Shown here: piece by piece, positions 1-32,958 of the stretch
Numbering within the stretch: the stretch's first letter is position 1
Layout: every line of letters starts with the position of its first letter
Notes under the pieces: generated by a model
The model's input: the letters and a program-made list of their open reading frames with translations, nothing else
What the model was told of the DNA's origin: nothing
Database searches by the model: none
Assembly: GCA_018648225.1 (NCBI GenBank)
Contig: JABGRQ010000112.1
Location: forward strand, 1-32,958
DNA from: Chloroflexota bacterium
GTDB taxonomy: Bacteria; Chloroflexota; Anaerolineae; Anaerolineales; UBA11858
Direction of reading: 5' to 3'
DNA: 32,958 bases
Made by a program: the position numbers and the translations under genes

Positions 1-50
1 AGGGTGGCCTAACTGTTGGTGCCGGTGTCGTCACCAAGATCATTGAGTAG
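1..50 (+). CDS. tuf: Elongation factor Tu, C-terminal end (partial)
   Basis: Only the last 15 codons are present. They read GGLTVGAGVVTKIIE followed by TAG, which is the conserved final strand of bacterial EF-Tu. EF-Tu delivers aminoacyl-tRNA to the ribosome. The gene continues upstream of the window. The next gene, rpmG, starts 7 bases after the stop, so the two are very probably co-transcribed, as in many bacterial tuf-rpmG-secE-nusG clusters. Confidence 0.9.
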   Translation, partial: GGLTVGAGVVTKIIE

Positions 51-57
51 GTAAACT

Positions 58-225
58 ATGGCTGGCAAGAAAGGTGTTCGTCACGTTGTTACAATGGCTT
101 GCACAGATTGCAAGGAACGTAACTATATGACGGAAAAAAATCGTCGTAATGACTCCGGTCGCTTGGAGTTAAGCAAATACTGTCGCCGTTGCCGCAAACA
201 CACGCCGCATCGCGAAGTGAGATAG
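58..225 (+). CDS. rpmG: 50S ribosomal protein L33
   Basis: This 55-residue basic protein is too short for many gene finders but is clearly L33. It begins [18 protein letters not shown] and has two Cys-x2-Cys pairs (CTDC near residue 15, CRRC near residue 43), the zinc-ribbon form of L33. It belongs to the large ribosomal subunit near the E site. It follows tuf by 7 bases and precedes tRNA-Trp and secE, a widespread bacterial order. Its stop codon TAG is the first part of an 8-bp-period repeat that fills the gap to the tRNA. Confidence 0.93.
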
Positions 226-302
226 TAGTGTAGTTGGGTAGTTGAATAGTCAAGTAGTTTTCTGTTGAATTACAAAACTATCAAACTACCCAACTATTGA
301 AC
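223..302 (+). repeat. 8-bp-period repeat array between rpmG and tRNA-Trp
   Basis: From the rpmG stop codon to 302 the sequence divides into ten consecutive imperfect octamers. The first half has units such as TAGTTGGG, TAGTTGAA and TAGTCAAG. The second half has the complementary type, such as TATCAAAC, TACCCAAC and TATTGAAC. The two halves therefore pair: 232-243 is perfectly complementary to 284-295, and the stem extends imperfectly inward. In RNA this would give a long AU-rich hairpin just before the tRNA. There is no U-run, so it is not a typical terminator; it could act as a processing site. Confidence 0.75.
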
Positions 303-308
303 TAACAC

Positions 309-382
309 AGGCGAGTAGCTCAATTAGGTAGAGCAACGGTCTCCAAAACCGTAGGTTGTGGGTTCGATTCCTGCCTCGCCTG
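309..382 (+). tRNA. trnW: tRNA-Trp (anticodon CCA)
   Basis: A full cloverleaf folds by eye. The acceptor stem is 309-315 with 375-381. The D stem is 318-321 with 331-334. The anticodon stem is 336-340 with 348-352 around a 7-base loop (341-347) carrying CCA at 343-345. The T stem is 358-362 with 370-374 around TTCGATT. The discriminator base at 382 is G, as expected for bacterial tRNA-Trp. CC is encoded after it but no full CCA end. Position between rpmG and secE is typical. Confidence 0.96.
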
Positions 383-442
383 CCTGAGAAATCACGCCGT
401 CCCAATTGCGAGACGGCGTTTTCGCCGGAAAAGGAGAATTGT

Positions 443-655
443 GTGGCTAACAAGAAGAAACCAGCACGTAAAAACGCAATCACACGTTTTTACCGCGAAA
501 CAGTTGGCGAACTGCGTAAAGTAACCTGGCCCACTCGTCAGGAAGCAATCAATCTGACCATTGTAGTGCTCTTCGTAACATTTGGAATGAGCGCATTTTT
601 GGGTCTATTAGATTATTTGTTCTCCCGCCTTTTTGTTGTAATTCTCGGTTTATAA
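443..655 (+). CDS. secE: Preprotein translocase subunit SecE
   Basis: This 70-residue protein is the short SecE form. It has a Lys/Arg-rich N-terminus, the conserved amphipathic segment FYRETVGELRKVTWPTRQEA, and one C-terminal membrane helix (about residues 40-68). SecE clamps SecY in the translocon. The start is GTG at 443, with an AAGGAG ribosome site at 431-436, 6 bases upstream. The open frame extends further upstream but only across the tRNA. nusG follows after 9 bases. Confidence 0.95.
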   Translation: MANKKKPARKNAITRFYRETVGELRKVTWPTRQEAINLTIVVLFVTFGMSAFLGLLDYLFSRLFVVILGL

Positions 656-664
656 TCACCAGAA

Positions 665-1336
665 ATGAGTGCCATGCCTGAAAACGACCAGGAAAACCAG
701 ATTATCGAAGAAACAGAGGTAGATGAAGTCGCTGCCGACGTTGTGGCTGATCTTCCTGTTGAAGAGTCGCAGCCAGAACCTGCTTCCCCTAAATATGAGG
801 GCGAAGATGAGGAAGGCCGCGCCTGGTATGTTGTGCATTGCTACTCCGGTTATGAAAACAAAGTCCACCACAACCTGCTGCAACGTATCGAATCGATGGG
901 AATGCAGGACCGCATATTTGATGTGGTAGTACCAACCGAAGAAGAAATTGAAGTCAAAGAAGGCAAACGCCGTACCGTTGAACGCCGCGTATTCCCCGGC
1001 TATATCCTGGTCAATTTAGCGTTGACCGAGGAATCATGGTATGTTGTGCGGAATACCCCTGGGGTGACCGGCTTTGTTGGCATGGGGAATACTCCCATAC
1101 CGCTGCGTCCGGAAGAAGTGGCGCACATCGTCAAGCGCATGGAAGCCGATGCCCCGCGCATCAAGGTGACCTTCCGCATTGGTGAGCGTGTGCGGATTGT
1201 TGAAGGCCCCTTCAAAGATTTCCACGGTGCAGTTGCCGAGTTGGATATGGAACGCGCCAAAGTGCGCGTGATGGTGAATTTCTTTGGCCGCGAAACACCG
1301 GTCGAATTAGATTTCTTGCAAGTAGAAAAAATGTAA
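665..1336 (+). CDS. nusG: Transcription termination/antitermination factor NusG
   Basis: This 223-residue protein has an acidic, probably disordered N-terminal extension (about residues 1-50). The NGN domain follows, beginning at AWYVVHCYSGYENKV with FPGYILV and NTPGVTGFVG, then a C-terminal KOW domain (about 170-223, GERVRIVEGPFKDFHG). NusG binds RNA polymerase and links it to ribosomes or Rho. The acidic extension is longer than in E. coli NusG. ATG 665 is chosen; ATG 674 is the alternative. Neither has a convincing ribosome site. A TATAAT at 651-656, overlapping the secE stop, lies 8 bases before the start. Confidence 0.95.
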   Translation: MSAMPENDQENQIIEETEVDEVAADVVADLPVEESQPEPASPKYEGEDEEGRAWYVVHCYSGYENKVHHNLLQRIESMGMQDRIFDVVVPTEEEIEVKEGKRRTVERRVFPGYILVNLALTEESWYVVRNTPGVTGFVGMGNTPIPLRPEEVAHIVKRMEADAPRIKVTFRIGERVRIVEGPFKDFHGAVAELDMERAKVRVMVNFFGRETPVELDFLQVEKM

Positions 1337-1356
1337 AAGAAAGTTCAAGTAAAACC

Positions 1357-1392
1357 CTCGTGGGAGGATAGAAAACATCCGCTAACACCACC
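1357..1392 (+). promoter_or_regulatory. Candidate ribosomal protein L1 mRNA-binding site (before rplK)
   Basis: The nusG-rplK gap contains CTCGTGGGAGGAT, a loop, ATCCGCT, then CACCAC. GTGG (1360-1363) pairs with CCAC (1388-1391) and GGAT (1366-1369) pairs with ATCC (1377-1380), leaving an asymmetric internal loop. The layout and the GTGGGAGG...CCAC signature fit the widespread L1 autoregulatory site that mimics its 23S rRNA target. The AAGGAG of rplK begins just after the 3' strand, so L1 binding could block initiation. A second copy precedes rplA. Confidence 0.7.
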
Positions 1393-1404
1393 AAGGAGAA
1401 AAAC

Positions 1405-1830
1405 ATGGCAAAAAAATTAAAAGCAGTTGTAAAACTTCAAATTCACGCCGGAAAAGCGAACCCTGCGCCCCCGATTGGGCCTGCGTTGGCTTCGCATGGC
1501 ATCAACCTGATGCAATTTTGCAAAGAGTATAACGCCCGTACACAGAACCGCATGGGCGAAATTATTCCCGCAGAAATCAGCATTTTTTCCGATGCTTCTT
1601 TCAAATTTGTACTCAAAAGCCCTCCGGCGGCATCTTTGCTGATTAAAGCAGCCGGGATCCCGAAAGGCTCTGGCGTACCGAATCGTGAAAAGGTTGGTCA
1701 GGTTACCCGCGCCCAGGTGCGTGAGATCGCCGAAATCAAAATGCAAGACCTGAATGCGATCAACATTGAAGGCGCCATGCGCCAGATTGAAGGCACTGCC
1801 CGCAATATGGGCATTTTGGTAGTAGAGTAG
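1405..1830 (+). CDS. rplK: 50S ribosomal protein L11
   Basis: This 141-residue protein is full-length L11. The N-terminal domain starts [20 protein letters not shown] with the conserved proline-rich signature, followed by [15 protein letters not shown]. The C-terminal rRNA-binding domain carries [19 protein letters not shown] and ends [13 protein letters not shown]11 forms the GTPase-associated stalk base. ATG 1405 has AAGGAG 7 bases upstream. It is the first gene after a candidate L1 site, so its translation is probably under L1 feedback together with rplA. Confidence 0.97.
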
Positions 1831-1832
1831 CT

Positions 1833-1868
1833 CTCGTGGGAGGATGTTTGCATCCGCTTGCACCACAA
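1833..1868 (+). promoter_or_regulatory. Second candidate L1 mRNA-binding site (before rplA)
   Basis: The rplK-rplA gap repeats the motif seen before rplK: CTCGTGGGAGGATG, a four-base loop, CATCCGCTTG, then CACCAC. GTGG (1836-1839) pairs with CCAC (1863-1866) and GGATG (1842-1846) with CATCC (1851-1855). The inner loop differs from the first copy while the stems are kept, which supports selection on structure. The rplA ribosome site AAAGGAG (1867-1873) directly adjoins the 3' strand. Confidence 0.7.
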
Positions 1869-1878
1869 AGGAGTCATC

Positions 1879-2598
1879 ATGGCTAAACATGGTAAAAAAT
1901 TTAATGCTGCATTTGAACAATTAGATCGTAACACGAACTACGATCCGGCCGAAGCGATCAAGCTTGCAAAGGAAATTGCTTATGCCAAGTTTGATGAAAC
2001 AGTCGAATTACACATCCGTCTTGGCGTTGACCCCCGTCACGCCGATCAGCAGGTTCGTGATGTTGTTGTACTCCCTCATGGGTTGGGTAAAACGATCCGT
2101 GTGCTGGTTTTTGCGCAGGGCGAAGACGCTACCATAGCACGCGAAGCCGGAGCTGATACAGTTGCAGATGATGAAGAAACCCTCAAGAAAATTCAAGATG
2201 GCTGGACCGAGTTTGATGTAGCCATTGCTACACCCGCGATGATGGGCAAAGTAGGCCGCCTGGGGCGAGTGCTTGGCCCTCGGGGGCTAATGCCCAGCCC
2301 CAAAGCAGGTACGGTTGTCCCCGGGGAGGACCTCCCCGGCGTAATTAACGAAGCCAAAGCCGGTCGTGTAGAATTCCGTGTGGATAAAACCGCAAATCTT
2401 CATGTACCGATTGGTAAAATTTCCTTTGAAGAAGATCAATTGAGAGACAATATGGCTGTACTGGTGCAGGCTGTTATGAAAGCCCGACCGGCGGCTACCA
2501 AAGGTGCCTACGTCCGTCGTATTACCCTGAGTTCTACAATGGGCCCTGGCATCCGCGTAGATGTGAACAAGGCCCGCCTGATGGAAGTGGACGCCTAG
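1879..2598 (+). CDS. rplA: 50S ribosomal protein L1
   Basis: This 239-residue protein matches bacterial L1 throughout: [26 protein letters not shown] at the start, the [17 protein letters not shown] segment, the hallmark [21 protein letters not shown], and a final [15 protein letters not shown]1 forms the mobile E-site stalk and is commonly the translational repressor of its own operon. ATG 1879 is used because AAAGGAG sits 5 bases upstream; the open frame reaches back into the leader hairpin. The 268 bases after it carry the L10 leader, a terminator and a palindromic element. Confidence 0.97.
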
Positions 2599-2618
2599 TT
2601 TATTAATTTTCATACTTT

Positions 2619-2670
2619 GCCAGAGACAGCAGGTGCCATGTGGCTTAATTCCCTGCCGAGGTGAGACTTT
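2619..2670 (+). ncRNA. L10 leader RNA (rplJ autoregulatory element)
   Basis: The segment has the conserved L10-leader features: AGAGACAGCAGGTGCC, a variable hairpin, then CCTGCCGAGGTG. GCAGG (2629-2633) pairs with CCTGC (2652-2656), and GCCA (2635-2638) with TGGC (2641-2644) inside it. The flanking AGAGAC and CGAGGTG strands form the kink-turn-like part recognised by L10(L12)4. The 3' strand 2657-2668 is also complementary to 2702-2714, the 5' arm of the next terminator, so the leader probably controls transcription attenuation. Confidence 0.85.
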
Positions 2671-2701
2671 CCCTGTATTGGGTTCCCTTTTTTGGGTATA
2701 G

Positions 2702-2740
2702 AGTCTTTACCTCGCGATGAGGTAAAGACTTTTATTTTCT
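2702..2740 (+). terminator. Rho-independent attenuator in the rplJ leader
   Basis: Perfect 12-bp arms, AGTCTTTACCTC (2702-2713) and GAGGTAAAGACT (2719-2730), surround a 5-base loop and are followed by a U-rich tract (TTTATTTTCT). The hairpin lies 32 bases after the L10 leader and 136 bases before the rplJ start. Its 5' arm competes for pairing with the 3' strand of the leader, which would act as antiterminator. Confidence 0.88.
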
Positions 2741-2838
2741 CGAACTAACCGAGAGTAAGGGTGTGCGCAGGGGCACGCCCCTGCGCACACCCTTACTCTC
2801 GGAATTTCTTCTGCAAAGGCTTTTGCCTGAGCAGATAC
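2733..2838 (+). mobile_element. Palindromic MITE-like element, copy 1 (left end degraded)
   Basis: The core is a perfect inverted repeat of 26 bp (2749-2774 with 2777-2802) separated by 2 bases. Its right flank, from GGAATT to GAGCAGATAC, aligns with the right end of the element at 24121-24242, and CTCGAAC (2740-2746) matches part of that element's left flank. AAGACTT occurs at 2725-2731 and again at 2839-2845, which could be a target duplication. The left terminal repeat is not recognisable. It is inserted between the L10 attenuator and rplJ and would be transcribed in the leader. Confidence 0.65.
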
Positions 2839-2866
2839 AAGACTTGTAAGAAAGGAGGACGTTTCT

Positions 2867-3403
2867 TTGGCTATTTCAAAGCAGAAAAAACAAGAAATAA
2901 TTGCTCAGTATGCCGATTGGATAGGGCGCAGCGGTGCTCTGGTGTTGACGAAATATATTGGTCTTACAGTGAGTGATCTCGACAAACTGCGTGCCGATAT
3001 ACGCGAAGCTGGTGGTGAATTTCATATTGTGAAAAACACCCTGGCAAAAATCGCGCTCGAACAAGCGGGTATGGAAATCAAGGAAGAAGATTTCCAGGGC
3101 GATACAGCCGTTGGATTTGCATTTCAAGATTCGCCAGGCCTGGCAAAAGCAATTGTTGACTTTGCCGACGAATCTGATTTTGTTGAAATCAAAATGGGCT
3201 ATCTCAATGGTCAGTTGGTTTCACCGGCTGAAATTATTGCTCTTGCGAAAGTGCCGCCACTGCCTGTGGTACGCGCTCAACTGTTGGGTACTTTGTCGGC
3301 TCCGGCATCCAAGCTCGCTCGTATTTTGGCCGAACCTGGACGTCAGATCGCTGGCGTGCTGAAAGCATATTCAGAAAAAGGCGCAGCCCCCGAAGCTGCC
3401 TGA
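2867..3403 (+). CDS. rplJ: 50S ribosomal protein L10
   Basis: This 178-residue protein is L10, the base of the L7/L12 stalk. It shows KQEIIAQYADWIGRSGALVLTKYIGLTVSDLDKLR, then GGEFHIVKNTLAKIAL, and a C-terminal helix that docks L12 dimers. The start is TTG at 2867: an AAAGGAGG ribosome site ends 8 bases before it, the encoded sequence begins AISKQKK as expected, and no in-frame ATG fits. Regulation is expected from the L10 leader and terminator upstream. rplL follows after 82 bases. Confidence 0.95.
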   Translation: MAISKQKKQEIIAQYADWIGRSGALVLTKYIGLTVSDLDKLRADIREAGGEFHIVKNTLAKIALEQAGMEIKEEDFQGDTAVGFAFQDSPGLAKAIVDFADESDFVEIKMGYLNGQLVSPAEIIALAKVPPLPVVRAQLLGTLSAPASKLARILAEPGRQIAGVLKAYSEKGAAPEAA

Positions 3404-3421
3404 AACTGGATCATAAATAAT

Positions 3422-3445
3422 AGAGTTTTGTCGCTGACAGACTCT
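3422..3445 (+). other. Stem-loop in the rplJ-rplL spacer
   Basis: AGAGT...TGTC (3422-3432) pairs with GACAGACTCT (3436-3445) around a GCT loop, with one bulged T and one G-T wobble. No U-run follows. It may be an RNA processing or translation-tuning site for rplL, which is needed in four or more copies per L10; that role is inference. Confidence 0.4.
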
Positions 3446-3485
3446 CAACTTGTAAATAAATAATAGGATTGTAAGGAGTTTTAAA

Positions 3486-3860
3486 ATGGCTGATTTGAAA
3501 AAAATCATGGAAGAACTGAGCGAACTAACTGTTCTCGAAGCTGCTGAACTGGTGAAGATGCTCGAAGAAGAATGGGGCGTTTCCGCCGCTGCGCCTGTTG
3601 CTATGGCCGCTGTTGGTGCTGCTGTCGCTGCTGAAGAAGTTGAAGAGAAAACCGAATTCGATGTAGTTCTCAAAGACGCTGGCCCCAAGAAAATTCAGGT
3701 TATCAAAGTGATCCGCCAGATCACCAGCCTTGGTCTTTCCGACTCGAAAGAGCTTGCTGAAACCGCCGATGCCAAAATTATGGAAGCTGTCAGCAAAGAA
3801 GCTGCTGAAGATGCCAAGGCTAAAATTGAAGAAGCCGGTGGCGTTGTTGAGCTTGCATAA
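3486..3860 (+). CDS. rplL: 50S ribosomal protein L7/L12
   Basis: This 124-residue protein has the usual three parts. An N-terminal dimerisation domain (about 1-35: [28 protein letters not shown]) is followed by an Ala/Val-rich hinge (about 36-56). The C-terminal domain begins [27 protein letters not shown] and ends GGVVELA. The usual GLGLKEAKDLVE stretch is [12 protein letters not shown] here, a mild divergence in the factor-binding helix. AAGGAG lies 6 bases upstream of ATG 3486. The gene ends the ribosomal block; rpoB does not follow. Confidence 0.96.
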
Positions 3861-3886
3861 TCAGGTTGTTGTTCCTGGACACCCTT

Positions 3887-3920
3887 AGGCCGCCAATTTT
3901 GGCGGCCTTTTTTCTTTTTT
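3887..3920 (+). terminator. Rho-independent terminator after rplL
   Basis: AGGCCGCC (3887-3894) pairs with GGCGGCCT (3901-3908) around AATTTT, followed by a T-tract interrupted once by C up to 3920. It separates the ribosomal operon from the two-component genes. Confidence 0.92.
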
Positions 3921-3927
3921 GTGCCTG

Positions 3928-3936
3928 TGGTATATT
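3928..3936 (+). promoter_or_regulatory. Extended -10 promoter for the two-component operon
   Basis: TGGTATATT fits an extended -10 (TGn plus TATAAT-like hexamer). It lies just after the rplL terminator and about 30 bases before the response regulator start. No good -35 is visible because the region upstream is the terminator T-tract. Confidence 0.45.
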
Positions 3937-3967
3937 TCGATAAAGACCCACATGACCGGAGGATGCA

Positions 3968-4648
3968 ATGACCGCTCGCATTTTAGTAATCGAAGACGAT
4001 GAAGGCATTCTTACCTTTTTGCGCCGCGGCCTGGCGTATGAAGGTTACGAAGTTTTTGATGCGACTGATGGAAAAACAGGCTTGTCAATCGCGCGCGATC
4101 ATCCGCCCGATCTGGTTGTGCTCGACTTGATGCTGCCCGGCATTGATGGCCTGGAAGTCTGTCGCCGCCTGCGAGCAGGTGGCGATGTGCCCATTATTAT
4201 CCTTACGGCTAAAGATGGCGTGAATGACCGGATCGTTGGCCTCGATATGGGGGCCGATGATTATATGGTCAAGCCCTTTGATCTCGATGAATTGCTGGCC
4301 CGTATCCGCGCCCTGATGCGCCGCTCTCAACCTTCCAGCCGCCCCAAAGTTTATCAATTTGCTGATCTATCTTTGGATACCGGCACGCGCCAGGCACACC
4401 GTGGCGAACAGATTATTACCCTCACCGCCAAAGAATACGAGTTACTTGAACTTTTTATGCGCCACCCGCGCCAGGTACTCACCCGCGATGTGATTTACGA
4501 TTCGGTTTGGGGTTATGATTTTGGCGGCGAGAGCAATATTATCGAAGTTTATGTGCGCTATTTGCGCCAAAAGCTGGAAGATACAGAAGCAGATCGTTTG
4601 ATCCACACTGTGCGCGGTGTGGGGTACGTACTGCGCAAAACCGACTAA
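3968..4648 (+). CDS. OmpR/PhoB-family response regulator
   Basis: This 226-residue protein has an N-terminal receiver domain (about 1-120) with acidic pair D10/D11, phosphoacceptor D53 (VVLDLMLPG), switch T80 and K102 (MVKPF). A C-terminal winged-helix domain follows (about 130-224: [34 protein letters not shown], with VRGVGYVLR at the end). It is a DNA-binding transcription regulator activated by phosphorylation. GGAGG lies 5 bases before ATG 3968. Its stop overlaps the kinase start by one base (TAATG), so the pair is translationally coupled. The stimulus and target genes are unknown. Confidence 0.95.
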
Positions 4649-6039
4649 TGTCGCTACGCAGCCGTCTGACTCTGCTCTATACATCGTTGGTTGGGGGGAT
4701 ACTGCTTGTATTTGGCTTTGTCGTTTACCAATTGGTCAGCGTTAATTTGGTAGATCAAATAGACGAATTATTGGCAATCTCGGCCAACGATCTGATTGAA
4801 GGCACAGAACTGAATGCGGTTGGGGGTTTGGATATGATTTCCACGCCCGATGTTGAACTGGCGACCAATGTTTATTTTCAGCTATGGGCGCGCAACCAGG
4901 GTTTGAGTCTCGCTTCGGCCAGTATCAGCCACCTGCGCGAGCCAATGTCGCCCCTCGACTATCTTCCTGCTCAACCCGTCTATCGCACAACAACCATTGG
5001 GGGGGCACCTTTACGGGTGTTAAGCGTACCCCTTTCGGTGGGGAATCGCTTAATTGGCACGCTTCAGGTAGGGGCGAGTACGGCGATTGTGGAGGCTACG
5101 CAAAAAACATTGCTGACCGTATTGATTGCGGGGACAGTCGTCGCCATGGGGCTGGCTGCCCTGGCTGTTTCGTTGACCACCTATCAGGCGCTGGCCTCCC
5201 TGGAGCATGTAACCAATGTGGCGTTGCAAATTACCCGCGCCGATGATCTCTCGCGGCGTATCCCCTATCAGGGCCCGCCAGCCGATGAAGTTGGGCAGTT
5301 GATTGCAGCCTTCAATCAAACCCTGGGACGGCTAGAAAACCTCTTCAATATGCAGCGTCGCTTTGTGGCCGATGTGGGGCATGAACTGCGCACGCCGCTC
5401 ACTGTCATCAAGGGAAATATCAATCTGCTGCGACGCATGGGCTGTGCCGATGACGAATCTTTGCTGAGTATCGAGGGCGAAGTAGACCGTCTTACCCGCA
5501 TGATTGGCGATCTGCTGTTGCTGGCGCGTGTCGAATCGGGGAAACTGCCGCTTGACCAGAGCATCGTTGAGCTGGATGTCTTGCTGCTTGAGGTGCTGCA
5601 GCAGGCGCGTATGCTGGCGCAAGAACGCGTGAATGTGCGTTTGGGCGATTTCGATCAGGTGCAGGTGTGTGGTGATCGTGATCGACTTAAACAGGTGATT
5701 CTAAATCTCGTCGAAAATGCGATTAAATACACCCCGCGCGGTGGCGACGTACTTGTTGCATTGGAGAAATCAGACCAACAAGCCTGCCTGACGGTCTCGG
5801 ACACTGGCCCCGGCATCCCCCCAGAAGATCTCCCGCATATCTTCGAGCGTTTCTACCGCGCCGAAAAATCCCGCACGCGCAGCGGGGATGGCAAAGGCTT
5901 TGGTCTGGGCTTATCGATAGCCTATTGGATTGTGCGCCATCATGGGGGCGAAATTGAAGTGGAATCGAGCCTCGGTGAGGGAACTCGATTTGTGGTTTGG
6001 CTGCCCTTGCCCGAAGGTGAGTGCCAGCCAGAAAGATGA
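4648..6039 (+). CDS. Sensor histidine kinase (HAMP, HisKA, HATPase)
   Basis: This 463-residue membrane kinase is the partner of the preceding regulator. It has TM1 (about 8-30), an extracytoplasmic sensor region (31-153) with no recognised fold, TM2 (about 154-176), and HAMP (about 177-235). The HisKA H-box is DVGHELRTPLT with H245. An ATPase domain follows with the N-box LNLVENAIKYT, G1 box DTGPGIP and G2 box GFGLGL. All catalytic parts are intact. It ends 16 bases before the convergent minus-strand transglycosylase gene. Confidence 0.95.
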   Translation: MSLRSRLTLLYTSLVGGILLVFGFVVYQLVSVNLVDQIDELLAISANDLIEGTELNAVGGLDMISTPDVELATNVYFQLWARNQGLSLASASISHLREPMSPLDYLPAQPVYRTTTIGGAPLRVLSVPLSVGNRLIGTLQVGASTAIVEATQKTLLTVLIAGTVVAMGLAALAVSLTTYQALASLEHVTNVALQITRADDLSRRIPYQGPPADEVGQLIAAFNQTLGRLENLFNMQRRFVADVGHELRTPLTVIKGNINLLRRMGCADDESLLSIEGEVDRLTRMIGDLLLLARVESGKLPLDQSIVELDVLLLEVLQQARMLAQERVNVRLGDFDQVQVCGDRDRLKQVILNLVENAIKYTPRGGDVLVALEKSDQQACLTVSDTGPGIPPEDLPHIFERFYRAEKSRTRSGDGKGFGLGLSIAYWIVRHHGGEIEVESSLGEGTRFVVWLPLPEGECQPER

Positions 6040-6055
6040 GATTCCCCTCTAAGGC

Positions 6056-6751
6056 TTAGCGTCCCGCCGCCTGCGCGCACAAACTGGCCCCGCCGCGCCC
6101 CAGCCACTCATTTAACCGCTCACTTTGTGCTTTGCCCTGTTTGGCGTCTGCATAAATCCCTGTACCCCAATACACATACCGAATTGTCTCTGCGGGCCAA
6201 AAATATTCAGGGCGCATAGTCCCCATGATGCCGCCGTTGTAGCCTGCCAGCGCCAGGCGCTCATCGCCGCCGCGCGTATCCAGCGCGTTTTTCAGGTGCG
6301 CCAAACCTCGGAAGGCATTCGTTTCTGGGTCGTATGTATCCTCACCGAGCGAGAAATGATACGGCATCACCTGGAATAGCCCCATCGCCCCGGCATACGA
6401 AAGCGCCCGCGTATCTCCGCACGATTCAATCTGCATCACCGTAGCCGCCAAATTGGGGTCCAGGCCGTAGTGCTCGCTCCAGGCGGCAATTTCATCGCCC
6501 CAGCGTTGCACTTCGGGCGTAAAGAGGGGGGCAATCTTCCCGCTGTACATTGCTGTGTTTAGCGAACCATCGGCGGCAAGGGCAGTAATATCAATTTGCC
6601 CCAAGACAACCGTCATCAGCAGGCCCAGAATGAGCACAGTCAGCGGCGGCAAGGCCACGCCAAATGTGAGGCCAGTGAACCAAAGGCAGCCTCTGGATTT
6701 GTTTTCAGAGGCTGCCTGGCTATTGAAATGTTGAGTTGTGTGACGGGGCAT
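6056..6751 (-). CDS. Membrane-anchored lytic transglycosylase (SLT domain)
   Basis: This 231-residue protein has one N-terminal membrane segment (about residues 26-50) and a soluble goose-lysozyme/SLT-like domain (about 85-220). The likely catalytic glutamate is E109 in QIESCGDTRAL, followed by YAGAMGLFQVMPYHF and LALAGYNGG, the family signature. Such enzymes cleave peptidoglycan glycan strands. The 20-odd residues before the membrane segment contain an 11-bp inverted repeat (6685-6716), and no ribosome site is seen before ATG 6751, so the true start may lie further in. The upstream membrane-protein gene ends 35 bases away on the same strand, so co-transcription is likely. Confidence 0.85.
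   Translation of the reverse strand: MPRHTTQHFNSQAASENKSRGCLWFTGLTFGVALPPLTVLILGLLMTVVLGQIDITALAADGSLNTAMYSGKIAPLFTPEVQRWGDEIAAWSEHYGLDPNLAATVMQIESCGDTRALSYAGAMGLFQVMPYHFSLGEDTYDPETNAFRGLAHLKNALDTRGGDERLALAGYNGGIMGTMRPEYFWPAETIRYVYWGTGIYADAKQGKAQSERLNEWLGRGGASLCAQAAGR
6685..6716 (-). other. Inverted repeat in the 5' part of the transglycosylase gene
   Basis: GGCAGCCTCTG and CAGAGGCTGCC form perfect 11-bp arms separated by 10 bases. On the minus strand a short T-run follows (CCTTTGG). It could be a weak terminator or attenuator between the membrane-protein gene and the transglycosylase rather than ordinary coding sequence. Confidence 0.5.
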
Positions 6752-6786
6752 GGTGCGAAGAATCTGGCAGAGCGTAAAGGTTACGC

Positions 6787-7542
6787 CTAAAATCGTGGCG
6801 TATTGTTGGGGCTGCGGTTTCCGTTGGATTTGCCAGTATCAGCGAAGGAAACGGGGTGGTAGGTGGGTTCTTGAGAGGCGAAATCGCCATCCGAATAGGT
6901 TTGCTTGGGCGCCGGGCTGAACGAGCGGGCGCGCACACCCTGAGTGGTAGTGGTCGAGCGCCGGTTGTTGTTCCATTGCTGGGGGCGGTTGCTACTCGAT
7001 TTACGCGTGGCGCTTTTCTTTGTGCTGCGTTGCGAGGTGCGCATATTCGACTGGCTGAAGATGCGGTCACCGGCGATGGAAATGGTGCCGATAATCAGCA
7101 CGCGGATCAGCCAGACCATGATGGCAACGAAGATGGGCACGACCTTGAGCAAGGTTGCGCGGGCGACGACGGCGTTGCCGAGGGTCTGGTGATTGAGGAT
7201 CGCAATCGAGACACCCCACCAGGTGAGCATGGCGTTCATCAGAGCGGCCAGCATCCAGGCGCCGAAGAGATACCAGACTTCAGCCGGTTCGTCGCGCCCC
7301 TGTTCGGGGGTGAAGAGCCGGGCGATACCGGCAAAGTCAATCCCGCAGAACGCGATAGAAAGGATGGTAGCCCAGCGGATACCGATGAACTTGAGATCGC
7401 CGAGTAAGTCGGTGAGAGCGAAATCGGTGGTGGAATAGTTGAAGATTTCGAAAGCCAACAGGGCGGTGACAATCAAGGCTCCAAAGAGCAAACCACGCTG
7501 CAGACGCATACGGTTAGGAAAGATAGAAAGACCAGACAACAT
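6787..7542 (-). CDS. Unknown four-TM membrane protein with basic low-complexity tail
   Basis: I do not recognise this 251-residue protein. Four hydrophobic segments are visible (about 17-35, 52-75, 89-113, 132-157). The last 90 residues form a hydrophilic tail rich in Ser, Thr, Arg, Asn and Gln with many basic residues, likely cytoplasmic and disordered. The start is ATG 7542 with GGAGG 7 bases upstream. A strong promoter and a LexA-like palindrome precede it (7615-7659). It is probably co-transcribed with the lytic transglycosylase. Damage-inducible control of a membrane or cell-wall function is possible, but nothing in the protein itself shows this. Confidence 0.75.
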   Translation of the reverse strand: MLSGLSIFPNRMRLQRGLLFGALIVTALLAFEIFNYSTTDFALTDLLGDLKFIGIRWATILSIAFCGIDFAGIARLFTPEQGRDEPAEVWYLFGAWMLAALMNAMLTWWGVSIAILNHQTLGNAVVARATLLKVVPIFVAIMVWLIRVLIIGTISIAGDRIFSQSNMRTSQRSTKKSATRKSSSNRPQQWNNNRRSTTTTQGVRARSFSPAPKQTYSDGDFASQEPTYHPVSFADTGKSNGNRSPNNTPRF

Positions 7543-7580
7543 GATGAACCTCCTCCAGGTTTAAGGCTTCATACTGTCAA

Positions 7581-7609
7581 GATTTTCATGGATGAAGGTT
7601 GTGAAAATC
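7581..7609 (-). other. Inverted repeat in the leader of the four-TM gene
   Basis: GATTTTCA (7581-7588) and TGAAAATC (7602-7609) are perfect 8-bp arms with a 13-base spacer. They lie between the predicted transcription start and the ribosome site. It could be a leader hairpin or an additional protein site. Confidence 0.4.
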
Positions 7610-7614
7610 TCGTT

Positions 7615-7632
7615 TTAGAACGTCTGTTCTAA
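7615..7632 (-). promoter_or_regulatory. LexA-like operator
   Basis: TTAGAACGTCTGTTCTAA is a perfect 7-4-7 palindrome containing GAAC-N4-GTTC, the core of Gram-positive-type LexA boxes (Bacillus and Actinobacteria). It overlaps the -10 hexamer of the minus-strand promoter. A further half-site, TTAGAAC read on the minus strand (7646-7652), lies in the -35/-10 spacer. Binding would block polymerase. Another palindrome-binding repressor remains possible. Confidence 0.65.
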
Positions 7633-7659
7633 TATAGATTATATGTTCTAAAATGTCAA
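7631..7659 (-). promoter_or_regulatory. Sigma-70-type promoter for the four-TM gene and transglycosylase
   Basis: Read on the minus strand, TTGACA (7659-7654) is followed by exactly 17 bases and TATATT (7636-7631), a near-consensus promoter. Transcription would start near 7624, about 80 bases before ATG 7542. The LexA-like palindrome overlaps the -10 and the start point. Confidence 0.75.
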
Positions 7660-7841
7660 GCACCAGTTTCACGGTGAGTTCTCTGAGAATTCGGGGCAAT
7701 CTTTTCTTCGGTGGTGAAACTTGACAATATCAAAGTTGATACTTTGCGTGTGTTATTTCGAGACAACGGCGAGAAATCCCAGAAGGATCGAAAAATTTCG
7801 ACAGGTTGCTTGTTGAAATTTTCACGTAAGGGTGTATTTTC

Positions 7842-7850
7842 TGCTACAAT
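7842..7850 (+). promoter_or_regulatory. Extended -10 promoter for the thiolase gene
   Basis: TGCTACAAT is an extended -10 about 74 bases before ATG 7924. No clear -35 is visible at the right distance. The rest of the 7660-7923 gap shows one inverted repeat (AGTTTCAC 7665-7672 with GTGAAACT 7714-7721) and no convincing gene. Confidence 0.5.
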
Positions 7851-7923
7851 ACTTTCAGTTTATCTGGGGAAATATGTTCATAGATCAATATGCCATTTCA
7901 CATTTGCGAGGAGGTTTGATTCG

Positions 7924-9129
7924 ATGTCAGATCAGCAACACGAAGCCGTAATTCTCAGCGCTGTACGCACGCCATCGGGACGCTTTCAGGGCAGCCTGAG
8001 CGGATTTACTGCCCCCCAACTGGGCGCAATTTGCGTGGAAGCCGCCGTTGAGCGGGCAGGTATCCCGGATTTGGCCGAAATTGACGAAGTGTATATGGGC
8101 AATGTGGTTTCGGCAGGGCTGGGGCAAAACCCTGCCCGCCAGGCGGCCATCTTTGGGGGGCTGCCCGCCACGGTCGGGGCAACCACCCTCAATAAGGTTT
8201 GTGGCTCCGGCTTGAAGGCTGCTATACTCTCGGCACAGGCCATCCGCGCCGGGGACAGCCAACTCTTCGTCGCAGGCGGTTTCGAGAGCATGAGCCGCAC
8301 GCCTTATTTCGTGCGCGGTCGCTCTGGCGAGTTGCGCTTTGGTCATATTGAATTCACCGATGCCCTGCTGCACGATGGTTTGTGGTGCGCGCTTGAAAAC
8401 TGGGGGATGGGCAACGCCGCCGAATTTATTGCAGAAGAATTTGATGTCAGCCGTGAGGCTATGGATGAGTTGGCCTATCGAAGCCACATGAACGCCATCG
8501 CGGCGATCGACGCTGGCAAATTCAAAGCCGAGATTGTGCCAGTAGAAATTAAAGGGCGAAAGGGTGCGGTCACAATTTTCGATACCGATGAAGCCCCGCG
8601 CCGTGATACCGCCCTCGGAACGCTGGCAAAATTACGCCCGGCTTTTGTCGCCGACGGGAAAGTGACCGCCGGGAACGCCCCTGGTCTGAACGATGGCGCT
8701 TCAGCCGTGGTGGTGGCGAGCGCGGCCTATGCCGATGCGCACGGCCTGCAACCCCTGGCGCGCATTGTGGGCTACGCGCAGGCCGCCGTGGAGCCGAAAT
8801 ATCTCTTCTACGCGCCCGCCAAGGCCATTCCGTTACTGTTAGCAAAAATCGGCTGGACGCTGGACGATGTGGATTTGATCGAATTGAACGAAGCCTTTGC
8901 CGCTCAGGTTTTGGCCGATGGCTATGCCCTGGCCGATCAGGGCTGGGATTGGGACAAGGTTAATGTCAATGGCGGCGCGATCGCGTTGGGCCATCCGATT
9001 GGGGCCAGTGGAGCGCGTGTGCTGACAACGTTAATCTACGCCCTCAAGGATCGCGGCCTTAAACGCGGCCTGGCTTCGTTGTGTCTGGGCGGAGCCGAAG
9101 CTGTGGCGATGGCGGTGGAACTGGAATAA
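7924..9129 (+). CDS. Thiolase (acetyl-CoA C-acetyltransferase family)
   Basis: This 401-residue enzyme is a complete thiolase. The nucleophilic cysteine is C93 in [21 protein letters not shown], the histidine motif [11 protein letters not shown] (H357) and the second active-site cysteine C387 in CLGGAEAVA are all present. It condenses or cleaves acyl-CoA with acetyl-CoA, in beta-oxidation or acetoacetyl-CoA formation. The start is ATG 7924 with GAGGAGG about 8 bases upstream; the open frame extends 71 codons further but has no thiolase-like sequence there. The acyl-CoA dehydrogenase at 18105 and the carboxylase at 24270 are functionally related but not in the same operon. Confidence 0.93.
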
Positions 9130-9185
9130 GTTGAAAATTGAAGGTTGAAAGTAAAAACCTGCAACCTGTAACTTTTAACCTTCAA
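9130..9185 (+). repeat. 7-bp-period repeat array
   Basis: Exactly eight consecutive heptamers fill 9130-9185. The first units are of the type RTTGAAR (GTTGAAA, ATTGAAG). The last are the complementary type CYTKYAA (CCTGCAA, CCTTCAA). The halves therefore form an inverted repeat: 9137-9150 pairs with 9172-9185, with one mismatch. The array directly follows the thiolase stop region and ends 18 bases before the GNAT start. Heptameric repeats of this style are known from cyanobacteria (STRR sequences). Confidence 0.78.
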
Positions 9186-9203
9186 TCGTTTTGGAGGAAC
9201 ACC

Positions 9204-9629
9204 ATGAGTGCAGAAATTCGTGAGATGACGATCAATGATTATGATGCCGTATATGCCTTGTGGAAAGCCAGTGAAGGCATTGGCCTGAGCGATGCTGATT
9301 CGAAAGAAAGTATCAAGCGGTTTTTAGAGCAGAATGCTGATTTGAGTTATGTAGCTGTGGATGGCGATAAAATTGTTGGCGCAGCTTTATGCGGGCAAGA
9401 TGGCCGCCGCGGCTATATTCACCATCTTGCAGTGGCAAAATCGCATCGCTGCCAGGGCATTGGCCGTTCGCTGGTGGGGCGCTGCATGTATGCCCTGATG
9501 CGCATCGGCATTGGCAAAACACACCTGTTTGTCTTCGGCGAAAATCAAGAAGCGATTGATTTTTGGGAGCAAGTGGGCTATTCGCAGCGCGTCGAACTGG
9601 TTATGATGTCGCAGCAGATTGCCAAATAA
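9204..9629 (+). CDS. GNAT-family N-acetyltransferase
   Basis: This 141-residue protein is a single GNAT domain. It starts EIREMTINDYDAVYALW. The acetyl-CoA-binding motif A is HLAVAKSHRCQGIGRSLV (about residues 76-92, with the Q/RxxGxG/A pyrophosphate loop QGIGRS), and it ends NQEAIDFWEQVGYSQR. It resembles the YpeA subgroup; the acceptor substrate cannot be told. ATG 9204 has GGAGG 6 bases upstream. The GMC oxidoreductase begins 35 bases later, so the two are probably co-transcribed. Confidence 0.88.
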   Translation: MSAEIREMTINDYDAVYALWKASEGIGLSDADSKESIKRFLEQNADLSYVAVDGDKIVGAALCGQDGRRGYIHHLAVAKSHRCQGIGRSLVGRCMYALMRIGIGKTHLFVFGENQEAIDFWEQVGYSQRVELVMMSQQIAK

Positions 9630-9664
9630 CGGCAGCCGTCTTCCAACTACAAAAGAGGTTTACC

Positions 9665-11296
9665 ATGCCCCACGAAGAAAATACCATCTATGATTACGTC
9701 ATCATCGGTTCCGGTTTTGGCGGCAGCGTCTCGGCGATGCGTCTGGCCGAAAAGGGTTATTCCGTGCTGGTATTGGAGCAGGGCAAACGCTACCGCGATC
9801 ACGATTTTGCAAAATCAAACCTGGTCGTGTGGAAATATCTTTGGGCGCCAGCTCTACGCTGCTTTGGTATTTTGCAAATCAGCCTGCTCAAAGGGGTGAT
9901 GATCTTGCACGGGCGCGGCGTGGGCGGCGGCAGCCTGGGCTACGCCAACGTACTCGAAATCCCGCCCGATGATATGTTTGCCAACCCCGCCTGGCAGCAT
10001 CTCGCCGATTGGAAAACCATTTTGCGCCCCCATTATGAGACCGCTCAAAAGATGCTCGGCGTTGCGCGTAACCCCAAGTTGAGTCATGCGGATGATGTCT
10101 TGCAGGAAATTTCACAGGAACGCGGCACCGCGGCGACCTTCCGCGCTACCGACGTAGGGGTGTTCTTTGGCCCCGAAGGGCAGGATGTTCCCGACCCCTA
10201 CTTTGGGGGTGATGGCCCAACTCGAAGAGGCTGCACCCATTGTGGGGCCTGCATGGTCGGATGTCGCGATAACGCCAAAAACACCCTGCCCAAGAATTAC
10301 CTTTATCTTGCCGAGAAGTTGGGCGTGGAAGTACGCGCTGAACGCGAAGTTGTCGATGTGCGGCCAGTCTCCCCTTCCCAAATTTTGGGAGAGGGGTCGG
10401 GGGTGAGGGCGCGCTACGAAGTCATCCATCGCAGTTCTACGGCCTGGCCTTTCAAACCCGCTCAACGCGTCACCGCGCGTAATGTAATTTTCTCCGCCGG
10501 GGTGCTGGGGACGCTGAAATTGCTGCTCAAATGCCGCGATATTCATCGTTCGCTGTCCGCGCTTTCACCGCGACTGGGTTACCCTGTACGCACCAACAGC
10601 GAAGCCCTGATGGGCGGCGTGAGCCGCGACACGCGCGTTGATTATTCGCAGGGGATCGCCATTACCTCAATCTTCAAGGCCGATGAAGTCACGCGCGTCG
10701 AGCCGGTGCGTTACCCCGCGGGTTCGGGACTGATGCGTATGCTCGCCCTCCCGCTGGTGGATGCGCGGCAAAGCTTTCTGCGCCGCTTCCTGGGGATCAC
10801 ACTGAAGGCTATCCGTCATCCGCTGGATACCTTGCGCACGCATATCTTGCCGGGCTGGGCGCGGCGCACCACGATTCTGCTGGTGATGCAAACCACCGAT
10901 AACCGCATGAGCTTGCGTCTGGGGCGTTCGTTGTACACACTCTTCCGCCGCGGCCTGCAAGCCGAGCCGGATGATGCCCATACGATCTCTTCGCGCGTCG
11001 AAACCGGGCACGAAGTCACCGAAGCCTTCGCCCGGAAAATTGGCGGCATCCCCCAGGGATCGATTGGCGAAAATTTACTGAATTTGCCGACCACGGCGCA
11101 TATTTTGGGCGGCGTGACCTTTGGCGAAAATGCTGAACAGGGCGCGGTGGACCTGAACTGCCAATTGCATCATTACCCTGGCTTGTACGTCGTTGATGGC
11201 TCCATTGTTCCTGCCAACCCGGGTGTGAACCCCAGCCTGACGATTACCGCATTGGCGGAATATGCCATGAGCCGGATACCAGAGCGTGGGAAGTAG
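9665..11296 (+). CDS. GMC-type FAD oxidoreductase, cholesterol-oxidase-like, with Cys cluster
   Basis: This 543-residue flavoprotein has an N-terminal Rossmann FAD motif (DYVIIGSGFGGS, G15-G20) and a second flavin segment GGGSLGYANV. The C-terminal GMC signature is VVDGSIVPANPGVNPSLTITALAEY. It probably oxidises a sterol-like or other alcohol. Between these lies C190-x2-C193-x2-C196-x3-C200 (GCTHCGACMVGC), a spacing typical of iron-sulfur sites. Residues about 235-249 are encoded by a palindromic repeat inserted in frame. ATG 9665 has AAGAGG 7 bases upstream. It is convergent with the sensor gene at 11405, across a palindromic element. Confidence 0.85.
   Translation: MPHEENTIYDYVIIGSGFGGSVSAMRLAEKGYSVLVLEQGKRYRDHDFAKSNLVVWKYLWAPALRCFGILQISLLKGVMILHGRGVGGGSLGYANVLEIPPDDMFANPAWQHLADWKTILRPHYETAQKMLGVARNPKLSHADDVLQEISQERGTAATFRATDVGVFFGPEGQDVPDPYFGGDGPTRRGCTHCGACMVGCRDNAKNTLPKNYLYLAEKLGVEVRAEREVVDVRPVSPSQILGEGSGVRARYEVIHRSSTAWPFKPAQRVTARNVIFSAGVLGTLKLLLKCRDIHRSLSALSPRLGYPVRTNSEALMGGVSRDTRVDYSQGIAITSIFKADEVTRVEPVRYPAGSGLMRMLALPLVDARQSFLRRFLGITLKAIRHPLDTLRTHILPGWARRTTILLVMQTTDNRMSLRLGRSLYTLFRRGLQAEPDDAHTISSRVETGHEVTEAFARKIGGIPQGSIGENLLNLPTTAHILGGVTFGENAEQGAVDLNCQLHHYPGLYVVDGSIVPANPGVNPSLTITALAEYAMSRIPERGK
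10368..10411 (+). repeat. Palindromic repeat inserted in frame in the GMC gene
   Basis: TCCCCTTCCC and GGGAGAGGGG flank AAATTTT, followed by TCGGGGGTGAGGG. This matches by recollection a G-rich palindromic repeat common between genes in many environmental bacteria. Here it is read in frame as SPSQILGEGSGVRA, low-complexity sequence between two conserved strands of the flavoprotein. It introduces no stop or frameshift. Confidence 0.65.
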
Positions 11297-11409
11297 TGAC
11301 CTCCCACTTTCGCAAAAGAAAGCCCGAAAATAAGGGTGTGTGGGGTGCCTCGCACCCCACACACCCTTATTTTCGGTATATTTTTTTATCGTTTTGCGTG
11401 AGTTCTAAC
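11293..11409 (+). mobile_element. Palindromic element, copy 2, between convergent genes
   Basis: The core is a perfect 25-bp inverted repeat (11324-11348 with 11352-11376) around a CTC loop. It has the same AAGGGTGTG outer part as copies 1 and 3. The right flank ends GCGTGAGTTCTAAC, 10 of 14 matches to the terminal repeat of copy 3, and overlaps the stop codon of the minus-strand sensor. The left boundary is only approximate and overlaps the GMC stop. No target duplication is visible. The core is followed by T-rich sequence on the plus strand and could terminate both convergent transcripts. Confidence 0.6.
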
Positions 11410-13705
11410 CCTTAAACTTCAACCCTGTTTTTAGGGGGTCATCTGCGATCGGCTCTATCTCTGCGCTTAGGAGCTGTCTGCGCAATTTGACGATCACCTC
11501 TTTTAGGTCAGCCATGCGCACCTCACGCCCGACCATTGAATTGACCAAAATTTGCAATTCGGATGTACGGTCGGCCACCTTCTCTTCCAGTGTGGCCGCG
11601 TGCTGTTGAATATCTTCAAAGAACTGCGCGTTTTGAATGGCAATCGCGGCCTGTGCGGCGAAGGTTTCGGCCATTTCGGCATCGGTTGCTTTGAAAGAAT
11701 GTGATTCAGTGCGGTCGAGCGCAATCATGCCAATCATTTCACCGCGTGCAATCAGTGGAACCCCCATCCAGGAATGAATATTCGCTTTATCATGTGGCTC
11801 GCGGCGGAACGCTGGATAGTTTTCGGCAGCATTTTCAATCATGATGGTTTTGCGCTGCTTAATCACTTCTACATTGGGGTTGTCATCCGATGTGAGATCA
11901 AATTGAACCCCAATCAGGTCGGGCAAGTTTGGAAAACCATGCCCGCCAATAATGGTGAGTATATCGCCGCTCAACCGCTGCACAGAGGCGCTATCATAAA
12001 TTACCACTTCGCGCAGTGACTCCAAAATTATATTGAATAAGGCTTGCAACTCTAGCGAAGAACTCAGCGAGCGCATGGCTTTTTGCAGGGTTTCGGCGCG
12101 TTGCCGGGCGGCTCTTTCGGTTTCCAGCGCCCGGGTTTTTGAGATCACCAGAGCAATTTGCCCGGCGGCCTGTTCACAACGCTCAATTTCATCGGGTGTA
12201 AAGGTGTGCGGCTGGTTAAAGGCAATCAGCGCCGCCCCCAGATTGGCTTCACTGGAAATTAACGGCAGCCCCAATAGCGAATGCCCTGGAAAATTGGCCG
12301 AAATATTGGGATGTAAATAAGGCGAATCATGCGCGTTCTCAACGACCAGGGTTTTCCTTCTGGATAAGACCGAATCGGTCAGCGTGTGCTCATCGGGTTT
12401 GGGGCGGTAGCTGGGGTACGAATCACGGAATTGCCCATAAGCCGCTCCAGGGGTCGCGGTCTGTGTAGCCTCATCCCACAAGGTAATATAACAGCCATCC
12501 GCGCCAATTAACTCGCCCAGGCGGTCGGCCAGGATTTGCAAGGTTTCCTGGAAACTCAAGGCACTGATCGCGGTATGTGTGATTTCGTTAAGCAATTCAA
12601 AGTGACGTGCGTGCAATTGCAATTCGTTGGTGCGTGTGTGGACGCGTTCTTCAAGATGCGCCCGATAGTGCAGCAATTCGGCTTCGGTGTGCTTGCGCTT
12701 GGTAATATCCCAATCGATGCCCACCCAGCGCAGCGGCGCGCCATTTTCGTCGCGGAGGATGCGGCTGCGCCCGTGAATCCAGCGGATTTCGCCATCGGCG
12801 CGGCGCACGCGGTATTCATAGTCGAGATACTTGGTTTGCCCTTCAAAATGTTGACGCTGGCGTTGCTCCCTCTGGGGTTGGTCTTCGGGGAGAACGTGTT
12901 GATTCCAATCGAGGGCGGTGCTCGGAAAATCGGCGTTGGGGTCGTAGCCCAGCAAGGCTTTTTTCTCAGCCGAGTAGAAAACGCTGCCGGGTTGCTCGTC
13001 AAAATTTACCTCAGGGTCTAAGACTTCGTCCCAATAGGCGCCGCCGCTACCGGTGATGGCAATGTGCAGGCGTTCCTCGGTTCGCTGGTGTTGTTCGATC
13101 TCTATTTGCAATTGCTGGTAGGCGTGTTCAAGTTCTGAGCGCCCCCCCTTTTCTAGCTTGTTCGTATGATACATAAAAACAGCGTGCATCACGGCCCAGG
13201 TGAACATAAAGGCCCAGGTTGGCGCCAGAAAACGATATTCCAGTTCGGGGATCAGCAGCGGCAAGCATAAGAGACTGACAAAGGCAAGCAGGGTAGTGAT
13301 AGTGGTGGTGCGCACGCTGAAGAACATACTGGTGATGAGAAAAGGAATAACCATCCACACCAGGGTGATGGCAACAAAACTGGTGCTATAGCTGGATGCG
13401 CTGAAGATAACCCAAATACTCATCGCATATAAACCGGCTGTAATCAACCCCGCCCCGACGCGATAATAGATGCCGCGGCTTAGTAAGTAGGCCGCCAGCA
13501 TGACAATCAGCGCGCCATAATAGGGCGTTAGCGGCATTTTTTCGCCCAGGCCAAAACCGAATGCAGGCAGGGTCATTGAAAGAAAGCTGCCGAACATCAG
13601 CTTGGCAAACAGGCGCGCACGATGACGGTCAAGTTGATGGGTTAGCGCATCGGATGGCTCAAATAGTGCATCGCGAAATTTTGTGAATCCCTGGCTGATA
13701 TTCAT
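11405..13705 (-). CDS. Membrane sensor with PAS and two GAF domains, no output domain
   Basis: This 766-residue protein has about six membrane helices (31-180), a coiled linker, one PAS_3-type domain (about 215-335, ending VGIDWDITKRKHTEAE), a coiled coil, and two GAF domains (about 375-520 and 545-690). A 60-residue tail follows: DRTSELQILVNSMVGREVRMADLK, then a helix and EPIADDPL. No histidine-kinase, GGDEF, EAL, HTH or phosphatase domain follows. The tail closely matches that of the preceding sensor gene. The ATG at 13705 overlaps the stop of that gene (ATGA), so the two are translated together. How the signal leaves the protein is unknown. Confidence 0.85.
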   Translation of the reverse strand: MNISQGFTKFRDALFEPSDALTHQLDRHRARLFAKLMFGSFLSMTLPAFGFGLGEKMPLTPYYGALIVMLAAYLLSRGIYYRVGAGLITAGLYAMSIWVIFSASSYSTSFVAITLVWMVIPFLITSMFFSVRTTTITTLLAFVSLLCLPLLIPELEYRFLAPTWAFMFTWAVMHAVFMYHTNKLEKGGRSELEHAYQQLQIEIEQHQRTEERLHIAITGSGGAYWDEVLDPEVNFDEQPGSVFYSAEKKALLGYDPNADFPSTALDWNQHVLPEDQPQREQRQRQHFEGQTKYLDYEYRVRRADGEIRWIHGRSRILRDENGAPLRWVGIDWDITKRKHTEAELLHYRAHLEERVHTRTNELQLHARHFELLNEITHTAISALSFQETLQILADRLGELIGADGCYITLWDEATQTATPGAAYGQFRDSYPSYRPKPDEHTLTDSVLSRRKTLVVENAHDSPYLHPNISANFPGHSLLGLPLISSEANLGAALIAFNQPHTFTPDEIERCEQAAGQIALVISKTRALETERAARQRAETLQKAMRSLSSSLELQALFNIILESLREVVIYDSASVQRLSGDILTIIGGHGFPNLPDLIGVQFDLTSDDNPNVEVIKQRKTIMIENAAENYPAFRREPHDKANIHSWMGVPLIARGEMIGMIALDRTESHSFKATDAEMAETFAAQAAIAIQNAQFFEDIQQHAATLEEKVADRTSELQILVNSMVGREVRMADLKEVIVKLRRQLLSAEIEPIADDPLKTGLKFKG

Positions 13706-16449
13706 ATAGAAGAATCTCCCGAATATTGTTCGAGTAAGGGATCGTTGGCCGCCGGTTTAATGTCGGCCTGGATGAGTTGTTCCCGCAATTTTTGGATGGC
13801 TTTCTTTAGCCCGGCCATGCGCACTTCGCGCCCGCTCATCGCATTCACCATAATCTGCAATTCCGCAGTGCGGTCGCGCACACGTTCTTCGAGTTTTTCG
13901 GCGTGTTTATGCAGTTCATCGAGCAAGCGGGCGTTTTCAACCGCGATGGCGGCCTGGTTGGCAAAAGCAGATAATAAATTCAGGTCATCCTGGTTGAATG
14001 TGCGCGTTTCCGTATCATGCAGCACATGGAGAACGCCAATGATGCGTTCTTGCCAGCGCATGGGGACGCTGATGATGGCGCTAAAGGGTTGTTCGCCTTC
14101 ATAGATATTTGCGCGTTTATCCCAGATACGATAATCATCAATAATCAAGGCTTCGCCCGTCTCGGCAACAGTTCCGGCTGCGCCCTCGCCATAGGCCAGA
14201 GTAACACCGGTGTAGTCTTTGGGCGTGTTGCAACTAACGACACAGCGCATTCGTTGGTAATCTTCTTCGGCGAGATACATGCCGCCGCTGGTGCCTCTGA
14301 GCAAGTCGATCGCGCGGCGGACGATGGTCTTTAACAGGCGAGGAAGTTCGTGGGGCGCAATGATATCCAGGGTTGTGTTATAGAGCGCATCCAGTTCTTC
14401 GGCGCGTCTGTGCAGCGTTTGTTCTGCGGTTGCTTGTTGGGAAATATCACGCAAAGCGCTGACGCGCACGTTGCGGCCGCGATATTCCATCATGCGGGCA
14501 CGCACCTCGCAGGTGAAGGTGCTGCCATTTTTACGCAATGCGGTGATGCGGTAGGGGGTTTGATTGCCGGTGCGCACATTGTGGATGACAAGTTCCCGAT
14601 CTTCAGGACTCACCCAGTCGATAATTTTTTTGCCGAGTGCTTCCTCAACTTTGTAACCGAATAATTGCTCCGCAGCCAAATTTTGCTCCAGGCAGATGCC
14701 ATCTTCGGAGATAAAAATGGCCTCGAAGGTGGCTTCGGACAACCCGCGAAAGTGTTCTTCGCTCTCGCGCAGCGCGTCTTCCCACTCAATACGCGTATCA
14801 ATATTCCGTACGGTGCCCAATACCAAACGCTGGCCTTCAATGGTGATCGCTGCACCGCTGACTTCGGCAAAAAAAGTGCTGCCATCTTTGCGTTGTAAAC
14901 GTAATGTGCGCACGCCACTTTCGCCTTGTTGGACTTTTGGAAATAACACCATCTCATCATTTGAGGGCAAAAGATCGCTGACCTGCATGGTGAGTAATTC
15001 GGTATCGCTGTAGCCGGTCAACGCGCAAAAGGCAGGGTTGACCAGAATATACTGCCCCTCCAGGTTGGTTACACCGATTCCGTCAAGGGATTGTTCCAGC
15101 AATGCCTGGAAAAGTTGTCTATTATAAGCCAGATCGGCTTCGGCCTGTTTACGCTGGGTAATTTCCAGTTGCGTACCGGCCATCCGCAGCGGGTGGCCGT
15201 CGTGCGTGCGCTTAAAAACCCGCCCGCGGTCTAGCACCCAAATCCAGTGCCCATCCTTGTGCCGCAGGCGGATTTCACAATCATATTGCTCATTCTCCCC
15301 CGAAAAATGGGTTTCCAACCGCCGCTGGGATTCAGCCAGATCATCCGGGTGCGTCATGCGGTTCCAGGTTTCCATGTTGACCGGATTCAGTTCATCGAGC
15401 GAATAGCCGATCATGCTGGCCCATTTTTCGTTGACAATCGTTTCCCCGCTTTCAATATTCCAGTCCCACAAACCGACATCGGTGCCGCGAATAGCCAGGT
15501 CCAGGCGCTCCTGGCTTGCGCGCAATTCGCGGGTTTGCGCGTGCACCTGATTCCGCAGCCCAACACTGACGAGCAGGAACAGCAAGGCTGCGCCGCTAAT
15601 GCCAAAAGCCAGCCAGCGCGCCCAATCGGGCATTTCAAACCGGGTGATGGGCGCGCCAAACCAGGTATCAATGGCCGTGTGGTAGAACGAGTTATTGTTT
15701 GCTTTGGCGGCGGCGAGGTATTCATCGACCGTTTCGAGAATGGCAAGCTGCGCATCTTTGGTGGCCGCAAAGCGAATTTCGATCGGATTGAAAATAATCG
15801 GGGTGGGGTGCAGGCCATAGACATCCGCATTTTGCATTTCAAAAAAATGGTTGACGACTCCGGCATCCACGTCGCCACTGGCGGTCATCGCGAATACAGT
15901 GGCGTAGCTATCGGTTTCAACCCATTGCGCGGCGATATTGAAGCTGGCGAGTAAATTTTGCAACGCGCTGGCGTGAATATCATTTCGCAGAATGGCAATG
16001 CGTTTGCCTTCTAAATCGAGCACCGATTCCAGTTGATCGTCATTGCGCGTATAAACTTGTCCCCAATTATTGAGCAAGGTTTCCTGATTGAATGTGAAGC
16101 GCTGGGTGCGTTCTGCCGTATATGCAATTGCCCCCAAAAGATCAATTTCGCCTGCTTCAAGCATTGCCAGACACTCATCCCAGATGCAGGGTACATAAGT
16201 GAGTTGCCAGCCTTCCTGGTGGGCGATAGTTTCCAGGATGTCGATGACCAGCCCCTCGGGGATGCCGTCCTCCGAGAAAGATTGTAAAGGAGGGTTGGCA
16301 TACACACCTACACGCAGGTGGGTAGCCGCCAACGATGGGGATACCACCCCCAGAGAGGCCAGCAGCCAAACGACAACCCACAAAAGAGAGTTTTTTCTGT
16401 GGGGGTGCAGATACATCAGATCAGGACGGCAAGATTTTTCCCGTTTCAT
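13702..16449 (-). CDS. Solute-binding-domain PAS/GAF membrane sensor, no output domain
   Basis: This 915-residue protein has an N-terminal signal or membrane segment (about 22-41). A periplasmic-type family 3 solute-binding domain follows (about 44-265: LRVGVYANPPLQSF, AYTAERTQRFTF), then one TM (about 272-295), three PAS domains (about 315-435, 440-560, 565-685), and a GAF domain (about 695-850). The tail is DRTAELQIMVNAMSGREVRMAGLK...KPAANDPL. The layout resembles BvgS-type kinases with the kinase removed. The extracellular domain suggests an amino-acid-like or other small ligand. No clear ribosome site precedes ATG 16449; ATG at codon 12 is an alternative. Confidence 0.85.
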   Translation of the reverse strand: MKREKSCRPDLMYLHPHRKNSLLWVVVWLLASLGVVSPSLAATHLRVGVYANPPLQSFSEDGIPEGLVIDILETIAHQEGWQLTYVPCIWDECLAMLEAGEIDLLGAIAYTAERTQRFTFNQETLLNNWGQVYTRNDDQLESVLDLEGKRIAILRNDIHASALQNLLASFNIAAQWVETDSYATVFAMTASGDVDAGVVNHFFEMQNADVYGLHPTPIIFNPIEIRFAATKDAQLAILETVDEYLAAAKANNNSFYHTAIDTWFGAPITRFEMPDWARWLAFGISGAALLFLLVSVGLRNQVHAQTRELRASQERLDLAIRGTDVGLWDWNIESGETIVNEKWASMIGYSLDELNPVNMETWNRMTHPDDLAESQRRLETHFSGENEQYDCEIRLRHKDGHWIWVLDRGRVFKRTHDGHPLRMAGTQLEITQRKQAEADLAYNRQLFQALLEQSLDGIGVTNLEGQYILVNPAFCALTGYSDTELLTMQVSDLLPSNDEMVLFPKVQQGESGVRTLRLQRKDGSTFFAEVSGAAITIEGQRLVLGTVRNIDTRIEWEDALRESEEHFRGLSEATFEAIFISEDGICLEQNLAAEQLFGYKVEEALGKKIIDWVSPEDRELVIHNVRTGNQTPYRITALRKNGSTFTCEVRARMMEYRGRNVRVSALRDISQQATAEQTLHRRAEELDALYNTTLDIIAPHELPRLLKTIVRRAIDLLRGTSGGMYLAEEDYQRMRCVVSCNTPKDYTGVTLAYGEGAAGTVAETGEALIIDDYRIWDKRANIYEGEQPFSAIISVPMRWQERIIGVLHVLHDTETRTFNQDDLNLLSAFANQAAIAVENARLLDELHKHAEKLEERVRDRTAELQIMVNAMSGREVRMAGLKKAIQKLREQLIQADIKPAANDPLLEQYSGDSSI

Positions 16450-16472
16450 ACTTTTGATCTTTTGGCGCTTTG

Positions 16473-16533
16473 GGAACTATCGCGGTAGTTCCTCAAGACC
16501 CTCTTTTCGGTATATTTTTCATCGTTTTGCGTA
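16473..16533 (-). repeat. Relic sharing the flank of palindromic copy 2
   Basis: Bases 16504-16532 match 11370-11399 almost exactly (TTTTCGGTATATTTTT, then ATCGTTTTGCGT), with one base deleted and one changed. The long palindromic core is absent. Instead a 20-bp near-palindrome (GGAACTATCGCGGTAGTTCC, 16473-16492) lies beside it. It occupies the gap between the small anchored protein and the solute-binding sensor. Confidence 0.6.
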
Positions 16534-16545
16534 GGTACTATTAAT

Positions 16546-16983
16546 CTACTCCTGGGGTTCCAGCGTCGATATGTACTGCACCTGCCCCAGCAGCGTATTT
16601 TCACCGCTGCGAATTTGCGCCGGAACTTCGAATCCGCTGCCCTGATGGGCAATCGCAATCGTTTGCTGTCCGGCGGGCACGCCCTCCAGGCTGAAGGTGC
16701 CATCTTCCAGCGCCTGCCCGCTGATATTTGTGCCCAGTACATAGATTTGTGCGGCGACAGGTTTGCCCTTTTCGTCGGCCACGCTGCCACTGATGCTGCC
16801 CGTGCCCGACATGACGGCTGCTGTGCTGCTTTGCAAAAATGACATTGCACCCCATCCCGCGCCAATGACCAGAATAGCGATAACTAACACCCAACGAAAA
16901 TTGCGCTGTTTTTTATGATCCGGGAGTTTGTCGGGCATTCCATCCTTGAATTGATCCAGTGAGGGCGATCGTTCGAGAGACAT
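16546..16983 (-). CDS. Single-TM protein with CarboxypepD-regulatory-like beta-sandwich
   Basis: This 145-residue protein has a short hydrophilic N-terminus, one membrane helix (about 29-50: FRWVLVIAILVIGAGWGAM), and an extracytoplasmic domain (about 62-135). That domain reads ISGSVADEKGKPVAAQIYVLGTN...DGTFSLEGVPAGQQTIAIAH, the pattern of carboxypeptidase-regulatory-like/transthyretin-type folds. Such domains usually mediate adhesion or structural contacts. Start ATG 16983 has AGGAG 7 bases upstream; upstream in-frame codons belong to the preceding gene's region. It lies 10 bases after the pilin-fusion gene, so the two form one operon. Confidence 0.75.
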   Translation of the reverse strand: MSLERSPSLDQFKDGMPDKLPDHKKQRNFRWVLVIAILVIGAGWGAMSFLQSSTAAVMSGTGSISGSVADEKGKPVAAQIYVLGTNISGQALEDGTFSLEGVPAGQQTIAIAHQGSGFEVPAQIRSGENTLLGQVQYISTLEPQE

Positions 16984-16993
16984 AGCATTGCTC

Positions 16994-17686
16994 CTAAGGA
17001 TTTGTAATTGTAATATCGTCAAAAGTGGCTCGCGTGCCATCCCAGGTGCGCAGGCCAACCGTGCCTTCTGTGTAGGTGCTGTCGGATGCCGATAATACTT
17101 CATCGCCATCGACATACGCTGTAAACGTATCGCCTTCAACCTTGATTTGCACCTGATGATCTTCGCCGTGCCAGTCGTAGCCCGGCGCTTTAACGCGGGC
17201 AAATGGGCCTAGCTCATGACCATCAACCCATTTACGGAAGAGGAACGAACCGCCGTCATAACCGGGATCATATTGGAAGATATAGCCTTCGGGTTTATTC
17301 AGGTTTTGCGCCCGGAACCATACCCCATAGCCATTGCCCTGCGTTAGATTCGCTTTGTCGATAGAAAGCGTATAATCATCGCCGGTGAAATCTTTGGCGA
17401 AAATTGCGCTGTATTTTTCCCCAAAGAGGGAGCCGTCTGAAATGCTGAATTTCCCCCAGGGAACATACCAATTATCCAAATTTTCGAAGCTGTCTGAAAA
17501 AAGCGCGCCCGAACAGGTCGAGCCGCCAGTCCCGCCGACGCCGATAACAACATCGCAATAGAGGTCTTGCAGACTGGTTCCTGTGGCTGATAGGGCTGCC
17601 ATAGCGGCAACGCCCACCAGAACAATGATCAGGGCCACTTCCACCAATCCCTGACCAACTTCATGCGGTTTCGTTTTTTGTCGCAT
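16994..17686 (-). CDS. Flp/TadE-type pilin N-terminus fused to a LamG-like domain
   Basis: This 230-residue protein begins MRQKTKPHEVG, then QGLVEVALIIVLVGVAAMAAL, a class IVb prepilin signature: cleavage after Gly, Glu at +5, then the hydrophobic assembly helix. After a Gly/Ser/Thr linker, residues about 62-230 form a beta-rich domain (FSDSFENLDNWYVPWG...GYGVWFRAQN...IKVEGDTFTAYVDGDEVLSASD...GTVGLRTW). This resembles concanavalin/LamG-type glycan-binding folds. Flp pilins are normally 50-70 residues, so the fusion is unusual. ATG 17686 has AAGGAG 7 bases upstream; GTG 17692 is too close. A surface or pseudopilus adhesin role is inferred. Confidence 0.8.
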   Translation of the reverse strand: MRQKTKPHEVGQGLVEVALIIVLVGVAAMAALSATGTSLQDLYCDVVIGVGGTGGSTCSGALFSDSFENLDNWYVPWGKFSISDGSLFGEKYSAIFAKDFTGDDYTLSIDKANLTQGNGYGVWFRAQNLNKPEGYIFQYDPGYDGGSFLFRKWVDGHELGPFARVKAPGYDWHGEDHQVQIKVEGDTFTAYVDGDEVLSASDSTYTEGTVGLRTWDGTRATFDDITITNP

Positions 17687-17749
17687 ACCCACACTCCTTA
17701 TATTGGGTTTTGGTAGTGCATTGGCAATAAGTGATGCATCCCATATTTT

Positions 17750-17853
17750 GTCACTGCGAGTGTTTTTTTGCGAAGCAGTCTTCCAAATTGGGGAGATTGC
17801 TCACCTGCACTGCATTCCGGCGCAAGTGTCACCCCTTTGGGGTTCGCAATGAC
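17750..17853 (+). repeat. REP-like inverted-repeat element (GTCAYTGCG type)
   Basis: The element begins GTCACTGCGAG and ends CGCAATGAC, inverted ends with one mismatch. Inside are GCGAAGCAGTCTTCC and GGAGATTGC, which match by recollection a repeat found between genes in many bacterial phyla. The 418-base gap 17687-18104 contains this element, AT-rich sequence and a promoter; I see no gene in it. Confidence 0.65.
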
Positions 17854-18049
17854 ACGTCATTAAAGGACTTTCCGGAGTCTGCTTAGCCATCACCGAAGGC
17901 AAAATTACAGTGTCTTTGCAACGCAATAATATTCTGGCCTGTTCAGGTTTTTCTCTCAATGTGCGGTGAAAATTGTATACTACAAGAATAACATAAATTG
18001 GACAGATTGTTCAATTCAACCCTTGATTCGGCATCTTTGCAATAACCCG

Positions 18050-18058
18050 TGCTATAAT
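18050..18058 (+). promoter_or_regulatory. Extended -10 promoter for the acyl-CoA dehydrogenase
   Basis: TGCTATAAT is a perfect extended -10 with consensus TATAAT, 46 bases before ATG 18105. No well-placed -35 is visible, which is common for extended -10 promoters. Confidence 0.65.
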
Positions 18059-18104
18059 TTTTTGCATCCCACCTATGCATTATACGAATTTGGAGGACAT
18101 CCCC

Positions 18105-19277
18105 ATGACCTTTGCTGGCCCCAATTTTTCACTCTCTGACGAACATGAGATGATTCGTGCCGCGGCGCGTGATTTTGCCCAAAAAGAGATTGCCCCGATC
18201 GCGGCCGAATTTGATGAAAGCGGCGATTTTCCGCTGGAGACAATCCAAAAAATGGGCGCGATGGGCTTTATGGGCATCGAAATCCCTGAAGAATACGGCG
18301 GCGCGGGGATGGATACGCTGGCCTATGTTTTGGCTCTGGAAGAAATCTGCAAAGTCGATGCTTCGCATGGCACGATTATGTCGGTGAATAACTCGTTGTT
18401 CAACTACGGCATCTATAAATTTGGCACTGAAGCGCAAAAAGAGCAATTTCTCGCCCCGGTAGCTGCGGGCGAAAAAATTGGCGCCTACTCGCTTACCGAA
18501 CCGATGTCGGGTTCGGATGCCGCCACCATGCGCAGCCGCGCCGTGCGTGACGGCGACGCGTATATTATCAACGGGCGCAAATCATGGGTCACCAGCGGCC
18601 CGGTGGCCGATTTTCTTGTGCTGTTCACGATGACCGCCCCAGAGCAAGGGCACCGCGGCATTACGGCTTTTCTGATTGATGCCAGCCAGCCCGGATATTC
18701 GCGTGGTAAAAAAGAACCCAAGCTGGGCATCCGCGCTTCATCAACCAGCGAGATATTATTTGAAGATTATCGCTGCCCGATTGAGCACCGTCTCGGCGAA
18801 GAGGGTCAGGGCTTCAAAATTGCCATGACTGTGCTGGATGCCGGACGAATCGGGATTGCCTCGCAAGGATTGGGGATTGCCGAAGCTTCCTATGAGGCCA
18901 GTCTCGACTATGTGCGCGAGCGTGAGGCCTTTGGTCAGAAGATCGGCGAATTTCAAGGAATTTCGTTCAAACTGGCCGATATGAAAACCCGCATCGAGGC
19001 CTCACGTCTGCTTGTTTATCAGGCCGCGCTTGCCAAACAGAATAGCAAAGCAACCGGCGGACGCTACACCCTCGAAGCGGCGATGGCGAAACTCTTCGCG
19101 GCTGAAACGGCCATGTTCTGCGCTCATGCCGCGGTGCAAATTCATGGCGGGATGGGCTACTCCAAAGAATACCCCGTAGAACGCTATTTCCGCGACGCCA
19201 AGATCACCGAAATCTACGAGGGCACCAGCGAAATTCAGCGCCTGGTGATCGCGCGCATGGAAACCGGCTTGCGTTAG
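18105..19277 (+). CDS. Acyl-CoA dehydrogenase
   Basis: This 390-residue FAD enzyme is full length. The N-terminal helical domain (about 1-120) includes FAQKEIAPIAAEFDE and GIEIPEEYGGAG. A middle beta domain has AYSLTEPMSGSDAATMRSRA and KSWVTSGPVADF. The C-terminal helical domain includes IQIHGGMGYSKEYPVERYFRDAKI-type sequence (VQ at its start here) and the catalytic-base motif EIYEGTSEIQ, with E372. It introduces the alpha-beta double bond in acyl-CoA; the form resembles short/branched-chain or butyryl-CoA dehydrogenases, but chain length is not provable. ATG 18105 has GGAGG 8 bases upstream. It appears monocistronic. Confidence 0.94.
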   Translation: MTFAGPNFSLSDEHEMIRAAARDFAQKEIAPIAAEFDESGDFPLETIQKMGAMGFMGIEIPEEYGGAGMDTLAYVLALEEICKVDASHGTIMSVNNSLFNYGIYKFGTEAQKEQFLAPVAAGEKIGAYSLTEPMSGSDAATMRSRAVRDGDAYIINGRKSWVTSGPVADFLVLFTMTAPEQGHRGITAFLIDASQPGYSRGKKEPKLGIRASSTSEILFEDYRCPIEHRLGEEGQGFKIAMTVLDAGRIGIASQGLGIAEASYEASLDYVREREAFGQKIGEFQGISFKLADMKTRIEASRLLVYQAALAKQNSKATGGRYTLEAAMAKLFAAETAMFCAHAAVQIHGGMGYSKEYPVERYFRDAKITEIYEGTSEIQRLVIARMETGLR

Positions 19278-19481
19278 TCAAAAGCCACTTTCTAAGGCAC
19301 AGCCGAAGCATCCAGCGAAGCGCCTGCGCTGTGCTAGACCCTTCGCTATCGCTCACATCGTCCCGATGTCCTTCGGGAGGGTGACAAACAATATTTCTGC
19401 ACACTTTCGCCCGACGAGTTAAAAACTGCGCGGCTTTATGTTGAAATCTCTCCCATTATGTCTCTGATGTGAATACTGTTT
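19278..19481. other. Intergenic spacer without a gene
   Basis: No coding region is supported here. It contains a 7-bp inverted repeat (GCACAGC 19297-19303 with GCTGTGC 19328-19334) and a second one around CCCGATGTCCTTCGGG (about 19363-19378). No terminator T-run and no convincing promoter are seen. Confidence 0.5.
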
Positions 19482-22382
19482 ATGGAAAATTTATCTCTCT
19501 CGATGCTCTTACTACCCCTCGCCACGCTCTCCATCGTCTGGATGGGGATGTTGGCGGGCCGCCTGCGAGGCTGGCGCGCCCCCGATGAACAGGATCAGCC
19601 CGGAGCAAGTCCCGAACAACCTGCCCCATCGGTGTGGTATCAACGCCTCTGGAGCCAATCCTGGAGCCGCTGGCTGGCGCTGATCGGGCTTGCCGGAATT
19701 CTCTATTTTATCTTTTTCGCACCGCCGCGCATCGGCGGCAGCGTCCACATTACCCCAAATCAATCGGGGCGGCCGTTTTATAACTTCCATTGGCAGCAAG
19801 AATATATCAGCAAAAATCCCGATCAGATTGGCCTGGCGATTTCGCTGGGCGGCAGTTTGTTGAGCTTGCTGGCGCTCACCAGCGGCCTGTGGCAGCGGCG
19901 GCGCGAAACCGTGCAGGCCGCCTTGCTGCTGGCCGGGCTGACGCTGGCCGCGCTGGGCCAGTGGCTGCTGGGGATCGATATGCTGCCGGTGGGGGCGGTC
20001 TATTATGGTTTGGCCGCGCTGGCGCTGATCCATTGGCTGATTTCAGCGCGCCAACGCCTGCGCGTCGACCTGAGCGAGCGCCCGGCGTGGCTGCCCGCAA
20101 ATGAAATTTGGCTGCTGGTGGCATTGGTGGCGCTGGCTGCTTTTGCGCGTTTTTACGTTCTGCGCTCAATACCCTACGGTGTGGAGGGGGACGAATCGAA
20201 GTGGATATTTGAAGTTGTCGAGTTGATGATCGATGGCGAAGCTGAATCGAGCGGGGAATACCATCGCGATGCCCTGCCGGGCAGTTTTTATATGCAAGCC
20301 CCGTTCCAACGCGCCGCGGTGGGTATTTTCTCGGCGCGTGTAGCGGTAGTGCTGTATAGTATTCTGGGCACGCTGGCCTTCTACTGGCTGCTACGGCAGA
20401 TCGCTCCGCTGCCACTGGCCGCGCTGGGTACGTTTTTTCTAAGCATTTCGGTGATGGATATTAGCGCCAGTCGTCTGGCGAATGTCGAGAGCCATGTCAA
20501 ACTCTGGCCGATTCTGGCGCTGGCCTTACTGGCGTTGGCCTTGCAGCGCGGCCGCTGGCAATTATTTGCCCTCAGCGGTCTGGCGCTGGCAGCTGGTTTG
20601 CTGACGTATGATACCGTGTTGCCGGTGTTCGGCGTGATGCTGTTGGCGTTGGTGATCGAATTCTTCGCCGGGCGTGTGGCGCTGAAAAAAGCGTTGCAAA
20701 ACCTGGCCGCATTTTTGTTGCCGCCGCTGCTCACGCTGCCGTTACTGTTACCCTATTTCAACAGTCGTCTGAGATATTATCAAATTGAAGAAAAAGGCTG
20801 GAACGAAGGCTGGTGGCCGACTTTATGGGAAAATCTCGGCCAGGTGGTGCAAAGCTGGTTTGTTGATACGCGCTTTGATTTCATCTACAACCGCCAGGGG
20901 CCAATCCTCAACGCAGTGCTGCTGCCGCTTTTCTTCGTGGGGATCATTTTCGCCTTCGGCACGCTGCGCCAGCGTGTTTCACGGTGGGCTTTGTTGTGGA
21001 TGATTTTACTGCTGATTCCGGTACCGGTGCTGACAGCTTCGCCCTTTGGGCGGGTTTACTATCCGGGATTGCCTGCCGTCTACGCATTGATTGCGTTGGG
21101 GGGATACGTTCTGGTCCGCGAGCTGGCGCGCCTGCTCAAGCCGAATCTCAGCCCCCTGGGCCTGATTCTCGTCATCGCCTTTTTGGGCTGGTTGCCGTTT
21201 TATAATGCCTATCTCTACTTCAATGGGGTTGGCGATCCTGCTGACAGGCAGATCCGCCGCGAAATTGGCGAGTTTGCCCTCGATGCCGCACAGGATGGCG
21301 CGCATCTTTATTTGCCCTACTGGCCGATCGCCAATGATCCGCTTTTCATCGAATGGCAGATCGCCGAATTGTATCTGCATCAGGAATTGGCTGCCGATGA
21401 AATCGCCGCCGCTTACGAGCAAGTTCCGCTGGATGATTTTTTGCCCCGTCTCGCAGCCGATGCCGCCGCCTGGCCCGCGGTGGATATTCTCATTGATACG
21501 CAAACTTCCACCCAGCGTGACGCCTGGGATGCCATGCGCGCCACGCTCTTGAACTGCTATCCCGGCGGTGTTCTCACTAAAGGGCATCTTTTCGAGCGTT
21601 ACCATCTTGAAGTCGCGCAACTTGTCAGCCCGGCCTGCACCCCTGTGCGTTTGCAACTCGCCCAGGGCATTGAAGCCGAAGATGCCGATCCCAGCGCCCT
21701 GCCCTGGAATCTCAGCAACGGGAGCGTGGATTCATTGCGCGTTGTCTGTGAGCAAGAACCCCAAAACCTGCTCTGGGTTGAAGGCGAAGATATGACCCTC
21801 GGCCCCGGCTGGGCGCGTGATGTGGCCTTTGTCGAAGGCTGGCAGGGCAGCGGTTATCTGGTCGATAACTATGGCAGCCAGGCGGCTACGTATCACACCG
21901 AATTCGCCGCGGGCGAAGCGGTGTATGTGTGGGTGCGCTCCTATAAGCGCGTCGCCGATAATGCCCCGGCGCAAATGTCGCTGGATTCGCAGCAATTAAT
22001 ATTTGCCGATAGCGCGCAAACGGCGCTCAACAAGTGGGTTTGGGAGCGTCTTGGCCCCTATGAAACCTCCAGCGAGATGCAAGATTGGCGCATTGAACGC
22101 CCTTACGATGCACCGCCCCCCGAATTTATTGCCCTGTTTATTGATAATGTGGTCTTTACCAGCGACTCCAATTTTTCGCCTCTGGGTGAGAGCGGGCGCA
22201 GTGTTGTGCATGATGCCATCTACGAATTTGAAACCGCTGCATCTGAAGGCTATTTGCAGATCAATCTCCCGGCAGGGCGTTACTTCTGCCGCGTGGGGCT
22301 TGATGGTGGAGCGCAATTCACCAATGCCTACGGCAACCCCGAAGTCTGGTCGAATAGTGTTGAATTGAATCTGGAACCGTGA
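19482..22382 (+). CDS. PMT/ArnT-like membrane glycosyltransferase with CBM-like C-terminal domain
   Basis: This 966-residue protein has about 12-14 hydrophobic segments spread over residues 1-580. The family hallmark is an acidic motif in an early loop, GVEGDESKWIFEV (about residues 235-247), resembling the Asp/Glu catalytic region of polyprenyl-phosphate-dependent GT-C enzymes. These transfer a sugar from a lipid carrier to a surface acceptor. The last 380 residues are soluble and include VEGEDMTLGPGW...GSGYLVDNYG...YVWVRSYKR, which looks like a carbohydrate-binding (CBM6/malectin-like) sandwich. ATG 19482 lacks a clear ribosome site; ATG 19503 is an alternative. A lipoprotein and a small membrane protein follow. 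Confidence 0.75.
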   Translation: MENLSLSMLLLPLATLSIVWMGMLAGRLRGWRAPDEQDQPGASPEQPAPSVWYQRLWSQSWSRWLALIGLAGILYFIFFAPPRIGGSVHITPNQSGRPFYNFHWQQEYISKNPDQIGLAISLGGSLLSLLALTSGLWQRRRETVQAALLLAGLTLAALGQWLLGIDMLPVGAVYYGLAALALIHWLISARQRLRVDLSERPAWLPANEIWLLVALVALAAFARFYVLRSIPYGVEGDESKWIFEVVELMIDGEAESSGEYHRDALPGSFYMQAPFQRAAVGIFSARVAVVLYSILGTLAFYWLLRQIAPLPLAALGTFFLSISVMDISASRLANVESHVKLWPILALALLALALQRGRWQLFALSGLALAAGLLTYDTVLPVFGVMLLALVIEFFAGRVALKKALQNLAAFLLPPLLTLPLLLPYFNSRLRYYQIEEKGWNEGWWPTLWENLGQVVQSWFVDTRFDFIYNRQGPILNAVLLPLFFVGIIFAFGTLRQRVSRWALLWMILLLIPVPVLTASPFGRVYYPGLPAVYALIALGGYVLVRELARLLKPNLSPLGLILVIAFLGWLPFYNAYLYFNGVGDPADRQIRREIGEFALDAAQDGAHLYLPYWPIANDPLFIEWQIAELYLHQELAADEIAAAYEQVPLDDFLPRLAADAAAWPAVDILIDTQTSTQRDAWDAMRATLLNCYPGGVLTKGHLFERYHLEVAQLVSPACTPVRLQLAQGIEAEDADPSALPWNLSNGSVDSLRVVCEQEPQNLLWVEGEDMTLGPGWARDVAFVEGWQGSGYLVDNYGSQAATYHTEFAAGEAVYVWVRSYKRVADNAPAQMSLDSQQLIFADSAQTALNKWVWERLGPYETSSEMQDWRIERPYDAPPPEFIALFIDNVVFTSDSNFSPLGESGRSVVHDAIYEFETAASEGYLQINLPAGRYFCRVGLDGGAQFTNAYGNPEVWSNSVELNLEP

Positions 22383-22457
22383 TGGGCAAGACATCTGGGG
22401 ACAACTCCGGCGATTCCCAAAGAGCTATTTAAAACCATCCCAAGAAAAATAGGTGTC

Positions 22458-23651
22458 ATGATGAAAAAATATTGGTTTGTACTCATATTGGTTTTATTGA
22501 TTTCGTTGGCTTGTACCCTCAGCGCGTCAGCGCCGGAAGCGGCTGTGCCAACTGACGCGCCTGCCGGGCCGTTGCCCTCGGATACACCGCAAGCCATCGA
22601 GCCGTTGCCTTCGGCCACGCCGACCCCTACGGATGTAGCTCCGCCACCACCAGCGGAACCCGCCGCGATCCCCGCGTCGCCCGTCCTGACTTCCGTGCCA
22701 GAGTCTGTGGCCTATGATTTTGTTGCCCATGTCTGCGATGCCGAATGGGCTAACAGTATCAACTATATTACGCCGTGTCCCAGCAATCTGGATGAAATCG
22801 AGCAAGGTTATTTCACCAATACGCATTTAGCCTTTGCCGAGAGTAATACCGCGCTCGAAGTTCCGGCGCTGATTGTGCTGCCGCAACAAGGTGGCGGGGG
22901 GACAGCGATTTTTGGTATGTATCCGCTATTTGAAGTTTGGCCCGGCGACCAGTTCCGCGCCGCGCTGGCCTGCCAGGGTGATGCTGCCTGCAACGTGAAA
23001 TATGCCCTGGAGTATTTTGACGCCGCGGGCAAGTATCATGCTGGATCGTGGGAGTGGGCGCATCAGGCTGGTGATGGTGTCGTTAATATTGCTGTTGATC
23101 TCAGCGCGCTGGCCGGGCAATCGGTGCGTTTTGTACTGGCCGTGCGTGATGCCGATGGAAACCCCGCCGATGATTTTTCGCTGTGGATAACACCGCAGAT
23201 TTACCGCGCCCCCGGAGCGCAGCCGCCTGCCGCCGGAGAAGACCAGAATCCCGGCATGATTTCGGGCTGGGTGAATATGGCCGACGCGCCGCCCTATATG
23301 ACTGAAGCGGGCACAGGCGCAGAGAGTATGCGGGTTACGGTGGTCTTTTTCAATCTGGATGACGATACATATTGGTGGATGCATACAACGCCTACCCGCC
23401 ATCCTAATTTTCAAATGATCCTGCCGCCGGGTAATTATCATGTCGTCGCCTATGGTCAGGGGGTGGATATTACGCCCTATGTCAGCGCGGCCTACACCGG
23501 AAAATGGCCGCTCTCTTGCGATCAGGATTTGCAAGTCGTTACCGTCGTATCTGACGAAACCGTTGAAGATATTGTCATCGCCGACTGGAACTGGATTTGC
23601 GGCGGCGACGCCTATCGCTCGCCAAAACCTGCCGATGTTCCCTTACCGTAA
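22458..23651 (+). CDS. Secreted lipoprotein of unknown function with Thr/Pro-rich linker
   Basis: This 397-residue protein starts with a lipoprotein signal (KKYWFVLILVLLISLAC, lipidated Cys about residue 19). A Pro/Thr/Ala-rich linker follows to about residue 75 (PSATPTPTD), typical of surface lipoproteins in Chloroflexota. The mature part has two regions: about 80-250, a beta-rich domain with four cysteines, and about 270-390, containing ISGWVNMADAPPYM, DDTYWWMHTTPTRHPNFQM and PPGNYHVVAYGQG, which looks like a carboxypeptidase-regulatory-type sandwich. I do not recognise a family. ATG 22458 or 22461 could be the start. Its stop is one base before the next gene. Confidence 0.75.
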   Translation: MMKKYWFVLILVLLISLACTLSASAPEAAVPTDAPAGPLPSDTPQAIEPLPSATPTPTDVAPPPPAEPAAIPASPVLTSVPESVAYDFVAHVCDAEWANSINYITPCPSNLDEIEQGYFTNTHLAFAESNTALEVPALIVLPQQGGGGTAIFGMYPLFEVWPGDQFRAALACQGDAACNVKYALEYFDAAGKYHAGSWEWAHQAGDGVVNIAVDLSALAGQSVRFVLAVRDADGNPADDFSLWITPQIYRAPGAQPPAAGEDQNPGMISGWVNMADAPPYMTEAGTGAESMRVTVVFFNLDDDTYWWMHTTPTRHPNFQMILPPGNYHVVAYGQGVDITPYVSAAYTGKWPLSCDQDLQVVTVVSDETVEDIVIADWNWICGGDAYRSPKPADVPLP

Positions 23652-23652
23652 A

Positions 23653-24057
23653 ATGTCAAGACGCCCATTTTCCGTAACCCTGCTTGCCCTGCTGGTGTTA
23701 AGCTTTTCGGTTTTAAATATATATGGTTTTTTTTGGGCGCAACGGCAGCGCGATTTCTTGCAAGCCTTGCCGCTAGCGGTGCCAGTCTGGTATCTGCTAT
23801 TGCGAACGTCTTTTTGGGGGATCGTGGGTGTAGCCATATTTTGGGGTTTGTGGCGCGGCCAAAGCTGGGTTTGGCTTGGCGCGCAGATTGGTTTTGCAGG
23901 ATTCGCGCTACACTACTGGTTGGATGCTCTGTTGTTAGCGCGCACCCCCGCGCTGGGCTGGCGTGCGCCTTTCGAGTGGATTGCCACCCTAATGGGGTTG
24001 GCCTGTGCCTTTTATGTTTTATACAGCCCCCGCGGGCGCATGTTTTTTAGTAAATGA
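23653..24057 (+). CDS. Small four-TM membrane protein, unknown
   Basis: This 134-residue protein is almost entirely hydrophobic, with four probable membrane helices (about 6-24, 43-62, 70-90, 105-122) and a basic C-terminus (SPRGRMFFSK). I do not recognise a family. The start is taken as ATG 23653, giving MSRRPFSVTLLALLVLS, one base after the lipoprotein stop. The same frame is open 71 codons further upstream but there it overlaps the lipoprotein gene. The spacing implies translational coupling. A MITE follows in the next intergenic region. Confidence 0.65.
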   Translation: MSRRPFSVTLLALLVLSFSVLNIYGFFWAQRQRDFLQALPLAVPVWYLLLRTSFWGIVGVAIFWGLWRGQSWVWLGAQIGFAGFALHYWLDALLLARTPALGWRAPFEWIATLMGLACAFYVLYSPRGRMFFSK

Positions 24058-24112
24058 AACCTGTGGGTGACTGGTTTATGTTTCAATGGTAGAAGGCGAA
24101 AGCTTTATTCAT

Positions 24113-24250
24113 CATTTTTTGTAACTACTCAGCCTCGAACAGAAAGAGGCCGAAAAAAAGGGGTGTGCGTGGGGGCGTACGCCCCCACGCACACCCCTTT
24201 TTTCGGAATTCTCCCTGCGAAGGCGTTAGCCTGAGTAGTTACCATTTTTT
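24113..24250 (+). mobile_element. MITE-like palindromic element, copy 3, with TIRs and target duplication
   Basis: Terminal inverted repeats GTAACTACTCAG (24121-24132) and CTGAGTAGTTAC (24231-24242) are perfect over 12 bp. They are flanked directly by an 8-bp duplication CATTTTTT (24113-24120 and 24243-24250). The interior holds a perfect 50-bp palindrome without loop (24154-24203). The 122-bp element encodes no transposase and would need one in trans. It lies just before the acyl-CoA carboxylase operon and could form a terminator-like hairpin or alter its promoter. Confidence 0.85.
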
Positions 24251-24269
24251 TATTCTTTGGGAGTACTGC

Positions 24270-25820
24270 ATGTCAGATAATCCAAAAACTCAACGTTTGC
24301 GTGAACTCAAAGCCCAGGCACGTTTGGGCGGTGGGGAAAAACGCATCGAGCAGCAGCATAAAAAAGGCCGCCTGACGGCGTGCGAGCGCATTGATCTTTT
24401 TCTGGATAAAGGCTCTTTTCGCGAAGTCGATGCCTTTGTCACGCACCGTACCAGCGATTTTGGCCTTGATAACAATAAAATTCTCGCCGACAGCGTCGTC
24501 ACCGGCTGGGGCACGATCAATAACCGGCTGGTATATGTTTTTGCGCAAGACTTTACTGTTTTCGGCGGCAGCCTGGGCGAAGTTCATGCGGAGAAAATTG
24601 TCAAAATCATGGATATGGCAATGAAAAGCGGCGCGCCGGTGATTGGCCTGAATGACTCCGGTGGGGCGCGTATTCAAGAGGGTGTGGTCTCCCTGGGGGG
24701 CTATGCCGATATTTTCTTGCGCAATACGCTGGCCTCAGGCGTTATCCCGCAGATTAGCGTGATTATGGGACCATGTGCTGGCGGGGCAGTCTATTCCCCG
24801 GCGCTGACTGATTTCATCTTCATGGTACGCGGTTCATCCTATATGTTCATCACCGGCCCTAATGTGGTCAAAACCGTGACGCATGAAGAAGTCACCTTCG
24901 AAGAGTTGGGCGGTGCCGATGTGCATGCCGAAACCTCGGGCGTGTGCCACCTGGCCGCCGATAGCGAAGCTGACGCGCTCTTTTTGGTGCGCGAGCTGCT
25001 CAGTTATTTGCCCCAAAACAATATGGAAGACGCGCCATTTGTCCCCACGCAAGATGATCCTCTGCGCCGCGAAGCCGAACTTGATAGCATTATTCCCGAT
25101 GATCCCAGTAAACCTTATGACATCAAGGAAGTCATCAACCTGATAGTTGATGATCGCAAGTTCTTTGAAACCCAACCGGGTTACGCCCCTAATATTGTGG
25201 TCGGCTTTGCGCGTTTGGGTGGGCACAGCATTGGCATTGTGGCCAATCAGCCCGCGCATCTGGCTGGCGTGTTGGATATTGATTCTTCGGAGAAAGCGGC
25301 GCGTTTTGTGCGTTTCTGCGATTCGTTCAATATCCCCATTCTGACCTTTGTGGATGTGCCCGGCTTCTTGCCCGGCACCGATCAGGAACATAGCGGCATC
25401 ATTCGCTCAGGAGCCAAATTGCTATATGCCTACTGCGAGGCCACGGTTCCCAAGTTAACACTGATTACGCGTAAAGCCTACGGCGGCGCCTATGATGTTA
25501 TGAGTAGCAAACATATCCGCGGCGATGTGAACCTGGCCTGGCCCAGCGCCGAGCTGGCTGTGATGGGGCCGGAGGGTGCCGTAGAAATTATCTTCCGTAA
25601 AGAACTCGCCGAAGCCGAAGACCCGGTTGCTCGCAAAGCTGAATTGGTGGCTGATTATCGCGAAAAATTTGCTAACCCGTATGTCGCCGCCTCACGCGGC
25701 TATATTGACGATGTCATCGAGCCTAGCGATTCGCGCCCGCGCCTGATCAACGCCCTGGAGATGCTGGCGAATAAGCGCGATACCAATCCGCCTAAGAAGC
25801 ACGGGTGTATTCCGCTGTAG
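24270..25820 (+). CDS. Acyl-CoA carboxylase carboxyltransferase subunit (propionyl-CoA carboxylase beta type)
   Basis: This 516-residue subunit contains both crotonase-like halves of biotin-dependent carboxyltransferases. The first has GGARIQEG (oxyanion region) and [17 protein letters not shown]. The second has [20 protein letters not shown] and [17 protein letters not shown]. It transfers CO2 from carboxybiotin to acyl-CoA. The Asp in GGAYDVM and overall match favour propionyl-CoA (PccB/MmdA type), though other acyl-CoAs are possible. ATG 24270 follows a GGGAG site; the frame continues upstream into the MITE but that is not coding. Biotin carboxylase and biotin carrier genes lie downstream in the same direction, completing the enzyme. 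Confidence 0.92.
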
Positions 25821-25832
25821 CGTTGTTTGGCT

Positions 25833-26567
25833 ATGCTCATCAACGACCACAATCTCCATATTGAAACACATGGCCCAGTAGATGGGCTGCCTGTGGTGTT
25901 ACTGCATCATGGGCTGGGGTCAGTGCGAGCCTGGCGGAATCAGATTCCTGTGTTGGCGGCAGCGGGTTATCGCGTGGTTGCCTACGACCGTTGGGGCTAT
26001 GGGCAATCGGATGCCCGGACGCATCTCGACGCCCCGGGTTTTAAGACAGATTTGGCCGATTTACAGGTGATACTTTCAACTTTCAACGTGCAACCTGTAA
26101 CCCTCATCGGTCACAGCGATGGCGGCACAATTGCGCTCTACTATGCGGCGCAAAACCCTGAGAGCGTGGCCGCTCTGGTCACAATGGCCGCACATATTTA
26201 TCTGGAGCCGAAAATGGAACCGGGTATTCAGGGCATCCGACATAATTTTGAGCACGATGCGCGTTTTCGTAAGGGAATGCAGCTTGTCCACGGCGACAAA
26301 TACGAAACCGTTTTCTGGAACTGGTTCAACGGCTGGCATACCCCGGCGGCGGCGGATTGGGATATGCGTTCGCAATTGGCCGCAATTCGTTGCCCGGCCC
26401 TGATTATCCAGGGCGAGAACGATGAGCACGCTACCCCGCAACATGCCCGCGATATTGCCAGCGCAATTCCCGGCGCGCAACTCTGGTTGGCACCGCGCGC
26501 CAATCATATGCTGCCACAAGAAAGGGCAGTGCCTTTTAATGAGCGATTATTGGAATTTTTGGGATGA
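25833..26567 (+). CDS. Alpha/beta hydrolase
   Basis: This 244-residue protein has the full alpha/beta-hydrolase pattern. The oxyanion motif is HHGLGS, DRWGYGQSD follows, and the nucleophile elbow is GHSDGG. The acid is probably the Asp in QGENDEHAT, and the catalytic histidine lies in ANHML. The substrate is unknown; a thioesterase-like role on an acyl-CoA or acid would suit its place between carboxylase subunits. ATG 25833 is chosen; TTG 25827 is also in frame, and neither has a good ribosome site. About 10 residues before the GHS elbow are encoded by a 7-bp-period repeat (26073-26100). Confidence 0.82.
   Translation: MLINDHNLHIETHGPVDGLPVVLLHHGLGSVRAWRNQIPVLAAAGYRVVAYDRWGYGQSDARTHLDAPGFKTDLADLQVILSTFNVQPVTLIGHSDGGTIALYYAAQNPESVAALVTMAAHIYLEPKMEPGIQGIRHNFEHDARFRKGMQLVHGDKYETVFWNWFNGWHTPAAADWDMRSQLAAIRCPALIIQGENDEHATPQHARDIASAIPGAQLWLAPRANHMLPQERAVPFNERLLEFLG
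26073..26100 (+). repeat. 7-bp-period repeat inside the hydrolase gene
   Basis: Four consecutive heptamers of the CYTKYAA type (two copies of CTTTCAA, then CGTGCAA and CCTGTAA) lie within the coding region. GCAACCTGTAAC is identical to 9161-9172 in the intergenic array after the thiolase. The segment encodes the stretch just before the nucleophile elbow without disrupting the frame. Confidence 0.65.
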
Positions 26568-26603
26568 AGGTGATGATCTGATCACGCCCTCCCTGGAGGC
26601 ATT

Positions 26604-28118
26604 ATGTTCAACAAAGTATTAATAGCCAATCGTGGCGAGATTGCCGTGCGCATTATTCGAGCCTGCCGCGAGCTGGGCATTGAAACCGTGGCGGTATACT
26701 CCGAAGCCGATCGCCATGCGCTGCATGTGCGCCTTGCGAGTGAAGCTTATTTGCTGGGGCCAGCGCCTTCGCGCGAATCGTATTTGCGCGGCGATAAAAT
26801 CATTGAGATCGCTACACAAAGCGGCGCGGGCGCGATTCATCCCGGTTATGGCTTTTTGGCCGAGCGTGCCGATTTTGCCCAGGCTGTGCTGGATGCGGGA
26901 TTGGCCTTTATTGGTCCCAAACCTTCAGCGATTGCCGCCATGGGCGATAAGGGCATTGCGCGGGCCACGGTGTCTGCGGCGGGTGTTCCGGTGGTGCCCG
27001 GCACCGAGGGAGATGGCGCGTTGAGTGATGCCGATCTGCTAAAGCTCGCCCCGGAGATTGGCTTTCCCCTGTTGGTCAAGGCGACCGCCGGGGGCGGTGG
27101 CAAGGGGATGCGCGAAGTCCATAATTTGCAGGAGATGCCCGTTTTGCTGCAATCCGCCCGGAGGGAGGCCGAATCCGCCTTTGGGGATGGCAATGTCTAT
27201 CTGGAGAAACTCGTCGAGGGGGCGCGTCACATCGAAATTCAGATTTTAGCCGATGAACACGGCAATGTGGTTCATCTGGGCGAACGCGAGTGTTCACTGC
27301 AACGGCGTCATCAAAAATTATTTGAAGAATCGCCTTCGCCGTTTATTGGCGATGACGAAGAGCTGCGCCAGCGCATGGGGCAGGTGGCCGTGCGGGCAGC
27401 GCAAGCCGTGGATTATGTCAACGCCGGGACGATTGAATTTTTGGTAGACCGCGATCGAAATTTCTTTTTTCTGGAGATGAACACGCGTTTGCAGGTAGAA
27501 CACCCGATTACCGAGGCTGTCACCGGGGTGGATATTGTTAAAGAGCAAATTCGCATTGCCCGCGGGCGCACGCTGAGTTTTACCCAGGCCGACGTGCAGA
27601 TGAATGGCTGGGCGCTGGAATGCCGCGTGAACGCTGAAGACCCATATAGCAACTTTATGCCTTCGACGGGCAAAATATCGCACTTGCTGCTGCCCACCGG
27701 CCCTGGCGTGCGGGTAGATACGGGCGTTTTTCCCGGCTCTGAAATTTCACCGTATTATGATTCGCTGATTTCCAAGCTGATTGTTTTTGGGCAGACGCGC
27801 GCCGAAGCCATTTTGCGCATGCGCCGCGCGCTTGAGGAGTATAAAATCGTCGGCGTACGCACAAATATTCCCTTCCACCAAAAATTGATGGACTCGCACC
27901 GCTTTATGGCCGGTCAATTTGACACTCAGTTTGTCGAGAAGCATTTTGATATGGAGACATCCGGGCGGGCGAGAAAGCCGCTCCCTGAAATTGCAGCTAT
28001 ATTTGCAACATTGGTTGCGCATCAAGATACCGAGCGTTCAACGCATGTTATTCAGCGCAACGAGCGCGATACCAGCAACTGGAAATGGGTAGGGCGCTGG
28101 GAGCGCCTCCACCGCTAA
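26604..28118 (+). CDS. Biotin carboxylase subunit of acyl-CoA carboxylase
   Basis: This 504-residue ATP-grasp enzyme carboxylates biotin on the carrier protein. It shows FNKVLIANRGEIAVRIIRACRELG-type N-terminus, HPGYGFLAE, the Gly-rich ATP loop ATAGGGGKGMR, HIEIQILAD, ECSLQRRHQKLFEESPS, and the catalytic segment FLEMNTRLQVEHPITE. The core ends near residue 445; the last 55 residues are an extra tail. ATG 26604 has GGAGG 7 bases upstream. The carrier protein follows after 12 bases and the carboxyltransferase lies upstream, so the operon encodes a complete three-part carboxylase. Confidence 0.94.
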   Translation: MFNKVLIANRGEIAVRIIRACRELGIETVAVYSEADRHALHVRLASEAYLLGPAPSRESYLRGDKIIEIATQSGAGAIHPGYGFLAERADFAQAVLDAGLAFIGPKPSAIAAMGDKGIARATVSAAGVPVVPGTEGDGALSDADLLKLAPEIGFPLLVKATAGGGGKGMREVHNLQEMPVLLQSARREAESAFGDGNVYLEKLVEGARHIEIQILADEHGNVVHLGERECSLQRRHQKLFEESPSPFIGDDEELRQRMGQVAVRAAQAVDYVNAGTIEFLVDRDRNFFFLEMNTRLQVEHPITEAVTGVDIVKEQIRIARGRTLSFTQADVQMNGWALECRVNAEDPYSNFMPSTGKISHLLLPTGPGVRVDTGVFPGSEISPYYDSLISKLIVFGQTRAEAILRMRRALEEYKIVGVRTNIPFHQKLMDSHRFMAGQFDTQFVEKHFDMETSGRARKPLPEIAAIFATLVAHQDTERSTHVIQRNERDTSNWKWVGRWERLHR

Positions 28119-28130
28119 AGAGGCCTGAAG

Positions 28131-28628
28131 ATGAAATATATTACGACGATTAATGACCATGAATATATCGTTGAAATTCTGGATGAGCGCCGTGTAGTCG
28201 TGGATGGTGTTTGCTATGCGGTGGATTTTGAATCGGTTAGCGGACAACCGGTTTTCTCGCTTCTGGTGGATGGCAAGTCCTATGAGGCTTATATTTACGA
28301 AAGTGATGAGGCCCTGGAAGTTCTCTTGCGGGGCGCGCTGTATTCGGCTGCTGTAGTAGATGAGCGCGAACATCGCTTGCGCTCGGCGTTTGGCAGCGGC
28401 CCAGCCCAAAGCGGGGAGTATTACCTCAAAGCGCCGATGCCCGGTTTGGTGATTGATATTCCTGTAACCGATGGGCAAGAAATTGCTGAGGGGGATGTGC
28501 TGTTGATTCTCGAATCGATGAAAATGCAGAACGAACTCAAAGCGCCGCGTGCTGGTGTCATTTCGCGTATCAAGGTTGCGGTGGGTGAGAGCGTGGAGCG
28601 TCGGCAGACGTTATTGAGTGTCGTCTAA
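28131..28628 (+). CDS. Biotin carboxyl carrier protein of acyl-CoA carboxylase
   Basis: This 165-residue protein ends in a biotinyl/lipoyl domain (about 95-165). It begins YYLKAPMPGLVIDIPV and has the biotinylation motif ESMKM with K131. The N-terminal 90 residues form the beta-rich linker region seen in acyl-CoA carboxylase carriers and in the alpha chains of propionyl-CoA carboxylases. The carrier is separate from the carboxylase here rather than fused. ATG 28131 is 12 bases after the biotin carboxylase stop, with a weak GAGG site. Confidence 0.92.
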   Translation: MKYITTINDHEYIVEILDERRVVVDGVCYAVDFESVSGQPVFSLLVDGKSYEAYIYESDEALEVLLRGALYSAAVVDEREHRLRSAFGSGPAQSGEYYLKAPMPGLVIDIPVTDGQEIAEGDVLLILESMKMQNELKAPRAGVISRIKVAVGESVERRQTLLSVV

Positions 28629-28629
28629 G

Positions 28630-28658
28630 TTGCATCCCATCTTACGGCATGATAGAAT
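28630..28658 (+). promoter_or_regulatory. Candidate promoter before the DUF151 gene
   Basis: TTGCAT (28630-28635), 17 bases, then TAGAAT (28653-28658) makes a plausible sigma-70-type promoter immediately after the carrier-protein stop. The leader to ATG 28807 would be about 140 bases. I see no other gene in 28629-28806. Confidence 0.4.
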
Positions 28659-28806
28659 AATTTCAACCAAATTTCCTGACCCAGCATTATAAAATCCCCG
28701 GGTTTCCTCAAGGAAATTCGCCTTCTACCTGACATGTTAAGTTTTGGTAGGCTGCAACGAATGTTTTTGTTGTGATCTGGCGAACCGAAATTAAAGCACA
28801 CCATTA

Positions 28807-29373
28807 ATGGAAAATCCTATGCCCGAAATGGTTGAAGTTATTATCGATAGTATTCGTGTCAGCTTGCTCAATCAGCAGCGCATCGTTATTTTGCGTGAGC
28901 TAGATGTTGAGCGGTATCTTGCCATCTGGATTGGCATCTACGAGGCCGAGCACCTGACGATGGCCCTGCAAGATGTGGCGGCATCGCGCCCATTGACTTA
29001 CGATCTGATGATAAAGATGGTCAAGGAACTAGATGCCAGTATTGCCCGTGTGGAAGTCGTTGCCCTGCGCGATGAAACATTCTATGGCAATATTGTACTC
29101 CGTCTCCATGACCAGGAAATGAATATCGATGCCCGTCCCTCCGATGCCATGAACCTGGCGATTCGCAGCGGCGTGCCGATTTATGTGGCGCTTGAAGTCA
29201 TGGAGAGCGCTGGCATCACCCCGGAAGAAGATGCCGTTGCAATGGACGCGGCTGATGCCGATATTGTGGCTGAATCTGCCGATGAAAAAGATGATGAACG
29301 CCTTTCGATCTTCGAAGATTTCCTCGACAAGTTAAACCTTGATGATACCGAGGACGAAAGCCCCGAAAACTAA
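28807..29373 (+). CDS. DUF151 / bifunctional nuclease-family protein
   Basis: This 188-residue protein matches the BFN/DUF151 fold over about residues 6-140: VEVIIDSIRVSLLNQQRIVILRE, YLAIWIGIYEAEHL, and IDARPSDAMNLAIRSGVPIYV. Members act as nucleases in plants and are common but poorly characterised in bacteria. The C-terminal 45 residues are strongly acidic (AADADIVAESADEKDDE, FEDFLDKLNLDD). Start ATG 28807 or 28819; neither has a clear ribosome site. A strong terminator follows, separating it from dnaB. Confidence 0.88.
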   Translation: MENPMPEMVEVIIDSIRVSLLNQQRIVILRELDVERYLAIWIGIYEAEHLTMALQDVAASRPLTYDLMIKMVKELDASIARVEVVALRDETFYGNIVLRLHDQEMNIDARPSDAMNLAIRSGVPIYVALEVMESAGITPEEDAVAMDAADADIVAESADEKDDERLSIFEDFLDKLNLDDTEDESPEN

Positions 29374-29387
29374 ATTTCCACCAAACT

Positions 29388-29439
29388 AAAAAACAGGGGT
29401 GTATGAGGTGCAAAGCGCCCCATGCACCCCTGTTTTTTT
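29388..29439 (+). terminator. Rho-independent terminator (palindrome related to copies 1-3)
   Basis: AAAAAACAGGGGTG (29388-29401) pairs with CACCCCTGTTTTTT, with the stem continuing through G-T wobbles and one A-C mismatch to a short loop near 29411-29415, then a T-run to 29439. Its AGGGGTGT and GGTGC segments resemble the cores of the palindromic elements, but no terminal repeats or duplications are visible. Confidence 0.9.
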
Positions 29440-29443
29440 CAGG

Positions 29444-29449
29444 TAAAAT
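29444..29449 (+). promoter_or_regulatory. -10 element for a probably leaderless dnaB transcript
   Basis: TAAAAT ends 7 bases before ATG 29457, so transcription would start at or next to the A of ATG. There is no ribosome site between. No -35 is recognisable because the upstream bases belong to the terminator. Confidence 0.5.
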
Positions 29450-29456
29450 CTAGCTT

Positions 29457-30833
29457 ATGAGTATTCAGCCAACCTATGAACCTGAACCAGGCTCCGGATT
29501 AAAAGTTGTTCCCCAGAGCCGCGAAGCCGAAGAAGCCGTCATTGGGTCAATTTTAATTAACCCCGATGCTTATTTCGATGTGGCTGAATTTTTGCTGCCC
29601 GATGATTTTTATATCCATCGTCATCGCTGGATTTGGGAAGCCTTCTCGCGCTTGCAGCAGAACCGCATCCCGATTGATTCGCTGACCGTTATCGAAGACT
29701 TGGATCAGCAGGGTAAACTGGCCGAAATTGGCGGCCCGGCTTTTATCACCGCGCTGATTAATAGCGTACCTTCATCCTTGCATGCCACCGCGTATGCCCA
29801 CATTGTTGAAGAAACCGCCGTGCGTCGCCGCATGTTGGAAGCTGCCAACAAGATCGCTACGCTGGCCTATGAGGAAGATACCCACCTCGATGCGGTGATG
29901 GATGATGCCGAGAAAGCTGTTTTCGGTGTGAGTGAACGCCGCCTGACCCGCGATCTGGCACCGATTCAGCAAGTGCTGAGCGAGTTCTACGATCATATTG
30001 GCGAATTGGCCGCCAAAGACGAAGAGATCAGCGGGGTGCCGACGGGCTTCATTGACCTCGATCATCTCCTCAATGGTCTGCAACCCTCCGATTTGCTCAT
30101 CGTGGCCGGGAGGCCGGGCATGGGCAAAACCGGCTTCGCCCTCTCTGTTGCCAAGAACGCCGCCCTGATCCATAAAAAGCATGTTGCCGTTTTCTCGCTG
30201 GAAATGGGTAACGATCAGCTTGTGCAGCGTCTTTTGTCACAAGAGACCGCCATCGATTCGCAGCGCCTGCGTACCGGCAAACTTGAAAAAGACGAGTGGA
30301 GCACACTCACCCATGCGATTGAAGTGCTCAGCGGAACAAAGATTTTCCTCGATGACACGCCGGGCATCACCCCCATGCAATTGCGCACCAAATGCCGCCG
30401 CCTGCATTTGGAGTATCGCCTCGATTTGATAATTATTGATTATTTGCAGCTTATGGCGGGCGATAATCGCACCGAGAACCGCGTGCAAGAAGTCTCGTAT
30501 ATCTCGCGGCAGCTCAAGGTGCTGGCGCGTGAATTACAAGTGCCTGTGCTGGCCGCGGCGCAGCTCTCGCGTGCGGTAGAACAACGCTCTGACAAGCATC
30601 CCGTACTCTCCGATTTGCGCGAATCCGGGTCGTTGGAGCAAGATGCCGACATCGTTATGTTTATCTATCGCCCCGATGTTTACGAGGAAGATACCGAATT
30701 GCAAAACGTGGCCGAAGTAATTGTCGCCAAACATCGAAATGGCCCTACGGGCAGCGTGCAGTTGATCTTCCGTAAGAATTTGGCGAAATTCGAGAACGCC
30801 GTCACGCGTTTGCACGACCTCAAAGAAATGTAA
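29457..30833 (+). CDS. dnaB: Replicative DNA helicase DnaB
   Basis: This 458-residue helicase has an N-terminal DnaB domain (about 15-120: PQSREAEEAVIGSILINPDAY, and ALINSVPSS), a linker, and a RecA-like domain. Walker A is GRPGMGKT (218-225). FSLEMGNDQLVQRLLS, the Walker B-like LIIIDYLQLM and DLRESGSLEQDADIV follow, with an intact C-terminus. It unwinds DNA as a hexamer at the replication fork. No intein is present. Its stop overlaps the next start by one base (TAATG), tying it to the DnaD-like and DnaC-like genes. Confidence 0.97.
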   Translation: MSIQPTYEPEPGSGLKVVPQSREAEEAVIGSILINPDAYFDVAEFLLPDDFYIHRHRWIWEAFSRLQQNRIPIDSLTVIEDLDQQGKLAEIGGPAFITALINSVPSSLHATAYAHIVEETAVRRRMLEAANKIATLAYEEDTHLDAVMDDAEKAVFGVSERRLTRDLAPIQQVLSEFYDHIGELAAKDEEISGVPTGFIDLDHLLNGLQPSDLLIVAGRPGMGKTGFALSVAKNAALIHKKHVAVFSLEMGNDQLVQRLLSQETAIDSQRLRTGKLEKDEWSTLTHAIEVLSGTKIFLDDTPGITPMQLRTKCRRLHLEYRLDLIIIDYLQLMAGDNRTENRVQEVSYISRQLKVLARELQVPVLAAAQLSRAVEQRSDKHPVLSDLRESGSLEQDADIVMFIYRPDVYEEDTELQNVAEVIVAKHRNGPTGSVQLIFRKNLAKFENAVTRLHDLKEM

Positions 30834-31510
30834 TGACGACTTTCAAAGGCTTTTCTGCCGGGCCGGTCACACCCCTCCCCGATGTTTTCTTTGGCGAATT
30901 ATTGCCGCAGATCAATCATCTGGGGGAGTTGAAAGTGACGCTATATGCTCTGTGGAAGTTGGACCATTCCGAGGAAGATTTCCCCTATTTGCGGGAATCT
31001 GACTTTGCAGCGGATGAGCGTTTTTCCTCGGGGTTGGCTGCCACGCCCGAGGATATTGAGTCAACTCTGAGCGAGTCTCTGAAACGCGCACTTGAACGTG
31101 GCACGCTCCTCGGGGTGGATTCATCCGAGGGAGAACGGCTTTATTTCCTCAATTCCCCCAAAGGCCGCGCCGCCGTCGCCGCCATCCGCCGCGGAGATTG
31201 GCAGCCCCAAAAAAGTTACCGCGCTGACACCGTATTGGCCGCTGAGCGCCCCAATATCTACCAGCTTTATGAGAGAAATGTCGGCGTGCTGACCCCTATG
31301 CTGGCCGAGAGTCTGAAAGATGCCGAAGACGAATATCCGTCGGAATGGATTGAAGAAGCCATCCGGATTGCCGTAGAAAAAAATGTGCGCAACTGGCGTT
31401 ATATTGAGGCCATTTTGCGCCGCTGGCAAGAGAGAGGTTATGATGTCCGAAAAGATCGACGAGACATTGAAGAAAGCCGCCAGGAATATTCCAACTGGGA
31501 AGATGACTGA
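30833..31510 (+). CDS. DnaD-domain replication protein
   Basis: This 225-residue protein has an N-terminal region (about 1-110) with a winged-helix-like predicted pattern. A DnaD/DnaB_2 domain spans about 150-205: YQLYERNVGVLTPMLAESLKDAE, and WIEEAIRIAVEKNVRNWRYIEAILRRWQERG, the family signature. DnaD proteins remodel DNA and recruit helicase loaders at origins. An acidic tail ends in NWEDD. The start ATG 30833 overlaps the dnaB stop, and the last 71 bases overlap the next gene in another frame. Its place between the helicase and an ATPase loader supports a primosome role. Confidence 0.88.
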   Translation: MTTFKGFSAGPVTPLPDVFFGELLPQINHLGELKVTLYALWKLDHSEEDFPYLRESDFAADERFSSGLAATPEDIESTLSESLKRALERGTLLGVDSSEGERLYFLNSPKGRAAVAAIRRGDWQPQKSYRADTVLAAERPNIYQLYERNVGVLTPMLAESLKDAEDEYPSEWIEEAIRIAVEKNVRNWRYIEAILRRWQERGYDVRKDRRDIEESRQEYSNWEDD

Positions 31511-32837
31511 AGCCCAGCCAGAATATCGGTTGCACGATTTGCCAGGTGAGCCGGATTGTCCGGTTTGCAGCGGTGTTGGCTATTTGCAGCAAGATTTTCC
31601 GGTAGGACATCCTGAATTTGGCAAACTGCGCATCTGCGATTGCCGGCAGGCGCGGATGAATCGGCGCGCCCACAGCCGTCTTTTTGCCATGAGCAATCTG
31701 GATGAGTTGACACATCTAACGTTTGAGAACTTTAAACCCCACGGTCGGATTGGTATGGGTGCCATTGAAGCGCAGTCATTGGAAGCAGCTTTTGAATCGG
31801 CACAGCGTTTCGCACATAAGATGGATGGATGGCTGGTGCTGCAAGGCGGTTATGGCTGCGGAAAAACACATCTGGCAGCCGCCATTGCCAATTTTGTTGT
31901 GGAATTGGATATTCCCACGCTGTTCATAACCGTGCCCGATTTACTGGACTCCTTGCGGTTTTCCTATGATGATCCCGAAGCGACCTTCGAGCAACGTTTC
32001 GATGAAATTCGTAATATTCCGCTGCTAATCATGGATGATTTTGGCACGCAAAACGCCACCAATTGGGCGCAGGAAAAATTATTCCAGATTATTAATTACC
32101 GTTATATTAACAAATTACCGATGGTAGTTACCACCAACCTGTTGCTGGCCGACATTGAAGCGCGCATACTCTCGCGCCTGAGCGATTCCGAATATGTTCG
32201 CACGCTGCGAATTCTCTCTCCTGATTATCGCCGCCCTTCACACGATTCGTCCGGCCCGCTAGAAAATTTGCACAAATTTACCTTCGAAACTTTTGAACTG
32301 CGTGCCGCGGAGAATTTGCAAGCCAGCGAGACGCAGGGCTTGCAGAAAGCACTGAAAGAAGCGCGCGAATTCGCCGAAGACCCGGACGGCTGGCTGGTGC
32401 TGACGGGGCCATTTGGCTGCGGGAAAACGCACCTGGCAGCCGCAATTGCCAACTATCAGGCCGAAAAAGGGTATCATTTGCCCATGTTCGTGGTCGTACC
32501 TGATCTGATGGATCATTTGCGGGCAACGTTTGGGCCGCGCAGCACCGTCAGCCTGGATCGCCGTTTTGAGGAAGTGCGCAAAGCGCCGTTGCTGATTCTG
32601 GATGACCTGGGCACATTGAATATGACTCCCTGGGCGCGGGAAAAATTGTATCAACTTTTCAATTATCGCTACTACGCTGAGATGCCAACTGTAATTACGA
32701 CTCCTGAACTAAAAGATGAAATGGATCCCCGTTTGCTCAGCCGGATGAAAGACACTCGTTTGTGTACCATCTGCGCCATTACCGTGCCTTCGTACCGCGG
32801 CACAGGCGGACAGGGCAAACGCAAAAAGCGACGTTAG
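31440..32837 (+). CDS. DnaC/DnaI-like helicase loader with two tandem AAA+ modules
   Basis: This 465-residue protein contains two complete DnaC-type ATPase modules in one chain. An N-terminal Cys cluster (C40-x2-C43...C66-x-C68) suggests zinc binding. Module 1 has Walker A GGYGCGKT (136-143), Walker B LLIMDD (195-200), sensor TTN (231-233) and an arginine-finger candidate RILSR (242-246). Module 2 has GPFGCGKT (323-330), LLILDD (384-389), TTPE and RLLSR (431-435). Both are preceded by a similar helical segment (TFENF / TFETF). DnaC and DnaI normally have one module and load DnaB. A basic tail ends the protein. Starts ATG 31440 or 31443, after a GAGAGAGG site within the DnaD-like gene. Confidence 0.88.
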   Translation: MMSEKIDETLKKAARNIPTGKMTEAQPEYRLHDLPGEPDCPVCSGVGYLQQDFPVGHPEFGKLRICDCRQARMNRRAHSRLFAMSNLDELTHLTFENFKPHGRIGMGAIEAQSLEAAFESAQRFAHKMDGWLVLQGGYGCGKTHLAAAIANFVVELDIPTLFITVPDLLDSLRFSYDDPEATFEQRFDEIRNIPLLIMDDFGTQNATNWAQEKLFQIINYRYINKLPMVVTTNLLLADIEARILSRLSDSEYVRTLRILSPDYRRPSHDSSGPLENLHKFTFETFELRAAENLQASETQGLQKALKEAREFAEDPDGWLVLTGPFGCGKTHLAAAIANYQAEKGYHLPMFVVVPDLMDHLRATFGPRSTVSLDRRFEEVRKAPLLILDDLGTLNMTPWAREKLYQLFNYRYYAEMPTVITTPELKDEMDPRLLSRMKDTRLCTICAITVPSYRGTGGQGKRKKRR

Positions 32838-32840
32838 TAC

Positions 32841-32885
32841 CGACAAAAAAAGAAGCGGTTTGCACAACCGCTTCTTTTTTTGTCG
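32841..32885 (+). terminator. Terminator after the helicase operon
   Basis: Perfect 20-bp arms (32841-32860 and 32866-32885) enclose the loop TGCAC. The GC-rich part AGAAGCGGTT is flanked by A- and T-tracts, so it can terminate from either side. The remaining bases 32886-32958 show no gene. Confidence 0.92.
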
Positions 32886-32958
32886 ATTGTTTTTATGAAT
32901 AAGATGATATTGGACTTTGTACAACCGAAACAAACACGGAAAAATCCGAGAGTGTGAT

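Follow-up and report, generated by a model that had tools for sequence, protein, structure and literature searches.

A LexA-type operator before a membrane protein and lytic transglycosylase gene pair in Anaerolineae: a probable SOS operon acting on the cell envelope

Operator, promoter and genes of the locus

The stretch of DNA analysed in our study (the window, 32,958 nucleotides), from an uncultured Anaerolineales bacterium (phylum Chloroflexota), carries on its minus strand a promoter followed by two genes, here named MP (membrane protein) and LT (lytic transglycosylase). The features of this locus are the following:

7654..7659, minus strand: -35 element TTGACA, a consensus also present in the aligned relatives
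7635..7650, minus strand: second LexA box inside the spacer, degenerate: TAGAACATATAATCTA, 2 mismatches
7631..7636, minus strand: -10 element TATATT, with a spacer of 17 bp to the -35
7615..7632, minus strand: LexA/SOS box without mismatch, TTAGAAC-N4-GTTCTAA, which covers part of the -10 and the probable start of transcription
6787..7542, minus strand: MP (251 aa), a membrane protein with four predicted helices that belongs to an undescribed family of Anaerolineae; SD sequence GGAGG
6847..6870, minus strand: conserved tail motif EPTYHPVS, MP codons 225-232, identified by alignment; the rest of the disordered tail is variable
6056..6751, minus strand: LT, the operon's second gene, for a predicted membrane-anchored lytic transglycosylase of 231 aa with an SLT domain (PF01464)
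6425..6427, minus strand: codon of LT E109, which is the IESCG glutamate and is the same in all 31 sequences compared

A sequence-only reading of this DNA had described a perfect palindrome over the -10 of a TTGACA-17-TATATT promoter, and our check of the window sequence confirmed it: positions 7615-7632 read TTAGAACGTCTGTTCTAA, with 0 mismatches to the palindrome, which covers the last two bases of the -10 element and then extends downstream through the likely transcription start. Judging by base composition, a perfect palindrome of the TTAGAACGTCTGTTCTAA type is expected about 8e-5 times per window and about 0.01 times per genome, and the one at 7615-7632 is the only perfect copy of TAGAAC-N4-GTTCTA in the 4.02-Mb genome. 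Its uniqueness in the genome, together with the class-wide conservation described below, led us to reject a chance origin. The same reading had also noticed a half-site in the spacer; this element is present, but we interpret it as part of a complete though degenerate box, TAGAACATATAATCTA (7650-7635), which occupies the position where, in the aligned promoters, the relatives keep a good box. Seen against that alignment, the spacer box of the window is a decayed one, with the perfect box lying just downstream of the spacer position. A separate inverted repeat, TATCAA-AG-TTGATA, is found at 7728-7741 of the window, just after a TTGACA and upstream of a divergent acetyl-CoA acetyltransferase-like gene; it is possibly the operator of another regulator.

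The motif at lexA, at recA and before MP relatives

The comparison with the lexA and recA promoters of the same genome, which had been proposed together with the sequence-only reading, was run and returned the same motif at both places. The lexA gene was identified at C69:50838-51518 (157 bits, with LexA_DNA_bind and Peptidase_S24 domains) and has two boxes upstream, CAGAACGAATGTTCAA and TAGCACAAATATTCTA; one box, TTGACAACTAGAACATTCGTGCTAAAAT, stands just upstream of a pair formed by a NUDIX gene and then recA. When 15 further genomes of the class were considered along with this one, an intact GAAC-N4-GTTC was found upstream of 11 of the 16 lexA genes; the other five lexA promoters are without an intact core box, which counts against our best explanation. 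A composite pattern consisting of TTGAC closely followed by the box has five matches in the genome, NUDIX-recA and the second MP gene copy among them, and 0 for the reversed control.

Several other observations were made on the motif and its presumed repressor. Two copies of a 74-aa protein (MTKVIIIQGGSLDSYYEQTLNYLHQKYHTYPSNLLDLHVDP...), at C49:13973-14197 and C216:165-390, both on the minus strand, each follow a composite LexA promoter; they have no match in Pfam and possibly represent a further SOS gene family. Two LexA-like boxes near C128:3167-3200 have an 81-aa ORF on their downstream (left) side, at C128:2805-3050 (minus strand), and two paralogous LuxR-type HTH genes (on C91 and C162) have a box with one mismatch just upstream of each. 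In the translations, the LexA self-cleavage site of this genome and of several relatives is Ala-Ser (IVASKP and similar); Ala-Gly is usual at this site.

Our scan of GTDB genomes yielded 302 MP-encoding stretches, of which the best 80 were kept, and the record titles of these 80 name Anaerolineales, Anaerolineae or other Chloroflexota. Among them, 79 relatives have enough upstream DNA, and 76 of these carry the box with at most one mismatch within 350 nt upstream (perfect in 44), against a background of 0.15% of random 350-nt stretches. Sites of this quality number 97 in the 28 kb upstream of the genes; the remaining 700 kb of these loci contain 3, which amounts to an enrichment of about 800-fold among relatives that are not independent of each other. 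The promoters align as TTGACA-3/4-TAGAACnnnnGTTC-TAtaaT, so that the spacer is taken up by the box, whose last TA is at the same time the start of the -10; 34 of 82 promoters have a second box, mostly about 26 bp away. All MP homologues fetched from other families have the box with at most two mismatches, and seven f12 genomes carry a perfect TAGAACAAATGTTCTA although the f12 protein is only about 30% identical. Across the sequences compared, the putative LexA site is a near-invariant property of the MP gene family.

The earlier proposal that the GAAC-N4-GTTC palindrome is an SOS box gains support from the motif at lexA and NUDIX-recA and from this near-invariance. The features expected of a LexA/SOS regulon member are found together at the window: its promoter is overlapped by a GAAC-N4-GTTC palindrome, lexA and recA of this genome carry that motif as well, and orthologues keep the site upstream. 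These features and the pairing of the two genes are seen directly in the DNA, and SOS control of the MP-LT pair is, on this strong support from comparative genomics, very likely. It is important to consider that the palindrome could belong to another repressor, or that LexA control could be accidental, and the genome does have another S24-domain match (on C95); we regard this as highly improbable, given that the motif is also found at lexA and recA, at most of the lexA genes tested, and before nearly all MP relatives (76/79).

The two proteins and their gene arrangements

The first gene had been described as a four-TM protein with a basic tail, and the 251-aa MP has indeed four predicted helices (16-47, 57-76, 86-117, and 128-172), followed by a disordered basic tail. 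In 103 MP sequences, the residues E32, F34, N35, A42, W57, L61, D69, G72, A95, W96, N103, W108, W109, P136, A140, and R147 are invariant, and the tail motif EPTYHPVS is kept in close relatives and absent from the distant f12 family. The AlphaFold model of the core only (103 sequences), with four long helices and a pLDDT of 79.7, was usable; an earlier model was poor (pLDDT 61.6). NCBIfam holds no match for MP, searches of Pfam and PHROGs gave nothing significant, and profile searches of PDB sequences returned no relative; judged by significant matches in Pfam and NCBIfam, MP shows no sequence relation to the described YneA/SosA/SulA/ChiZ-type families. Two candidate assignments were not accepted, namely DUF4834 (19.7 bits, below the cut-off, with only 4 of 50 members matching) and a weak Sie-like PHROG match (18 bits). 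Foldseek comparison of the model with PDB and BFVD returned nothing at E<=0.001, and a second structure aligner reached Z values up to 7.1, which is within the background for helical models; no known fold is therefore assigned to MP.

MP was found in 30 of the 199 genomes of our class sample and in 22 of the 251 genomes of our phylum sample, including nearly all sampled genomes of the window's order, and none of those listed lies outside the class. Many genomes have two MP copies, and the second is often without a neighbouring LT, which implies that MP does not need an LT neighbour, a point against our best explanation. The second copy of this genome, with two boxes upstream, is divided between contigs C59 and C57, whose starts each hold a part of it, apparently through an assembly break in a repeat. 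Where MP stands without a transglycosylase, as in three example loci, it is surrounded by a conserved set of four gene clusters particular to that copy.

The second gene, LT, starts 35 nt after MP, and its earlier description as a peptidoglycan-cleaving type of enzyme agrees with our domain analysis: the SLT domain PF01464 was matched with E 3e-17 and 62.7 bits, against a curated cut-off of 21.3, and transglycosylase activity with cleavage of peptidoglycan is predicted from the sequence. The motifs IESCG, GLFQVMP, and GYNGG, which include the GLxQVMP and YNGG signatures, are conserved, invariant or nearly so in 31 sequences, and E109 is presumably the catalytic glutamate expected in the SLT family. 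A hydrophobic segment is found at the N-terminus, and LT appears, on its sequence, to be membrane-anchored.

The pairing of the two genes takes different forms. MP and LT form a tandem in about 30 of the best 80 of the 302 loci, usually beside a histidine kinase and a response regulator, as in the window, and in 7 of 7 f12 loci. In 16 loci, the partner is a divergently oriented gene of a different transglycosylase subfamily; the MP promoter box then lies between the genes, and in several cases the transglycosylase has another box beside it. No MP was detected in family f21 within the class sample of 199 genomes; LT stands alone there, with a box upstream in 4 of 6 genomes (two perfect, one with 1 mismatch, and one with 2 mismatches). 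The tandem, divergent and LT-alone arrangements indicate that transglycosylases have been put under the same control.

A small membrane protein and a wall-cutting enzyme under LexA control resemble the layout of a lysis cassette, and the SLT domain of LT also matches phage lysis and tail families; MP could then be holin-like and LT endolysin-like, and an SOS-triggered self-lysis would kill badly damaged cells or release particles. We consider this unlikely for the following reasons. First, MP is strongly conserved, in nearly all genomes of the order and in a conserved chromosomal place, unlike phage lysis genes. Second, MP gave no match to a holin PHROG, no phage match by tblastn, and no viral fold at E<=0.001, although holins are very diverse. 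Third, LT appears to have its own membrane anchor, which would make a holin unnecessary for its export, and MP also occurs alone. SLT enzymes anchored in the membrane frequently assist secretion or pilus systems, which would fit a local opening of the wall for damage-induced transport (uptake or release of DNA, secretion or vesicles), with LT acting like VirB1-type enzymes and the invariant intramembrane residues E32, N35, D69, N103, and R147 of MP lining a path. This alternative is, in our judgement, even less probable than lysis; the conserved neighbours are the kinase-regulator pair and ribosomal genes, and no secretion, pilus or competence genes are among them. Both lysis and envelope transport are less likely than a checkpoint.

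A proposed checkpoint and its likeness to known systems

Taken as a whole, our explanation is that MP-LT is probably a LexA-repressed SOS operon that acts as an envelope or division checkpoint. LexA binding, induction by damage, wall cutting, and the checkpoint purpose are what we infer for it. LexA would occupy the palindrome at the -10 and, with low affinity if at all, the decayed spacer box, blocking RNA polymerase; RecA filaments formed on damaged DNA would then promote the self-cleavage of LexA, freeing the promoter, and the operon would supply the four-helix MP and a membrane-anchored LT facing the cell wall. Most likely, MP would position or hold back LT, or else the wall machinery of the septum, and thereby change how the wall is cut or the septum formed during DNA repair, a role that elsewhere falls to YneA, SosA, ChiZ or SulA. 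We favour the checkpoint because factors of this kind belong to SOS responses in other bacteria (SulA, YneA, SosA, DivS, and ChiZ), because the operon is stably inherited and not phage-like, and because LT appears to be membrane-anchored. The envelope or division response is suggested by the enzyme family and these precedents, and the sequences of MP and LT hold nothing that points directly to the divisome; taken alone, a role as wall or division checkpoint is a tentative reading that we place somewhat short of even. The same degree of reserve applies to a broader possibility, in which this would be an undescribed Anaerolineae SOS checkpoint, where a new MP family and a dedicated LexA-controlled LT remodel or hold the septal wall independently of SulA, YneA, SosA, and ChiZ, and differing gene arrangements recruit different transglycosylases.

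The repressor, the box core, and the enzyme class are already known. The MP family, its near-universal LexA control, and the MP-LT pairing appear to be undescribed in the libraries and open literature searched, a scope that leaves most subscription journals outside. Little has been published on the SOS response of Chloroflexota, and our searches of the open literature found no SOS regulon for Anaerolineae. That MP nearly always has a LexA-type site and is paired with a co-controlled wall-cutting enzyme suggests that remodelling of the envelope is central to how this group responds to DNA damage, and from the genomes compared, MP-LT looks like a conserved envelope-acting arm of the response across the class. 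The Anaerolineae are mostly uncultured, and the gene pair, its conserved residues, and the tail motif offer concrete material for tests.

The operator can be compared with the Gram-positive-type SOS box, since GAAC-N4-GTTC is the core of the LexA box in the SOS regulons of Bacillus subtilis and Mycobacterium tuberculosis (PMC3323433). The Anaerolineae box shares this core, its presence before lexA and recA, and its overlap with the promoter; it differs in longer, symmetric flanks (TAGAAC...GTTCTA) and in its exact placement within the 17-bp spacer in most relatives, and the MP gene family is not reported for other SOS regulons in the literature searched. Several SOS-induced factors that inhibit division or act on the wall have been described, among them SulA, YneA, SosA, DivS, and ChiZ/Rv2719c (PMC3989709, PMC6851548, PMC13396833), all LexA-controlled and directed to the envelope or septum; the likeness of MP-LT to them is one of working alike and not of membership, as MP differs in its four predicted membrane helices and in matching no family. 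ChiZ is itself an SOS-induced wall hydrolase (PMC3989709); LT is an SLT-type transglycosylase rather than a LysM protein. With the SLT lytic transglycosylases, LT shares the SLT domain, its nearest named families being MltC, EmtA, and flagellar or tail lytic enzymes; it scores far below the cut-offs of the named NCBIfam SLT enzymes and is set apart from them by its apparent N-terminal membrane anchor and its putative LexA control.
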